This document shows positions 1-64,000 of a stretch of 64,000 nt of DNA, one piece after another (position 1 is the first letter of the stretch; the number at the start of each line of letters is the position of its first letter). The translations under genes were made by a program, and so were the position numbers. Source of the stretch: Roseiflexus sp. RS-1 (lineage in GTDB: Bacteria > Chloroflexota > Chloroflexia > Chloroflexales > Roseiflexaceae); contig NC_009523.1 of assembly GCF_000016665.1 (NCBI RefSeq), positions 558,001 through 622,000 of the forward strand. The letters are read 5' to 3'. The notes beneath the pieces are model-generated. The model was not told the origin of the DNA. It was given only the letters and a program-made list of their open reading frames with translations, and made no database searches.

Positions 1-99
1 CTCTCGTTCCAGTCGCCCGTCGGGCGAAACCACAGTCCGGCGGCTCGATGCGCCGGCTGCCAGAAGGATCGTCACAAAAGATCAGGCTACGTCCAGGTC

Positions 100-1131
100 T
101 CACCCGATCTGGATCATCCGTTCCACTGCGCGATACGCGCGCTGGCGGATGTCTTCCGGGATCTCGATGACATACCGGTTGAACAACAAGGCGTCACGGG
201 TATCTTCCAGAGTGATCATATTCATATGCGGGCAACGCACCATGCAGAGACGCAGCATATCCTTCTCCGGGTTGGCAGCGGCGATATTGTCGCCCATTGC
301 GCACTCGGTGAGCAACAGATAGTGCGGCGCGCGGGTCTGTTGCACATAGCGGATCATGGCATTGGTGCTGCCGGCGAAATCCGCTGCCGCCACCACTTCT
401 GGACTGCACTCCGGATGCGCCAGGATGACCACATCGGGGAACTGCGCGCGCACGCGCCGGATGTCATCGACGGTGAACTTTTCGTGCACCTCGCAGCGTC
501 CGTGCCAGCCGACCAGTTGATAATCGAGCAGCGTGTCGCCATTCACCGGGTGCAGCGTCGGGAAGATGATATGTTTGCCGGTCTCGCGGGCGACATTGCG
601 CGCCAGGTATTCGTCGGGCACAAAGATCACCGTGTCCGCCTTGAGCGATTCGACCACGGCGACCGCGTTGGACGATGTGCAGCAGATGTCGCTTTCGGCT
701 TTGACATCGGCATAGGTGTTGACGTAAGACACGACCGGCGCACCGGGGAAGCGCGCTTTCAAGGCGCGAACGTCTTCAGCCGTGATGCTTGCCGCGAGCG
801 AGCATCCCGCCTTTTCCGACGGCAGCAGCACCGTTTTTGTCGGGTTGAGAATTTTGGCGGTTTCCGCCATAAAGCGCACACCGCAAAACACAATCACATC
901 TTTGTCGGTCGTGGCGGCTTTGCGGCTCAGGTCGAGCGAGTCGCCGGTAAAGTCGGGAATGGAATGGAACAGCGCCGGCTCCATGTAGTTGTGCCCCAGA
1001 ATGACGGCGTTGCGCTGCCGTTTGAGTTCCAGAATTTCGACTGCCAGTTCCGCCTTGTAGTGCAACTCGAACTCCGGCGCCAGATTGCCGAGTTTCACCT
1101 GCAACCGCGTAAACATCTCCTGCGCGTTCAT
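100..1131 (-). CDS. nadA: Quinolinate synthase A
   Basis: Cytosolic [4Fe-4S] enzyme that condenses iminoaspartate with dihydroxyacetone phosphate to quinolinate in de novo NAD synthesis. The 343-residue protein has the usual length and the typical NadA landmarks: GHNYMEPALFHSIPDF and FTGDSLDLSRKAA near the N-terminus, FCGVRFMAETAKIL with the first cluster cysteine (about residue 83), SDICCTSSNAV in the middle, the AHPECSPEVV motif and a C-terminal TECAMGDN cysteine. The start ATG overlaps the nadC stop as ATGA, so the two are translationally coupled. nadB is not in the window, so the aspartate oxidase or dehydrogenase must lie elsewhere. Family assignment is firm. Confidence 0.97.
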   Translation of the reverse strand: MNAQEMFTRLQVKLGNLAPEFELHYKAELAVEILELKRQRNAVILGHNYMEPALFHSIPDFTGDSLDLSRKAATTDKDVIVFCGVRFMAETAKILNPTKTVLLPSEKAGCSLAASITAEDVRALKARFPGAPVVSYVNTYADVKAESDICCTSSNAVAVVESLKADTVIFVPDEYLARNVARETGKHIIFPTLHPVNGDTLLDYQLVGWHGRCEVHEKFTVDDIRRVRAQFPDVVILAHPECSPEVVAAADFAGSTNAMIRYVQQTRAPHYLLLTECAMGDNIAAANPEKDMLRLCMVRCPHMNMITLEDTRDALLFNRYVIEIPEDIRQRAYRAVERMIQIG

Positions 1132-2018
1132 TGTGGTCTCCCTGTAGTTTCCGGCGCTTCATCAGAAGCGTCGGATGCGAGATATTCAAAACTGACATCA
1201 AAAACCGGCGCCGAGTGGGTCAACGCACCGATGGAAATATCGTCCACGCCGGTTTCGGCGATCCGCCGGACGGTTTCGAGCGAAACGTTGCCCGACGCCT
1301 CGAGGCGCGCACGACCGGCGACCAGGCGCACCGCCTCCGCCATCGCGTCGAGCGACATGTTATCGAGCATGATGCGTTGCACCCCCAGGTCGAGCGCTTC
1401 GCGCACATCGGCGAGGGAGCGCGCCTCGACTTCGATCCCCAGGTGCGGCGCGTGCGCCCTGGCGCGTTCCACGGCAGCGCGCAGCGAACCGGCGAAGTCG
1501 ATATGGTTATCCTTGATCAGCACCATGTCGTACAACCCGATGCGATGGTTGCGCCCGCCGCCGCGCCGGACCGCGAGTTTGTCCACCATGCGCAGTCCGG
1601 GGGCGGTTTTGCGCGTATCGAGAATGACGGCGCGCGTTCCGGCAACCGCATCGACAAAGCGACGGGTCAATGTCGCAATGCCCGACATCCGCCCCAGAAA
1701 GTTGAGCGCCACCCGCTCGGCGGTCAGCAACGCACGCGCCGGACCGCTGACAAGCGCCAGGGTCTGCCCCCTGGCAACCCGCGCGCCTTCAGCAACGTCG
1801 GTCGTGAAGACGACCCGTTCATCGACCATGCGGTACACCGCGTGCGCCACGTCCAGCCCGGCAACAATGCCCTCCTGCTTCGCAACAATCCGCCCGCGCA
1901 TTGTCGCATCGGGCGGCACAATGCTGTTGGTGGTGACATCGCCGGTTCCCACGTCCTCGGCGAGCGCGCGGCGAATGGCGTCGAGGATGTCGGGGTGGAG
2001 AGAGAGATTTAGTGTCAT
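1128..2018 (-). CDS. nadC: Nicotinate-nucleotide pyrophosphorylase (quinolinate phosphoribosyltransferase)
   Basis: Converts quinolinate and PRPP to nicotinate mononucleotide, the step after NadA. Visible motifs are ALAEDVGTGDVTTNSIV at the N-terminus, AERVALNFLGRMSGIAT, the ILDTRKTAPGLR substrate-binding stretch, GGGRNHRIGLYDMVLIKDNH, IEVEARSL and IMLDNMS, and a C-terminal VSLETVRRIAETGVDDISIGAL, all in family order. An upstream in-frame ATG at 2072 would add 18 residues. I prefer 2018 because conserved sequence begins just after it and because the longer form would place both operator-like repeats inside the coding region. First gene of the nadC-nadA operon, overlapping nadA by 4 bases. Confidence 0.95.
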   Translation of the reverse strand: MTLNLSLHPDILDAIRRALAEDVGTGDVTTNSIVPPDATMRGRIVAKQEGIVAGLDVAHAVYRMVDERVVFTTDVAEGARVARGQTLALVSGPARALLTAERVALNFLGRMSGIATLTRRFVDAVAGTRAVILDTRKTAPGLRMVDKLAVRRGGGRNHRIGLYDMVLIKDNHIDFAGSLRAAVERARAHAPHLGIEVEARSLADVREALDLGVQRIMLDNMSLDAMAEAVRLVAGRARLEASGNVSLETVRRIAETGVDDISIGALTHSAPVFDVSFEYLASDASDEAPETTGRPQ

Positions 2019-2084
2019 TTTTACACTATTCCCGTCTGAAATAAAAATCGGCGTTCCGCCTGTTAGTGTCAATGTTACTCTATT
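2009..2084 (-). promoter_or_regulatory. Tandem operator-like inverted repeats upstream of nadC
   Basis: Two near-identical 22-bp sites begin at 2009 and 2063. On the plus strand both read TTAGTGTCA, four variable bases, then TTAC(A/T)CTATT. The first contains the inverted arms TAGTGT and ACACTA and spans the chosen nadC start. The second has one arm base changed. Their 54-bp spacing is about five helical turns, which suits cooperative binding by a dimeric repressor. Resemblance to the NrtR or NiaR type of NAD-biosynthesis control is my inference; no such regulator gene lies in the window. Confidence 0.6.
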
Positions 2085-2348
2085 TAGAGATGATTGTCAA
2101 GGCGCGCCGGGGAGAAATATCACATGGATGGGAGATTCTCCCGCGAGATGGTGCATGCCATCGTCCCCATCGTGCGGCGTGGATGCGCCTGGTGCATGCT
2201 TCCCCGCGACGTCCCGCCAGGGCTGACAGTCTATCCTTCGGTTCGTCGGTGGCGGAAGGACGCGATCTGGGCGCGGCGCACCGATACGCTCCGAATGGAC
2301 GTGCGCCGTGCATCGGGGCGAGAGAAAGAGTTGGGCGATCAGGAGTAT

Positions 2349-2640
2349 AGGCGCCGGAGAGGCAGGAGAGCAGGTTCTGGGCTTCCGAACAGACAAGGAC
2401 GATGTGGAGGCGTTTGGGTTTGCGGGCGCGCGGGGACTGGATAGGCTCAGTGATTTCCCGTCCGAGGACCTCGCAATAGAGGAAAAAGATAGCCTGGAGG
2501 ACCCGATGTTGGGGAGAGGCAGCGACGTGTTCGTGGAGAGCCAGGTGGGTGAGAAAGGCTTCGATTTCCTGAGCGCCCATTTCTGGGGGGGGGTTGGCGT
2601 TTACCATGAAATAAGGATGAAGCGGCATCACCTGGCGTGT
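2349..2640 (-). pseudogene. Remnant of an integron-type tyrosine recombinase (N-terminal domain)
   Basis: The reverse strand encodes fragments that match the N-terminal SAM-like domain of integron/XerC-type integrases: RFIL, then FHGKRQPPP, then EMGAQEIEAFLTHLALHEHV, and later KPKRLHIVLV and LLSCLSGAY. The pieces lie in different frames. A run of nine C (G on the plus strand, 2585-2593) separates FHGKRQPPP from EMGAQEIEAF, and one extra base separates RFIL from FHGK. The catalytic C-terminal domain with its RHRY residues is absent; after about 2349 no homology is visible. This is a decayed fragment that cannot give a functional recombinase. Confidence 0.6.
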
Positions 2641-2951
2641 CCGGTTCAGGAGTTTCGGAGCGGAGGAAAGACTGGCCGGTTTTGGAGGTTTGGGTGGACT
2701 CTAGACACAGCTGTTCCGCTGTGCTATGCTACAAACACCTGCCCTGCCCGTATCAGTGTGAGCCGTCGCCACGCGGCGAACCGGTTGCGATGTGGCTGAA
2801 AGCAGTGTAATCGAAGGCGGCGAAGCCATCTCCAGACCCGCACAGGGATTGCGTCTCGGATGAGCCTTGACGTAGCCCTTTGGCGGCTTATGGAGATTGA
2901 GAATATAATCCGGTATTCGCCCTTGCCGTGGGGCTAATGGAGATTGAGAAT
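2641..2951. other. Intergenic stretch with degraded repeat copies
   Basis: No gene is supported here. From about 2870 it contains two copies of a short interspersed motif, TTATGGAGATTGAGAATATA and ATGGAGATTGAGAATTATAG. These are related in outline to the IS630-end repeat (ATGG, then TTTGA or ATTGA, then AATTTATTCCGCTAT) seen elsewhere in the window. Confidence 0.5.
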
Positions 2952-3165
2952 TATAGCAGTTCTCACAAAGATTGGTCTGGTTGGGCAGGGTTGCACCCGC
3001 CATCGAACGCAGATGCCTTGTGCGCCATCCCTCCGCGTGCTCCGCGTCTCTGTGTGCATCAGACCGGCTCACGCGGAGGCGCGGAGATGGGGAGCGAGCG
3101 GAAGCGGGCGTCTCGCGCGACACGGCAGACCCGACCAGGGGTCAATGTATCTGAGAACTGCTATA
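2952..3165. mobile_element. MITE-like element with TATAGCAGTTCTCA ends
   Basis: A 214-bp segment begins with TATAGCAGTTCTCA and ends with TGAGAACTGCTATA, a perfect 14-bp inverted repeat. No coding sequence fits inside; the interior has a GC-rich segment around 3030-3090 with its own inverted character (CTCCGCGTCTC against GGAGGCGCGGAGA). The same ends flank an element at 27136-27365 with a different interior, and single ends occur near 21940 and 30432. The absence of a transposase points to a non-autonomous element mobilised from elsewhere. Confidence 0.65.
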
Positions 3166-3243
3166 ATCCGCTCTACCGCACAAGCCGTCGGGCTCATGGC
3201 GATTGAGAATTTATTCCGCTATCCCGCGCTAGCCGTGGGGCTG
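3166..3243. repeat. Short interspersed repeat between the MITE and IS630
   Basis: Contains ATGGCGATTGAGAATTTATT followed by CCGCTATCCCGCGCTAGCCG and TGGGGCT. The same GCTAGCCG-GGGCT context also borders the right IS630 end and the arrays near 21.7, 22.3 and 27.0 kb. It is part of a repeat family, not a gene. Confidence 0.6.
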
Positions 3244-4499
3244 ATGGACTTTGAATAAATATTCCGTTATACTAATATTCATCCGTGTCAAGCCTTTCTC
3301 AGGAGGTTGCGATGCCGGCACGCCGGACCCTTCACGTGTCCGTCGAGGAGCGGGAGGCCCTCGAAGACCTGCGCGATCACGCCCCCAAGCCCTATTTGCG
3401 CGAACGGGCGGCGGCATTACTGCTCATCGCGTCTGGCGTACCGCCTGCCGTCGTGGCCCGCGAACGCTTGCTGCGTCCGCGCCATCCGGAAACCGTCTAT
3501 CTCTGGCTGAATCGCTGGGAAGCCGAGGGCATCGATAGCCTCCCCATCCGGGACGGACGCGGGCGCACGCCCGCTTTTTCCCCCTGACCGCCATGACCCT
3601 GAGACGGCGGCGACTGAGGTAGAGCATCTGGTCCGCCGTGACCCGCGGCAGTGCGGGCTGACCCAGACGCGCTGGACCCTGGACGCCATCCGCAGCCAGT
3701 TGGCGTGGGGGCGCGACGCCTCGCTGAGCGGGATCGCCCGTATTCTGGATCGGTTGGGCATCACCTGGCAGCGCGCCCGCAGTCATGTGCATCGCCCTGA
3801 TCCCCACGATCAGGCCAAACTGCAGGAGATCGCAGACGTGGTGGAGGATGCCCGCGCGCACCCCAACCAGGTGGTGACCGTGTATCTGGATGAAGTCACG
3901 GTCACCCGGCAACCGACCCTGGCCAACGGGTATGGGCGGGCGGGCGCCGATCAGGTGCGGGCGGAACGGAGTCTGGCGACCGATTGCGAACTGCGCATCG
4001 TGGGCAGTTTGGACGTTGTGACGGGCCAGGTGGTCACCCGGCGGGCGAAGACGATTGGCCTGGCGACGCTGGCGCCGTGCTTCCCGGACCGGCGCGCTGC
4101 CTATCCTGAGGCTGAGCGCATCGATGTCATTCTGGATAATTGGCCGGTCCATTTTCATCCGGATGTCCTGGTGGCGCTTGAGCCGCAAACAACCCGCTGG
4201 GCGTTTTCCCGTCCTGGCAATTGGCCGGCCACCCCCAGTGTGCGGGCCGTGCGCCGGGCTGGAGATGTCCGCCTGCCCATCCAACTGATGCCGTTGCCGA
4301 CGTATGCGTCGTGGTGTAACCCGATCGAGAAGCTGTGGCGGTGGATGCGTCAGGAGGTCACCCGCGTGCATCGCTGGGCGACGGATCTCGATCAGTTGCG
4401 CAACCACCTGGATGCCTTCTTCGCGTCGTTTGCAACCGGCTCGTCAAAGCTTTTACAGTATGTCGGTCTCGGATAGCGGATTATTTATTCAAAGACCAT
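3244..4499 (+). mobile_element. IS630-family insertion sequence
   Basis: About 1256 bp bounded by imperfect 27-bp inverted repeats (3244-3270 and 4473-4499, 24 of 27 matching) with the core CTTTGAATAAATA and TCCG(T/C)TAT. The transposase fills nearly the whole element, and its stop codon lies in the right end. Both ends sit inside the interspersed GCTAGCCG-GGGCT repeat, so the exact tips and the expected TA duplication cannot be fixed from this sequence alone. Confidence 0.8.
3312..4476 (+). CDS. IS630-family transposase split over two frames
   Basis: The start ATG at 3312 has a strong AGGAGG five bases upstream. Frame 1 (3312-3587, 91 residues) carries the helix-turn-helix part (LHVSVEEREALEDLRDHA, VYLWLNRWEAEGIDSL) and stops at TGA 3585-3587. 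The rest continues in the +1 frame, open from 3574: TAATEVEHLVRRDPRQCGLT, then the DDE domain with VYLDEVTVTR (first D), IDVILDNWPVH (second D) and CNPIEKLWRWMRQEV (E). The junction is T5C5 followed by TGA, in codons TTT TCC CCC TGA. It may be a programmed +1 shift or a one-base indel in the homopolymer. Without the shift no full transposase is made. Confidence 0.85.
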
Positions 4500-4700
4500 A
4501 AGCCCTCGGCTAGCCAGGGCGAAGCCCGCCTGCGCGGGCTATGGCGGAATAATTACTCAAAGACCATAAGCCGTCTTGCAATGACCGGAGCAGATCATGG
4601 TGGGTCCTGTTGTAGAACCGGATGCCGTAAACGTCAACCCTGGGGAGGGATCTGCGGATTCCGTATATCCCTCCTTTAGAGAGGCAAAAACGGAGTCCGT
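4500..4700. repeat. Second IS630-end copy and flanking non-coding sequence
   Basis: Immediately right of IS630 the unit TAAGCCCTCGGCTAGCC, palindromic GCCCGCCTGCGCGGGC and a further end copy (ATGGCGGAATAATTACTCAA, 4540-4566) repeat the element end in the same orientation. The part to 4700 contains the imperfect hairpin GGAGGGAT...ATCCCTCC (about 4642-4673). No gene is supported. Confidence 0.55.
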
Positions 4701-5074
4701 ATAATCAATAGTTAGGCCGCCTTGTTGTATACACCGTGGGATTCCGTTTATCGAGAGACGCCAATAGACTTCATCAAGATTTGTTTTGATTTTTGAAATG
4801 CTTTTTGCGTTTCAACCAAATTCGGAAGTTATGCAGCCCACAACATGTTTCCATGACCATATCCCGAAATTCGGAACAACTGAAGCGGATGATGTCGCGA
4901 ATAATCCGATACCGCTTGATATCGCCGATAACATGTTCGATACGGACGCGAACAGATGAGATACGCCGGTTTTCCTCCTTTTCCTGCGGCGTGAGCGTTC
5001 CATTGCGCGGCTTCTTCTTTGGCTGCATAATCTGCACGCCAGGCAGGTTAAATCCTTGAAACCCGGCATCTTGA

Positions 5075-6309
5075 TTGACTACCGTACAGAACATATGAAC
5101 GCGGTTTGACATGCCGTGAAGAGTGGTTTGGGCAACCCGCGCGGGATGGTTCGTCGATGGCGCAGACAGTAGGCTAGCAGCCGCAAGCCAAGCGAGAACA
5201 AGCTGAGATCGCAGCGATCCGGTCGATGGATGCGCCCACGCAGCGCATCCCGTCTCGCCACCACGCCCAGATAGACGACCCACAGATACGCCAGCGCGGT
5301 CGCGATCAACAGGCGCGCAAGTCGTGTCGGATCACTGATATGGCTACGGTTGATCCGAAAGCCGCGACTCTTCTGATCCGAGAAGTAGGTTTCGATCTGC
5401 GCACGGCGGCGATACAAGGCCAAGGCATACGCCACGTCAGCGTGCGTCGTCACCAGATGGATTGGATGCTCGTAGGCCGCTTCCCACACCGCCAGCACGT
5501 TAACCGGACCGTACTGTGCGGCCGTTATGCAGACCTGCTCGACGGCGATAACCTCGCCACGCTTCGGCGCGAGATCGCCAAGAGCAATAGTCGCCTCCGC
5601 CAGCGTCAGCAGGATATTGCTTGCGGTTCGGCAGACATACTTCCACCCGCGCGCAGTAATCGCGGCTTGCCAATCGGCGCCATCATATTCACCATCCCCC
5701 AAGATCGTCACGCTCGCCTCGGCCGGAACGAGCTGAGCGAGTTGCTCGAGCAGCGCACAATGCAGTGCTTCTGGCAGATGGCCTTTGCGCGCTTTCACCA
5801 CGAGCCAGGTGATCGGAAGCGCCCGACGCTGATACAACACGCTGATCATCAGGCACATGCATCCCCGCCCAACGGTACTCCCATCAATGACGAACACCAA
5901 TGGTCGACGCCCCAACATGGCGATAAGTGCTTGGGCAACGGGCAGCATCCAGCGCTTGTAGGTTACGTTGTCGTGTTTGAGCCAGCGTCGAAAACGCATC
6001 ACGACACTCTCGTCGGCGGCGCGTCCGCCAGGCGTCCGTTCAACCACTTTTGGCAATTGGGTGTGTTGGCTGCCGACAATCCCGCAGATCAAGAGCGCCA
6101 AGGTCGCCAGATGGCGCCGTTGATGCCCACCGACCTGGGGATAGAGTTGCAGCAAACACTGAGCTATGGCACGATACCGGCGGTACGTGTCGCGCATGAT
6201 TGGTCTCCCTTCGGGTCGTTGGCAGCGAACCTCGTTGGGTATCCTATCAGCTGCGGCGCGTACTTGTTTCAGGCTCTTATGTCGAACGTATTTTCTGTAC
6301 GGTGGTCAA
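5075..6309 (-). mobile_element. Intact IS4-family element nested in the IS5 transposase
   Basis: 1235 bp with inverted ends TTGAC(T/C)ACCGTACAGAA (left from 5075, right ending at 6309). It is flanked by a perfect 8-bp direct repeat CATCTTGA at 5067-5074 and 6310-6317. Removing the element plus one repeat restores the host reading frame, so insertion site, ends and target duplication are all directly supported. An 8-bp duplication fits some IS4 subgroups such as ISPepr1; the subgroup is inference. Confidence 0.93.
5079..6197 (-). CDS. IS4-family transposase
   Basis: 372-residue DDE transposase, apparently intact. Acidic residues are visible in FVIDGSTVGRG (first D), TILGDGEYDGADW (second D) and the IS4 signature Y-2-R-3-E-6-K (YRRRAQIETYFSDQK, E about residue 270). 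A GGGAG ribosome site precedes the ATG (GAAGGGAGACCAATCATG on the minus strand). The stop lies in the left inverted repeat. With both ends present the element may still be mobile. Confidence 0.92.
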   Translation of the reverse strand: MRDTYRRYRAIAQCLLQLYPQVGGHQRRHLATLALLICGIVGSQHTQLPKVVERTPGGRAADESVVMRFRRWLKHDNVTYKRWMLPVAQALIAMLGRRPLVFVIDGSTVGRGCMCLMISVLYQRRALPITWLVVKARKGHLPEALHCALLEQLAQLVPAEASVTILGDGEYDGADWQAAITARGWKYVCRTASNILLTLAEATIALGDLAPKRGEVIAVEQVCITAAQYGPVNVLAVWEAAYEHPIHLVTTHADVAYALALYRRRAQIETYFSDQKSRGFRINRSHISDPTRLARLLIATALAYLWVVYLGVVARRDALRGRIHRPDRCDLSLFSLGLRLLAYCLRHRRTIPRGLPKPLFTACQTAFICSVR

Positions 6310-7037
6310 CATCTTGATAGAGCATACTCGCGTTCGGAAGGGTGTATCCCGCTTCATCCGCGATACATTTATCATGCACCCTTCCTTCGTATGTATCGCT
6401 CAAAAAGTGGATAGCGCCGAACTCATCGACAACAAGAACGTTCTTGAGCATATGCCGTTTCTTCTTGCCACTGTAATACAATTCCCGGTCAAATTTATCA
6501 CTCGGACGATGAATGGGACGTTCTACGCCGTCATGGATAAAAGGGGGGTTGGAGCCGCCGAAGGCGGCGGTTCCTCCTGCAATCGCTGCGCCAGTTCGTC
6601 GGCAGTGCGCGCCGGAAGGAGATGTTGCTGGGATAGCGCGTAGTTGAGCGCCCCATGCAAAAGATGCACCCATTTGCTCACGTTCGACTGGCTCATCTGA
6701 AAGATGTGTCCGTGCATCACTTGTGTCGGATTTTGTTTTAGATAGGTCAAAATAAAGAGCAATTTATCTTCCGTTGTTGGAAGCGGCGAGTTTGCATAAG
6801 AGACATAGCGACGGCAATATCGGACGTGACCATCAATGGTTCGATGTTTCATGTACGCTTCAAATGCAGTGTGGAAGATCGGAACCAGCGCGTGAAACTC
6901 ATCAGCGGTCAGTCCGGTCATAGAACGTAATTTCTCCGGATTTTCGATGATGGATTGATACTTGCACATCACGTTTCCCTCCATTTTGGTTCTTATGAAA
7001 ATAGTATACCACTAAACCTTGATGAAGTCTATTGTTT

Positions 7038-7093
7038 TTCTCCATTTTCAGATTGTACAAAAATAGTATATCACTAAATCTTGATGATGTCTA
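7038..7093. repeat. Second, solitary IS5-type right end
   Basis: The 60 bp following the IS5 right end repeat its terminal sequence in direct orientation: CCATTTT...AAAATAGTATATCACTAAAT followed by CTTGATGATGTCTA. Compared with the true end, about four fifths of the positions match, and it is again followed by TA. It is probably the leftover end of a related IS5 copy into which the present one inserted. Confidence 0.6.
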
Positions 7094-7166
7094 TTTTGAT
7101 ATCCCTGGGCGCTGTGGTGTTGGCGCAAGGCATCCTCTCGAAGCGGGATTAACTGTGGAGAAACCG

Positions 7167-7812
7167 ATGAGCAAACAAATCAACCCGAACGCCGATGAAG
7201 GTGAAATGGGCATAGAGCGGATTGTCTTCTTCAGTGACGCCGTTTTTGCAATAGCTATCACGATTTTGGCGCTGGAAATTCGCCTGCCAAAAGAAATCGC
7301 CCACGTCAGCAACGCTGAACTTTTGAATATGCTGCTTGCCATCTGGCCAAAATATCTTGGTTATATGGTCGGTTTTTTTGAGTATTGGAAATTTTTGGGT
7401 CATTCACCATCGCCAATACCGTCATATAGAAAGATATGATACCCGCCTGATGTTCATCAACCTGCTCGTCTTGATGGCGGTGGCGTTCATTCCCTTCCCA
7501 ACGGCTGTCATCAGTGAGAATGGAAACCGTACCGCCACCATCCTCTACGCTTTGAGCGCTTCGCTGGTGGGAATGCTTTCCACGCTCCTCTGGGTGTATG
7601 CTTCGCACAAACGCCGTCTTACCTCACAAAATCTGCCAGGTTCGGTCATCCAGCGTGGCGTGGTAAGAAACCTGATTGTCCCTATTATCTTTCTTTTCTC
7701 CATCGGGCTATCCTATTTCAACCCAGATCTGGCAAAATTTTCCTGGATTTTGATTGTCCCAGCCGTTTTTTTGTCAAATAAGAGCGTGATCAGAAACTAT
7801 GATCGCGGATAG
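7167..7812 (+). pseudogene. TMEM175/DUF1211-family membrane protein, frameshifted
   Basis: The ATG at 7167 begins MSKQINPNADEGEMGIERIV and the family hallmark RIVFFSDAVFAIAITILALE (FSD motif of TMEM175-type potassium channels). The frame breaks in a run of seven T at 7373-7379. The next frame continues with FLSIGNFWVIHHRQYRHI, then RLMFINLLVLMAVAFIPFPT and two further membrane segments, ending at 7812. Together the parts give a normal-length protein of about 215 residues with roughly six membrane segments. A one-base change in the T run would restore it, so sequencing error, phase variation or a recent mutation are all possible. Not linked to the neighbouring IS. Confidence 0.75.
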
Positions 7813-7887
7813 AGCTGACTCAGGAGCATTGCGATGGAACCAGGATAAAGAAAGACCTCACTCGATTCCAGATTGCGATAGTCTTCC

Positions 7888-8028
7888 CCCGTCGAAGCCG
7901 CGTTCGTCGCCTGCTTCGGTCGTTTTGATTGATTGGGAGTCCAGGACGCTGATGGATGGCGCCGGGTTGTGATCCAGCGCTTGTCGTAGCGGTTGACGCA
8001 GCGCATTATTCATTTTGACGAATGTTCC
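7888..8028 (-). pseudogene. Fragment of a second IS5-type transposase
   Basis: Minus-strand translation gives GTFVKMNNALRQPLRQALDH followed by NPAPSISVLDSQSIKTTEAG and DERGFDGG. This is the stretch around the first catalytic aspartate (VLDSQSIKTTEAG) of DDE_Tnp_1-type IS5 transposases. A stop codon lies just before it and the frame is lost after it, so only about 47 residues remain. Confidence 0.65.
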
Positions 8029-8134
8029 ATTAGCCAGTCAACGCGCGCTCTCTCGCCTCGTTTGCCGAAAGGACTTCTTGCGCGAAAATCGTCTTGCCCA
8101 AGCCGGCCGCTGGCGAGTTCGGCGAAGGTGATCT

Positions 8135-8299
8135 GTGAACATCATCCTCCCCACCATCGGTGCGCGCAGCGACGTGCAGCCCTACATCGCCCTGGCGCCC
8201 GGCTTGTGCAAAGCCGGATGGAGTGACGGAAGCAGCAGGTTTGATAGAAAACACGGGGATAACCCGATTGTCCTGCCTGAACAACCGCAACGCGCCTGA
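8135..8299 (+). pseudogene. Remnant of a glycosyltransferase N-terminus
   Basis: From a GTG the frame reads MNIILPTIGARSDVQPYIAL followed by APGLCKAGW, matching the nucleotide-sugar glycosyltransferase start (typically ILILTIGSRGDVQPYVAL, as in GT1/GT28 enzymes). After about 30 residues the similarity stops and the frame ends at 8299. The neighbouring 8300-8395 encodes a single hydrophobic stretch (AGVTFLLAVAVLLTTVWFVQ) that looks like the tail of another lost membrane protein. Both are debris. Confidence 0.55.
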
Positions 8300-8415
8300 T
8301 GGATTGCCGCCGGGGTGACTTTCCTGCTGGCGGTTGCCGTTCTGCTGACGACAGTATGGTTTGTACAACGCTCGCAGGAAATCGGTAACGGTAGATGAAA
8401 TGGATTGGAGGAAAA

Positions 8416-8862
8416 ATGATCCCAAACCCTGACAACCGCCCCCCGCTCATGCAAAAACTGGACGGACGCTGGACGGCAACCGGCGATGTGACCGGCGAGC
8501 CAGCGCAGTACGATGTCATCGTCGCCCCAGCCCTGCAAGGGCAGTTCACCGAAATCTCGATGAACGATGTCCGGGCGCCTTCGCACTGCGAAGCCCGCAT
8601 CTTTATCGGGTTCGACGGCGAATCGCAGCAGGTTATTGCGCATTGGATGGATAACTTCGGCGCGGCTGATTCCATCCCGCACGGCACGGGCAGTATGGCG
8701 GGCAACGTCATCGAGTTCATTGTCCTGTACCCGCAGAGCGCCTTCAAAGACCGCTTCGACTACTTCCCGGAAAGCGATTCCTGGGCTCTGGAAATCACCG
8801 CCCAACAGCCCGATGGCGGTTGGAAACACTTCGCCCGGTACGATTTCCGGCGGGTGGCATAA
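8416..8862 (+). CDS. Small conserved protein, possibly DUF1579/lipocalin-like
   Basis: 148 residues, starting at the ATG at 8416, which has GGAGG seven bases upstream; the in-frame ATG 21 bases earlier lacks a ribosome site. The sequence is soluble and beta-rich: LDGRWTATGDVTGEPAQYDV, FIGFDGESQQVIAHWMDNFG, and the closing WKHFARYDFRRVA. The pattern of a domain starting with a G.W.G-like segment and ending on F.R suggests a small beta-barrel of the DUF1579 or lipocalin-like type; I do not recognise it with certainty. First gene of a four-gene plus-strand set ending at 10704. Confidence 0.7.
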   Translation: MIPNPDNRPPLMQKLDGRWTATGDVTGEPAQYDVIVAPALQGQFTEISMNDVRAPSHCEARIFIGFDGESQQVIAHWMDNFGAADSIPHGTGSMAGNVIEFIVLYPQSAFKDRFDYFPESDSWALEITAQQPDGGWKHFARYDFRRVA

Positions 8863-8871
8863 GGACCGACC

Positions 8872-9642
8872 ATGAAACTCCTTGCGCTCAATGCCAGTCA
8901 CCGCGGCGAGAGGGGCATCACCGCCCGGCTGCTTTCGCGCCTGGGTGAAGGCGCGCAGCAAGCCGGCGCCGGGTTCGAGACGCTCACCCTGGCGCGCCTG
9001 AAAATCAACCGCTGCCTCTCGTGTCATCAATGCCAGGAAGGTAAAAATCACCTGGAATGTGTGTACAACGATAAAGACGATGCCCGCTTCGTCTTCGACC
9101 GCATGGCGGAAGCCGACCTGCTCATCTTTGCCACGCCTATCTATCTGATGACGATGAGCGGGCTGATGAAAAACCTGCTCGACCGGACGTACTCCACGAT
9201 GGACATCTCCGATGTGTGCATGATGGGCGGGCTGATTCATCATCACGTCAACCCGGCGATTTCCCGCAAGCCGTTCGTGACGCTCCTGGTGTGCAGCAAC
9301 CTGGAGACGCTTTCCTGGCGCAATGCCGCCAGGTATTTCCGCATCTATGCCCGTTTCATGGAAGCGCAGCAGGTCGGGCTGCTGGTTCGGAACGCTTCGG
9401 AACTTTTCGCCGCCCAAAATGCCGAGACCATGCAGCGGCGCTTTCCGAAAATCCCGCAGGTGTGGGCGGCTTTCGAGCAAGCCGGGCGGGAACTGGCTGA
9501 GCGCGGGGCGGTCTCCTGGCAGACGGCGCGGCGCGCCAGCCAGGAAGTCATCCCTGTGCCGTTCTTTGGTCTGCTCAAACGCCTGCCCTGGGTGCGGCGG
9601 CGCGTGGTGCAGGTGCTGAACGACCCATCTTTTTGGGAGTGA
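8872..9642 (+). CDS. NAD(P)H-dependent FMN reductase / iron-sulfur flavoprotein-like oxidoreductase
   Basis: 256 residues with a flavodoxin-like fold: MKLLALNASHRGERGITARL gives the phosphate-binding loop for FMN, and LIFATPIYLMTMSGLMKNLLDR is the family's P-IY.... flavin motif. A cysteine cluster CLSCHQCQEGKNHLEC (about residues 44-61) has the C-x2-C-x2-C-x7-C spacing of NADPH-dependent reductases of the iron-sulfur flavoprotein group; whether it holds a cluster is unknown. The C-terminal third is specific to this protein. Its stop touches the start of the next gene (TGA then ATG), which suggests cotranscription. Confidence 0.85.
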   Translation: MKLLALNASHRGERGITARLLSRLGEGAQQAGAGFETLTLARLKINRCLSCHQCQEGKNHLECVYNDKDDARFVFDRMAEADLLIFATPIYLMTMSGLMKNLLDRTYSTMDISDVCMMGGLIHHHVNPAISRKPFVTLLVCSNLETLSWRNAARYFRIYARFMEAQQVGLLVRNASELFAAQNAETMQRRFPKIPQVWAAFEQAGRELAERGAVSWQTARRASQEVIPVPFFGLLKRLPWVRRRVVQVLNDPSFWE

Positions 9643-10224
9643 ATGGATGACCAAAGCGCGTCCATGACGTTTTCGGCGGCGTTCAACGCCTTGTTCCTGG
9701 TGTATACCGCCCTGTTTTCCGCCCGTTTCTTCGCGGTTGTGCTTGCCCTGACGAGTCTGGACGCCAGCGCGCTCGCACAACGAGTCCAGCCGGGCTTTCC
9801 GCGGCGCGGCATGGCGCTCTTCCTGTTTGTGGCTGGTTTCGGCGCCATGCTGGTCTGGACAAGCGAATTGCTCACCCCGCTCCTGGCCGGGACCGCGCCC
9901 GAAGTCCTTGGACCCTACACGACGCTGTTCACGCACGGGCTTGACCTGGCGGTCATCGTCCCGACGACAGTCCTGACGGGTATTCTGCTCTTACAGCGCA
10001 AACCGTTCGGCTACCTGCTTGCCGCCCCGCTGCTCGTCCTGATTTCGCTGGTGGGGGTGGTCGTCATTGCCCAGGCGGTGAGCCAGACCCTCGCCGGGTT
10101 GATTTTCCCCATCGGCGTTTATATCGGCATGGTTGGCACATGGATTGTGCTGGGCGCTTTTGCAGTCGGGCTGACGGTGGCGTTCTTTCGTCATCTTTCT
10201 GAGCATGTCCATCTGTCAGATTAG
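9643..10224 (+). CDS. Integral membrane protein, unknown
   Basis: 193 residues, about five hydrophobic segments (FLVYTALFSARFFAVVLAL, ALFLFVAGFGAMLVW, the VIVPTTVLTGILLL region, LLVLISLVGVVVIAQAV, and a last segment ending AFAVGLTVAFF). The ATG follows directly after the upstream stop, and GGGAGTGA before it serves as ribosome site. I do not recognise a family. Position in the operon suggests it works with the flavin reductase-like protein. Confidence 0.75.
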   Translation: MDDQSASMTFSAAFNALFLVYTALFSARFFAVVLALTSLDASALAQRVQPGFPRRGMALFLFVAGFGAMLVWTSELLTPLLAGTAPEVLGPYTTLFTHGLDLAVIVPTTVLTGILLLQRKPFGYLLAAPLLVLISLVGVVVIAQAVSQTLAGLIFPIGVYIGMVGTWIVLGAFAVGLTVAFFRHLSEHVHLSD

Positions 10225-10254
10225 TTCTCTGTCATACTCACAAAAGGACACACC

Positions 10255-10704
10255 ATGAAACGACCACTTCCCCTCTGGATTTTATTACTCTGGCTGGTTT
10301 TCCTGGCTTTTGGCGGTTTATATGGCGGTATCGCCATGCTGATCGACCCCTCTGGGGATGCGATGGGTGTGGATGTACTCCTGCCGCTGCTGCCCGTGCC
10401 GGATTTTATCCTGCCGGGGCTTTTCTTGCTCTTCGGGATAGGACTAGCCCCGCTCGTTCTCGTCTTTGGCTTGCTTGCCCGCCCAAACTGGGCCTGGGCT
10501 GACGCGCTTACCCGCTGGAGCGGTCATTACTGGGCCTGGACGGGAACGCTTTTCCTCGGATTCCTCCTGCTGCTCTGGCTGGCAGTACAGGCTATGCTGA
10601 TTGGCTTCACTACCGGCATTCAGTACGTTATGCTCGTCAACGGAGTGGCGCTGCCCGGTTTTGCCTTATGGCCTTTGGTGAGGAGGCTGTATCGTTGGGA
10701 ATAA
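10255..10704 (+). CDS. Small membrane protein, unknown
   Basis: 149 residues with four hydrophobic segments: LWILLLWLVFLAFGGLYGGI, a second ending in LFLLFGIGLAPLVLVFGLL, one at WTGTLFLGFLLLLWLAVQAM, and a last with MLVNGVALPGFALWPLV. AAAGGA lies upstream of the ATG. No recognised domain. Immediately downstream (about 10735-10850) another reading frame gives a membrane-like fragment (HLAPAIVSTLAIFRLLSTVD), possibly the tail of a lost neighbour. Confidence 0.7.
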   Translation: MKRPLPLWILLLWLVFLAFGGLYGGIAMLIDPSGDAMGVDVLLPLLPVPDFILPGLFLLFGIGLAPLVLVFGLLARPNWAWADALTRWSGHYWAWTGTLFLGFLLLLWLAVQAMLIGFTTGIQYVMLVNGVALPGFALWPLVRRLYRWE

Positions 10705-10835
10705 TCCACTTTAGAATGGAAGATGCACCTGGACCTTTTTCGTTCACCTGGCGCCGGCGATTGTGAGCACGCTTGCCATTTTCCGACTGCTCTCCACAGT
10801 GGATGGGGCGGCGGTACAGGCGCGGCTGCGCCAGG

Positions 10836-11480
10836 TTACGCTACCCGCCAGTATTCCCCTCCCCCGCCCTCGCGCTCCATCAGGTTACTCCCGACCAGTT
10901 CGCGGCGCAGGGTGGCGGTGTCGCTGTGGAAGCGCGCCAGGATTTCGTTAACCTGTTGCTCGCTGTAGCGGGTTCCCGGCTCGAAGGCTTTGATGACGCG
11001 CCGCAAGACGACCTCCAATTTTTTGCGCCGGGCAGGGATGGTTTTCAGGCGTCCATCAGGACGGGTGAAATCAGCCAGCACGTTGCGGTCGCAGGCATCC
11101 AGGTCAATGTCGGCAGCAACCTCAGACATCTCTTCACGGGAAAGAATGCGCCGGGTGGTTTCTTCGAGCGCGGTTTTATCGAGAGAATAGATATTGGAGG
11201 AACTTTCAGCGCGGGCGCTGACCAGCCCCGCCTCACTCAAGCGCGCCAGGTGATGGGAAACCGTCGATGGCTTCAGATTGAGCAGAGCGGCCAGTTGCTC
11301 CACGCTGTAAGAGCCTATCCGAAAAACTGTAACCTTTTCGCCTGTGGCGTGATCGCCGTGCGTGCCGCTGGGTTATTCGGATAGGCTCTAAGGCTGTTGA
11401 GCCAGCAATCCGACGATTTTCAGGCGGCTCGAGTCTGCCAGAGCCTTGAAAATGGCGATAAGTTCCGCGTTTTCGGTCAT
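10836..11480 (-). pseudogene. ArsR-type HTH / DUF2087 protein, broken by a 78-bp MITE
   Basis: The start ATG at 11480 overlaps the stop of the upstream paralogue as ATGA. The N-terminus (MTENAELIAIFKALADSSRL and KIVGLLAQQP) runs to the MITE at 11311-11388. After it the frame resumes with SVEQLAALLNLKPSTVSHHL, a typical winged HTH helix, then the DUF2087 part RPDGRLKTIPARRKKLEVVL and an end at YWRVA. Deleting MITE plus one TAA copy gives LAQQPYSVEQLAAL, the exact family sequence. As it stands a TAG stop occurs at the insertion, so only the first 29-30 residues are made, unless translation restarts at an internal site. Confidence 0.85.
11311..11388. mobile_element. 78-bp MITE inside the ArsR-DUF2087 gene
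   Basis: Ends GAGCCTATCCGAA and TTCGGATAGGCTC form perfect 13-bp inverted repeats. A 3-bp TAA duplication flanks it (11308-11310 and 11389-11391). The interior of about 52 bp has no coding capacity. Short ends of the form GAGCC-ATCCGAA with TNA duplications are known for some IS5-family elements, so an IS5 relative probably moves it (inference). The IS5 copy at 4767-7029 has different ends and is not the obvious source. Confidence 0.85.
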
Positions 11481-12037
11481 TCTGCCTCCGGTTCGGTCCG
11501 CCAGTATTGCGAACCGTCACTTTTACGCTCCAGCATGCCCCGGTCGACCAGGTATCGGCGCAACGCAGCCGTATCGATGTGGAAACGGCGCATCAGCGTG
11601 TTCACTTCCTTTTCGGTGTAAAGCGCGCCAGGCGTGAAAGCCTCCACCACATAATCGAGAATGATTTGCAGTTTGCCTGGTTGGGAAGGAATCTGCTTCA
11701 GCGAGCCGTCCGCATTGAGATAAGCCTTCAGCACTTTGCGGCGCTGTTCGCTTAAGTCCGGCGCGGGCGTATAGGATTCGCGCGGCTGGCCATCGAACTG
11801 GCGCCGCGCCAGGGAGTCCACGCCATCCGGGTTCAGGATGTACAGGTCGTTTTGCTTACGCACTACGCCGAGGCGCTCAAAAAAGGTCAGGTGGTGGAAC
11901 ACGTCACGGAACGGCAGGTTCAGGCTTTGGGCCAATTCCTGGATGGTTGCGCCTTGTTGCGTAGTCAGCGCGCCAATCATTCGCAGGCGATCGACGTGGA
12001 ACAGGGCTTTCACAAAGTTGAGCATTTCGTGTTGCAT
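11477..12037 (-). CDS. ArsR-type HTH / DUF2087 transcriptional regulator
   Basis: 186 residues. An N-terminal winged HTH (RLRMIGALTTQQGATIQELA, then NLPFRDVFHHLTFFERLGVV) is followed by the DUF2087 part (NADGSLKQIPSQPGKLQIIL, LYTEKEVNTLMRRFHIDTAA, LRRYLVDRGMLER...YWR). I chose the ATG at 12037 because AAGGCGG lies just upstream; a longer start at 12100 would overlap the response-regulator gene. It overlaps the broken paralogue downstream by ATGA, so the pair arose by tandem duplication and is cotranscribed. The regulated genes are unknown. Confidence 0.85.
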   Translation of the reverse strand: MQHEMLNFVKALFHVDRLRMIGALTTQQGATIQELAQSLNLPFRDVFHHLTFFERLGVVRKQNDLYILNPDGVDSLARRQFDGQPRESYTPAPDLSEQRRKVLKAYLNADGSLKQIPSQPGKLQIILDYVVEAFTPGALYTEKEVNTLMRRFHIDTAALRRYLVDRGMLERKSDGSQYWRTEPEAE

Positions 12038-12090
12038 ACCGCCTTCTTTTTGTAAAAATAATTCGATAAAAGGCGCCGCCGCCCTTCCCG

Positions 12091-12717
12091 CTACACCCAC
12101 CCATGCCGCAGGGCGTAGATCGCCGCCTGTGTGCGGTGCGCCAGTCCGAGTTTACGCAGGATGCTGGCGACGTGCGTCTTGACCGTCTCTTCGCCGACCG
12201 ACAGGCGCGCGGCGATTTCGGCGTTGGTCAATCCCTCCGCCAGCAGTTTCAGCACCTCCCCTTCGCGTTCGGTGAGCGCGTCGCTGCTTCTCATCGTCTG
12301 CGCCTGGAGAATGCGCTGCATGAGCGCCGGCTCGAAGATCGCTTTGCCCTGCGCGGCGCCGCGCACCGCTTCGAGCAACTGTTCCGGCTGGCTGTCCTTC
12401 TCCACGTAGGTGATGGCGCCTGCGCGCAATGCGCCGATCACCCGCGCGTCGTCGGCGTACCCGCTCAAGATGATGATCTGTGTCTGCGGCAGGAGACGCT
12501 TCAGGCGGCGGGTGGTTTCGATGCCGTCGATCCCGCCCGGCATGAGGACGTCCATCACAATAACATCCGCCTGCCAGGTTGCTGCGTGGTGCAATGCCTC
12601 TTCGCCGCTGGCGGCCTCCCCGACGATGGTGATGTCGGGTTGAGCGGCAAAGTAGGCGCTTAACCCGCGCCGGACAATGCTGTGGTCGTCGACCAGTGCG
12701 ACACGGATGGGATGCAT
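12091..12717 (-). CDS. NarL/LuxR-family response regulator
   Basis: 208 residues. An N-terminal receiver has the acidic pair VDDH, phosphoacceptor in VIVMDVLMPGG (about D56) and the switch residues ILSGYA and YVEKD. A C-terminal LuxR HTH reads LTEREGEVLKLLAEGLTNAE followed by IAARLSVGEETVKTHVASIL. Probable partner is the HisKA_3 kinase at 14445-16772, from which it is separated by the DUF418 gene. The stop lies just upstream of the ArsR-DUF2087 gene. Confidence 0.93.
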   Translation of the reverse strand: MHPIRVALVDDHSIVRRGLSAYFAAQPDITIVGEAASGEEALHHAATWQADVIVMDVLMPGGIDGIETTRRLKRLLPQTQIIILSGYADDARVIGALRAGAITYVEKDSQPEQLLEAVRGAAQGKAIFEPALMQRILQAQTMRSSDALTEREGEVLKLLAEGLTNAEIAARLSVGEETVKTHVASILRKLGLAHRTQAAIYALRHGWV

Positions 12718-12744
12718 AGAACAGTCTCTTTCTGTATCCTGACG

Positions 12745-12983
12745 CCCTTTTGCCCCTCATCCCCCGTCTCTCAAGGGTGGATTTCTTGGGAGAGATGCGT
12801 GATGTTCTGCATTCCGGCGCGCTGTTGCCCCTCATCCCCCCTGCCCCCCTTCTCCCCTTGTGGGAGAAGGGGGGAGTTGGGCGTCCTGATGCCTGCAACG
12901 GGAGATGGCACGCAGGGGCTTCCCAAAAAACCTGCTCCTGGAACTTTCCTCACTTTTCCCACACAGCGAGAAGTGGTCGTTCT
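12745..12983. repeat. GC-rich palindromic repeat region
   Basis: Contains CCTCATCCCCC twice and a stem (CTTCTCCCC, then TTGTGGGAGAAGGGGGGAG) followed by TTGGGCGTCCTGATGCCTGC and ATGGCACGCAGGGGCTTCC. The same block, in nearly the same order, occurs at 26676-26840 and, reversed and shorter, at 16895-16985. It is an interspersed repeat between genes, able to fold as a hairpin; a role in transcript ends is possible but there is no T tract. Confidence 0.7.
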
Positions 12984-14231
12984 CTACGCCGCCGATGGAC
13001 GACTCGCTGGCAGCGCCATTGTCTGACGTTTGCCATAAGTCAGGCTGCGCCACGCCCACTCCAGCGGACCGAACCGGAAGCGCTTCAGCCATACGACGCT
13101 GACGCCCAGTTGCACCAGCCAGATTGTAACACTGATCACCAGCCCGATGAATGCGCCCACCTGTCCAAACAACCCCAGTCCATAACTGTAGAAGATCAGA
13201 GTGCAGATGATCGATTGGGTGATGTAGTTGCTCAACGCCATCCGTCCCGCTGCCGCCAGCGGTTGCAGGCGACGGCGCCAGGCGTCGGTGCGCGTCAGCG
13301 TCACGAACAGCGCCAGATACCCGTAACTCAGCACCGGTCCGGCGATCAGCGTCAGGATGGACCACAATCCTGCAAGTGGCGATGAGAGATCCGTTACCCG
13401 CATCTGCCACGCCAGCGCGAGATTGGCGATCAGCCCCACCGCCAGGCACACGCTTCCGGCAGGCAACCGACGCTCGGACGCTGGCTTTTCGTTCAGACGC
13501 TGGAAGATCTGGCGCTTGCCGAAATACATACCGATCAGGAATAGCGCCAGGATCTGGACCACATTCCCAAACAGGAAGAAGATCACCATCGTAATCAGCC
13601 ACTCAACGGCGCGCCAGACGAAGATCTGCCCCCACGAGCCACGGGCGTAGGTCTCGATCGTGCGCTGCTCCAGGTCGCGCATCGCCGCCATTCCTTCCGC
13701 CATGCCGCTCGCGTCGCCCGACAGCAGTGCGCCCAGCGCCACGAAGCCTGCGCCGATGATGATCGGGATCGCTATCAGGATACCCGCCCAGATCAGCAGC
13801 GTGCGCGGCTGAACCTTGCGGAAGAGGAGCGCTGCCAGCCCGACCAGCGCATAGACGAACAGGATGTCGCCGTTCCAGATCAGCAGCGCGTGCGCCAGAC
13901 CAAACCCCATCAGCACCAGCAAGCGGCGTACCATAAAACGCCCCGGACTGCCGCCAGCCTCCTGAATGCGCTCCATTTGCATCCACATGCCCAGCCCGAA
14001 AAGGAATGCAAACAGCGGGTAGAACTTGCCGGTCGCCAGCGCCGCGATGAGCAATTCCGTCGCGTGGTCGAGCGCACTGTCGCCGCGTGGTGTTCGGGTG
14101 ATCTGCGCAATGAACGGGAAACTGAAGATTCCCATGTTGACGATCAGAATGCCCAGGAGCGCAAACCCGCGCAGGATGTCGAGCAGGTCGATCCGTTCAC
14201 GCGCCGCGGTTGGTGCAATCGTGTGTGACAT
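12984..14231 (-). CDS. DUF418-family membrane protein
   Basis: 415 residues from the ATG at 14231, which has AGGAAGGCG upstream; the longer frame lacks support. ERIDLLDILRGFALLGILIV is the usual N-terminal start of DUF418/acyltransferase-like membrane proteins, and the end RFRFGPLEWAWRSLTYGK is the defining DUF418 C-terminal signature. About ten membrane segments. Function is unknown; the family is often found next to regulators. It lies between the response regulator and the histidine kinase on the same strand. Confidence 0.88.
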   Translation of the reverse strand: MSHTIAPTAARERIDLLDILRGFALLGILIVNMGIFSFPFIAQITRTPRGDSALDHATELLIAALATGKFYPLFAFLFGLGMWMQMERIQEAGGSPGRFMVRRLLVLMGFGLAHALLIWNGDILFVYALVGLAALLFRKVQPRTLLIWAGILIAIPIIIGAGFVALGALLSGDASGMAEGMAAMRDLEQRTIETYARGSWGQIFVWRAVEWLITMVIFFLFGNVVQILALFLIGMYFGKRQIFQRLNEKPASERRLPAGSVCLAVGLIANLALAWQMRVTDLSSPLAGLWSILTLIAGPVLSYGYLALFVTLTRTDAWRRRLQPLAAAGRMALSNYITQSIICTLIFYSYGLGLFGQVGAFIGLVISVTIWLVQLGVSVVWLKRFRFGPLEWAWRSLTYGKRQTMALPASRPSAA

Positions 14232-14444
14232 ATAATCGCCTTCCTTTCTGTGCCAGACACTTATAAGACGTACATACCCGCCCGTTTGTGACACACCCGA
14301 ATACCTGGAGCGAAGTTGCAAAACAGTTGACCGCCGGAATTGCGCGCCTCATACGGTCATGCGGGCGGGACGCCCGCGCACCCGGCATGCACGTGGCTCA
14401 ATCCTTTTGCATTTCGCTCTAGAACCTGTCTGAGTCTTTTCTCA

Positions 14445-16772
14445 TCAGTCACTCGTCGCCGGTCGCTCCAGGGCGCGGACGCGCTGCCGGGTGACGATCA
14501 CCTGCATCGACAGGTAGAGCCATGTGCCGAGCCACCACGTTCCGAAGCCGATGATCGTCCACGGTGCGAGCGTCGGCAGCGTACCGGCGCCGGTGTCGAA
14601 CGCCGCGTCGGACGTGTCGAGCCCGCTCCATGCCATTGCCATACCTGCTATGCCTCCCAGGATGCCAGCGATGTTGGTGAACAGGAATGTGACGTAGAGT
14701 GCCATCGCCGACTGTTGCGCCTGAAGGGACGACCATTCGCCAACACGCGCCGTGAGAGTGCGTTCGACCCACCACTTGATCGCCAGCAGGACGAGAGCAA
14801 TCGCGCCTGCTGATGCCGCGACCAGCGGTACACGCAGCCATATGAACAATCCGATCGCAACGCAGAGCGCATGGTATGCCAGCGTCAGACCACGGGCGAT
14901 CATGCGCAACCGGCGCACCCGCGCATCGCCGACCGGTTCGGCGACCGGTTGCGTCCTCTCCAGCGCCTCCAACCGCCGGATCTGCCACCGGGTAAGCACG
15001 ATGCCAGCGATGTTGAACAGCATAAAAAGCGGGTATCCAAGCGCAAGGAACGAGACGAACCAGCGCTGATCGAGGGCGTCGTGGAAGAGTCGCACCGCCT
15101 GCATCGGACCAAACAACCCGCTGTAGACCAGGATTTGAAACACCACCGCAAATGCAAGCATGAACCAGTTCTCGTGCAACCGGATCCGCAGCGCGGGCAC
15201 GGTCGTCCATTCTGCCAGCCGGGCGTCGAGCACGCGGTAGACGCGCACGAGATTGACGACGGCTGCCACCAGCGCAATGGCGACGATCAGCGCGATGGCG
15301 AAGCCGCGCAGCGAGAAGGCGATCCATCCCACGATGATCAGCAGAAAGATCGCCGTCGTTAGGTCATAGGATTGCAACACCATCCGCCAGATCGGATCGG
15401 CGTCCTGCTTCAGCGCACGACGGCGCCAGTTCCATGTTGCAAATGCCAGCGGCACACCGGCGATTGCGCCGACGATCCCAAAGCCCGCCAGATATGACAT
15501 GCCGCTTCCGGTGATCGCAATCAGCAGCGGGAACAGAGCGAGAACGAACGCAGTTCCCGTCAGCGCCGTCAGACCGCCAGCAATATAGACCTGCTGAAGG
15601 TGCTCTTCTTTCATACGTCGTTTCTTTTCCGCATAGTCTTCGAGTTCGAGGAGCGGGATGCGAAAGCGCACTGTCGTTCCAGCGTCCGGCGTCGAGTGCA
15701 CCTCCAGCGTTCCGCCGAGCGCCTCGATGCGCGTGCGCATGTTGGTCAGCCCCATGCCAGAAGAGGTTGTCGCCGGATCAAACCCCTGTCCGTCGTCGGT
15801 GATACCGACCTGCAGCCACTCCCTGCCGTTCGTCGTCTCGCTGGCAAAGGTCACCTGCGCATGGCGGGCGCGCGCGTGGCGCGCCACGTTCGACAACGCC
15901 TCCTGCACGACGCGAAAGATGGTTTCCTGCGCGCCGGGCGGCAGGCGCCCCTCGTCGGGCAACGCATCATGGTGCAGTTCGGTGGTCACCTCGGCGCGGA
16001 AGTGCAGCGCCTCGAGTTGATCGCGGATGGCTTCGATCAGCCCCACGGTTGCCAGCGGCTGCGGGCGCAGTTGGGTCAACAGCGCCTTCATCTCCGCCAT
16101 CGCCGCCTGCGACAGGTCGCGCACATGCCGGATGTGCTGCGCTGCGGCTTCAGGGTCGTGGTGACGCAGACTCTGTGCGGTTGCAGCAGCGACATTGATG
16201 CTGAACAGTTGCTGCTTGATGGTGTCGTGCAGGTCGCGCGCCAGGCGGTTGCGCTCCTCCTGGACGGCGGCTTCGCGCAATTGGGCGATCAGCATCGATT
16301 GTTGCTCACTGAGATCGCGCGTGCGCATTTCGATTTCATACCGCAGTTGCGGGATGATCACCCGTCGAAAGGTCATTGCCAACACCAGTAGTACTACGCC
16401 CAGCACGACGGTGACTGCCAATGCGACGAGGTTGGACACCTGACGCGCTACCGGTTGATCGCCCAACCAGACGGCAATCCGGTCTGGAGCGGAAACGATC
16501 AGGAAGATGGACGCTACTGCTGCAACACTAAAACCAGCTTTCAGGATCAGTATGATCAGCATCTCGATTGAGGCGTAATCATGTTGTAAGGGGCGAAATC
16601 TCAACGAAAAGAGCACGCTGGCAAGCCCGATCGCCAGAAATGCCGCACCCACTGCCCAATCGCCTGTAACAATGTTTCGCGCGCCAAACCCGACGAAAAA
16701 TCCGCTGGTGACGATCACCAGCGTTGCTGCGATGATCTGGATTCGTCTGATACTTTGATCCTGATTCGCCAT
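14445..16772 (-). CDS. Membrane histidine kinase (HisKA_3/HATPase) with long C-terminal membrane extension
   Basis: 775 residues from ATG 16772 (a longer start at 16853 is possible). Order: four or five membrane segments (residues 10-140), a short coiled coil, the HisKA_3 dimerisation helix with RNRLARDLHDTIKQQLFSIN (phosphoacceptor H about residue 182), and an HATPase domain with ETIFRVVQEALSNVARHARA (N box), ITDDGQGFDP (G1) and GMGLTNMRTRIEALGG (G2). After VRFRIPLLELEDY a second, about 370-residue half follows with eight or so membrane segments and no recognised domain. HisKA_3 kinases pair with NarL-type regulators, so 12091-12717 is the likely partner. The C-terminal membrane half is unusual. 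Confidence 0.9.
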   Translation of the reverse strand: MANQDQSIRRIQIIAATLVIVTSGFFVGFGARNIVTGDWAVGAAFLAIGLASVLFSLRFRPLQHDYASIEMLIILILKAGFSVAAVASIFLIVSAPDRIAVWLGDQPVARQVSNLVALAVTVVLGVVLLVLAMTFRRVIIPQLRYEIEMRTRDLSEQQSMLIAQLREAAVQEERNRLARDLHDTIKQQLFSINVAAATAQSLRHHDPEAAAQHIRHVRDLSQAAMAEMKALLTQLRPQPLATVGLIEAIRDQLEALHFRAEVTTELHHDALPDEGRLPPGAQETIFRVVQEALSNVARHARARHAQVTFASETTNGREWLQVGITDDGQGFDPATTSSGMGLTNMRTRIEALGGTLEVHSTPDAGTTVRFRIPLLELEDYAEKKRRMKEEHLQQVYIAGGLTALTGTAFVLALFPLLIAITGSGMSYLAGFGIVGAIAGVPLAFATWNWRRRALKQDADPIWRMVLQSYDLTTAIFLLIIVGWIAFSLRGFAIALIVAIALVAAVVNLVRVYRVLDARLAEWTTVPALRIRLHENWFMLAFAVVFQILVYSGLFGPMQAVRLFHDALDQRWFVSFLALGYPLFMLFNIAGIVLTRWQIRRLEALERTQPVAEPVGDARVRRLRMIARGLTLAYHALCVAIGLFIWLRVPLVAASAGAIALVLLAIKWWVERTLTARVGEWSSLQAQQSAMALYVTFLFTNIAGILGGIAGMAMAWSGLDTSDAAFDTGAGTLPTLAPWTIIGFGTWWLGTWLYLSMQVIVTRQRVRALERPATSD

Positions 16773-16894
16773 GCCCTGCTCCATCCGCCTGATACACTGG
16801 AACGTGCAGTGATCAGGATACAGGCGCTGGCAGCAATGCGCTACCCCTGACACAGTGAATTCAGGTCACTCGTTTGGGGGAAGGGCGGGAGAAA

Positions 16895-16985
16895 GGGCTT
16901 CAGGACGCCCCACCCTCCCCCTTCTCCCCGTGTGGGAGCAGGAGGGCATGGGGGGTGAGGGGCAAAAGCGCACAGAATGCAGAAA
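16895..16985. repeat. Palindromic GC-rich repeat copy
   Basis: CCCCTTCTCCCCGTGTGGGA followed by GCAGGAGGGCATGGGGGGTG and AGGGGCAAAAG. A reverse-orientation, shortened copy of the repeat at 12745-12983. It sits directly upstream of the histidine kinase start and may separate it from the next gene. Confidence 0.65.
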
Positions 16986-17001
16986 ACCACTCGTTATCAG
17001 C

Positions 17002-17192
17002 TCGATGAGTCTGGCGCTTCCTGACATCGATAGGGAATTTGCTTGCCAGGTTGCGGCGTTTATTGAGGAGTATCGTCCGGCGCTGAACTCTCTGGCGCGG
17101 CAACGAAATCCCTCACTCTCGCTCAGGTGCGTTTTCTGCACGCCCGCCTTATTGAAGAGACAGGACGGAGCGAGAGCGTCTCGCTCTCATAG
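17002..17192 (+). pseudogene. Decayed toxin-antitoxin-like remnant (Doc-type)
   Basis: Bases 17002-17105 in one frame read SSMSLALPDIDREFACQVAA and FIEEYRPALNSLARQR, resembling the tail of a small antitoxin. In a second frame 17106-17192 reads KSLTLAQVRFLHARLIEETG followed by RSESVSLS and a stop, very like the N-terminus of Doc/Fic toxins (LTLEQVLFLHARLIEETGG). The catalytic HxFx(D/N)xNKR motif is absent. I read this as a lost Doc-type module; it is too short to be a working toxin. Confidence 0.4.
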
Positions 17193-17260
17193 GGCAGTGT
17201 CGCCGGATGCTGCCGCAGGCGCTTGCCAGTTCTGTTTTCTCGTAGACAAAAGTCTGTGGC

Positions 17261-17283
17261 TGTGGTAAAGTATAGATACCACA
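17261..17283. promoter_or_regulatory. Perfect 7-bp inverted repeat in the promoter of the 17301 gene
   Basis: TGTGGTA, nine bases, TACCACA, ending 17 bases before the start ATG. The spacer contains TATAGA, a possible -10 element, with TAGACA 17-23 bases upstream as a weak -35. A third TGTGGT follows at 17288. The arrangement suits a repressor site overlapping the promoter; the protein that binds is unknown and could be the adjacent gene product. Confidence 0.5.
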
Positions 17284-17300
17284 CTTCTGTGGTTATCAAC

Positions 17301-18689
17301 ATGAAAAACCGAAAAATTGATCCCGTGGCTGGCGATCCGACCTTTCGGGCAACCGGCGCTGGCGCTCATCTGCGCCAGCGTCGGCGTCGCCGCCCGGCGT
17401 CTGCGGTATCCGCAAGTGCGGTACCGCAGGCGTGTCGGACGCCAGACCCTGCCGGTATGACGACGACCGTCGTCACACCGGCGCCGTCCGTGTCGGGCGC
17501 GCAGCCCGGCCCGGATGCTCCGATGCCGTCCGTGTCGGGTGCGCAGTCCGACCCGGATGCGCTTCTCCCCACGCTCGTCATGATTGACGCCGATCGGGGA
17601 ACACTGACTGCGGCGCCCGCCGCAACCGGGATTGATGTACGCCGCCAGGCGCCGCAGACAGCCGCCTGGCTGGCGCAGCACGGTCTGGCACTGCGCACCC
17701 TTGACGTATGGCTGCCTTCACGTGAATGTGCGCGCACCCGCCAGGCATTGCGCCTGGCCGATGCGCTGCAACGCCACCCGCTGGCGCCAGCGCTGCTTCG
17801 CCTGATCCGGCGTGCGCTCAATCGCTTGCCAGAACTCGCGTTGCGCGCCGAGGCGCGCCGTCAGGCGCTCGGGTTGACGGTGGACGCAGCGGCGGCGGAA
17901 ATCGGCATTCCGGCGGACGCCTACGCCCGGTATGTGCGCAGCGGGCGTGGGTTGACACAGGAGCAGCGTGCCCGGGTGGCGGCGTGGGCGCCGCCAGACG
18001 CACCCGGCACATTCACCGGCGAGGCGTTGCACGCGGTGGCGCCACTGGAAGAGATCGCTGCGTGCGCCGGGATGACGCCGGATGCAGCGCGAACGGCGTT
18101 GGAGAGGCTCATTGCCGACCTGCTGCCGCCGTTACGCGCGGGGGACCTGCTCGACGGGGTGCGGGTACTGCGCCGTCGTCAGCGTCCCGGCGACGACAGC
18201 GCGTGCGATCTGGTGCATGTCTGGGTGTCTCCCGACCCGCCAGCGGAGCACTTTTTCACCCGCGGCTGGTTGCAACTGCTGCTTGCTGACCGGCTGCGCG
18301 CCCTGGCGCCGCAGGCGGAGACGCTCAGCGACCTGGAGCTGTACCACCCGAACGCCGGAACGTTTGGCGTGGCGCTGCTGACGGTGCGCGGCGAGGCGGC
18401 ACTGGTCGTCGAGCCGATGACGAGGCGCGACGCCAGAGAGCGCATGAAACGCCTGCACCGGTTGCGCAATCTGGCGCCGCTGCTGGTGGACGGCGATCCC
18501 CGGCGTCTGGTTGTGGTGCTGGCGCCGCCAGACGAGTCGCCCGGTATGGGCGCCGACCACCTGGCGCACCTGGGTGAGACGTTCGGCGTCACAATCACCG
18601 ACCTTGCGGGCGTGGATGCGGCGCTGCTCACAGCGCTGGAGCGCTGCACGGACCGACGGGAAAGGAGCCGATCATGGTTCATTCCCTGA
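17301..18689 (+). CDS. Unknown protein with low-complexity N-terminus
   Basis: 462 residues from ATG 17301. Residues 20-110 are Arg/Pro/Ser/Ala-rich with near-repeats (VSGAQPGPDAPMP, VSGAQSDPDALLP). From about 115 a folded region starts (LPTLVMIDADRGTL). Residues around 220-250 (LRAEARRQALGLTVDAAAAE, IGIPADAYARYVRSGRGL) resemble a helix-turn-helix. The C-terminal half (HVWVSPDPPAEHFFTRGWLQ, ELYHPNAGTFGVALLTVRGE) looks like an alpha/beta domain. I do not recognise the family. It has an inverted repeat in its promoter, and its last 16 bases overlap the next start, so the two are translationally linked. Confidence 0.65.
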   Translation: MKNRKIDPVAGDPTFRATGAGAHLRQRRRRRPASAVSASAVPQACRTPDPAGMTTTVVTPAPSVSGAQPGPDAPMPSVSGAQSDPDALLPTLVMIDADRGTLTAAPAATGIDVRRQAPQTAAWLAQHGLALRTLDVWLPSRECARTRQALRLADALQRHPLAPALLRLIRRALNRLPELALRAEARRQALGLTVDAAAAEIGIPADAYARYVRSGRGLTQEQRARVAAWAPPDAPGTFTGEALHAVAPLEEIAACAGMTPDAARTALERLIADLLPPLRAGDLLDGVRVLRRRQRPGDDSACDLVHVWVSPDPPAEHFFTRGWLQLLLADRLRALAPQAETLSDLELYHPNAGTFGVALLTVRGEAALVVEPMTRRDARERMKRLHRLRNLAPLLVDGDPRRLVVVLAPPDESPGMGADHLAHLGETFGVTITDLAGVDAALLTALERCTDRRERSRSWFIP

Positions 18690-19126
18690 TAGTCGCCCTG
18701 CGCGTCACTCAGCGCGCCGCACAGCATGCGGCGCACCTCTGCATCGCAGGAACGGCGGACGCCGTCAGCGCCGCCCACGCCGCCCAACACTGCGCCGAGG
18801 CGGTCGCAGACCTGGCGCGTCGGACGACGGCGCTGGCGCAACGCATAACCGACCGCTCCGGCGTAGCAGTAGCGACGGACGTCGTGACCGACGCCGCGAC
18901 GCTGGCCGCCGAAGCGGCCGCAGACGCTGCGGGCGACGCGATGAACGCCGCCGCTGGCGAACCATCCGCGCACGTTGCCGCCCGCGCCGCTGCTGGTATC
19001 GTCGCCAATGCGGCGCTCATCGCTTGCGATGCTGCCGTGGTGGTGCTGCGCGCCGCTGCTGCGCGTCGCTGTCGCCGCGCACTGGCACGGCGCATGCCGC
19101 GCCGACGAAGGACACCAACATGCTGA
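18674..19126 (+). CDS. Alanine-rich unknown protein
   Basis: 150 residues, more than a third alanine, with an extended heptad-like helical pattern (VTDAATLAAEAAADAAGDAM) and an arginine-rich tail (RRCRRALARRMPRRRR). The start GGTTC context follows an AAAGGAGC ribosome site (18660-18667). It overlaps the preceding gene by 16 bases. Its final codons run into the 84-bp tandem repeat array. Alternative frames are also open because of base composition, so I am only moderately sure it is a gene. Confidence 0.5.
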   Translation: MVHSLIVALRVTQRAAQHAAHLCIAGTADAVSAAHAAQHCAEAVADLARRTTALAQRITDRSGVAVATDVVTDAATLAAEAAADAAGDAMNAAAGEPSAHVAARAAAGIVANAALIACDAAVVVLRAAAARRCRRALARRMPRRRRTPTC

Positions 19127-19703
19127 TGCCGCGATAGGCAATGATCGTCGGTGTCGGTGTGTCAGTGTTGGGGCGCAGTGTTGGGGCACGGCATGCCGCG
19201 CCCCGACTGATGCCGCGATAGGCGATGATCGTCGGTGTCGGTGTGTCGGTGTTGGGGCGCAGTGTTGGGGCACGGCATGCCGCGCCCCGACTGATGCCGC
19301 GATAGGCGATGATCGTCGGTGTCGGTGTGTCGGTGTTGGGGCGCAGTGTTGGGGCACGGCATGCCGTGCCCCGACTGATGCCGCGATAGGCGATGATCGT
19401 CGGTGTCGGTGTGTCGGTGTTGGGGCACAGTGTTGGGGCACGGCATGCCGCGCTCCGACTGATGCCGCGATAGGCGATGATCGTCGGTGTCGGTGTGTCG
19501 GTGTTGGGGCGCAGTGTTGGGGCACGGCATGCCGCGCTCCGACTGATGCCGCGATAGGCGATGATCGTCGGTGTCGGTGTGTCGGTGTTGGGGCGCAGTG
19601 TTGGGGCACGGCATGCCGCGCTCCGACTGATGCCGCGATAGGCGATGATCGTCGGCGTCGGTGTGTCAGTGTTGGGGCACGGCATGCCGTGCCCCGACTG
19701 ATG
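19126..19703. repeat. 84-bp tandem repeat array (six full copies plus a shorter seventh)
   Basis: Units start at 19126, 19210, 19294, 19378, 19462, 19546 and 19630, exactly 84 bp apart. Each reads ATGCCGCGATAGGCGATGAT, CGTCGGTGTCGGTGTGTCGG, TGTTGGGGCGCAGTGTTGGG and ends in a palindrome (GCACGGCATGCCGTGC, in some copies GCACGGCATGCCGCGC). The last unit lacks 15 bp. Since 84 is divisible by three every frame stays open, which creates long spurious reading frames. Single copies of the unit recur at 21174. No spacer variation is present, so it is not a CRISPR array. Confidence 0.9.
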
Positions 19704-19888
19704 ACCGGGATTGCACGACGCAGCGTCGCTGCCGTCGCTCCCGCGCTCCGCGCCTTCGCACCTCCGCGTGCGCCGGTCGATCGCACGCCGAGACGCAGCG
19801 CGCGCAGAGGGATGGCGCAGGCGGCGCTCGCCGCGCTTCTCCAGCGCATTGCCCGATAGTCCTATCCTTGCTTGATACCAACGTCCTA

Positions 19889-19918
19889 TTGTCGCCATCG
19901 AACCAGGTTTGCTATAAT
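19889..19918 (+). promoter_or_regulatory. Sigma-70-like promoter
   Basis: TTGTCG and a perfect TATAAT (19913-19918) with 18 bases between, about 180 bases upstream of the ATG at 20097. The leader between them is long and GC-rich with no reading frame I can support. Confidence 0.6.
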
Positions 19919-20096
19919 AGCAACGGTGTCGCACATTCTCCGCCGTGAATCGCCTGGTCGCAGCGACCGCACGCTTCGCCCCAACGCAAGTCGTGCATCG
20001 CTTTCCAGTGTTTCGTGCTCGTTCGCAACGGAAGACGTTCCCCTCGGAGCAAGCTGCTCACAGGATATCCGCACACAACGTTCAGGAGATTATCCA

Positions 20097-21036
20097 TGAC
20101 TCGCCTTCGTCCGCTTCTCATGCTTGTCGCGCTGCTGCTGGCCGCCGACGCCGCGCTGACCGGCGCTCCGCAGCGCACGCCGACCCCCCCGCGCCGACGG
20201 ACGTTCCTACGCCATCGGTTCCGCCCGATTCGTCAGACGTTGGCGCCGCCATTGTTGCAACGATGGACGATGAGGACGACGATGCGCCGCAGACGATTCC
20301 GGCAGACGAATTGCTCGCTCCGGACGGCACGCTGCGCCTGGATGGCGCAGTCACCGGCGTGGTGGACCTCAGCGGCTGGCACGTAACCCTCGATCCGGAG
20401 ATCGGACCGGTCTTCCATCCACAGTCGTTCACGTGGGAACATCTGGGAACGCGACCGGGCGCGCTCAACAACGCCGTTTACGCCGTCGCTGTGAGCGGGA
20501 GCGACGTGTATGTCGGCGGCGGCTTCACCGACGCAGGCGGCAACCCGAACGCCGATTACATCGCCCGCTGGGACGGCAGTGCGTGGCATCCGCTCGGCGG
20601 CGGGGTGAACGAAGCGGTTCGCGCCATCGCCGTGAGCGGAGGGAACGTCTATGTCGGCGGCGGCTTCACCGACGCAGGCGGCAACCCGAATGCCGACCGC
20701 ATCGCCCGCTGGGACGGCAGTGCGTGGCATGCGCTCGGCGACGGAGTGAACGGTACGGTGAACGCCATCGCCGTGAGCGGGACGGACCTCTACGTCGGCG
20801 GCTGGTTCACCGACGCAGGCGGCAACCCGAACGCCGACCGCATCGCCCGCTGGGACGGCAGTGCGTGGCATGCGCTCGGCGACGGGGTGAACGGTACGGT
20901 GAACGCCATCGCCGTGAGCGGGACGGACCTCTACGTCGGCGGCTGGTTCACCGACGCAGGCGGCAACCCGAACGCCGATGGCATTGGACGCGCATCGCTG
21001 CTCAAGAAGGCGTACCTGCCGCTGATCGTGCGGTAG
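20097..21036 (+). pseudogene. Secreted repeat (beta-propeller-like) protein, frameshifted at a C run
   Basis: The ATG at 20097 has AGGAG upstream and starts a clear signal peptide (MTRLRPLLMLVALLLAADAA). After QRTPTPP the frame must shift at C7 (20184-20190) to reach APTDVPTPSVPPDSSDV and the body. The body has four 46-residue repeats (VYAVAVSGSDVYVGGGFTDA, GGNPNADYIARWDGSAWHPL and variants), the last two almost identical, as in propeller-like adhesins of this group. The C-terminus is KAYLPLIVR. One base added in the C run restores a 312-residue secreted protein; phase variation, decay and sequencing error are all possible. Confidence 0.75.
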
Positions 21037-21173
21037 GCGCAGGTTTTCCCCCTGGAGCGACCCACGTCGTGCGGACCCGGCGCGCGCCGTGATTGCACAG
21101 TGCGGCGTCGTTGCCGTCGCCTGTGTCGCGCCAGAGACGCCTGCCACGAAGCGCGTGCGTCTGCCGCTCATTA

Positions 21174-21300
21174 CGCGATAGGCAATGATCGTCGGTGTCA
21201 GTGTGTCGGGTTGGGGCACGGCATGCCGTGCCCCGACTGATGACCGGGATCGCACGGCGCAGCGTCGCCGCCGTCGCTCCCTCTCCTCCGCGTCTCCGCA
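21174..21300. repeat. Isolated copy of the 84-bp unit with its flank
   Basis: From GCGATAGGCAATGATCGTCG to CATGCCGTGCCCCGACTGAT the sequence repeats one array unit. The next 40 bases (GACCGGGATCGCACGGCGCA, GCGTCGCCGCCGTCGCTCC) repeat the sequence that follows the array at 19701. A further weaker flank copy lies near 21088-21120. These are dispersed relics of one repeat. The remainder up to 21680 shows no gene I can support. Confidence 0.7.
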
Positions 21301-21680
21301 CCGCCGCGTGAGACGGTCGAACGCATGCGACGGCGCAGCGCGCACGGAGATCGGTCGCACGAGACCGCTGCTTCCAGCGGAGCGTTCGATGTCCTGTGAG
21401 CGCTGCGCTGCGCCGAAAGAGCGCAGTTTTCATAGCGATTGAACCTCTTCGGACAAACGCAGTCACGTGCGCTCCTCGTGTGACGACCACCTTGCGTGGC
21501 GGTCGGAGAGCAGCCATCCGCCATCGTCCGTCGTCAAGCGCGCGACTCCGCTTGTGCGGGCTCAAGCCCTCCCTGAGCGTATGGAAGCCCCTGCGGGGCT
21601 GGCATGTCTGTCACCCTTCCCTCTGCCGGGAGGGGCGCCGGGTTGATCCAGCCCGCAGGGCTTGCCCGACCTCAGATAGG

Positions 21681-21840
21681 GCTTATGGTCTTTGAGTAAT
21701 TATTCCGCCATAGCCCGCGCAGGCGGGCTTTGCCCTGGTTAGCCGAGGGCTTATGGTCTTTGAGTAATTATTCCGCCATAGCCCGCGCAGGCGGGCTTTG
21801 CCCTGGTTAGCCGAGGGCTTCAGCCCCACGGCTAGCGCAG
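21681..21840. repeat. Two tandem 68-bp IS630-end repeats
   Basis: GGCTTATGGTCTTTGAGTAA TTATTCCGCCAT, then the palindromic GCCCGCGCAGGCGGGC and TAGCCGAG, occurs twice with a 68-bp period (from 21681 and 21749). The first part matches the inverted end of the IS630 element. Same direct orientation as the array at 26.9 kb. Confidence 0.75.
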
Positions 21841-21925
21841 TATAGCGGATTTAATTTTCAATCTCCATCAGCCCGCTGGAGGCGCACAACGATGGAACGC
21901 TCCAGCCAGGCAAGGGTCAACGTAT

Positions 21926-21940
21926 CTGAGAACTGCTATA
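21926..21940. repeat. Solitary end of the TATAGCAGTTCTCA MITE family
   Basis: TGAGAACTGCTATA preceded by GTCAACGTATC, the right-end sequence of the MITE at 2952-3165. No matching left end is present upstream, so this is a relic or a partial element. Confidence 0.6.
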
Positions 21941-21975
21941 AATGCTCAATCTTCCTCCGCCCGCCGTCGCCGCAC

Positions 21976-22512
21976 GCGGGCGGGGACGCCCGCGCACCCA
22001 GGACGCACGTGCTTCAATCATTCCGCCCATCGCTCCAGGCGGTGAGAACGCCATAGCCCGCGCAGGCGGGCTTCGCCCTGGATAGCCGAGGGCTTCAGCC
22101 CGACGGCACGCGGTGCATAGCGGATTTAATGCTCAATCTCCATCAGCCCGACGGCACGCGGGCGAGGACGCCCGCGCACCCAGGACGCACGTGCTTCAAT
22201 CATTCCGCCCATCGCTCCAGGCGGTGAGAACGCCACAGCCCGCGCAGGCGGGCTTCGCCCTGGATAGCCGAGGGCTTCAGCCCGACGGCACGCGGTGCAT
22301 AGCGGATTTAATGCTCAATCTCCATCAGCCCGACGGTACGCAGGCGAGACGCCCGCGCACCCAGGACGACCGCGCACCCAGGACGCACGTGCTTCAATCA
22401 TTCCGCCCATCGCTCCAGGCGGTGAGAACGCCATAGCCCGCGCAGGCGGGCTTCGCCCTGGATAGCCGAGGGCTTCAGCCCGACGGCACGCGGTGCATAG
22501 CGGATTTAATGC
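21976..22512. repeat. Tandem 182-bp repeats (three copies)
   Basis: The marker GGACGCACGTGCTTCAATCA occurs at 22001, 22183 and 22381; the last period is 198 because of a 16-bp internal duplication. Each unit carries GCCCGCGCAGGCGGGC, TAGCCGAGGGCTTCAGCCCG and GCATAGCGGATTTAATGCTC AATCTCCATC. Related single pieces occur near 14370-14400. No coding sequence is supported in the array. Confidence 0.8.
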
Positions 22513-25500
22513 TCAATCTTCCTCCGCCCGCCCCACACTCCCCCCTTGCCCGCGTGCGGGCGAGGGGGGCAGGGGGGATGAGGGGGAAAACGCCTCCAGC
22601 ACCAGCCGCCGGGTGCGGTACTCGCCGTACTGCCGCAGTTCCTTCTCCTTCAACACCCGAAACGTCTCGCCGGGGAAGTCGGGTCCTTCCACGTCGTGCG
22701 GGTCAAGGATGTAGCGCAGGTCGTCGCGGGAGACGCCGTACAACCGCGCGATGCGCGCATCGAGCTCGGCGCGGATGCGCGCGCGCCGGTCGTCGTTCCA
22801 GATGAACGGCGGCGGCGGCGCGGCGTCGTCCGCCGTCGCCGCAACGACGGCGGCGGCAATCTCCGGCGGCGTGCGCGCAGCGCAGGCGCGCAGGTTCTCC
22901 GCGTGCTGCGCCAGGATCGCCGCCCGCAGCCCCGCATCCGCCTCCGCCCAGACATCCGCCGCGAAGGGCTGCACGTCCCACGCGGTGGAGACCAGTTCCA
23001 CCACCCGCGGCACGATGAAGGCGATGTCCGCCGCGCTGAACGCCTCCGGCGGCAGTACGGGGAGTTGGGTCAGATAGGTGTAGGTGAGATGCGTGCCGCC
23101 GATCTTCTGCCTGGTGATCCAGTCAAAGATGAGACTGTTGACGACTGCCAGGAAGCAGGCTGCCAGATCAGCGCGCAGCGTCTGGAACAGCATAAGCGGC
23201 ACGGTATGCCCCACCCCCACGCGCGGCAGCAGGCTGAAAATGGCGGTGCGCTCATTCGTGGCATTGGTAATATCGCGCCACCCCAGCAGCCAGCGCCGTT
23301 CCCAGCGCCCCGCCAGGCGCGCCTCGACCTCGGCGGCGGGAACCAGGTAGCGCGGCGTGATCGTCCACGTCGGGTCGGCGAGTTCGGCGGCGGTCGCCTC
23401 GCGCGGCGCGCCGCCGTCGTAGGTCGCCCAGCGGTGGGTGAACTGGTGCAGCAGCTTGGCTTCGTAGAGCGGCAGGTGATCGCCCCATCCCGCCCTCGCT
23501 TCCGCCGGCGCGGGAACCGGACGGAACAGGTGGCTGTCGCTGGTCATATTGAACAACCCCTGACGGAAGGTAACTCCCCATGGACTCTCTCCGGTCGTTT
23601 CGTTGATCAGCACCGGGACGCGGGCGTAGATTGCGGCGGTCAGGTCGGCGTCGCGGCGGGTGCGGAAGAGCGGCGCGGTGCGGGTGTTGGGGTTGATGCG
23701 CGCCAGGTCGGTAGGGGTGAGCGAGAAGACGCGCCGTTCGTCGCGCAGGTGCGCCACGCGCGTGGCGAAGAAGACGAAGCGCGGGGCTGCCTGCGCCGCG
23801 CCGATCGTCAGCAGGCTGAATTTGTAGCGACTATCCACATCGGCGAAGAGTTTCTCGCGGTTCTCGAAGTCGTACAGGCTGATGATCTGCTGGCGGGCGA
23901 TCAGGTCGCCGAAGAAGGCTTTGGCGCCGTCGTCGGTGGCAATGCCGGTCGGCACGATGATCCCCGCCCGCCCGTCAGGCGCGAGCAGGGTGCGGCTCAG
24001 TTCGGCGAAGAGCGCGTAGGTGTTTAGCCGCCCAACTGCCGTAAGTGAGAAGCGCCCGCTATTGTGGATGAATCGACTCTCCGCCTCAGCACGGTAGAGC
24101 GCCGCGTCGTACTGCGCGATGCGCCGCTGCTGCTCCGGCGTTCCCCGCCGCCAGGCGGCGATCTGTTTTTTGCGGGCATCCCCAGTTGGTGCATCGCGGA
24201 TCGCCGGAATATCCACGAAGTGCTCGCGCTCAATGAGATTAAGCATCTCCCACGGCGGGTTGCCCAGCACCACGTCGAACCCGCCGCGGTCGGCGAAGAC
24301 CTGGGCGAACTCCAGCTCCCAGTGGAAGAAGCCGATCTCCTGTGCCAGTCCCCCTGCCAGCAGCGCCTTCTGGCTGGTCGGATCGGCGTCGATGACATCG
24401 GCGCTCGTCGGAACCCACGGCGCATTGGCGCGCGTCAACGGCTGGAAGAACGCCGCCGTCCACAGGTCGTAGCGGGCGCGCTCCCGCAGGTGCGCCCGGC
24501 GCAGGTCGGCGTAACGCGCGGCGCGGGCGCGCACCGCCGCCACACTCTCGTCCGGCAGGTCGTCAAGCGCCGCCAGCGCGCGCGCCAGGGGCGTGTCGGT
24601 CGGTTCGTCGGCGAACATGCGCTCCTGCACGGCGCGGTCGCGGGTGTACGCATCGCGCTCCGCGCGGTTGCGTTTGCGCAGCTCCGCAGCGATCCCCTTC
24701 TCGTCGCCGTGGATCGGGCGGTACGCCTCGTCGGGGATGCCCTGCGCCACCAGGGCGCGCGTGGCGCCGACGAGCGCGTTGCCGCAGCGGATGTGGTGGT
24801 CGAGGAAACTGAGCGGCAACCCGGCGGCGTGCCCTTCGATCCACAGCGCCAGTTTGCACAGGTCGACCGCCAGCGGGTTGAGATCAACGCCAAAGATGCA
24901 GCGCCGGATCACGTCGCGCACGGCGTGGCGAAACTGCGCCGGCGACGGCTCATCATCGCCAGCGCGGATGCGCGCCAGTTCGCGCCCCAGGCGCCGGGCG
25001 GCGGCGAGCAGAAAATGCCCCGATCCGCACGCCGGGTCGCAGACGCGGATGGAGAGCAGCGCCGCTTCGCGCGCAGCAGCGTCGCGTCCGGCGGACGCCA
25101 GGCGCTGCGCCAGCACCGGTTCCAGCGCGCTGGCGATCAGTTCCTGCACCAGTTCCGGGCGGGTGTAGTAACTGCCGGTCGTCTTGCGTTCCGTTCCGGG
25201 GATCAGGTCGAAGCGCACGTCGGGTGATCCCGCCGGGGCGTGGGCGATCACCGGGCGATAGTCGAGCAGCGCCTCGTAGACGCTGCCGAGTTCTTCGACA
25301 TCGAGCGCGCCGTAGTTCACCCGGCGCAGCGTCCGGCTCTCCGGGTCGTGGTAGAGCGCGAGGGCGCGGATGGCGGCGAGCAGGTCGGCGTTCGCCATGC
25401 GGGTCTCCGCCGTCAGGTGGGGGCATGCCGTTTCGCTGAAGAGGTCGCCATCGAGCGGCGCGATCGGGAAGCGATGGCTGACGCTCCCCTCAAAGATACG

Positions 25501-26634
25501 GAAGGCGGCGAGCAGTCCGATCCAGAGGTCGCCGTACCCGCCCTCGCCCGCCGACGCTGCGACGCCGGCATGTTCCGCCAGCCGACGCAACCGCGCCATA
25601 CTGTAGTGCGCGTGGTAGATGGCGAGCGCGCGGTCGGCGTCACCTTCCACCCCCCCGAACCCCCCCGCACGCGGGGGGGACTGGGGGGGTGCGGCGGCGA
25701 TCAGGGCGCGCTCCTCGGCGACCATCAGGAAGAGGAGGCGGTAGACCAGGCGCAACACCTGGCGGTAGAACGCCTGCGGGGTCAGGTCGCCGCTGGCGAG
25801 GGCGCGGCGCAGGCGCTCATTGGCGGGGTGGCGCAGCAAGCCGTTGGCCAGCGTCTTCAGCGCCTGCTCCACCCCGTCGCGCAGGCGGTCGCGCACCCGT
25901 CCGCCCTGTGCCAGCGCCTGCTGATGGTAGCGTTCGAGCCAGCACTCCGGCGCATCGGCGGCGCGCTGCGGCAGGCGCGAACGGTGGAGCAGGCGATAGA
26001 GCAGGGCGAAATCGCTGAACCGTTCCCCCTCCAGCATCGCCTGGAGGTCGAACTCGACATACGTCGGGCGGGTGAAACGCGCCGATTCGCGCAGCAGGCG
26101 CAGGCGCACGCCATTGGTCACGATCCCCCACAGGTGGTCGGTCGCATTGAGGTACTCCTGCACCAGCGCGTGGGGCGACAGGCGCACCCCCCCAGTCCCC
26201 TCCGCGCGCGGGGGGGTTCGGGGGGGTGAGGGCGGGCGCACATCGAGGCTGACGCGCACGCCGGTGATATGGATCGGCGGCGCGTCGTCGGCGTCGCCGG
26301 CGCGGTGCGAAATGGCATACGTGCGCCCGGCGACGACGAACGCCTGGCGGTTGCGCTCCAGGGTATAGCCGAGGATGCGGAGGAGGGGGATCGCCCAGTA
26401 GTCGCGGGTGAGCGCGGCGGCGGTCGAATCGTGGGGCGGCAGATCGGCGAGGTGCGTCTGAAAGAGCGCCCACTGCGCGCGCGCCGCCTGCCAGGCGGTC
26501 GAAATACGGTCGGAGAGGGTGCGCGTCCGCTCCATGCCGAAATCTTCGGGACGCTGCCCGTCCACCGCGCCGGCGGCAATCGCGTCCAGGATGTCGGCGG
26601 GCAACAACCCGCCCTCGGTGATGATGGCGTTCAT
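22513..26634 (-). CDS. Eco57I-type N6-adenine DNA methylase (DrmMI-like, large)
   Basis: 1373 residues from the ATG at 26634; a longer frame to 26928 only translates repeats. Middle part: RKTTGSYYTRPELVQELIAS leads into motif I VCDPACGSGHFLLAAARRLG, then GVDLNPLAVDLCKLALWIEG, and the catalytic motif FDVVLGNPPWEMLN (NPPW). A TaqI-like target-recognition region follows (SYYTRP to C-terminus). The N-terminal 400 residues have no recognised nuclease motif. Two proline/glycine-rich stretches (PPSPPRTPPRAEGTGGV, PPQSPPRAGGFGGV) are translated from GC-rich palindromes inserted in frame, and the last 25 residues come from a third. It is the methylase half of a defence pair with the helicase at 27367-30327. 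Confidence 0.85.
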   Translation of the reverse strand: MNAIITEGGLLPADILDAIAAGAVDGQRPEDFGMERTRTLSDRISTAWQAARAQWALFQTHLADLPPHDSTAAALTRDYWAIPLLRILGYTLERNRQAFVVAGRTYAISHRAGDADDAPPIHITGVRVSLDVRPPSPPRTPPRAEGTGGVRLSPHALVQEYLNATDHLWGIVTNGVRLRLLRESARFTRPTYVEFDLQAMLEGERFSDFALLYRLLHRSRLPQRAADAPECWLERYHQQALAQGGRVRDRLRDGVEQALKTLANGLLRHPANERLRRALASGDLTPQAFYRQVLRLVYRLLFLMVAEERALIAAAPPQSPPRAGGFGGVEGDADRALAIYHAHYSMARLRRLAEHAGVAASAGEGGYGDLWIGLLAAFRIFEGSVSHRFPIAPLDGDLFSETACPHLTAETRMANADLLAAIRALALYHDPESRTLRRVNYGALDVEELGSVYEALLDYRPVIAHAPAGSPDVRFDLIPGTERKTTGSYYTRPELVQELIASALEPVLAQRLASAGRDAAAREAALLSIRVCDPACGSGHFLLAAARRLGRELARIRAGDDEPSPAQFRHAVRDVIRRCIFGVDLNPLAVDLCKLALWIEGHAAGLPLSFLDHHIRCGNALVGATRALVAQGIPDEAYRPIHGDEKGIAAELRKRNRAERDAYTRDRAVQERMFADEPTDTPLARALAALDDLPDESVAAVRARAARYADLRRAHLRERARYDLWTAAFFQPLTRANAPWVPTSADVIDADPTSQKALLAGGLAQEIGFFHWELEFAQVFADRGGFDVVLGNPPWEMLNLIEREHFVDIPAIRDAPTGDARKKQIAAWRRGTPEQQRRIAQYDAALYRAEAESRFIHNSGRFSLTAVGRLNTYALFAELSRTLLAPDGRAGIIVPTGIATDDGAKAFFGDLIARQQIISLYDFENREKLFADVDSRYKFSLLTIGAAQAAPRFVFFATRVAHLRDERRVFSLTPTDLARINPNTRTAPLFRTRRDADLTAAIYARVPVLINETTGESPWGVTFRQGLFNMTSDSHLFRPVPAPAEARAGWGDHLPLYEAKLLHQFTHRWATYDGGAPREATAAELADPTWTITPRYLVPAAEVEARLAGRWERRWLLGWRDITNATNERTAIFSLLPRVGVGHTVPLMLFQTLRADLAACFLAVVNSLIFDWITRQKIGGTHLTYTYLTQLPVLPPEAFSAADIAFIVPRVVELVSTAWDVQPFAADVWAEADAGLRAAILAQHAENLRACAARTPPEIAAAVVAATADDAAPPPPFIWNDDRRARIRAELDARIARLYGVSRDDLRYILDPHDVEGPDFPGETFRVLKEKELRQYGEYRTRRLVLEAFSPSSPLPPSPARGQGGSVGRAEED
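25648..25691. repeat. In-frame palindrome inside the methylase gene, copy 1
   Basis: CACCCCCCCGAACCCCCCCG then CACGCGGGGGGGACTGGGGG GG form a near-perfect hairpin. Read on the minus strand it encodes PPQSPPRAGGFGGVE without breaking the frame. Opposite orientation to copy 2. Confidence 0.75.
26186..26228. repeat. In-frame palindrome inside the methylase gene, copy 2
   Basis: ACCCCCCCAGTCCCCTCCGC then GCGCGGGGGGGTTCGGGGGG, translated as PPSPPRTPPRAEGTGGV. Same palindrome family as copy 1 but inverted, located near residues 140-160 where homologous methylases have no such insert (inference). Confidence 0.7.
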
Positions 26635-26659
26635 ATCCTGTAAGTCTACTGCATTTGCA

Positions 26660-26840
26660 TTCCCGCGCCTTTTGCCCCTCATCCCCCCGCGCCCCTTCTC
26701 CCACACGGGGAGAAGGGGGAGTTTGGGCGTTCTGATGGCTGAAACGGAAGATGGCACGCAGGGGCTTGCCAAAACATCTCCCCCTGTGCGCATCCCCCCC
26801 GCCCCCTTCTCCCACACGGGGAGAAGGGGGGTTGGTCGTC
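26660..26840. repeat. Palindromic GC-rich repeat region, two copies
   Basis: CTTCTCCCACACGGGGAGAA GGGGG occurs at 26694 and again at 26806, with GTTTGGGCGTTCTGATGG and ATGGCACGCAGGGGCTTGCC between, the same order as at 12820-12930. It lies just upstream of the methylase start. Confidence 0.75.
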
Positions 26841-26864
26841 CTGATGCGTCACACTGCGCTCGCC

Positions 26865-27130
26865 GGCGCAGGCGGGCTTCGCCCTGGCTAGCCGGGGGCT
26901 TATGGTCTTTGAATAAATAATCCGCCATAGCCCGCGCAGGCGGGCTTCGCCCTGGCTAGCCGGGGGCTTATGGTCTTTGAATAAATAATCCGCGCTCGCC
27001 GGCGCAGGCGGGCTTCGCCCTGGCTAGCCGGGGGCTTATGGTCTTTGAATAAATAATCCGCCATAGCCCGCGCAGGCGGGCTTCGCCCTGGCTAGCCGAG
27101 GGCTTCAGCCCCACGGCTAGCGCGGGATAG
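26865..27130. repeat. Tandem IS630-end repeat array
   Basis: Four direct copies with a period of about 66-68 bp of GCGCAGGCGGGCTTCGCCCT, GGCTAGCCGGGGGCTTATGG and TCTTTGAATAAATAATCCG. The final part of each unit matches the IS630 right inverted repeat at 4473-4499 almost base for base. No transposase is present. Confidence 0.8.
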
Positions 27131-27135
27131 CGGAT

Positions 27136-27365
27136 TATAGCAGTTCTCAGATACGTTGACCCTTCTTCGTGCGCCTCAGGCGGGCTGAAGCCCTATCTGA
27201 GGTCAGGCAAGCCCTGCGGGCTGGATCAACCCGACGACCCCTCGGCAGAGGGAAGGGTGACGGACACGCCAGCCCCGCAGGGGCTTCCACGCATTCAGGA
27301 AGGGCTTTAGCCCGCACGCGCTGCGGTCGTCCAGGGAGGTTCAACCTCATATGAGAACTGCTATA
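27136..27365. mobile_element. MITE-like element with TATAGCAGTTCTCA ends, abutting the helicase stop
   Basis: 230 bp; starts TATAGCAGTTCTCAGATACG and ends TATGAGAACTGCTATA, perfect 14-bp inverted ends. The interior (AAGCCCTATCTGAGGTCAGG, AGCCCCGCAGGGGCTTCCAC) contains small hairpins and no gene. It ends two bases before the helicase stop codon, so it determines the 3' end of that transcript. Confidence 0.75.
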
Positions 27366-27366
27366 A

Positions 27367-30327
<2,961 letters not shown>

Positions 30328-30747
30328 ACTCCTGAAGCCTGTTCTGTTTTAGAAACCACGGATCGTCGCAACGAATGTGGTTAGAAGAACCCATGCCGAT
30401 CGGTCGCATACCTGCCCATCCGTGGTTGAATTATAGCAGTTCTCACAGAGGTCGAACCTGTTGAACAGGGTTGAACCCTGTGAACGCTGTGCCGCTGCGG
30501 TGAAATACCCTCTTGACTTCTGTGCATAAGTGCACCGCAGAGACGCGGAGCGCGCAGAGAACGCCAAAAATGAAACGCAGTTCGCTGCGCCAGGCAACAG
30601 ACAATTTTTCTCTGCGAACTTTGCGCCGCTGCGGTAAAATATATCTGAAGAAACGACGGATGAGCACGGATATGACGGATGGACACGGATGCTGCCAGGA
30701 AAAACCCGGCGCCGCTCCGTCGCATCCGTGCCAATCTGTGTTCTCTT
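30328..30747. other. Intergenic region with repeats
   Basis: 420 bases with no supported gene. It includes a solitary TATAGCAGTTCTCA end at 30432, a segment ACCGCAGAGACGCGGAGCGC (resembling repeats near 3040), and inverted sequences ACGGATGGACACGGATG against CATCCGTGCCAATC near 30680-30740. Confidence 0.5.
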
Positions 30748-32922
30748 TCATCCGTGTTGAATTCGTTCCGCCAGCAACCGCAGACCATTCGCCACGACGA
30801 TCAGTGTGCTCCCCTCGTGCCCGATAACGCCAAGGGTCAGAGGAATGGCGCCGAACATGGCGAAGACCATCAGCACCGCTATCACGGTAAAAGCGAATGC
30901 CAGGTTCTGGCGCACGATGGCCCGCGCGCGCCGCGCCAGCCGCAATGCCCCCGGCAGACGACTCAGATCGTCGCTCATCAACAGCATGTCGGCGCTCTCC
31001 AGCGCCACATCGGTCCCGGCAGCGCCCATAGCCACGCCGAGCGTCGCGCTTGCCAGCGCAGGCGCGTCATTGACGCCATCGCCGATCATGGCGACCGGTC
31101 CGTAGCGTTGCTCAAGTTCGCGCAGCACGGCGACTTTCTGCTCCGGGAGCAACTCAGCGTGCACCTCGTCCACACCGAGCGCCTGCCCGATCGCCTGCGC
31201 CACCTGATGATTGTCGCCGGTCAGCAGCACCACCCGCTCGATGCCGGTGCGCTTCAACCGGGCGACTGCCGCCGCTGCTTCGGGGCGCACTGTGTCGGCG
31301 ATTGCAATGATGCCCCACACTGTGCGCCCGCTTCCCAACGCCACGACCGTTCGCCCCAGTTCCTGCTGTGTAGCGATCTGCTCCATCAGGTCTGGCGACA
31401 GGTCGAACAGCATCGGGCGTCCAATCGTCAGGCGCTGCCCGTGGATGGTTGCCGCCGCGCCGGCGCCGGTCAACGCCTCGAAGCCCGACGCCTCGATCAC
31501 CGGCAGACCGCGCTCATCGGCGCCGCGCACAATAGCCCGCGCCAGCGGGTGCTCCGACGGGCGTTCGATGGCGGCTGCCAGCGCCAGCAACCAGCGCTGT
31601 TCGGGTGTCAACGGTCCGATCTGGTCATCAGGGATCGCTTGCGCCGGATGTTCTGGTGCATCGACGCCGATAAACGCCTCTTCCAGGCTGGCAGGGGCGC
31701 CATCGACCGGAATGACCGCCACGACGCCAGGGCGTCCGGTGGTGAGGGTGCCGGTTTTGTCGAACGCCACGACCCGCACCTGCGCTGCTGCTTCCAGGTG
31801 CCGCCCGCCTTTGAACAGAACGCCGCCGCGGGCTGCGGAAGCAAGCGCAGAGAGGAGCGCCGCCGGGATTGAAATGACCAGGGCGCACGGCGACGCCACG
31901 ACCATCAACGTCATCGCACGGTAGAGGGTTGTCTTCAGATCCCATCCCAGGAACAGCAGCGGAACAATGATCGCCAGCAGCGTCAGCCCGACCACCGCAT
32001 AGGCATAGTACTGACCGATCACCCGGTCGGTGAAATCCTGACTCTTCGCCTTCTGTTCACGCGCCTCGCGCACCACCTGCACGATCCGCGCCAGCGTCGA
32101 GTTTTCGACGGAAGTCGTTACGCGCACCTCAAGTGCGCCCTGCCCGTTGATCGTCCCGGCAAACACCTTCGCACCGGGTCGTTTCTCAACCGGCATCGAC
32201 TCGCCGGTGATCGACGCTTCGTTCAGCGCCGACTCGCCGCGCACAACCACGCCATCAGCGGGGACCTGCGCACCGGGGCGCACCAGCACAATCTCGCCGA
32301 CCTGCACCTCCTCGACCGGCACGCGAACGAGAGTTCCATCGCGGTACACCTCCGCTTCTTTCGGCGTCATATCGAGCAGTGCACGGATGGAAGCGTGGGT
32401 GCGCCCCATCGCATATGTTTCGAGCGTACCAGAGAGCGAAAACAGGAACATCAGAATAGCGCCCTCGCGGGGTTGCCCGACAATCGCGGCGCCAACCGCT
32501 GCAACAATCATCAAAAAGTTGACATCGAACTGACGCTTGCGCAGCGTTTCCCAGGCCTCCTGGATGCTGTAGAACCCGCCGCTGGCATACGCAACGGCAT
32601 ACGACAGCCAGGCGACCCATCGTGGCAGCGTCGTGAAATCCTCGACGACCCAGCCGACAATGACCATCACCAGGGTCAGCGTGGTCAGGCGGATCATCCA
32701 GGGCAACGCCGCCAGTTCCGCCTCTTCCGGCGTCAACGGGCGGGTTTCGGCGGGCAGCATGCGCAGCGTCGCACCGGCGCTGCGGGCGAGCGCCTCGATA
32801 TCTGCTACATTGACGCGACCGCCGTCATACCGCAAGGTCAACACACGTTCCTGCTCGTCGTAATGAACGGCAAGCACCCCAGGGCGGGTGCGAAGTTGGG
32901 TGATGAGTTCTTGGGTTGACAT
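30748..32922 (-). CDS. P1B-type heavy-metal ATPase (P1B-4-like)
   Basis: 724 residues. N-terminal heavy-metal-associated fold lacks the CxxC metal site. Transport motifs: actuator NEASITGESMPVEK, intramembrane SPC (VVASPCALVISIP), phosphorylation AFDKTGTLTTGRPG, SEHPLARAIV, and MIGDGVNDAPALASATLGVA. SPC with a later IGHEGSTLIVVANGLRLL is the P1B-4 pattern, whose members export cobalt, iron or related divalent metals. The start ATG directly follows the stop of the TrmB-like gene (TAGATG), so the two are cotranscribed. The exact metal is inference. Confidence 0.9.
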   Translation of the reverse strand: MSTQELITQLRTRPGVLAVHYDEQERVLTLRYDGGRVNVADIEALARSAGATLRMLPAETRPLTPEEAELAALPWMIRLTTLTLVMVIVGWVVEDFTTLPRWVAWLSYAVAYASGGFYSIQEAWETLRKRQFDVNFLMIVAAVGAAIVGQPREGAILMFLFSLSGTLETYAMGRTHASIRALLDMTPKEAEVYRDGTLVRVPVEEVQVGEIVLVRPGAQVPADGVVVRGESALNEASITGESMPVEKRPGAKVFAGTINGQGALEVRVTTSVENSTLARIVQVVREAREQKAKSQDFTDRVIGQYYAYAVVGLTLLAIIVPLLFLGWDLKTTLYRAMTLMVVASPCALVISIPAALLSALASAARGGVLFKGGRHLEAAAQVRVVAFDKTGTLTTGRPGVVAVIPVDGAPASLEEAFIGVDAPEHPAQAIPDDQIGPLTPEQRWLLALAAAIERPSEHPLARAIVRGADERGLPVIEASGFEALTGAGAAATIHGQRLTIGRPMLFDLSPDLMEQIATQQELGRTVVALGSGRTVWGIIAIADTVRPEAAAAVARLKRTGIERVVLLTGDNHQVAQAIGQALGVDEVHAELLPEQKVAVLRELEQRYGPVAMIGDGVNDAPALASATLGVAMGAAGTDVALESADMLLMSDDLSRLPGALRLARRARAIVRQNLAFAFTVIAVLMVFAMFGAIPLTLGVIGHEGSTLIVVANGLRLLAERIQHG

Positions 32923-33708
32923 CTATGCATCCCCCTCCTGTTGAAGGACACGACGATCTTCAGGGTCCAGGCGCGCCAGCAGGTCATCTCCCAGGCGCGC
33001 AAAAATCCGTTGAGCGAACAGTTCCATCCAGACGAACTGATGGGCAAGCGAGACCATATTCGGGTTGGTCGTGACCGTTGCCGACGTCGTGGCATGACCG
33101 CTGGCAATCAGGCACTCACGGTCATCCGCCACGATAATCAGCGTTTCTTCCATCTGATGCAGCGTGGTTTCGAGGTGCGGATGCCGCACCACCTGACCGA
33201 GATCAAAAGCCGCGTTTCCGGTCAGGATGACGCCAAGTCGCACCCCGCGCGCGTGCGCGTCGGTCAGCGCCGCACGCAGTTCAGTAACGTCGTCGTCGGT
33301 CAGCACCAGCATCAGTTCCACCTGCGCGCGTTCGATCATTTCGCGAGCATAGTGCAACGCCTCCCGGCGACCGCTAAAATTCCACAGCCTGCCTTCGTCG
33401 CGCGGGCGGTAGAGCGGCACCAGGCTGGCGCGCAGTTCGGCGACGCGCTGACGCAGCCCCTGCTCATACCGGTCGAGCAGCATATCGGGCGACACCGGGC
33501 GATAGAGTGTGGCTTTCTCATCGAAACTCTTCAGCACCGCGCCGCGCGCCTCGAGGCGTCCCAGCGCCTCATAGACCATCGAACGCGGCACGCCGGCCAG
33601 TTTCCCGACCTGATAGCCGGTGACCGGATGTTCGTGGAGCAGCGCCAGGTAGACCTTCGCCTCGTACTCGGTGAAACCAAGCGCCGTCAATTGTTCGATC
33701 ACGTCCAT
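32923..33708 (-). CDS. TrmB-like transcriptional regulator
   Basis: 261 residues. An N-terminal TrmB-type winged helix (LTALGFTEYEAKVYLALLHE, GYQVGKLAGVPRSMVYEALG, RLEARGAVLKSF) is followed by a ligand-binding domain typical of the family (RREALHYAREMIERAQVELM, then HARGVRLGVILTGN). It precedes the metal ATPase with no gap. The promoter carries an inverted repeat overlapping both the -10 region and the start codon, which fits autoregulation. Because of its partner the ligand may be a metal-linked effector (inference). Confidence 0.9.
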   Translation of the reverse strand: MDVIEQLTALGFTEYEAKVYLALLHEHPVTGYQVGKLAGVPRSMVYEALGRLEARGAVLKSFDEKATLYRPVSPDMLLDRYEQGLRQRVAELRASLVPLYRPRDEGRLWNFSGRREALHYAREMIERAQVELMLVLTDDDVTELRAALTDAHARGVRLGVILTGNAAFDLGQVVRHPHLETTLHQMEETLIIVADDRECLIASGHATTSATVTTNPNMVSLAHQFVWMELFAQRIFARLGDDLLARLDPEDRRVLQQEGDA

Positions 33709-33764
33709 AGTCGTTTGTTTCCTTACTAGTAGTTAGATTATAAACGACTATTGAGAGATGTCAA
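33707..33764 (-). promoter_or_regulatory. Promoter and 10-bp inverted-repeat operator of the TrmB-ATPase operon
   Basis: On the minus strand TTGACA (33764-33759) and TATAAT (33742-33737) are separated by 16 bases. Arms ATAGTCGTTT and AAACGACTAT (33707-33716 and 33742-33751) are perfect inverses; one lies between -35 and -10, the other covers the ATG. AAGGAAAC serves as ribosome site. A protein bound to both arms would block transcription. Confidence 0.8.
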
Positions 33765-33791
33765 GGGGGGAGTTTTAGCAAGGAGGTGTGA

Positions 33792-33820
33792 TTGACGTAT
33801 CCTTGTTGAGTTGCTATACT
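33792..33820 (+). promoter_or_regulatory. Sigma-70 promoter of the glycan cluster
   Basis: TTGACG and TATACT with a 17-base spacer, 40 bases upstream of the ATG at 33861. It is divergent to the TrmB promoter. Confidence 0.6.
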
Positions 33821-33860
33821 TGTACCCCGGTTTTCTGGATAGTCACACATATAGGGAACA

Positions 33861-35261
33861 ATGCCCGTACATCGACGCATACTGATCATCGGCCTCGATT
33901 GTGCTGAACCCGAACTGGTGTTCGACAAATGGCGCAACGAACTGTCAACGATAGATAGTCTCATGCGGCAGGGTGTCTACACACGTCTGGAGAGCTGCAT
34001 TCCGGCTATCACGGTACCCGCCTGGGCCTGTATGATGAGTAGCCATGATCCGGGGCAACTAGGTATCTACGGTTTTCGCAATCGTGCCGATCACAGTTAT
34101 GCTCGAATGAGCGTAGCAAACTCTCGTTCGATCACTGTTCCGCGTCTGTGGGATATACTCGGCAGGGTGGGGCGCCGTGTTGGTGTGGTTGGCGTTCCTC
34201 AGACCTATCCCGTCACATCTGTTAATGGCGACCTGGTCAGTTGTTTTCTGACGCCCAATGCACAAGTGCAGTTTACATATCCGCTATCCCTCAAGCACGA
34301 TATTGCTCGCTGGATTGAGGGCGAATTCTTGATGGATGTGCCGAATTTTCGGTCTGAAGACAAGGAATCCATCCTCAAGAATATCTATCGAATGACGGAT
34401 CAGCATTTTACTGTTTGCAGGAGGTTGTTGGAGCGAAAGCGGTACGATTTGTTTATGACGGTTGATATGGGAGTAGATAGAATCCACCATGCCTTTTGGA
34501 AACATATGGACCCTCGACATCCCAAGTACATCCCAGAAAGTTCGTTTGCGTATGCTATTCGCGATTATTATCGTTTTGTCGACGAAAAGATTGCAGAACT
34601 ATTAAGACTGGTTGATGACGATACTATTGTGCTTATTGTCTCTGATCATGGCGCGAAAGCGATGAAAGGTGGTTTTTGTTTGAACGAATGGCTTATTAAT
34701 GAAGGTTATCTGGTACTGACTGAATATCCCGATACCCCGATGTCACTTGAACAATGTCGCGTAGACTGGTCGCATACACATGCATGGGGTGCAGGTGGAT
34801 ATTATGGTCGTCTTTTCCTCAACATTGCGGGCCGTGATCCAGATGGTATTGTTGCACCGGGCGATGCAGATCGATTGCGTAGTGAAATTACGACAAAACT
34901 GGAGTCATTGCTCGATCATAACGGAACGATAATGGGAACACGTGTATTTTGGCCCGAAGCGATCTATCATGAAGTTCGAGGTTTTGCTCCCGATCTTATT
35001 ATCTATTTTGGTGATCTGAACTGGCGATCAGTAGGAAGCATCGGAGGGAAAACATTATACACTTTTGAGAACGACACTGGTCCTGACGATGCTAATCATG
35101 CACAATATGGCATCTTTATCCTCTACGACCCGCGGCAAGCGGGTGGTGGACGTTATATCGACACCATGAGCATTTACGATGTTGCGCCAACCTTGCTTCA
35201 CCTTCTTGATATGCAGGCGCCATCCAGTATGATAGGAAAGGTGCGGGATCTGTGGGCTTGA
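33861..35261 (+). CDS. Alkaline phosphatase-superfamily (type I phosphodiesterase) protein
   Basis: 466 residues starting HRRILIIGLDCAEPELVFDK, with the first metal-binding D (GLD) and the nucleophile region PAITVPAWACMMSSHDPGQLGIYGF, where T in TVPAW is the expected nucleophile. Other metal ligands: VDMGVDRIHHAFW (D/H) and LIVSDHGAKAMKGG (DH), plus a late H. These are the phosphodiesterase/nucleotide pyrophosphatase signatures. No signal peptide is seen, so it is cytoplasmic. First gene of the glycan cluster; a second copy is at 39504. Substrate could be an activated sugar or lipid-linked intermediate (inference). Confidence 0.85.
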   Translation: MPVHRRILIIGLDCAEPELVFDKWRNELSTIDSLMRQGVYTRLESCIPAITVPAWACMMSSHDPGQLGIYGFRNRADHSYARMSVANSRSITVPRLWDILGRVGRRVGVVGVPQTYPVTSVNGDLVSCFLTPNAQVQFTYPLSLKHDIARWIEGEFLMDVPNFRSEDKESILKNIYRMTDQHFTVCRRLLERKRYDLFMTVDMGVDRIHHAFWKHMDPRHPKYIPESSFAYAIRDYYRFVDEKIAELLRLVDDDTIVLIVSDHGAKAMKGGFCLNEWLINEGYLVLTEYPDTPMSLEQCRVDWSHTHAWGAGGYYGRLFLNIAGRDPDGIVAPGDADRLRSEITTKLESLLDHNGTIMGTRVFWPEAIYHEVRGFAPDLIIYFGDLNWRSVGSIGGKTLYTFENDTGPDDANHAQYGIFILYDPRQAGGGRYIDTMSIYDVAPTLLHLLDMQAPSSMIGKVRDLWA

Positions 35262-36160
35262 GCGTTTCTGTCGTTATTCCCAGTCTCAACTCTCTGATGA
35301 TCGACCAGGTGCTTGCTGCGCTTCGCACGCAGAATACACCGCCGGATGAGATTCTGGTCGTTGGTCTGGATAGAGCAGGTTTGGTCAAAGAGGACGCTCA
35401 GGTACGGTTAATCTCAACTGGCAGGCCGGTCAGCCCTGCACAGGCGAGGAATCTGGGTGCACGCAGCGCACACGGAGATGTCATCTGTTATATCGATGCA
35501 GATTGTATTGCTGCTCCTGACTGGACCAGGCAGCTTCTAGCGCACCATGCTCGCGGCGCTGAGATCGTCGGCGGTAGTATTCTGGTTGAGCGCACCCATT
35601 ACTGGCAGTATTGCGACAATCTCGCTGCATTCGCCCCATTTCTTTCGGTGAGTCCTCCCGGTCCTCGTCCATACCTGCCCAGTCTCAATTTGAGTATTCG
35701 CCGTGCATTGTTGATGAAGTTTGGCGGTTTTGACGAACGATTCACGTTTGCTTCCGGCGAGGATACCGACCTGTGCTTTCGGTTGCGACGCGCAGGTTAT
35801 ACACTCTGGTTCGAACCGCAAGCGGTTGTTGTGCATCGTCATATGCGCGCATCTCCTGGTGATTTGTGGCGTCATCTCTATATGTACGGCAAAGTGTATG
35901 CTGAGATCTATCCCCACTACCCGGATCTTCTTGGTGTCTGGCGACGAATGCGTGCGAGCATCGCCTTTCCAGGCGCACTGCGTTTGCTTGGTCCAGCGCT
36001 TGCTGCCTTTGATTGTGTCGAACGTCTGATCCGCTGGCCCTATCTATGGCGCTATCTGGATGCTACTCCTGCACTGTTGCTGGCATCGCTCGCGTGGTAC
36101 CATGGCGCGGCAACAACTCTTCAGATGCAGCAGCATACAAACGTGGTCGGCAAGGTATGA
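35252..36160 (+). CDS. Family 2 glycosyltransferase
   Basis: 302 residues from a GTG that overlaps the upstream stop by 10 bases. LSVSVVIPSLNSLMIDQVLA starts the GT-A fold, followed by QARNLGARSAHGDVICYIDADC (DxD-like metal site), LNLSIRRALLMKFGGFDERF and the GEDTDLCFRLRRAGYTLWFE motif. A C-terminal hydrophobic stretch (TPALLLASLAWYHGAA) may hold it to the membrane. It probably adds a sugar to a surface glycan; the donor is unknown. Confidence 0.9.
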   Translation: MGLSVSVVIPSLNSLMIDQVLAALRTQNTPPDEILVVGLDRAGLVKEDAQVRLISTGRPVSPAQARNLGARSAHGDVICYIDADCIAAPDWTRQLLAHHARGAEIVGGSILVERTHYWQYCDNLAAFAPFLSVSPPGPRPYLPSLNLSIRRALLMKFGGFDERFTFASGEDTDLCFRLRRAGYTLWFEPQAVVVHRHMRASPGDLWRHLYMYGKVYAEIYPHYPDLLGVWRRMRASIAFPGALRLLGPALAAFDCVERLIRWPYLWRYLDATPALLLASLAWYHGAATTLQMQQHTNVVGKV

Positions 36161-37086
36161 AGGATGTATGGACGATCTTTACACCGAATCAGGCGCTACA
36201 ATTTCTTGATCAGGTGCGCATCATAGAAGACGGCGTCGATCAGGAGATTCGCAGTTCTGCACCCCGGGAATTATCCCATTATCGTCTCATCCATACGCGA
36301 ACATGGTTGCGTGCGCTTCATGTCATTCGGCGAGTGTTTCCGGTGATCGATCGCCCGTTGCGTGTTCTCGAGCTTGGCGCATCTCCTTATTTTTTTACGG
36401 CTCTGCTGGCTCATCATATTCCATGCGAGATTGTTGCCTCGACACTCCCGGCGTTGACCTGGCCCGGTGAACCACTGGATATCCGTCCGTACCCTGTGGT
36501 TCTGGCGTATGGTCGTGATCAGCAGCGCTTTCATTTTCAAACGTGGACGTTCAATATCGAAAAAGACCCATTTCCCTTTGCCAGTGCTTCGTTCGATCTT
36601 GTCTTGTGCATGGAAGTGATGGAACATCTCACATACTGTCCATCGCACACTCTTGCTGAAGCGCACCGTGTTTTGCGTCCTGGTGGGAAAATATTGATAA
36701 CAGTGCCAAACTACCTGCGATCTCAGCGAATCCTTCAGGTTGCACTCGGCCGACCCGACGATTTTCCCTATGTAGGTACCGGTATACAAGGGCGTCATCA
36801 ACGTGAATTGACGTATGATGAAATGAAGATATTACTGGAGGCTTGTAACTATCGTATTGATTATCTTGATGTTGAAATTGTCTGGCCATGGGAACCCGCT
36901 ATGACGCTGCCGGGCAGAGTGCTGGCAGCCTTGTTGCACGGATTTTTACGTCTGCCAATAGCATATGCCCGCAAGCGCCGCGAGTTGATCATTGCTTTGG
37001 CAACACCGATCGGTGAACCACGGTTGGGATACCCGTCCCAACTTTACGATGATCCGACGGCGTTTCCACAGCGCCTGCCAGTTTGA
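36157..37086 (+). CDS. SAM-dependent methyltransferase
   Basis: 309 residues from the ATG at 36157 (ATGA overlap with the GT2 stop). Class I methyltransferase motifs: PLRVLELGASPYFFTALLAH (motif I, GxSP instead of GxG), FASASFDLVLCMEVMEHLTY (motif IV), HRVLRPGGKILITVPNY (motif V/VI). The altered glycine motif is unusual. A paralogue with the same order is the next gene. Likely methylates a sugar or cell-surface polymer. Confidence 0.85.
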   Translation: MKDVWTIFTPNQALQFLDQVRIIEDGVDQEIRSSAPRELSHYRLIHTRTWLRALHVIRRVFPVIDRPLRVLELGASPYFFTALLAHHIPCEIVASTLPALTWPGEPLDIRPYPVVLAYGRDQQRFHFQTWTFNIEKDPFPFASASFDLVLCMEVMEHLTYCPSHTLAEAHRVLRPGGKILITVPNYLRSQRILQVALGRPDDFPYVGTGIQGRHQRELTYDEMKILLEACNYRIDYLDVEIVWPWEPAMTLPGRVLAALLHGFLRLPIAYARKRRELIIALATPIGEPRLGYPSQLYDDPTAFPQRLPV

Positions 37087-37098
37087 GGGAGGAAGCTT

Positions 37099-37914
37099 TT
37101 GCCAGCACCGGACAACATTCTGGCGCGATATGCTGCAATGTATCGGTTAATTCACGATAGCGCGCTTACCTTCTTACAGGCGTGGGAACGAACGCAGAGT
37201 CCACTCAGGGTTTTGGAAATTGGCGCAGAGCCATATGTGTTCACAGCCCGTCTCCTTGAAACATTCGATTGGGATGTCCACTGTGTGAGCGTGCCGCCAT
37301 ACATCTGGCCCGGTGAAATGCCCTCCCCTCAGTATGTTTGTGTGGATCTTCAGATACACGAACGGAAGCGCCGGGTTCCGGTGACGCTCCTCAATGTTGA
37401 GCGGGATTCGTTGCCCTATGCGAATGGTTATTTCGATGCTGCGCTGTGCATGGATGTTGTGCAGTATCTTGGTTACCACCCAACCAGGATGTTCTATGAG
37501 CTGCGTCGAGTGTTGCGCCCCGATGGTCTTCTGTTGCTCACGATGCCGAACGGGTTGAGCTTGCGTCGCTTACTCTGGTTGATAGGGGGGATTGTCGATG
37601 CCGATCCATTTACTGCTCGTGGAGTATATGCTCGTCGTCAACGCAGTATTGCGCCTCAGGAAATTGATGCACTGATCTCGGGATGTGGCTTTCGGATCAA
37701 GCGCTTTGAGTTTCTCAACCTGGCATCGTTGCCGGACTCACCCCTGCCGCGATTGCTGGCAATTGCGGCGCAGGTGATCACGAGCGTTGCGTTACCGCCG
37801 TTGTACAGGCGGCGAGATTATATTGTGCTGCTTGCTACCGCCTCGCGCCCACTTCAGGCAGCCTATCCCGATGGTATGTATCATCAAGTGCGCCTGTATC
37901 CGCCGTTGACCTGA
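37099..37914 (+). CDS. SAM-dependent methyltransferase, paralogue
   Basis: 271 residues. TTG start supported by GGGAGGAAG 4-12 bases upstream. PLRVLEIGAEPYVFTARLLE, YANGYFDAALCMDVVQYLGY and LRRVLRPDGLLLLTMPNGLS parallel the preceding gene, again with a GAEP in place of GxGxG. The tandem pair probably arose by duplication and may act successively on one glycan. Confidence 0.85.
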   Translation: MPAPDNILARYAAMYRLIHDSALTFLQAWERTQSPLRVLEIGAEPYVFTARLLETFDWDVHCVSVPPYIWPGEMPSPQYVCVDLQIHERKRRVPVTLLNVERDSLPYANGYFDAALCMDVVQYLGYHPTRMFYELRRVLRPDGLLLLTMPNGLSLRRLLWLIGGIVDADPFTARGVYARRQRSIAPQEIDALISGCGFRIKRFEFLNLASLPDSPLPRLLAIAAQVITSVALPPLYRRRDYIVLLATASRPLQAAYPDGMYHQVRLYPPLT

Positions 37915-38019
37915 GCAGCGCAGGATGAGTCGACCATACGAAAGGCGTTAGTGACAAAACGTCGGACACTTTGAGCACATAGCCCTGAGAGGGTATGTTT
38001 ACATAAAGAAACGCTTGTT

Positions 38020-39480
38020 ATGACACACTGGGCGCTACAGGCCGCACGCAATACCATACTGATCGTACTTGCTGAAGTACTGGCGCGGATCGCCAACAGT
38101 ATTCTCTTTGTGCTCCTTACCTGGCGCCTCGGTGAAATCGAAGCGAGTCGATATACATTAGGATTTACATTTGCCCTTTTCCTGATCCAGTTCTCTCTGG
38201 GTGGGATAGATCAACTACTGACCCGTGAAGTGACAAAGGCGCCGGAGCGCAGCGATGTCTTTTTAGGAACATTTCTCCTGGTAAGATTTCTTAGTTCGGC
38301 CTTGCTCTATATTGTATTTATTTTATGGATTATTGGTCCATTTGGTTATGATCGAGCGACAAATCAGATTGTTTTGATTGTTGGGGCTACTTTTGTTCCT
38401 GATAGCTTGACAGTCTTGTTTCAGGCGTTTTTAGTCGCAAAAAATCGAGTTGCATATGTTACGTTGTTTGGTGCGATTACCGGTATAACTAAGCTTGTTC
38501 TGGGGTTTTTGGTGGTGATTTCAGGTGGAAGCGCTCTGTTTGTCGCATTTATTATTCTGATAACGAGTATCTTTTCTTTGATACTCCATTCGCTTTTAGT
38601 CATTCGTCGATTTACCAGGTTATCAATAAGTTTTGAGCGCGACTTTATTTTCGTAAATGCCCGATCAGAGTTGCCTTTACTGATTATCGCAATATTGACA
38701 ACTCTAGAGGGTACTATTGATGCTATTATGCTATCACGTCGATTCGGTCCGCTGGAAGTAGGTGTCTATGCGGCTTCTGCTCTTTTCTTGAATGCTCTGA
38801 TGATTGTTCCAACTGCATTTCGTCAGATTGTTCTTCCCTTAATAACGACGCAATATATTAATCAGAAAGAGAAAGCCTTTGATATCTACAGACAATCGGT
38901 AAGAACGCTATTAATAATAACTTTGCTCTTAAGTGCGTCACTGACTATAAATGCTGATAAAATTGTTCCAATCATCTATAGTGATTATTTCTCGGCTACT
39001 ATCCCCGTTCTGCAAATTCTTATCTGGTCATTCGTGTTCACAACGCTGCTTGTTCCTGGAGGACGTCTGATACTTGCGGCAGGACAACAGTCAGCTTTCG
39101 TTCCTCTGCTTATTGGAAGCCTTAGCCTGAATATTGTACTCAATCTTATACTTCAACCCGCACTTGGCGCGAAGGGCGCCGCAATTGCACGTGTGGCATC
39201 TTCTGCCCTGATGCTGGTGCTTTCATTTGTGTACGTGCAACGTGCTATCTATCGCTGGAACGTAGCGCCTGTTCTCATTGGACCTCTCAACGCAATCCTG
39301 GTTATGCTTGTGGTTAATGCAGGTTTGCGCTGGGTGGGCATGCACTGGATAGTTGCTCTGATCATTAGCTGGTCGGTTTATGCTGGCGCGCTTGTGACAT
39401 TGCGTGCCGTAAGTGCGACTGAGCTACGACGTTTACGCGATCTTCTGTTGCAGCGGATTGCGCAACTGACACCTCCCTGA
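38020..39480 (+). CDS. Polysaccharide/oligosaccharide flippase (Wzx-like)
   Basis: 486 residues with about twelve hydrophobic segments and no soluble domain. The N-terminal part (ANSILFVLLTWRLGEIEASR, YTLGFTFALFLIQFSLGGID, QLLTREVTKAPE) matches the polysaccharide transporter family of the MATE/MOP superfamily that flips lipid-linked repeat units. Base composition is markedly more AT-rich than the flanking chromosome. It fits an export step for the cluster's glycan. Confidence 0.88.
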   Translation: MTHWALQAARNTILIVLAEVLARIANSILFVLLTWRLGEIEASRYTLGFTFALFLIQFSLGGIDQLLTREVTKAPERSDVFLGTFLLVRFLSSALLYIVFILWIIGPFGYDRATNQIVLIVGATFVPDSLTVLFQAFLVAKNRVAYVTLFGAITGITKLVLGFLVVISGGSALFVAFIILITSIFSLILHSLLVIRRFTRLSISFERDFIFVNARSELPLLIIAILTTLEGTIDAIMLSRRFGPLEVGVYAASALFLNALMIVPTAFRQIVLPLITTQYINQKEKAFDIYRQSVRTLLIITLLLSASLTINADKIVPIIYSDYFSATIPVLQILIWSFVFTTLLVPGGRLILAAGQQSAFVPLLIGSLSLNIVLNLILQPALGAKGAAIARVASSALMLVLSFVYVQRAIYRWNVAPVLIGPLNAILVMLVVNAGLRWVGMHWIVALIISWSVYAGALVTLRAVSATELRRLRDLLLQRIAQLTPP

Positions 39481-39503
39481 TACAATCTCTGGCAATCTCC
39501 CGT

Positions 39504-41183
39504 ATGTTCAGAATGGAAAAGCATATGTATCGCATTCTTGTTATTGGACTCGACGCAGCAGGGCTGGATCTGATTGAGCCATGGATAGCTGCGGGGTATC
39601 TGCCTCATATTGCGCATATCCTTCGCACCGGTGCGTATGCGCCAATGCGTTCCACTATTCCAGTTATGTCGCCGCCAGCATGGACGTCTCTGATCACTGG
39701 CTTGAATCCCGGAAAGCATGGCGTCTACGATTTTGTGCGTCTATTGCCTGGAAGTTATCGGCTATATAGTACCCGGCGCGATCAAACAACATACCGGACC
39801 ATCTTCGATCATGCCAGTGCTTATGGTCGCTATGTTCTTGCAGTTAATATTCCTATCACCTACCCACCGGCGCCGGTGCGCGGGATCATGATTTCTGGTC
39901 TTGGTGCGCCACGTCAGGGGCGTTTCGCGCATCCAGGCGAGTTGGAAAAAGAACTTCACGTATGGGAATATCGCCGCGATATAGATGTTGTCTTTGCTCC
40001 TGGTAAAGAGCAGGAATGGATTGCTGATCTTCAGAATGTGACCCGCTCGCAAACCGATGCTATGCTGCGGTTGCTCAAGCGTGAGCCATGGGATCTTGCG
40101 ATGCTGGTCTATCGAGCAATTGATGAGGTGGAGACGTATTTCTGGCATCATATGGATCCCACCCATCCGCAGCACGATCCTGAGAAGGCGAAGATGTACG
40201 GATCGGCAATTCTTAAAGTTCATCGGTTGCTGGACGAAGAGATTGGGCGGCTGCTGGAGGTAGTCGGTGATGATACGATCATTGTGCTTGCATCGGATCA
40301 TGGCGGCGGTCCAGTGTATAAGGAAGTCTTTCTCAATGTCTGGCTCGAACAACAGGGATGGTTAGTGCGACGGCGCACGCATCCTCTGAATGAGTGGCGT
40401 AAGAATGTCATGCGTCGCCTTCACCTGACCAGCGATCATCTGGCGCCGATGCTTGATTTCCCGCTGGCATGGCGGATTCGTAATCTTATACCTCAACGCC
40501 TGCAGCATGCGTTGGTGCCCGAATCGTCGGTGACACTGGCAGACGTGGTTGACTGGTCGCGAACGCGAGCCTACAGTTTTGGCAATATTGGTCAGATATA
40601 TGTCAATCTGCGCGGACGTGAGCCACAAGGCATCGTCGAACCAGGCGCCGAGTATGAACGGTTGCTGGACGAGATAACGGAGGCGCTATATGCGCTCACT
40701 GACGAGGGGCAGCCTGTTGTAGACGCCGTATATCGAGGGCGCGATCTCTACACCGGTCCGTATGCTGGTTATGGCCCGGATCTCAACATCATCATGCGCG
40801 GCATGACCTATGTGACGCAGTCATGGCGTGAAGCGGCAGGTCATCAGATCTTTAGCATCTCAGGCACGCACTACACGGGTATTCACCGGCCTTTGGGAAT
40901 GCTGGCGCTCAGTGGACCGCCAATCGCCGCTCTGGGTGCGCAACCCGAAGTGCAGATCGTCGATGTTGCTCCGACATTAATGTGGCTTTCTGGTCTGCCC
41001 ATCCCTGATGATGTCGATGGTCGCCCTCTCGAGGAGTTTGTGCAGGATCATCGCCTGGGATCACCAACATTCATTCATGTTGAGCAGGTAACCGGTCCAC
41101 TGGCGCCACGTGCAACGTGGACCGATAGCAGGCAAGAGCAAGAGGTGCTGACACGCTTGCGCGAATTGGGGTATCTCGAATAG
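39504..41183 (+). CDS. Alkaline phosphatase-superfamily protein, second copy
   Basis: 559 residues; the ATG at 39525 (MYRILVIGLDAAGLDLIEPW) is also a possible start. Motifs: IGLDAAG (metal D), STIPVMSPPAWTSLITGLNP (nucleophile S/T region), LVYRAIDEVETYFWHHMDPT (D/H), IVLASDHGGGPVYKEV (DH), ISGTHYTGIHRPLG (late H). Same family as 33861 but a longer version. The two flank GT2, methyltransferase and flippase genes, which suggests a shared pathway. No signal peptide. Confidence 0.85.
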   Translation: MFRMEKHMYRILVIGLDAAGLDLIEPWIAAGYLPHIAHILRTGAYAPMRSTIPVMSPPAWTSLITGLNPGKHGVYDFVRLLPGSYRLYSTRRDQTTYRTIFDHASAYGRYVLAVNIPITYPPAPVRGIMISGLGAPRQGRFAHPGELEKELHVWEYRRDIDVVFAPGKEQEWIADLQNVTRSQTDAMLRLLKREPWDLAMLVYRAIDEVETYFWHHMDPTHPQHDPEKAKMYGSAILKVHRLLDEEIGRLLEVVGDDTIIVLASDHGGGPVYKEVFLNVWLEQQGWLVRRRTHPLNEWRKNVMRRLHLTSDHLAPMLDFPLAWRIRNLIPQRLQHALVPESSVTLADVVDWSRTRAYSFGNIGQIYVNLRGREPQGIVEPGAEYERLLDEITEALYALTDEGQPVVDAVYRGRDLYTGPYAGYGPDLNIIMRGMTYVTQSWREAAGHQIFSISGTHYTGIHRPLGMLALSGPPIAALGAQPEVQIVDVAPTLMWLSGLPIPDDVDGRPLEEFVQDHRLGSPTFIHVEQVTGPLAPRATWTDSRQEQEVLTRLRELGYLE

Positions 41184-41304
41184 TAGGTGGTAATCTAAAC
41201 AGACATACCAATTAACCCGAAGGGAGTATTGTGCTGACACAGAGAAGATGTATCTTAATACCCAAATCGATGGTGCCGTTCCATACAACCAAGGAGTAGA
41301 TCGC

Positions 41305-42840
41305 ATGATCAAACAGTTCTTTCGTATCGCCACGGCTCTCGCACTCCTGCTAAGCATCACTGCGGTTGTAAGTGCGCAGAGCCAGTTGCCGGGCAGTGGT
41401 TGGTTCACGACGACCACGATCCAGAATGTGGATACCGGTACTGCAAGCGTAACACTACAAGTCTATTCGGGTCAGGGTCAGTCTCCTCAAACCTCATCGG
41501 CAACGGTGAGCATCCCGTCTGGAGGGAACAAGGTTTTCATTCCTGGCAGTGGTCAGACGGGTGCAGGTACGCAAACAGTGTTCGACGTAAGCCCTCAACT
41601 GTCTGGTCCTTTTAGTGGGTCTGCGGTCGTTCTTGCCGATAAGCAGGTCGTCGCAATTGGGCAGTTGGGGAACAATGTACCGCAGGGATTTCCTTCATTG
41701 GGAACTGCTGGCGGGTATGCAAACGCTTTCTATCGCGGCGCGCTCACGAGCGCAGCTACGATCTCCTACCCGGTTGTCAAAAACAATTGGGCGGGTAAGA
41801 CGACTGTGTTCGCTATTCAGGCAGTCGGTGGTAACGTCAACTATACAGCAACGATCACCAGTAACAGTGGCGCCACTCATACGAAGAGCGGCACAATCGA
41901 CGCTAACCGGTCGCTCATCCTCGGTCCTTCTGATTTCAACCCGCCGATGCCGAGTACAAACTGTGGAACGAATGTCAACACCTCTCCGTGCTTCGGTTCG
42001 ATTGAGGTGACGGCGACCGGCGGCACGCTCGCTGGTACTGCGATTGAGTACCGTGTCGGTCAGTCGCCAGCGAAAGAAGTTCAGTCGGCGGCGATGTTTA
42101 CGTCGAATGATGCTGCCCAGACCCTCTTCTGCCCAACCATCAAGGCTTCGTACACGCTGGCTCAGAATCGAACGACCGGTATGACGGTTGCCAACGTGAC
42201 GAGCAATCCCGTGACGGTCAATGTTGTGTTTACCGTATCTATCGGTCCGGGCGGTGCAGGCACGCAGTACAATTCGAGTGCGACAATCCCTGCCAAGAGT
42301 TCAGTCAACTTCTCAAAGTTCGATGGCAATCTTGGTGGAATGCCTGATGGAACGCTTGCTTCAGCAAAGGTGACATCAAGCGCCCCCAACTCGATTATTG
42401 CCGTCGTCAATGAATCGAACCCTGGCGGTAATCCTATCAAGTCGACGACGTATACCTGCTTCAGTGAGCAATCTGCAACGCAGAAAGTGGCAGCGCCGCT
42501 GGTCAAGAAGAATCTGGGTGGGAGCACCTCTGGTCCAACGGTGCAGAATGTGAATACAAGTGGCTCTTTCCAGGTGAGTGCAACCTATGTCTGTAGCGAC
42601 AATCAGACCTATACGCCATCTACGACACCATCGTTGATCAGTCCGTCGCTGAGTCCGGGTCAGGCGCACACCTTCTTCAATCCACCGGGCATTCCCGACG
42701 GTGTGCTCTGTGCTGTGACGCTCGATGCCGGCTCTGGCAATAAGATCATCGCCGTCGTTCAGGAAACGTCGGACTTTGCCGGGTCAAGCCCTGCGAATCT
42801 TCTGGATACCAAGAACTACGAAGGCTTTAACCTGCCATAG
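41305..42840 (+). CDS. Secreted surface protein, unknown
   Basis: 511 residues from ATG 41305, with AAGGAG ten bases upstream. Signal peptide MIKQFFRIATALALLLSITA ending VVSAQ. The mature part is Ser/Thr/Gly/Asn-rich beta sequence with several internal repeats (WFTTTTIQNVDTGTASVTLQ, PTVQNVNTSGSFQVSATYVC, and similar VQNVxT units). Three or four Cys occur in pairs (TNCGTNVNTSPCFG). It is probably a surface or secreted structural protein of the same locus. Confidence 0.8.
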   Translation: MIKQFFRIATALALLLSITAVVSAQSQLPGSGWFTTTTIQNVDTGTASVTLQVYSGQGQSPQTSSATVSIPSGGNKVFIPGSGQTGAGTQTVFDVSPQLSGPFSGSAVVLADKQVVAIGQLGNNVPQGFPSLGTAGGYANAFYRGALTSAATISYPVVKNNWAGKTTVFAIQAVGGNVNYTATITSNSGATHTKSGTIDANRSLILGPSDFNPPMPSTNCGTNVNTSPCFGSIEVTATGGTLAGTAIEYRVGQSPAKEVQSAAMFTSNDAAQTLFCPTIKASYTLAQNRTTGMTVANVTSNPVTVNVVFTVSIGPGGAGTQYNSSATIPAKSSVNFSKFDGNLGGMPDGTLASAKVTSSAPNSIIAVVNESNPGGNPIKSTTYTCFSEQSATQKVAAPLVKKNLGGSTSGPTVQNVNTSGSFQVSATYVCSDNQTYTPSTTPSLISPSLSPGQAHTFFNPPGIPDGVLCAVTLDAGSGNKIIAVVQETSDFAGSSPANLLDTKNYEGFNLP

Positions 42841-42991
42841 TAGCCACCGCCTTCTGAATAGCTCTGGCGCAGAGGAGCAATTTGCTCCTCTGCGATTCTT
42901 CGTGTACTCTACGTCCATGATCGCCTGCCTGTCGGTATGCTCACGGGGTTCTCGAGTTTGTGGACAGGATTTGAGAGATATATGGAGTGCT

Positions 42992-43477
42992 ATGAAACAT
43001 TTCTTCGTTGTCATGGTGCTTTGTTTGACAGTTCTGGCATCATGTGGCTCTCAGCCCGCTTCACCTGTGCCATCCCCAACATCCTCCATCCAAACGACAC
43101 CCAACCCATATCCCTACCCCGCTCCTCCTGCTACGGGGGCCTATCCGCCTGCAGAATTGCGCCAGGGACCTCCATTTACGATTGACGGACCGGTGACTGC
43201 TGCTGAGGGGCTGGTCCACGGCAGCGGTCCTGCAGGAGTTCCTATTCGAATTGTTAATATTACCCGTGGCGCCGAGGAAATCGCCACAGTTACGATCGGT
43301 GATGATGGTCGATTCAGTGCGACAATCGCAGGCAAAGTTTCATCCGGTGATCGGATTGGTATTATGCTTGGTGATGTTCGGGGGACGCGGTTTAATCGGG
43401 AGGATTTTCTGAGTGGACCAGGGTACCAGGATATTCCGTTTATTGGTATCATATTTACCAGTATCCTTGTTGAGTGA
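42992..43477 (+). CDS. Small lipoprotein
   Basis: 161 residues from ATG 42992 with GGAG upstream. MKHFFVVMVLCLTVLASCGS has a clear lipobox (LASC). A Pro/Ser/Thr linker (PVPSPTSSIQTTPNPYPYPA) is followed by a compact domain with GPFTIDG-like and RIGIMLGDVRGTRF segments. No known family. The longer frame from 42725 is a shadow. It lies between the secreted protein and a methyltransferase. Confidence 0.8.
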   Translation: MKHFFVVMVLCLTVLASCGSQPASPVPSPTSSIQTTPNPYPYPAPPATGAYPPAELRQGPPFTIDGPVTAAEGLVHGSGPAGVPIRIVNITRGAEEIATVTIGDDGRFSATIAGKVSSGDRIGIMLGDVRGTRFNREDFLSGPGYQDIPFIGIIFTSILVE

Positions 43478-43492
43478 CCATTACCAACGACA

Positions 43493-44326
43493 ATGCAATC
43501 TTCTGATGCAGAGTTCGACGCTCTTGGACGTAGCCTACCTTCAGGCGCTCATCATTACCGGGCGTTTGTCGGTCCGCCAGCAACATATGATGTTGTTGGC
43601 GCCCTTCAGTTTAGTTTACTGATTGCTCTTGGGCTTCGTGAACATCATACGCTGCTCGATATTGGCTGTGGCTCCTTGCGTAGCGGCAAACTGTTCATTC
43701 CTTACCTGCTTCCTGGAAATTATTTTGGTATTGAGCCAGAGCAATGGCTTATCGAGGAAGGTATTACCAGAGAACTTGGTCATGACCTTATCCGGCTAAA
43801 ACGTCCAACGTTTAGTAACGACAATTTCTTTACACTCAGCATCTTTGATCGTCAGTTCGATTTCATTCTGGCACAGTCTATTTTCTCACATACCTCAAAG
43901 GCGCAAATTCGTCGCTGCCTCGCAGAAGCCATCAAGGTTATGTCCGCCTCGTCACTTTTTGTGGCTAATTATGCGATTGGCGAACAAGATTACGAGGGTG
44001 ATGATTGGGTGTATCCGGGTGGGGTGACATTTACTCCTCAGTCAATGGAGCAATTTGGTGCTGAATATGGATTGAAAATGATACCAATCTATTGGCCACA
44101 TCCACACGGTTTGTCCTGGATAGTGTTCGTTCGTCCGGGAAACGAAACGGTAGTAGGATCGCTTGCACAAAATCCAGTCCAATTACAGCAAGCGTTGCTG
44201 GTATGCAAGCGCAGATTGGAGGAAATCGAAGAACATCCATACGTAAAAATGGGAATGTGGGTTCGACGAAAATTGCGTCGATTGTTATCTCCATCCGATG
44301 GAATATATCCAACACCCCGACAATGA
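43493..44326 (+). CDS. SAM-dependent methyltransferase, third in the cluster
   Basis: 277 residues. HTLLDIGCGSLRSGKLFIPY is a canonical motif I (GCG), followed by FDFILAQSIFSHTSKAQIRR (motif IV) and a C-terminal basic stretch (MWVRRKLRRLLS). The standard GxGS motif differs from the two paralogues at 36157 and 37099. Last gene of the cluster; it probably modifies a small molecule or glycan. Confidence 0.85.
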   Translation: MQSSDAEFDALGRSLPSGAHHYRAFVGPPATYDVVGALQFSLLIALGLREHHTLLDIGCGSLRSGKLFIPYLLPGNYFGIEPEQWLIEEGITRELGHDLIRLKRPTFSNDNFFTLSIFDRQFDFILAQSIFSHTSKAQIRRCLAEAIKVMSASSLFVANYAIGEQDYEGDDWVYPGGVTFTPQSMEQFGAEYGLKMIPIYWPHPHGLSWIVFVRPGNETVVGSLAQNPVQLQQALLVCKRRLEEIEEHPYVKMGMWVRRKLRRLLSPSDGIYPTPRQ

Positions 44327-44394
44327 CGTGTGAAGTCGGGTTTGTCGAATCAAAAACCTAGAATAGTACTTTGGAGAGAAGACCTGAGTCGGGC

Positions 44395-45810
44395 TTAGTC
44401 ATTCGGTACCAGCGGCAGGAATACGCTGTAGAACGCCTGATATGCGTACACGTGATCCACAGCGCCGTTTTGGTCGCTTCCCCCTGTGATGTAGATATAG
44501 TTGTTGAGCGCCTGAACGCGTGCATCGCGCAAACGGGGGGCAATAGGAAGGAGGAGGGGCTCCCATGCGTCCAGATTGACGTTGTATATCAGGGCGGAAC
44601 TTTCGATGTCCGATCCTCCCACGACAAAGATGAAACCGCTCGCGGTAACTGCTGCCAGATGGCGGCGCGCCTCCGGCAATGGTGATCGGGTGGACCAGGG
44701 ATCACTTTGCTGGACATCGTCTGATGCCGTGTAGATTTCGTTGAGTGTTAGCGGTCCACTCTCGTCTTCGCCACCGATGATGTAAATGCGATCCTCAACG
44801 GTTGCTGCACTTGCAAATGCGCGAGGTTTTGTCAGAGGCGTCCGTTCTGTCCAGGTATCATTATCGGGATTGTACTGCCATACGTCTGCACGGTATGACT
44901 GACCATCCCATCCGCCAAACAGGTAGATCTTCCCTTCGACTGTGGCAAGTGCATAGCCGCTGCGTGGTGCGGGTAACGGCGCCAGTGTGATCCAGCGGTC
45001 GCGCCGGGGTTCGTATACATCCAGTTGATTGCTGATTGTGCCAGATGCTGTTCTCCCGCCTGGCACATAGAGCCGATCACCAACAACAACGGCATGGACA
45101 TCAGTTACAGCCACCGGCTTGCTGCTCAGGCGCACCCAGGTGTTTGTTTGTATATCGAAACGCAAAACTGCATTGCTCACTCCTGCCGGAGTCTCCCCAC
45201 CGATGGCGTACAGATATTGTCGTCCCTCATAACTGTAGGTAACCAGTGCAAATCCAGCCTGTGGCGATGGTAGAGGCGCGAGTAATCGCCATCGTGATTC
45301 GATCGGAGGGGGTGCAATGCCTGATGGTTGGACAATAGATGTTGGTTCAGGACGATTGTTGCGTTCGATTGCGATGAAGGTTGCAAGAATCGCAACAATG
45401 ATAATGAACCCAACCACTCCTCCTCTGAGGAGCGCACCCGGTAGAGAATGGCGGATGTCCCGCGTTGGTTCTGGACTGGAAAACGATGTGGAAATACCAT
45501 TCGCTGCAACCGCCTGTTCAGAAGTTGTTTCCTGGGATGTATCGGACTGCGATGCCGGAGGTGATGATGCGACAAGGGAAGGTTCTTTTTCGATGTCAAT
45601 ATCGAGTAATCCATTCCGCACCGCATACATCGTTGCTTCAGTCCGCGATGCGACACCAATCTTGCCGAAGATATTGCGCAAATGCACCTTGACCGTGTTG
45701 GCGCTGATGTTGAGTTGGGCGGCGATCTGTTGATTGGTGGCGCCGGTAGCGACCAGACGCAGAATCTCGCGCTCACGTTCGCTCAGTTGTGGCAGGGTGT
45801 CATTCGACAT
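44395..45810 (-). CDS. Membrane-bound LuxR-type regulator with extracellular Kelch propeller
   Basis: 471 residues. Residues 7-65: LuxR HTH (LSEREREILRLVATGATNQQ, IAAQLNISANTVKVHLRNIF). Residues 75-125: linker rich in Ser/Thr/Gln/Glu. One membrane segment around 130-150 (GGVVGFIIIVAILATFIAIE). Residues 170-455: about five Kelch repeats (YAIGGETPAGVSN, YLFGGWDGQSYRADVW, YIIGGEDESGPL, FVVGGSDIESSA, YITGGSDQNGAVD). The tail FLPLVPND resembles the YLPLIVR end of the gene at 20097. HTH inside and propeller outside makes a one-component ToxR/CadC-like sensor (inference). Confidence 0.88.
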   Translation of the reverse strand: MSNDTLPQLSEREREILRLVATGATNQQIAAQLNISANTVKVHLRNIFGKIGVASRTEATMYAVRNGLLDIDIEKEPSLVASSPPASQSDTSQETTSEQAVAANGISTSFSSPEPTRDIRHSLPGALLRGGVVGFIIIVAILATFIAIERNNRPEPTSIVQPSGIAPPPIESRWRLLAPLPSPQAGFALVTYSYEGRQYLYAIGGETPAGVSNAVLRFDIQTNTWVRLSSKPVAVTDVHAVVVGDRLYVPGGRTASGTISNQLDVYEPRRDRWITLAPLPAPRSGYALATVEGKIYLFGGWDGQSYRADVWQYNPDNDTWTERTPLTKPRAFASAATVEDRIYIIGGEDESGPLTLNEIYTASDDVQQSDPWSTRSPLPEARRHLAAVTASGFIFVVGGSDIESSALIYNVNLDAWEPLLLPIAPRLRDARVQALNNYIYITGGSDQNGAVDHVYAYQAFYSVFLPLVPND

Positions 45811-45968
45811 ATCGTCTGCTTCTGAATACTGCGTCGATGGATTTCTCCTGCCATTATTATAGCCGATGCTTACTGTTCATAGGATGATCGAATCGTTGAA
45901 CAAGATGCAATATTTCGGTTGCCGGGAGATGAAAGGCGCGCCTTCGTCTCTTTCCTTCGTTGTCGGGT

Positions 45969-47822
45969 TCATTCACGCAGGTGAAAAATGACGATGCCTT
46001 CATGCTCGTACACATGCTCGAACATTGGTGAAGTGCGCAGTGCATCCGCACGAATGGCGCCGGGGCGTTCGCCAGCATATACATAGGTATACCCCCGTTC
46101 GCGCATAAAGGCGGCAAGTTCTTCCGCGCTTGCGGATGCGCTGCGGTCGCGCAACCACAATGTGTCGCGCTTGATGGCGGCGACATCCGCTGGTGCACCG
46201 TAGTTGTAGATGACCGGCGGCGTGCTGACCTGCCGCCCTGCCAGCGGCAAGAGCCACCATCCGCCGTCCGCCCCGCGATCAACGTCGTAGAGCCAGCCGA
46301 CTGCGCCCGTCACGAAGCGCGCGTCGGGCGGGGTAGCGCGCGCCGCCCACGTGATGGCTTCCAGATCGGCGCGCCCGGCAAGCACAGTGTCCGGGCGGAC
46401 AATGGTGCGCCACTGATTCACGCCCCACAGCATGACGCCTGCCGCAAGCGCAACGGCGCCCAGATGCCAGGCGAACCTGCGCCAACCGCCACGCGGCGCG
46501 CGTGCGTCGATGGCTGCCGCCCCGCCTGCTATCAGCATCGCCAACGGAGCGAACATTGTGATGGTCAACATTTCGTTGGTGATAAACGAGAGGTACGGTA
46601 GCCCGACGACGACCGGGTTCGCCAGGAGAACTGCGGTTGCACACCAGATGATCAGCCATATGGCAGCGCGTTGTCGCTGCCAGAGCGTCAGCAGCGCACC
46701 AATACCGCCGAGTGCCAGCAGGATTTGATTCGTCCCTGCCCGGAGCAACTCCAGCGGTAATGCGTTATACCCGGCATTGCCAGCGATGTGCATAGCGGAA
46801 CTTCCAGTCCCCGGCAATGCGCGACTCGCCAGCAGAACGATCCAGGGCGCGGTGATCGTCAGCGCCCCGGCAAGCGCCACTCCCATCCAGATGGCAGTGC
46901 GTCGCCAGAACGATCCGTGTGTCGTAGTGAGAAGCAATGCGGCGCATGCCGCCAGCGTCAGCGCAAAGACCACAAAGTGGACCAGACTGAGTCCTGCGAG
47001 CAGGACCGCCAGCAGCGCCGCTGATGCCAGTCCAGGGTTGCGTCGCACCGTATCCAGGGCAATGAGCGCGGCAGGCAGCATGAGCATGCCGGTCAGCAGG
47101 GTGTATCGTCCCCAACTGACGTAGTATGCTGGCATCACTGACGCCAGACCAACCACTAGACCTGCCGCAGCGCCAGCGATGGGGCGCCGCCAGAGGCGTA
47201 CTGCCAGCGCAGCATATGCCGGAACCATCAACGCACTCATCGTCTGACCGCTCCAGAGCATCAGTGCTGGCAGTTTCTCCGGTCTATCCATGCCCGCCAT
47301 CTGTGCCAGCGTTGCCATGGTGACGTGATACCCCCAGTGGTACGTCAACTCGTCGACCGGCAGGTATGGACGGAGAGAAAGAGGCGCTGCGCCGTGCTCG
47401 ATGCTCACACGGATCAACAATGCATGGTGAACGGAGTCGACCCAGGCAGGCAGTGCCAGATCACGGATCTGCTCGAAGCGGAGCCAGAAGGTCAGCGCCG
47501 TACCACCGGCGATGACCAGATGCCAGATCACGCTGTCGCGTTTCCAGGATGGAACGGTCACAGACACACGATGGTGCAAAAGGATTACCGTAAGCAGGCA
47601 GATGAAAAGAAATGCACGAATGTGAGAAGCTTCGATGACGATCCCCAACCACGCGCCCCACAGGTACAGGACTGGTACCAGGCTCAGACTCAGCCCGACT
47701 GCCAGCGTCAATCGTTCGAGCGCCGAGATACCAATGATTGGTGCAATCTGCAACAGCAGCGCCAGCCCGGAAAGAATCAGCGTAGTGAAAGTGATAAACA
47801 CGACTCCAGTCATGGGTTCCAT
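45969..47822 (-). CDS. GT-C-like multi-membrane protein
   Basis: 617 residues with about twelve hydrophobic segments, a long N-terminal membrane half, and a C-terminal soluble part (ADLEAITWAARATPPDARFV, and YGAPADVAAIKRDTLWLRDR) ending in an ordinary beta-rich tail. A conserved DSVHH-like motif (ALPAWVDSVHHALL, about residue 135) and VDELTYHWGYHV resemble the GT-C fold enzymes (PMT/ArnT type) that use lipid-phosphate sugars. No clear orthologue known to me. Adjacent to the LuxR-Kelch gene, which may regulate it. Confidence 0.7.
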   Translation of the reverse strand: MEPMTGVVFITFTTLILSGLALLLQIAPIIGISALERLTLAVGLSLSLVPVLYLWGAWLGIVIEASHIRAFLFICLLTVILLHHRVSVTVPSWKRDSVIWHLVIAGGTALTFWLRFEQIRDLALPAWVDSVHHALLIRVSIEHGAAPLSLRPYLPVDELTYHWGYHVTMATLAQMAGMDRPEKLPALMLWSGQTMSALMVPAYAALAVRLWRRPIAGAAAGLVVGLASVMPAYYVSWGRYTLLTGMLMLPAALIALDTVRRNPGLASAALLAVLLAGLSLVHFVVFALTLAACAALLLTTTHGSFWRRTAIWMGVALAGALTITAPWIVLLASRALPGTGSSAMHIAGNAGYNALPLELLRAGTNQILLALGGIGALLTLWQRQRAAIWLIIWCATAVLLANPVVVGLPYLSFITNEMLTITMFAPLAMLIAGGAAAIDARAPRGGWRRFAWHLGAVALAAGVMLWGVNQWRTIVRPDTVLAGRADLEAITWAARATPPDARFVTGAVGWLYDVDRGADGGWWLLPLAGRQVSTPPVIYNYGAPADVAAIKRDTLWLRDRSASASAEELAAFMRERGYTYVYAGERPGAIRADALRTSPMFEHVYEHEGIVIFHLRE

Positions 47823-47991
47823 GGCATTGCCTGTATCATATCACGAAGGGACAGAAAATAATCGCTGCGACGGTGTTTTGTCTATCTGCGTCCTTCGTGA
47901 TATAATCCACGCGCTACCCTCTGAGCATATCGCAATTGCAGTCACGGCGTCCAGGAAAGACGCTTGATCGTTGTGAGCAACAGAGGCATAG

Positions 47992-48417
47992 CAACAGAGA
48001 ACCATCACACTCATCTACCTTCCGGGTAGTACTGATATAAAGGAACTCCATCCGAATTACCATCGAAATGACGTTTTTAACGCATTCGACCCCTATCGTG
48101 TCAACGTTTCTGCATGGATATGGGCGATGACACCATCATTCGTGATTTCTGTTTTGAAAGGGGAAGGTTTCGAGGTTACTTATCAAGATTTTGTTGAAGA
48201 GGTTCTACCCAATAAAAACTGGATATGGTGGGGTTGTGTCGCGGAAAGACGACTAGAAAATCATCAACACTGGAGTAAAGTTGATTACCGTCAGGTCTTC
48301 GGCATCAAGGAAAGTCTATTTACTGGATCATGGTCTTTTGGCGATGATAATGGCTTTCATCGTGTCAGGAATGCAATCACTCGTATCGCTCGTTTTGTGA
48401 GTAAAAGGAAGTCTTGA
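47992..48417 (+). pseudogene. Truncated gene fragment (methyltransferase-like C-terminal part)
   Basis: Open frame from just after a TAG at 47989. It encodes TITLIYLPGSTDIKELHPNY, then FNAFDPYRVNVSAWIWAMTP SFVISVLKGEGFEV, and WWGCVAERR, ending with RVRNAITRIARFVSKRKS. There is no start codon with a ribosome site before 48127. The surviving part resembles the end of a class I methyltransferase-type protein, but with no identifiable catalytic motif. It is AT-richer than its surroundings. Probably a truncated, laterally acquired gene; function not recognised. Confidence 0.5.
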
Positions 48418-48446
48418 ACATAATCTCGCCTTTTGTCCTCTTCGAT

Positions 48447-49205
48447 TTATCCCCTCGTATGACGCCCTCTCGACTGCCGCGGTTCGGACTGCCGCGGCTC
48501 AGACTGGCGCGGCTCAGATTGACGCGGCTCGGACTGGCGCGGCTCGGATTGACGCGGTTCGGATTTGCGCCGTTCTTCTTCGATCGCGCGGGCGATGAGC
48601 CGCTCAAAAAATCCATCGCGCTTTTCTACTTCTCTGATCGGCGCCTCTGCCGCTTCCGTCGATGATTGCTGCGGCGCAGCAAGGGTGATGATGTGCTGCT
48701 GAACCAGGCTGGCAATACCGACGCACACGTCGATCGGGGCAATCGAGAGATCATGGGCAATGTCGAGGATGGTTCGTCTCCCGTCGATTGCCGCCAGAAG
48801 CGGGCGAGTCTCTTCACCTGCCAGCGATGCAGCGGTGGGTCCAGGAACTCGCAGGATGGGGATCATCTGCGGAACCGGCACATAGTCGCGCACCATACTC
48901 CAGGTTCGCGCCTGGTGCTCCGCCAGTTCGATGATTTCCCATGGGTCCATCCAGAGCGTCGGCGTGACCGGCGTGCTGTCGGCAACAAAACGGAATGGCG
49001 CGTTGCGCTCGGCAAACATGCGCCCAATGGCATCGACGCCGTGCAGCCCCGAAAGTTCGGCATGCTGCGGTAGACCGTCGCGGAAGAAGATGCGACCGGC
49101 GTCCGGTCCAACCTGCACTTCCAGCACGCCGCTGACCGAACTGTACACTGCCATTTCGATCAGTTCACGCAATGGAAACTGTTCCAGCGAGCCTTCGAGT
49201 TGCAC
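48447..49205 (-). CDS. DUF4388-domain protein with SEPRQ repeats
   Basis: 252 residues from a GTG at 49205 (AAGGGG upstream). N-terminal DUF4388: QLEGSLEQFPLRELIEMAVY and SGVLEVQVGPDAGRIFFRDG. A middle region is unassigned. A long charged helix (FFERLIARAIEEERR) leads into a low-complexity tail of six SEPRQ pentads (48474-48563) and SRGRHTRG. The longer frame to 49316 starts on a TTG at the likely -10 box TATAAT (49321-49316), so it is unlikely. DUF4388 proteins are found in two-component and gliding/polarity systems; its role here is unknown. Confidence 0.75.
   Translation of the reverse strand: MQLEGSLEQFPLRELIEMAVYSSVSGVLEVQVGPDAGRIFFRDGLPQHAELSGLHGVDAIGRMFAERNAPFRFVADSTPVTPTLWMDPWEIIELAEHQARTWSMVRDYVPVPQMIPILRVPGPTAASLAGEETRPLLAAIDGRRTILDIAHDLSIAPIDVCVGIASLVQQHIITLAAPQQSSTEAAEAPIREVEKRDGFFERLIARAIEEERRKSEPRQSEPRQSEPRQSEPRQSEPRQSEPRQSRGRHTRG
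48474..48563. repeat. 15-bp tandem coding repeat
   Basis: Six copies of a 15-bp unit such as GACTGGCGCGGCTCGGA and GATTGACGCGGCTCGG encode SEPRQ pentads in the DUF4388 gene. The unit varies at third positions, so coding pressure has kept the protein repeat. Copy number may vary between strains. Confidence 0.8.
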
Positions 49206-49453
49206 GTCGCATCCCCTTGCGAAGCGGATGGTGTCGTCTGGCGCTTCTGCCTGCCTTGTTCCTTTGCGTCTGGTCGGAACGGGATCGGTTCCCGTAGTTC
49301 CACCATTACTCCTCAATTATATCCGATGCTGCATCCGTGTACAGAACAATATCGCCAGCATCCGACGCATGCCGCTCGTCGTCGACCGAAACCCCGAATG
49401 CACTACCTGCGTAGATGGTCACAGAAGCCCGACAAGCACAAGGAATCTATGCT

Positions 49454-49648
49454 ATGCGCACTGTTGGACAACGAATAGCGTCGCTCGTGACCGTGATCAT
49501 CTTCCTCTGGATCCTCTCAATCATCCTCAGACGCGTCTGGATCGTTATTTGGGTTCAAACCCCCTGGTGGGTGCTGGTGTTGATCGGAGTGATCCTGTTC
49601 CTGGCGATCGATTATCTGGTTCATCGCGCATTCGGCGGAAAGCGCTAA
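49454..49648 (+). CDS. Small two-membrane-segment protein
   Basis: 64 residues. ATG at 49454 has AAGGAAT nine bases before it. Sequence: MRTVGQRIASLVTVIIFLWI LSIILRRVWIVIWVQTPWWV, with two hydrophobic segments and a basic RAFGGKR end. No family recognised. Divergent to the DUF4388 gene. Confidence 0.6.
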   Translation: MRTVGQRIASLVTVIIFLWILSIILRRVWIVIWVQTPWWVLVLIGVILFLAIDYLVHRAFGGKR

Positions 49649-49746
49649 TCCCTGTACCTCTCGATCCGCTCGTTTTTCGTATATCATGGCGCATGTCTGA
49701 ATTGCTGCTATGCGGCGTGGCGAAAGACACCCGCGTCGTCTGATGG

Positions 49747-50937
49747 ATGCCAATGAACCTTGAACTGACTGACCGTCAGCGTCGCATTGTTGCGCTGGCG
49801 GACGATCTTGCGTTGCGCTTTGCCAGGCGCGCCGATCAGTATGACCGCGAAGGGGGATTTCCGTTTGCCAACCTTGCCGATCTGCGCGAGTCCGGTTACC
49901 TGCGGCTGGTTGTCCCGCGAATCTATGGTGGTGAGGGTGCGAGTCTGTTCGAGATGGTGCTGGCGCAGGAGCGTCTGGCGCAAGGGTGCGGCTCGACGGC
50001 GATGGCGGTCGATATGACGATCCATCTGATCGGTCGTCTGGCTGAAACTGCACCGTGGCCCGAGCCGCTCTTCGGTATGGTCTGTCGGTCGGTTGTTGAC
50101 GAGGGCGCCTTGATCAACTCGGCGGCAACCGAGGCGGACCTGGGCAGCCCTTCGCGCGGTGGATTGCCGGCAACGCGCGCACGACCGGTTGCTGGCGGGT
50201 GGCGTGTGACCGGTCGCAAACTGTTCGTCAGCATGGCGCCTGCTCTACGCTGGTTTCTTGTGAGCGCGACGCTGCCACCAGATGACGAAACGCCGCAGGG
50301 AGCAGTCGGCAGTTTTCTGATCGAAGCGGGTTCGCCAGGAATGCGGTTGGAGGATTCCTGGGGTGATGCGTTGAGTCTGCGCGCCAGCGCCAGTTACGAT
50401 CTGACCCTCGATGATGTGTTCGTACCGGTGGAACGTCTGGTGGAACGTGTGCCGGTCGGCGAGCCGCCCCGTCCCGGCGCTCCAACCCAGATGGCGTGGT
50501 TTGCCCTGACCCTCGCTGCCGTCTATCTGGGTATCGGTCAGGCAGCCTGTGATGCAGTGTGCGCCTATGCGCGTGAACGATCACCGACGGCGCTTGGACG
50601 ACCGATTGCTACCCTTCCCAACATTCAGCGGCGAGTCGGCGCGATCCAGGCAGTGCTGAGCGCCGCGCGCAACACGCTGTATCAGACGGCGCGGGCGTGG
50701 GAGGAGTTTCCTGCTGAACGTGCTGCAATGACGCCGCACATCGCCACGGCGAAATATCTCTGTACCAATGCGGCGTGTGATGCAACTGATCAGGCGCTGC
50801 GGATTGCCGGAGGTTTTGGGCTGACGCGCTCTCTGCCGCTGGAGCGTTATTTTCGTGATGCCCGTGCAGGACTGACCCATCCGCCGAATGATGACGCTGC
50901 GCTGGAGTTGATCGGCAAACATCTGCTGGGAGTGTAG
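49747..50937 (+). CDS. Acyl-CoA dehydrogenase family protein
   Basis: 396 residues, the family length. N-terminal helical part (ELTDRQRRIVALADDLALRF), FAD/acyl-CoA domain with GCGSTAMAVDMTIHLIG, LINSAATEADLGSPSRGG (PGxxG-like loop) and VTGRKLFVSMAPALRWFLVS, then ALFDMPDV-like LDDVFVPVERLVERV, and the C-terminal helices with the DQALRIAGGFGLTRSLPLER YFRDARAG motif. Flavin-dependent oxidoreductase of a CoA thioester or related substrate; exact substrate unknown. Followed one base later by an SDR gene. Confidence 0.88.
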   Translation: MPMNLELTDRQRRIVALADDLALRFARRADQYDREGGFPFANLADLRESGYLRLVVPRIYGGEGASLFEMVLAQERLAQGCGSTAMAVDMTIHLIGRLAETAPWPEPLFGMVCRSVVDEGALINSAATEADLGSPSRGGLPATRARPVAGGWRVTGRKLFVSMAPALRWFLVSATLPPDDETPQGAVGSFLIEAGSPGMRLEDSWGDALSLRASASYDLTLDDVFVPVERLVERVPVGEPPRPGAPTQMAWFALTLAAVYLGIGQAACDAVCAYARERSPTALGRPIATLPNIQRRVGAIQAVLSAARNTLYQTARAWEEFPAERAAMTPHIATAKYLCTNAACDATDQALRIAGGFGLTRSLPLERYFRDARAGLTHPPNDDAALELIGKHLLGV

Positions 50938-50938
50938 C

Positions 50939-51685
50939 GTGGATCTTGGATTGCACGGGCGCGTGGCGCTGGTCACCGGGGCGTCGAGCGGCATTGGCGC
51001 AGCAACGGCGCGCCTGCTGGCGGAGGAGGGCGCCGATGTTGTGGTCGCATTTGGACATAACGAAGCCGGGGCGCGCCAGATAGCGACGTTGATCGAGGCG
51101 GTTGGACGGCGCGCCTGGCTGTGCGGTTTCGATGTCGCCGATGCTGCTGCGGTTGCTGCCGCCATTCGCGCGGTTGGCGAGCAGACTGGCGGTTTCGATG
51201 TTCTGGTGATCTGCGCCGGTCACAACATTGTCACCCCTTTTGCCGATGTAACCCCTGACGAGTGGGATACAGTCATCAGTATCAATTTGAGTGGAGCATT
51301 CCACACCCTGCGCGCCGCCATACCGTTCCTGCGCGATGGCGCGGCAGTCGTGACAGTGGCGAGCGTTGCCGCAGCGACCGGCGCGCCACACCACGCGCAC
51401 TATGCAGCAGCGAAGGCGGGTCTGGTGAACCTGACCAAAAGCGCAGCGCGAGCGCTGGCGCCGCGGATCCGCGTCAACTGTGTCGCTCCAGGTATCGCGC
51501 TCACGCCAATGGGACGCGAAACCGTCGCCAACCTGCCCCCCGATTACGCCCGCGAGAAACTGGCGCTGCAACGCTACGCGGAACCGGAAGAAATCGCGCG
51601 CTGCATCGTCTTTCTTGCCAGCCCGGCTGCCAGTTTTGTGACCGGCGCGACCCTCGATGTCAACGGCGGACGAGACATGCGTTGA
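50939..51685 (+). CDS. Short-chain dehydrogenase/reductase (FabG-like)
   Basis: 248 residues from a GTG start immediately after the dehydrogenase stop. Rossmann motif VALVTGASSGIGAATARLLA, catalytic tetrad region with NIVTPFAD-like N, S in VASVAAATGAP, Y-x3-K in HYAAAKAG, and the VNCVAPGIALTPMG loop. Probably NAD(P)-dependent 3-oxoacyl or hydroxyacid reduction. Operon position suggests it acts with the acyl-CoA dehydrogenase. Confidence 0.9.
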   Translation: MDLGLHGRVALVTGASSGIGAATARLLAEEGADVVVAFGHNEAGARQIATLIEAVGRRAWLCGFDVADAAAVAAAIRAVGEQTGGFDVLVICAGHNIVTPFADVTPDEWDTVISINLSGAFHTLRAAIPFLRDGAAVVTVASVAAATGAPHHAHYAAAKAGLVNLTKSAARALAPRIRVNCVAPGIALTPMGRETVANLPPDYAREKLALQRYAEPEEIARCIVFLASPAASFVTGATLDVNGGRDMR

Positions 51686-51752
51686 TTGACGCGCCGCGCT
51701 CCAGATGCTACACTTGCGCCGTGCGCATCACCTGTGATTGAGGGAGGAACGT

Positions 51753-52157
51753 ATGTTTGAAAAGGTGGATCACATCGGTTTTGCTGTACGCGACATTGAT
51801 AGCGCTATCGCCTTCTACAGCCAGACGTTCGGCATCAGCGAGTGGGAACGCATCCCTATGCCAGAGCGCCACATGGAGGTCGCTGCAACACGCATGGGTG
51901 ATATGCTGCTTGAACTGATCGCTCCGACCTCGGACGAAGCGGCGTTTGCGAAATATCTGAACGAGCGTGGTCCTGGCATGCATCACATCGCCTATCGGGT
52001 GAACGACATCGTGGCTGCTCTGGCGGAGATCAAGGCGCGCGGGGTGCAGTTGATCGATGAAACGCCCCGTCCAGGGCTGCACGATACGCTGGTCGCCTTC
52101 CTCCATCCGAAGAGTTGCCAGGGTGTGCTGGTCGAACTGGTGCAGCATCGCCACTGA
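51753..52157 (+). CDS. mce: Methylmalonyl-CoA epimerase
   Basis: 134 residues, the usual epimerase size, from ATG 51753 with GGGAGGAACGT upstream. VDHIGFAVRDIDSAIAFYSQ, LLELIAPTSDEAAFAKYLNE, GPGMHHIAYRVNDIVAALAE and FLHPKSCQGVLVELVQ show the vicinal-oxygen-chelate fold and the metal ligands H and E. Interconverts (R)- and (S)-methylmalonyl-CoA for propionate metabolism; in Roseiflexus relatives also part of the 3-hydroxypropionate cycle. The link to that cycle here is inference. Confidence 0.93.
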   Translation: MFEKVDHIGFAVRDIDSAIAFYSQTFGISEWERIPMPERHMEVAATRMGDMLLELIAPTSDEAAFAKYLNERGPGMHHIAYRVNDIVAALAEIKARGVQLIDETPRPGLHDTLVAFLHPKSCQGVLVELVQHRH

Positions 52158-52190
52158 CATTGAACATGACAATCCATCAACGAGGGGTCT

Positions 52191-53168
52191 GTGCCTGAAC
52201 ATCTGCGTCGCAGCATTCTTGTTTCGCTCGCCCTCGGTCTGTTCGTGGCGATTGCGCTGGGGCTTATCAGCGACATCCGCGCTGTGGCGTCCAGTTTTGG
52301 CGCGTTCGACTGGGGGGTGCTGCCAGCAGTGCTGGGGTTGACGCTCTTCAACTATGTGCTGCGCTGGTTGAAGTGGGATTATTATCTGCGTCGCATGGGC
52401 ATGGGCGATGGTGTCGGGTATTACGACAGCGCATTGCTCTTCACCAGTGGCATGGTGATGGCAGTGACGCCCGCCAAGGTCGGCGAGGTGCTGAAATCAG
52501 CGCTGCTGAAACGGATCAACGGCACTCCAATTGCCGCCTCTGCGCCCATCGTGCTGGCAGAGCGCATCACCGACGGTCTTGCGATGCTGCTGCTCATGGG
52601 TGCAGGGTTGACGTTGTATCCGCCAGCGCGCCCGGCGTTTGTGGCGCTGCTGGTTCTGACAGTGGCCGGGTTGCTGCTGGTTCAGTCGCAATCACTGATG
52701 CGGCGCGCGCTGACAATACTGGCGCGGTTGCCGTTTGCCGGCAAAGCGGCGCCGCGCGTGGCAACTGCATATGAAAGTAGCCGACAACTCCTCTCGTGGC
52801 GGTTGCTGTTCGTCTCAACGGTTATCAGTGTGGTATCGTGGTTTGGCGAATGCGCCGCAATGTATTATGTGCTGATCGGTCTTGGAATTACCGGCGAGGC
52901 GCTGTTGCTGAAAGCCACGTTTGTCTTTGCCGCATCGACCCTGTTCGGTCTGGTGTCGTTTCTCCCCGGCGGTCTGGGGGTGTCGGAAGCGTCAAGCACC
53001 GGGTTGCTGGTCTTGCTCGTGCCGATGGCGGCAGGTCCGGCGACGACTGCAACCATCATTATCCGTTTCTGCACCCTCTGGTTCGGCGTCAGTCTGGGGG
53101 TGGTCGCGCTGGCGTTGTTCAGCCGACGATATGGCGCGCCGGTTGCCGAAACGCCGCGAGTGGCGTAG
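52191..53168 (+). CDS. Lysylphosphatidylglycerol synthase-TM/YbhN-family membrane protein
   Basis: 325 residues from a GTG at 52191. About eight membrane segments. Characteristic: FNYVLRWLKWDYYLRRMGMG, TPAKVGEVLKSALLKRINGT, SAPIVLAERITDGLAMLLLM, and FLPGGLGVSEASSTGLLVLL (the GGxGxxE signature of UPF0104/LPG_synthase_TM). Such proteins take part in glycolipid or phospholipid translocation. It follows the epimerase by 33 bases, but a functional link is unlikely. Confidence 0.85.
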   Translation: MPEHLRRSILVSLALGLFVAIALGLISDIRAVASSFGAFDWGVLPAVLGLTLFNYVLRWLKWDYYLRRMGMGDGVGYYDSALLFTSGMVMAVTPAKVGEVLKSALLKRINGTPIAASAPIVLAERITDGLAMLLLMGAGLTLYPPARPAFVALLVLTVAGLLLVQSQSLMRRALTILARLPFAGKAAPRVATAYESSRQLLSWRLLFVSTVISVVSWFGECAAMYYVLIGLGITGEALLLKATFVFAASTLFGLVSFLPGGLGVSEASSTGLLVLLVPMAAGPATTATIIIRFCTLWFGVSLGVVALALFSRRYGAPVAETPRVA

Positions 53169-53177
53169 TGGGGGAAT

Positions 53178-53313
53178 GGTTGCAGGTTGCAGGTTGAACG
53201 TTGAAGGTTGAAGGTTGAACCCGGTTCCTGGTTCCTGGTTCTCAGTTCTCAGTTCCTGGTTGCTGGTTCTCAGTTCTCAGTTCCTGGTTCCTGGTTCTCA
53301 GTTCTCAGTTCTC
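53178..53313. repeat. Heptanucleotide tandem repeat upstream of a lipoprotein
   Basis: A run of 7-bp units, GGTTGAA-type first and then GTTCCTG and GTTCTCA alternating (GTTCCTGGTTCTCAGTTCTC AG), ends four bases before the ATG at 53317. It takes the place of a ribosome-binding site. Such tracts may vary by slippage. Confidence 0.85.
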
Positions 53314-53316
53314 CAT

Positions 53317-54525
53317 ATGCAACGGATTATCGCCCTTCTTCTCACACTCACAGCACTTTTGCTCCTCTCCTCGTGCGCCAACCGTCCGCTCCTCAGCGAC
53401 GTGCGCCTGTCGGCGTCCGAGTTGCGACCGACCGGTGCAGGAGAGACAGTAACCATCGCTTATGCCATCGGTCGCCCCGCGCGGGTGACGGTTGCGCTGG
53501 TTCGTGATCAGGGAGAGCGCTATGTGATCCGCCGCAATGAGCCACGTCTCCCTTCCGATGAGCCGTATGTGCTGCGTTTCGATGGCACGGCGCCGACCGA
53601 TGATCCCGTGCTGCTGCGACGGATGCTTCCTGGTGGTACATATGCGGTGATAGTTGAAGCGGTCGGCGACGATGGCGTTCGCCAGACGGCAGAACAACCG
53701 CTGACGATCATCGGACAGGAGGCGCCACTCCCGCTGATCGAGAATCTGGTCATTTATCCCGACACAATTTCTCCGAACGCCGATGCCATCGATGACGTGG
53801 CTGAAATAACCTACCAGTTGCCGACGACAGCAACGGTGGATATTGTGATCGTATCGCCTGACGGCAGAGAAACCTATCCGTTCGTCACGGCTGCGGAAGA
53901 AGAACCGGCATTGCAGAAGCATGTCTGGAACGGGCGCACAGTTGATGGAACGTTGCTTCCCGATGGTGTGTACACACTGGTCATTCGCGCACAGGATCGC
54001 TTCGGCAATCTGGTCGAACGGCGCAATCCGATCACCATCTCCGGCGGCGGTCAACCCGAAGCGTTGATCACCTACAGTTATATGGCGCCACAGTCTGTGA
54101 TGCTCGGCGACGTGATCACGGTGACGGTGCGTGTCCGCAATACGGGGAAGGTTCCGATCCGCACCTACGGACCACCATCAGGATACGAGTATGACACCGA
54201 TCAGGTCTTCTCGTCAATTGAGGATGGCGCATATGTTTCGCGTTCCGGCGGATTCTGGCGCGTTGGCGTCGACTGGGATGCGAATAGCGGCGGCGCTGCC
54301 AAACGCTACCCCTACCGGTGGGCGCTATCGCCGCGACCGCCGGAACAGTGGCGTGTTCCGTTTGAGGAAGACCTGCTGATGCCTGGCGAAGAAGCGGAGA
54401 TCATCGGACGGATCCGCATTCGTCAGCCTGAGACGAAGATGGGGTTTTATGTCGGCTTGATTCAGGATGGCGTGGGCTTCTTCCAGGATCGCACCGGACG
54501 AACGATCATCAACGTCGGGTTTTGA
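53317..54525 (+). CDS. Lipoprotein with FlgD-type Ig-like domain
   Basis: 402 residues from ATG 53317. Signal RIIALLLTLTALLLLSSCAN with lipobox LSSC. Two beta-rich Ig-like domains: ELRPTGAGETVTIAYAIGRP, and one with LPTTATVDIVIVSPDGRETY and VWNGRTVDGTLLPDGVYTLV IRAQDRFGN, the FlgD-Ig signature. The C-terminal part (YSYMAPQSVMLGDVITVTVR, PGEEAEIIGRIRIRQPETKM) continues with a CARDB-like pattern. Probably a cell-surface protein. The longer frame from 53215 is translated from the heptanucleotide repeat. Confidence 0.82.
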   Translation: MQRIIALLLTLTALLLLSSCANRPLLSDVRLSASELRPTGAGETVTIAYAIGRPARVTVALVRDQGERYVIRRNEPRLPSDEPYVLRFDGTAPTDDPVLLRRMLPGGTYAVIVEAVGDDGVRQTAEQPLTIIGQEAPLPLIENLVIYPDTISPNADAIDDVAEITYQLPTTATVDIVIVSPDGRETYPFVTAAEEEPALQKHVWNGRTVDGTLLPDGVYTLVIRAQDRFGNLVERRNPITISGGGQPEALITYSYMAPQSVMLGDVITVTVRVRNTGKVPIRTYGPPSGYEYDTDQVFSSIEDGAYVSRSGGFWRVGVDWDANSGGAAKRYPYRWALSPRPPEQWRVPFEEDLLMPGEEAEIIGRIRIRQPETKMGFYVGLIQDGVGFFQDRTGRTIINVGF

Positions 54526-54644
54526 ACGCCTGGGGGTCGTCGGACGACGTGGTACCGCCATCAGCGCCCGTTCAGTGGCGGCTATTGACACAAGCGCCCG
54601 GTTTCAGCACCGTTTGTGTCTCCACCGGACTGTACCGTGTCGAT

Positions 54645-54790
54645 CCTGGCGTAAAGTGGTAGTAACCCCATTTCCGTTTTCGGACTTGCGCGCGGCGAAG
54701 AAGCGCCCGGCCCTGGTGGTGGCGACCCTTGCCGGAAACGACGTCATTCTGTGCCAGATCACGAGCCAGGCAGTGGCTGATAGCCATTAC
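54645..54790 (+). pseudogene. Remnant of a MazF/PemK-type toxin gene
   Basis: KVVVTPFPFSDLRAAKKRPA followed by LVVATLAGNDVILCQITSQA VADSHY is the core of a MazF/PemK RNase (GDVVLVPFPFTDL and CQITSQ motifs). The start codon is lost and the C-terminal third is replaced by the end of the kinase gene. Without an antitoxin and with both ends lost it is not functional. Confidence 0.6.
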
Positions 54791-57700
54791 GACGCGACAG
54801 GAATGGTGAAAAAGAACGTCGAACCGCGCCCCAGTTCGCTATTGACCCAGATGCGCTCACCGTGCGCCTCAATTGCCTGACGGCAGAAGGCAAGCCCAAG
54901 CCCGGTACCGCCGCGTCGCTCGCCCACCTGACTGAACTTGGCAAAGATTCGCTCACGATCGCCAGGTGCAATGCCGACCCCCTGATCGCTGACCGAGACG
55001 ATGACTTTGGGTTGACCATCATCGGCTGTCTCTACCGCTGCCCGCACAGTGACCAACCCGCCGCGATGACTGAACTTGATCGCATTACTGACCAGATTCT
55101 GGATGATGCGACTTATCAATCCGAGATCGGCATAAATGTCAGGAACGTCTTCTTCGACCTCAGTGCGGATGGTGATCGCGCGATCCAGTGCAAGTGATGC
55201 CAGACGCTGGACGGAGTCGTGAATAATGTCGCGTATGTTGCCGATACAGCGCTCGATCGGCATGCGTCCTGCTTCGAGTCGACTGATATCGAGCAGCGTG
55301 TTAATCATATCCAGCATATTCGCTGCACTGGTGCTGGCGATCTGCAACACATGCCGCTGCTGATCGTTCAGTTTGCCCGGCACGCCGCGCATCATCAGTT
55401 CGATCGAGGCCATAACGCCAGAGAGCGGGCTGCGCAGATCATGGACGATCATGTGGGTCAGATCATGGCGCATGCGTTCTGCTTCTTTTGTGGCAGTAAT
55501 GTCGCGCAAGACGAGCAGCACGCCGCCGTGACTATCACCGCTGCTCTGTGCGCGAAGCACCGACCATTCCAGGTGACGTAATTGACCGGATCTACCACTC
55601 AATTCGCCAGCAACGAACTGCGCGGTACCGGTCAGCACATCATCAATACCGCGCTGAAGCGCCGCACATTCTTCGGTTTCATATGCTGCTGCCTCGAACC
55701 AGCGCGACAGGAACGCATCGATCGGCAATCCATGGATGATGCTGGCATCGAGTGTTGTCAGATCGGAGAGGGCAGCATTCGCCACAGCGACGGTGCCATC
55801 CGTGTCGATCAACAGAATACCTTCGCGCGTCGATGCCAGAATTGACGCCATCTGGTCACGCGCTGTGCGGACCGCCATGAAGAGATCGATGCTTTCGATA
55901 GCGACCGCCGCCTGGGAGGCGAACAGGATCACCGTTTCACGGTCAGAAGGTTCGGGCAGGGCATTGGTATAGGCCACGCAGACACAGCCGAGGGTGCGCT
56001 GCGTTGCGCGTAATGGGACGATCAGCACGACACAACGCGGCGCGCGCCCCGGCGCTTCCGGGTCGGGCGGCAGCGTATCAGGACGACCGGTAGCGATAAC
56101 CCGGTGAACGACGTTCAGCATGCGTTCATCGAGCGGCATGCGCAAGCCAATCGAGACAACCGGCCGCATGATCTCGCCATCGGGAAGCAGCGCCATTGCA
56201 CCGATGGCGCCGGTCATCTCGGCGATGCCGCGCGCCGTCATGCTCAGTATTTCGTGCGGGCTGCGCAGTGTCGTGTTGATCGCCATACCGAACGCATTGA
56301 GCGCCGTCAGGCTGCGCAGGTGCTGTTGCAGTTGCTCGTTGGTGCGCGCCAGTTCCTGAGCGCGTCGCGCCAGCGCCTGGTCGATCTTCTGGAACTGGCG
56401 GGCGTTTTCCAGGGCAATAACGGCGTAATCCGCCAGCGCCTCGAGCAGACGCTGATCCTCGACCGTAAACGGTCGCAGATCGCGCCGGTTGAGCACTTCA
56501 ATGACCCCTTCCACCCCCCCGACGCCGCGCAACGGTACAGCCAGCAGTGTGCGGGTCGTATATCCGGTCGAAAGATCCATCGACCGGTAGAAGCGCTCAT
56601 CTGACTGCACATCATTGACGATCACCGATTGCCCGGTGGCGGCGACATACCCGGCAATACCGACGCCGCGCGGCAACCGTTGACCAAGGATCCGCTTCCC
56701 CACCTGACCGGTCGTATAGGCGAACACCATTTCGCCGGTATGATCGTCGGTCAGGAGCAACGAACTCTCCTCGGCGTCCAGCAGTTCGGTCACCTGCCGC
56801 AGAATAATGTCCGGCACCTGCTGCGGGTCGATCGACGATGTGATGATGCGACCGATGCGGTTCAGCACCAGCAGTTGCTGCGCCTGACGCTCAGCGCGCT
56901 CATACAGCCAGGCGCGGTCGAGCGCAACGGCGGCATGCGCTGCTATCGTCATCAGCAGGTTTACGTGTTCCTGGCGATAGACATACCCTGCGCGCGAACT
57001 CGCCAGCACAATGACGCCGATCAACCGGTCGTGCGCAATGAGGGGCACACCAACCCATGCCGGACCGGGGATCCGACCGTCGAGCATCTGCGGTTGCACG
57101 CCGCGCCGTTCGCACTCTTTCGCGTAATCGCTGACGCAGAGCGGTTGTCGTTCCCGAACCACCACTCCTGCAAGTCCGACATCTTTTGACCATCGCTCAT
57201 TCGTGGGTTGTGGGCGTCCTTCGTGGATCAAATAAACCGGTTCGAGTTCCTCAGTCTGTGCATCGTACAGCGCAATCAGAAAGGTCGGGGCTTCGACGAC
57301 ACGCTGCACCACTGCGTGGATGGCGGTGAACAGTTGGGTGAGATCGAAGGCGCTGCTGATCAACCGCCCGATCTCGTTCAGCGTTTGCAACTGCGCCGCC
57401 TGATCGTCGCGCCGGCCGATATTGCCCAGCAGCGCAAGGGCAGGACCCGACTGCCCGGCAATCATCCGCAACAACGATTCGTGTTCCGGTGACCATGTCG
57501 GGTCGATCAGGCAGATCCAGCCGATCAAGGCGCGACGCGCGCGTAGCGGGGCAAAACAGATCATACCCGCTTCGCTCTGCGGTACAACGACGATCTCTCC
57601 TTCACGCAGCGCGGCGCGTTGGGTATCATCGGGTATGCGCACCGGTCCGACGCCGCGCAACAAACGCGGCTCGCCTGCCAGCAGAAGCGTGACCTGGCAA

Positions 57701-57840
57701 TCGCGCGGCGCCAGGCTTCGCTCGATAGTGGTGACAACGCTCAGAATGCCCGCCTCAAGATTTGTTGCCTGAGACAGATCAACGCAGAGTCGTTGAATGA
57801 TATCTGCACCGCCAATATCAAGTGCGAGCGTCTGGTTCAT
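54787..57840 (-). CDS. Multi-GAF/PAS histidine kinase
   Basis: 1017 residues, no membrane segments. Four GAF domains at roughly 20-140, 165-320, 335-480 and 525-665 (typical stretches LTTDDHTGEMVFAY, GVGIAGYVAATGQSVIVNDV, AVPLRGVGGVEGVIEVLNRR). A PAS domain follows at about 675-795 (SILASTREGILLIDTDGTVA). HisKA: HDLTHMIVHDLRSPLSGVMA, phosphoacceptor H in VHDLRSP. HATPase: LISRIIQNLVSNAIKFSHRG, VSDQGVGIAPGDRERIFAKF, GGTGLGLAFCRQAIEAHGER. A cytoplasmic sensor of small ligands or redox signals. No response regulator is adjacent. Confidence 0.93.
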   Translation of the reverse strand: MNQTLALDIGGADIIQRLCVDLSQATNLEAGILSVVTTIERSLAPRDCQVTLLLAGEPRLLRGVGPVRIPDDTQRAALREGEIVVVPQSEAGMICFAPLRARRALIGWICLIDPTWSPEHESLLRMIAGQSGPALALLGNIGRRDDQAAQLQTLNEIGRLISSAFDLTQLFTAIHAVVQRVVEAPTFLIALYDAQTEELEPVYLIHEGRPQPTNERWSKDVGLAGVVVRERQPLCVSDYAKECERRGVQPQMLDGRIPGPAWVGVPLIAHDRLIGVIVLASSRAGYVYRQEHVNLLMTIAAHAAVALDRAWLYERAERQAQQLLVLNRIGRIITSSIDPQQVPDIILRQVTELLDAEESSLLLTDDHTGEMVFAYTTGQVGKRILGQRLPRGVGIAGYVAATGQSVIVNDVQSDERFYRSMDLSTGYTTRTLLAVPLRGVGGVEGVIEVLNRRDLRPFTVEDQRLLEALADYAVIALENARQFQKIDQALARRAQELARTNEQLQQHLRSLTALNAFGMAINTTLRSPHEILSMTARGIAEMTGAIGAMALLPDGEIMRPVVSIGLRMPLDERMLNVVHRVIATGRPDTLPPDPEAPGRAPRCVVLIVPLRATQRTLGCVCVAYTNALPEPSDRETVILFASQAAVAIESIDLFMAVRTARDQMASILASTREGILLIDTDGTVAVANAALSDLTTLDASIIHGLPIDAFLSRWFEAAAYETEECAALQRGIDDVLTGTAQFVAGELSGRSGQLRHLEWSVLRAQSSGDSHGGVLLVLRDITATKEAERMRHDLTHMIVHDLRSPLSGVMASIELMMRGVPGKLNDQQRHVLQIASTSAANMLDMINTLLDISRLEAGRMPIERCIGNIRDIIHDSVQRLASLALDRAITIRTEVEEDVPDIYADLGLISRIIQNLVSNAIKFSHRGGLVTVRAAVETADDGQPKVIVSVSDQGVGIAPGDRERIFAKFSQVGERRGGTGLGLAFCRQAIEAHGERIWVNSELGRGSTFFFTIPVAS

Positions 57841-57924
57841 GAGCGGCTATTTCATATCCATGCACGTCTGTATTTACCGCTATTTTACCAGAGAGCGACG
57901 CTAAGGGCAACGAAGTCTCCTCCT

Positions 57925-57953
57925 TTGCACGTATGTCGTATGCATGCTATACT
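57925..57953 (+). promoter_or_regulatory. Promoter of the mtnA-metK operon
   Basis: TTGCAC and TATACT (57948-57953) with 17 bases between, 38 bases upstream of the mtnA ATG. No SAM riboswitch structure (SAM-I, SAM-II) was recognisable in the short leader. Confidence 0.65.
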
Positions 57954-57990
57954 CACGCATTGTGGTATGAAGACAGTCTTGTGATGAACC

Positions 57991-59052
57991 ATGAGCAGCG
58001 CATTTCGTACAGTCTGGTGGGAAGCGGGTCAGGTCTGCCTGATCGATCAGCGTTTGCTGCCGAATGAAACGAGAATTGTGCGCTGCGCCGCCGTCGAAGA
58101 TGTCGCCTATGCCATCCGCACAATGCAGATCCGCGGCGCACCTGCGATTGGATGTGCGGCTGCGTATGGTATGGCGCTTGCTGCATGCAGCGCGGCACAC
58201 GATGCCGTCGGTGATGTTGCGCGCATCTACGCACGTCTGGCGGAAGCGAAGGCGCTGCTCGATGCACAGCGCCCAACAGCGGTCAATCTCAGTTGGGCGA
58301 CGCGACGCGTCCTGGAGCGCGCTCAAAGCCTGAACGACCCCTCCCCCCATGACGTCGCACAGCGTGTGCTCGAAGAAGCGCATGCCATCCTGGCGGAGGA
58401 TCTGGCGATGTGCCACGCGATCGGGCGTCACGGCGTCGCGTTGATCCCGCCGCGAGGTCACGTGCTGACGCACTGCAACGCTGGCGGGCTGGCGACTGCC
58501 GGGTACGGCACCGCGCTGGCGCCTGTGCGCACTGCACACGAACAGGGTCGCCCGATCCATGTGTACGTCGATGAGACCCGTCCGTTTCTGCAAGGCGCGC
58601 GCCTGACCGCATGGGAATTGATCCAGGAACGTATCCCATTGACGCTGATCACCGATAACATGGCAGGATACTTTATGAAGCGCGGCGATATCGATTGTGT
58701 CATCGTCGGCGCCGACCGGATCGTTGCCAACGGCGACGTTGCCAACAAGATCGGCACCTATAGCCTGGCAGTGCTGGCGCGTGCGCATCGTATTCCATTC
58801 TACGTGGCTGCGCCGTCATCGACGATCGATTGCTCCCTGCCAAACGGTGATGCAATTCCCATTGAGGAGCGCAGTTCTGACGAAGTGACGATGCTGTTCG
58901 GGCGAAGGATCGCGCCAGAAGGCGTGATTGCCGCACATCCGGCGTTTGATGTCACACCTGCCGATCTGGTGACAGCGATCATCACCGAGTGCGGTGTGAT
59001 CTATCCGCCGTTCGCAGGGGCGTTGCAGCGCTCAGGACCGAAACGCCATTAG
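57991..59052 (+). CDS. mtnA: S-methyl-5-thioribose-1-phosphate isomerase
   Basis: 353 residues, the family length. Isomerises methylthioribose-1-phosphate to methylthioribulose-1-phosphate in methionine salvage. Family marks: MQIRGAPAIGCAAAYGMALA, LTHCNAGGLATAGYGTALAP (catalytic C), VYVDETRPFLQGARLTAWEL, LITDNMAGYFMKRGDIDCVI VGADRIVANGDVANKIGTY (catalytic D). Related to eIF2B-alpha. First gene of the operon; the next ATG follows three bases after its stop. Confidence 0.95.
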   Translation: MSSAFRTVWWEAGQVCLIDQRLLPNETRIVRCAAVEDVAYAIRTMQIRGAPAIGCAAAYGMALAACSAAHDAVGDVARIYARLAEAKALLDAQRPTAVNLSWATRRVLERAQSLNDPSPHDVAQRVLEEAHAILAEDLAMCHAIGRHGVALIPPRGHVLTHCNAGGLATAGYGTALAPVRTAHEQGRPIHVYVDETRPFLQGARLTAWELIQERIPLTLITDNMAGYFMKRGDIDCVIVGADRIVANGDVANKIGTYSLAVLARAHRIPFYVAAPSSTIDCSLPNGDAIPIEERSSDEVTMLFGRRIAPEGVIAAHPAFDVTPADLVTAIITECGVIYPPFAGALQRSGPKRH

Positions 59053-59055
59053 CGT

Positions 59056-60096
59056 ATGCCGCTGCCCTTTCAACCGGCTTGTTTACCGTTGCTGCTTGGC
59101 GCTTTGCCGCACCGCAGCGCAGCGCAGGCGCTCGATGTATCGCGGCGGCACGCCGGGGTGCTGCTGGCATGGCCCCAACTGCCGCAGCGCAGTTTTCGTG
59201 AACAGTGCCTGGTGCAGAGCATGATCGGGTTTCCTGGATTGGTCGTCGATGCAGCGGCACATCGAGTCTATGTTGATCGCAACGAGGCGGAGCGTCAGAT
59301 CGACACGCTCATGCTGGCGTACCTGGAACACACAGTGAGTTATGCCGCGCTCGGCGCCGATGATGCCGCCGGACTCGCCGAAATGGTGCGAGTCGGCGGC
59401 GGACGTGATCTGCGCGCCGTCAAGGGGCAGATCCTTGGACCGATCAGTGTGGCGCTGCAACTGACCGATGAACACGAGCAACCGTTGATCTATGACGATA
59501 TGCTGTTCGACGCAATTGCGCAGATGCTGCGCCTGCGTGTGGCCTGGCAGGAATTGCGGCTCAGCGAGATTGCGCCGACGACGATCATGTGCATCGATGA
59601 ACCGTTGCTCGAAGCGACGACGTTACCGTTCTTCCCCCACGATTGGGACCGCGTTGTCGGACAGATCGAAGAGGTGCTGGCGGGGATCAACGGATGCCGC
59701 GCACTCTACACGTGTGGTACGGTCGATCTGCGCCGGTTGATGCAAACGTCGGTTGAATTGCTGATCGCCGATAGCGCCGCATACTGGCGTCTGAGCGAAT
59801 CGGAAGGCGAAGAATTGATTGCGTTCCTTGATCGTGGCGGCATGGTCGGAGTCGGGATCGTCCCTGCCACTGCGGAACAACTGGCTCAGGCGTCGGTCGA
59901 GTCGCTCTTCGATGAGTTTATCGCATTTCTGAGAGTTCTTGAGTCACAGGGGGGCGCGCGTGATCGATTCCTGCAACAGGCATTGATAACGCCGGAGCAA
60001 TCGCTTGGCGTTCTTGATATTGCCAGCGCCGAACGTGCGCTGCAGCTACTCGCCGGGGTATCGCGGCGAATCCGTGAAGAGTTTGCATTGACCTGA
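59056..60096 (+). CDS. MetE/UROD-like barrel protein
   Basis: 346 residues related to the C-terminal catalytic barrel of cobalamin-independent methionine synthase (COG0620 type). FREQCLVQSMIGFPGLVVDA, AVKGQILGPISVALQLTDEH and TTIMCIDEPLLEATTLPFF fit, including the substrate residues of the DEP motif. The zinc-binding H-x-C of MetE appears as YTCG at about residue 218, and the second conserved cysteine is absent (ITPEQSLGVLD in its place). So the protein is not a canonical MetE. Its place between mtnA and ahcY suggests a role in homocysteine or methylthio metabolism (inference). Confidence 0.75.
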   Translation: MPLPFQPACLPLLLGALPHRSAAQALDVSRRHAGVLLAWPQLPQRSFREQCLVQSMIGFPGLVVDAAAHRVYVDRNEAERQIDTLMLAYLEHTVSYAALGADDAAGLAEMVRVGGGRDLRAVKGQILGPISVALQLTDEHEQPLIYDDMLFDAIAQMLRLRVAWQELRLSEIAPTTIMCIDEPLLEATTLPFFPHDWDRVVGQIEEVLAGINGCRALYTCGTVDLRRLMQTSVELLIADSAAYWRLSESEGEELIAFLDRGGMVGVGIVPATAEQLAQASVESLFDEFIAFLRVLESQGGARDRFLQQALITPEQSLGVLDIASAERALQLLAGVSRRIREEFALT

Positions 60097-60107
60097 CAGG
60101 TGTGCCT

Positions 60108-61091
60108 ATGCGTCGTATCGTTGTTACCGGCTCGCTTGCCTATGATTACATCATGGCGTTTCCCGGATCGTTCCAGGACCATATCGTACCGGAAATGCTG
60201 CACAAGTTGACGGTCAGTTTTCTGGTGGATTCCATGCGTCGCATGCGGGGCGGAGTGGCGGGGAATATCGCCTACACGCTGGCGTTGCTTGGCGAACGTC
60301 CGCTGGTGCTGGCGAGCGCGGGTCAGGATTTTGGCGAGTATCGCACCTGGATGGAGCAGCGGGGGATCGATACCAGCGGCATCGTCGAAGTTGCTGAAGA
60401 CTTCACTGCGTCGTGCTTCATCAATACTGATCGCAACAATAATCAGATCGTTGCATTCTATCCAGGTGCAGCAAGTTATTCGCGCCACCTGTCGCTTGAA
60501 CAGTTGAATCTGGGACCAGACGATATCGTCATCATCTCGCCGACCGATCCGGATGCAATGGTGCGTCACGCCGCCGAGTGTCGCCGCATGGGCGCGCAAT
60601 TCGTCTTCGATCCCGGCAAACAGACGCCACGCCTGAGCGGCGACCAGATTCTGGCGGGGATGCACGGCGCAACCGTGCTGGTCGGGAATGACTATGAGTT
60701 TGCTATGATGGCGCAGGCGACCGGGCGCCCGGTTGAAGAACTGCTGCAAGCGGCGCCGTTGACGGTGGTGACCCGCGGGGAGCACGGTTCGACAATCTAC
60801 GACTGGCAGCGGGATGAAGTTCACGACGTACCGCCCGCGCCAGTCGAAAAGGTCGTCGATCCGACCGGCGCCGGAGATGCGTATCTCGGCGGCTTTGTTT
60901 TCGGACTGGCGCGCGAGATGCCGTTGCCGGTCGCCGGTCGTGTGGCGGCGCTGGCAGCCTCGTATGCCATCGAACAGCGTGGCTGCCAGGAGCATTCCTA
61001 CACGCCGGACGAGTTTGTGGCGCGCTATGAGCGCGTATTTGGACGCGCGCCAGAACTTGCGCGTCTCAGCATGATAGCGACGGTGCGGTGA
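60108..61091 (+). CDS. PfkB-family carbohydrate/adenosine kinase
   Basis: 327 residues from the ATG at 60108; an upstream GTG at 60102 is possible. RRIVVTGSLAYDYIMAFPGS and RRMRGGVAGNIAYTLALLGE (GGxxxN substrate motif), then EKVVDPTGAGDAYLGGFVFG (DTGAGD-type motif, catalytic D). Matches adenosine/ribokinase-type kinases. In the neighbourhood of ahcY and metK, adenosine is the most likely substrate: it would remove the adenosine made by AhcY and pull that reaction forward. Substrate is inference. Confidence 0.85.
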   Translation: MRRIVVTGSLAYDYIMAFPGSFQDHIVPEMLHKLTVSFLVDSMRRMRGGVAGNIAYTLALLGERPLVLASAGQDFGEYRTWMEQRGIDTSGIVEVAEDFTASCFINTDRNNNQIVAFYPGAASYSRHLSLEQLNLGPDDIVIISPTDPDAMVRHAAECRRMGAQFVFDPGKQTPRLSGDQILAGMHGATVLVGNDYEFAMMAQATGRPVEELLQAAPLTVVTRGEHGSTIYDWQRDEVHDVPPAPVEKVVDPTGAGDAYLGGFVFGLAREMPLPVAGRVAALAASYAIEQRGCQEHSYTPDEFVARYERVFGRAPELARLSMIATVR

Positions 61092-62480
<1,389 letters not shown>

Positions 62481-62491
62481 ACGAGGAACCT

Positions 62492-63709
62492 ATGTCAACA
62501 TCATTCATGAAATCGCCGCGCCTCTTCTTCACCTCAGAGTCGGTGACGGAGGGGCATCCGGACAAAATCTGCGATCAGGTGTCGGACGCGGTGCTCGACG
62601 CTTTCCTGACGCACGACCCACGCGCGCGTGTCGCCTGCGAAACAGCAACCACCACCGGTCTGATTGTGGTCATCGGCGAGGTAACCTACGAGCAGGGGTA
62701 TATCCCGATCGAAGAGATCGTTCGCAAGACGGTCAAGGATATCGGATATACCGATGCGTCGTATGGCTTTGACGCCGATACCTGTGGCGTGATGGTCGCC
62801 ATTCACGGTCAGTCGCCTGATATTGCCCAGGGGGTTGATCGGGCGCTCGAAGTGCGCGGCGATGGGTACGTGACCGATGAGGAGGTCGCAACCATCGGCG
62901 CAGGCGACCAGGGGATGATGTTCGGGTTTGCTTGCAATGAGACGCCTGAGTTGATGCCGCTGCCAATCGCGCTCGCGCACCGTATCGGTCGGCGTCTGTC
63001 GCGGTTGCGCAAGGAGGGCGTGCTGCCCTATCTGCGTCCCGATGGCAAAAGCCAGGTGACGGTCGAGTATTCGTATGGACGTCCGGTGCGTGTCGATACG
63101 GTGCTGGTCAGCAATCAGCATGCACCTGATGTAACCCAGGATCAGATTCGCCACGATATTATTCACCAGGTGATCCACGCCGTCGTTCCGCCGGAATTGA
63201 TCGACGAGAAGACGAAATATTTTGTCAACCCGACCGGTCGCTTCGTCATCGGCGGTCCTATGGGTGATAGCGGTCTTACCGGTCGCAAGATCATCGTCGA
63301 CACCTACGGTGGGATGGCGCGTCACGGCGGCGGCGCATTTTCAGGCAAAGATCCGACCAAGGTTGATCGTTCCGCCGCCTATGCGTGTCGCTGGGTCGCC
63401 AAAAACGTGGTGGCTGCCGGTCTCGCGGATCGTTTCGAGATCCAGGTAGCATACGCTATTGGCGTGGCGCATCCGTTGTCGATCAGTGTCGAATGCTTCG
63501 GCACCAACAAGGTCTCCGAAGAGACCATTCTCAGGCTGATCAACGAGCATTTTGACCTGCGCCCCGGTGCGATCATCCGCGACCTGCGCCTGCGCCGCCC
63601 GATCTATCGCCCGACGGCGGCATACGGGCATTTCGGGCGCGACGACATCGATGCGCCCTGGGAGCAGACCGACCGCGCCGAGGCGCTGCGGCGCGCAGCG
63701 GGGTTGTAG
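62492..63709 (+). CDS. metK: S-adenosylmethionine synthase
   Basis: 405 residues, the usual size. Makes SAM from methionine and [23 protein letters not shown] (ATP/Mg motif), [23 protein letters not shown] (methionine loop), [64 protein letters not shown] and [11 protein letters not shown] all match. It closes the SAM-regeneration operon and is followed by a long hairpin. Confidence 0.97.
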
Positions 63710-63734
63710 GAAGCGCCGGGATGATATGCCTTCA

Positions 63735-63828
63735 CCTGCCCCCGGAGAAAAAAGTGACGGTCATGTGGACGCGCCACATCCACAGGGCGCTGCTGGTGGC
63801 GACCATGTGACCTTTACCGGGGGGCAGG
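63735..63828 (+). other. Long imperfect hairpin downstream of metK
   Basis: Arms CCTGCCCCCGG (63735-63745) and CCGGGGGGCAGG (63817-63828), then GGTCATGTGG (63759-63768) with CCATGTGACC (63803-63812, two G-U pairs), then CGCCAC (63772-63777) with GTGGCG (63796-63801) form one continuous imperfect stem. No T tract, so not a simple terminator. It sits between metK and the next ATG and may be a structured RNA, processing site or palindromic repeat. Confidence 0.55.
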
Positions 63829-63907
63829 CAGGCGCCAGAAGGGTTCCACACTCGCCGCTGCACATTCGCATCCGTGCCCGACGTTGGAACAATTCAAAGG
63901 AGTGCGT

Positions 63908-64000
63908 ATGCGCCTTTTCAATCGTCCAGACCGCACCGGGCGCTTGCTGAAGGCTTTTCGCACCAATTTTCTGTTCCTGATCTCCGACGGCGCGTATCCG
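63908..64000 (+). CDS. Unknown gene, start only
   Basis: AAAGGAGTGCGT precedes ATG 63908; the visible 31 residues are MRLFNRPDRTGRLLKAFRTN FLFLISDGAYP. The end of the window cuts it. The basic N-terminus and absence of a hydrophobic signal suggest a cytoplasmic protein; the family cannot be told. The long leader hairpin lies just upstream. Confidence 0.6.
   Translation, partial: MRLFNRPDRTGRLLKAFRTNFLFLISDGAYP

What the first reader, a model, noticed from the sequence alone, without database searches (positions are those of the whole stretch)
25648..26228. Palindromes inserted in frame inside the methylase
Two near-identical GC palindromes in opposite orientation are translated as PPQSPPRAGGFGGV and PPSPPRTPPRAEGTGGV and a third forms the C-terminus. 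This recalls Rickettsia palindromic elements that create protein segments. Related hairpin repeats lie between genes at 12.8, 16.9 and 26.7 kb.
Basis: partly seen in the sequence, partly recalled or inferred. Interest (0 to 1): 0.75.

Follow-up and report, generated by a model that had tools for sequence, protein, structure and literature searches.

The report
Mobile GC hairpins translated inside a methylase
A small, strongly palindromic DNA repeat found only in one lineage of hot-spring bacteria has repeatedly been copied into DNA-methylase genes and translated as extra protein, each time replacing a few host bases; this is a new example of protein-coding palindromes like those known from Rickettsia, with clean before-and-after sites that let the copying mechanism be tested.

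Summary
Confirmed. Two copies of one 46-nt GC hairpin (25648-25693, and 26183-26228 in opposite orientation; chance expectation 0) lie in frame in a 1373-aa Eco57I/DISARM-type DNA methylase. The homologues aligned there (at least 14) lack insert 1 (11 extra residues); insert 2 sits in a length-variable loop. Related copies occur in a paralogous methylase of the same 5.8-Mb genome (Roseiflexus sp. RS-1 by its length). That paralogue and its orthologue in a sister Roseiflexus (94% nt identity) show reciprocal presence/absence at three sites, net +12, +51 and +27 nt. In all six filled/empty comparisons the element replaces 9-17 host bases, without target duplication. A copy in a transposase gene is +28 nt and shifts the frame, so frame preservation reflects selection, not the insertion itself. 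The GAA/ACT-marked element was not found in 84,980 species genomes (exact pattern; near relatives may be omitted); a looser form occurs only in another Roseiflexus.

The "third palindrome" at the C-terminus and the hairpins at 12.8, 16.9 and 26.7 kb are a different, mainly intergenic family (96 exact copies); the methylase reads into one at its 3' end. This works like Rickettsia palindromic elements and intragenic REPs but fails membership tests of known families. Best mechanism, inferred: homology-templated replacement, then selection for in-frame copies.

The parts
22513..26634 (-). Host gene: Eco57I/N6-type adenine DNA methylase, 1373 aa, best PADLOC matches DrmMI (DISARM methylase) and type IIG enzymes; the longer ORF to 26928 starts in repeats
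   Evidence: homologues begin at about residue 2-4 of the 26634 start
26183..26228 (-). Palindrome family A, insert 1 (GAA orientation relative to the gene), encodes PPRTPPRAEGTGGV; net +33 nt against homologues
25648..25693 (+). Palindrome family A, insert 2 (opposite orientation), encodes APPQSPPRAGGFGGV in a length-variable loop after the conserved VAEERALI stretch
22540..22593 (-). Family B hairpin read as the new C-terminus (SPLPPSPARGQGGSVGRAEED)
26667..26730 (+). Family B hairpin, intergenic, upstream of the methylase
26789..26841 (+). Family B hairpin, intergenic
12825..12884 (+). Family B hairpin, intergenic
16908..16971 (-). Family B hairpin, intergenic, degenerate
27367..30327 (-). 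Neighbouring SNF2-type helicase (DpdE/DrmD-like), directly upstream of the methylase on the same strand

Best explanation
Shown: a 46-nt GC-rich hairpin (CACCCCCCC-GAA-CCCCCCCGC-RY-GCGGGGGGG-ACT-GGGGGGGTGCG), confined as far as tested to Roseiflexus, has been copied several times into accessory genes (DNA methylases, transposases) and into other repeats. Its consensus contains no stop codon in any of the six frames. Each copy that can be compared with an empty site replaced 9-17 host bases and made no target duplication. In the methylases the net change is always a multiple of three, so the palindrome is translated as a Pro-rich then Gly-rich loop; in a transposase an out-of-frame copy also exists. 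Inferred: the copies spread by short templated replacement, that is template switching or gene conversion at a stalled fork or break using a few bases of matching sequence (such hairpins, and the G7-N3-G7 tract that could form a G-quadruplex, are expected fork blocks), rather than by a transposase. Selection then keeps only in-frame copies in tolerant loops of genes still in use. No benefit of the insert to the methylase is shown or needed.
For: Homologues lack insert 1 by 11 codons. Paralogue versus G001 orthologue: 94.4% nt and 93.6% aa identity, reciprocal presence/absence at three sites, nets +12, +51, +27, and further homologues lack them; dN/dS 0.32, so the gene is constrained. Replacement: site 1 loses 9 nt (GGGCCGCCC in a close homologue), S3 11, P1 11 and P2 14 nt, the IS5-like transposase 17 nt, the ISAs1-like transposase 9 nt. 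The last is net +28 and breaks the frame. Truncated copies also replace TGGCTAG inside repeat family C at two loci, and similar palindromes occupy the loop of family B hairpins in three sister genomes. Site 1 and P1 lie at the same codon in paralogues of about 54% identity with no longer conversion tract around them. The two Y1 transposases of the genome are surrounded by other repeats.
Against: Only six filled/empty comparisons, and only those with G001 and with the IS5 copies use closely related DNA; terminal matches are short and partly expected in GC-rich sequence. Empty sites in genes are not significantly hairpin-prone, so palindrome-triggered targeting is not shown. Loss of host bases could follow an ordinary insertion. 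A distant transposase acting in trans cannot be excluded.
Confidence: 0.6

Rival explanations
1. The palindromes are REP-like elements moved by a Y1/RAYT (IS200/IS605-type) transposase that cuts single-stranded hairpins; the missing host bases were lost afterwards.
For: RS-1 has two Y1 transposases, both above the IS200/IS605 family cut-off, each embedded in hairpin repeats; REPs inside ORFs are documented in RAYT-bearing bacteria (PMC3733652).
Against: The repeats around the two genes are other families, not A; no family A site lies within 6 kb of either. The REP-associated transposase model is far below cut-off (20.2 bits against 80). From general knowledge of IS200/IS605 transposition, neither target loss nor duplication is expected, but loss of 9-17 nt is seen at six of six sites.
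Confidence: 0.27
2. The inserts were kept because they do something: a translational pause or mRNA hairpin, or a useful Pro/Gly linker in defence methylases.
For: Repeated occurrence in the same methylase family (window gene, RS-1 paralogue, G001 orthologue), all read in the same phase relative to the element; very stable RNA hairpins.
Against: Orthologues 94% identical do without them, in both directions; many RS-1 copies are in transposases or repeat DNA; inserts fall in length-variable loops.
Confidence: 0.1
3. The segments are native, conserved proline/glycine-rich loops of this methylase family.
For: Open frame through both segments.
Against: Absent from the homologues aligned at site 1, present as the same DNA palindrome in unrelated transposases and repeats.
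Confidence: 0.02
4. Assembly or sequencing artefact.
For: GC-rich hairpins are hard to sequence.
Against: Several distinct copies in a single-contig genome, and related copies in independent Roseiflexus assemblies, with lineage-specific substitutions.
Confidence: 0.01

Closest known systems
Rickettsia palindromic elements (RPEs)
   Same: Palindromic repeats inserted in frame in unrelated genes and translated; also present between genes
   Different: RPEs are described as about 150 bp with a conserved peptide (PMC10969869), RPE-4/6 being CGTC-tagged (PMC3733652); here 46 nt, GC-rich, no tag, Roseiflexus-limited as far as tested, replaces host bases, and an out-of-frame copy also exists
GTAG-/CGTC-tagged REPs located inside ORFs (PMC3733652)
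   Same: 20-40 bp palindromes inside coding sequences, often in DNA-processing genes, with two inserts in one gene and, in one case, different REPs at about the same site of recB; some inserted within other palindromes (T. roseum)
   Different: No GTAG or CGTC tag; no associated transposase found; documented replacement of 9-17 host bases
Bacterial MITEs / REPINs
   Same: Small, non-autonomous, dispersed, self-complementary
   Different: No terminal inverted repeats of an IS identified, no target-site duplication, no regular doublet structure for family A in RS-1

Membership tests
Rickettsia palindromic elements | Palindromic repeat inserted in frame inside protein genes | tested here: met
Rickettsia palindromic elements | Element of about 150 bp encoding a conserved peptide | tested here: not met
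   46 nt, 14-17 aa; size of RPEs from PMC10969869
GTAG/CGTC REP superfamilies | Unpaired GTAG or CGTC tag at one end of a short stem-loop | tested here: not met
   No GTAG/CTAC/CGTC/GACG within the four aligned copies
RAYT-mobilised REPs | Same palindrome flanks a Y1/REP-associated tyrosine transposase gene | tested here: not met
   Two Y1 genes, flanked by other repeats; no family A copy there
RAYT-mobilised REPs | Movement depends on the transposase | not testable with these tools
   Needs an experiment
MITEs | Target-site duplication on insertion | tested here: not met
   Six filled/empty comparisons show loss of 9-17 nt instead
DISARM / DrmMI (the host gene) | drmA and drmB beside the methylase | tested here: not met
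   Methylase and DrmD/DpdE-like helicase present; nine tested ORFs nearby have no PADLOC match

The most novel reading that the evidence does not exclude
A class of bacterial palindromic repeats that spreads without a transposase: hairpin-induced fork stalling and template switching overwrite 9-17 bases of the target with a copy of the palindrome, including nesting inside other palindromes, and thereby add new translated loops to proteins.
Probability: 0.4. Interest if true: 0.7.

Novelty: new variant of a known kind. Interest (0 to 1): 0.52.

Why it matters
Protein-coding palindromes are known mainly from Rickettsia and scattered REP-bearing genomes, and how they move has remained unclear. 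Here a 94%-identical orthologue pair gives before/after sites in both directions, an out-of-frame control copy, and a repeated signature of host-base replacement. That makes the question of transposition versus templated repair directly testable, and shows a route by which small loops are added to proteins, in this case anti-phage type methylases.

Tried and rejected
Idea that insertion targets are themselves quasi-palindromic: suggestive by eye (CGCCGGACGGACCGGCG, CCGGACGTCCCCGG), but folding energy and stem length of the empty gene sites are not significant against their own genes (fractions 0.18, 0.08, 0.45, 0.15 or 0.03, 0.79), so not claimed for genes. Idea that site 1 was copied to the paralogue by a long gene-conversion tract: rejected, flanking identity to the window gene is the same for RS-1 and G001. 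Solved-structure homologue to map the loops: none. Pfam on the two transposase relics: no significant match; their identity rests on intact copies and motif recognition from memory.

Full report
What is there. The window is bases 558001-622000 of a single 5,801,598-base contig; that length matches Roseiflexus sp. RS-1 as I remember it (not tested by name), and the named records with a similar palindrome are an uncultured Roseiflexus MAG. The gene is a 1373-aa adenine methylase on the - strand (22513-26634), with Pfam Eco57I, MmeI_Mtase and N6_Mtase matches and best PADLOC matches DrmMI and type IIG enzymes. Its motifs DPACGSGHF and NPPW are intact. Directly upstream on the same strand is a DrmD/DpdE-like SNF2 helicase; no drmA or drmB was found among nine tested neighbouring ORFs. 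The longer ORF that starts at 26928 begins inside repeats; homologues start at about residue 2-4 of the 26634 start.

The two palindromes are copies of one element, 46 nt, in opposite orientation. The pattern has two exact matches in the window and none in 100 shuffles. A covariance model gives 76 and 74 bits; every other hairpin of the window scores 24.5 bits or less. At the C-terminus the gene runs into a family B copy: homologues end at about LVLEAWDREN, this protein continues SPSSPLPPSPARGQGGSVGRAEED.

They are insertions. At site 1, the 14 homologues aligned there, from the same genus to the same order, read RPPS-GRPRLSPH or similar where this protein reads RPPS-PPRTPPRAEGT-GGVRLSPH; by codons a close homologue has GGGCCGCCC where this gene has 42 nt of palindrome, net +33. 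Site 2 falls in a loop whose length varies among homologues, so its exact net length cannot be given.

The strongest evidence is in a paralogue. The same genome holds a second methylase (3130714-3134508; about 54% identical over residues 3-795 of the window protein) with a larger palindrome in frame (FAPPQSPPPTPHARGGGMGVVGVALT). Its orthologue in G001, same genus, is 93.6% identical in protein and 94.4% in DNA. They differ at three palindrome sites: P1 and P2 filled in RS-1 and empty in G001, S3 filled in G001 (AAPPPRTPPPAGGTEGVLAQ) and empty in RS-1 (AAPDLARVLAH), with net changes +12, +51 and +27 nt. More distant homologues also lack them. dN/dS between the pair is 0.32, so the gene that carries the inserts is under constraint.

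P1 is a shortened element (CACCCTCCCGAACC|GGGGGGGTGCG, inner hairpin gone) at exactly the codon of site 1 in the window gene, although the paralogues are otherwise far apart; flanking identity to the window gene is no higher than for G001. Either the site is a hotspot or a very short tract was copied between paralogues.

Frame is not always kept. Genome-wide, near-complete family A copies in RS-1 are at 84133, 555666, 583648, 584183, 3132289 and 3933395, plus two truncated copies nested in an intergenic repeat at 3867949 and 5469605. The copy at 3933395 lies in an ISAs1-like transposase gene: G001 reads HWTIENRVFRVRDVTYDED, RS-1 reads HWTIENHPPDPPARGGVWGGA-stop, net +28 nt. The copy at 555666 is in an IS5-like transposase remnant whose empty versions exist at 4927422 and 3934759; net +27. 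So insertion itself is indifferent to frame, and the four measurable methylase sites (+33, +12, +51, +27) are most simply in frame because others would not survive (chance 1/81 if each were random and independent).

Host bases are replaced. In every filled/empty comparison the element takes the place of host sequence: site 1, 9 nt; ISAs1-like, 9; S3, 11; P1, 11; P2, 14; IS5-like, 17 (counted by me on the alignments). In the family C repeats a truncated copy replaces TGGCTAG. In three sister genomes (G002, G003, G005) related palindromes occupy the loop of family B hairpins. No target duplication is seen. This is unlike IS or MITE insertion and is what a templated repair event (template switch, short gene conversion) would leave. 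That step is inference.

Distribution. The GAA/ACT form has no exact match in the 84,980-species collection (the own genome and near relatives may be left out by the tool); the same skeleton with any internal loop matches only another Roseiflexus MAG. Another Roseiflexus in the relatives set, G004, has several dozen model hits (72 counting both strands), mostly a TTT/AAA or TGC/GCA version in arrays near contig ends. All in-gene RS-1 copies are in accessory genes (methylases, transposases).

No dedicated transposase was found. RS-1 has two Y1 transposases (907781, 3138680), IS200/IS605-like and below the cut-off of the REP-associated model, each surrounded by other repeats; no family A copy lies beside them.

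Comparison with the known. REPs inside ORFs, including paired inserts in one gene and a bias to DNA-repair genes, are described for GTAG/CGTC families and Rickettsia RPEs (PMC3733652; PMC10969869). This element works like them but is not a member by tag, size or transposase association. What is added here is the reciprocal before/after evidence, the out-of-frame control and the replacement signature. I rate it a new variant of a known kind.

Noticed in passing
window 4473-4575, 21679-22533, 26845-27136; L160 (genome 905001-911000): A third repeat family (GCCCGCGCAGGCGGGCTTCGCCCTGGCTAGCCGAGGGCTT...TTTGAATAAATAATCCG) in tandem blocks; related repeats surround a Y1/IS200-like transposase at 907781, so it may be the real REP/transposase partner in this genome.
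   Followed up: partly
L159 (genome 3135001-3145000), around 3138680: A second Y1 transposase gene sits inside long tandem arrays of another palindromic repeat (CGATTGACATCGCCCCTGGCGGGC... and GGCGGAACGCCCGCACGGCGCGATTTC...).
   Followed up: no
L144, genome 84133-85545: A family A palindrome in an IS5-like remnant is itself interrupted in its 3' arm by an insertion of about 1.4 kb with terminal inverted repeats GGGGCGGACAGAAC.
   Followed up: partly
L109-L128 (G004): A sister Roseiflexus MAG has arrays of TTT/AAA-marked palindromes separated by short recurring spacers, many at contig ends; possibly an amplified relative of family A.
   Followed up: partly
L129, L132, L136, L138, L139, L140 (G003, G002, G005): Palindromes nested in the loop of family B hairpins, building multi-tier hairpins.
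   Followed up: partly
window 19039-19794, 20480-20991: Tandem repeats of 84 and 141 nt on the two sides of 20 kb, not examined.
   Followed up: no
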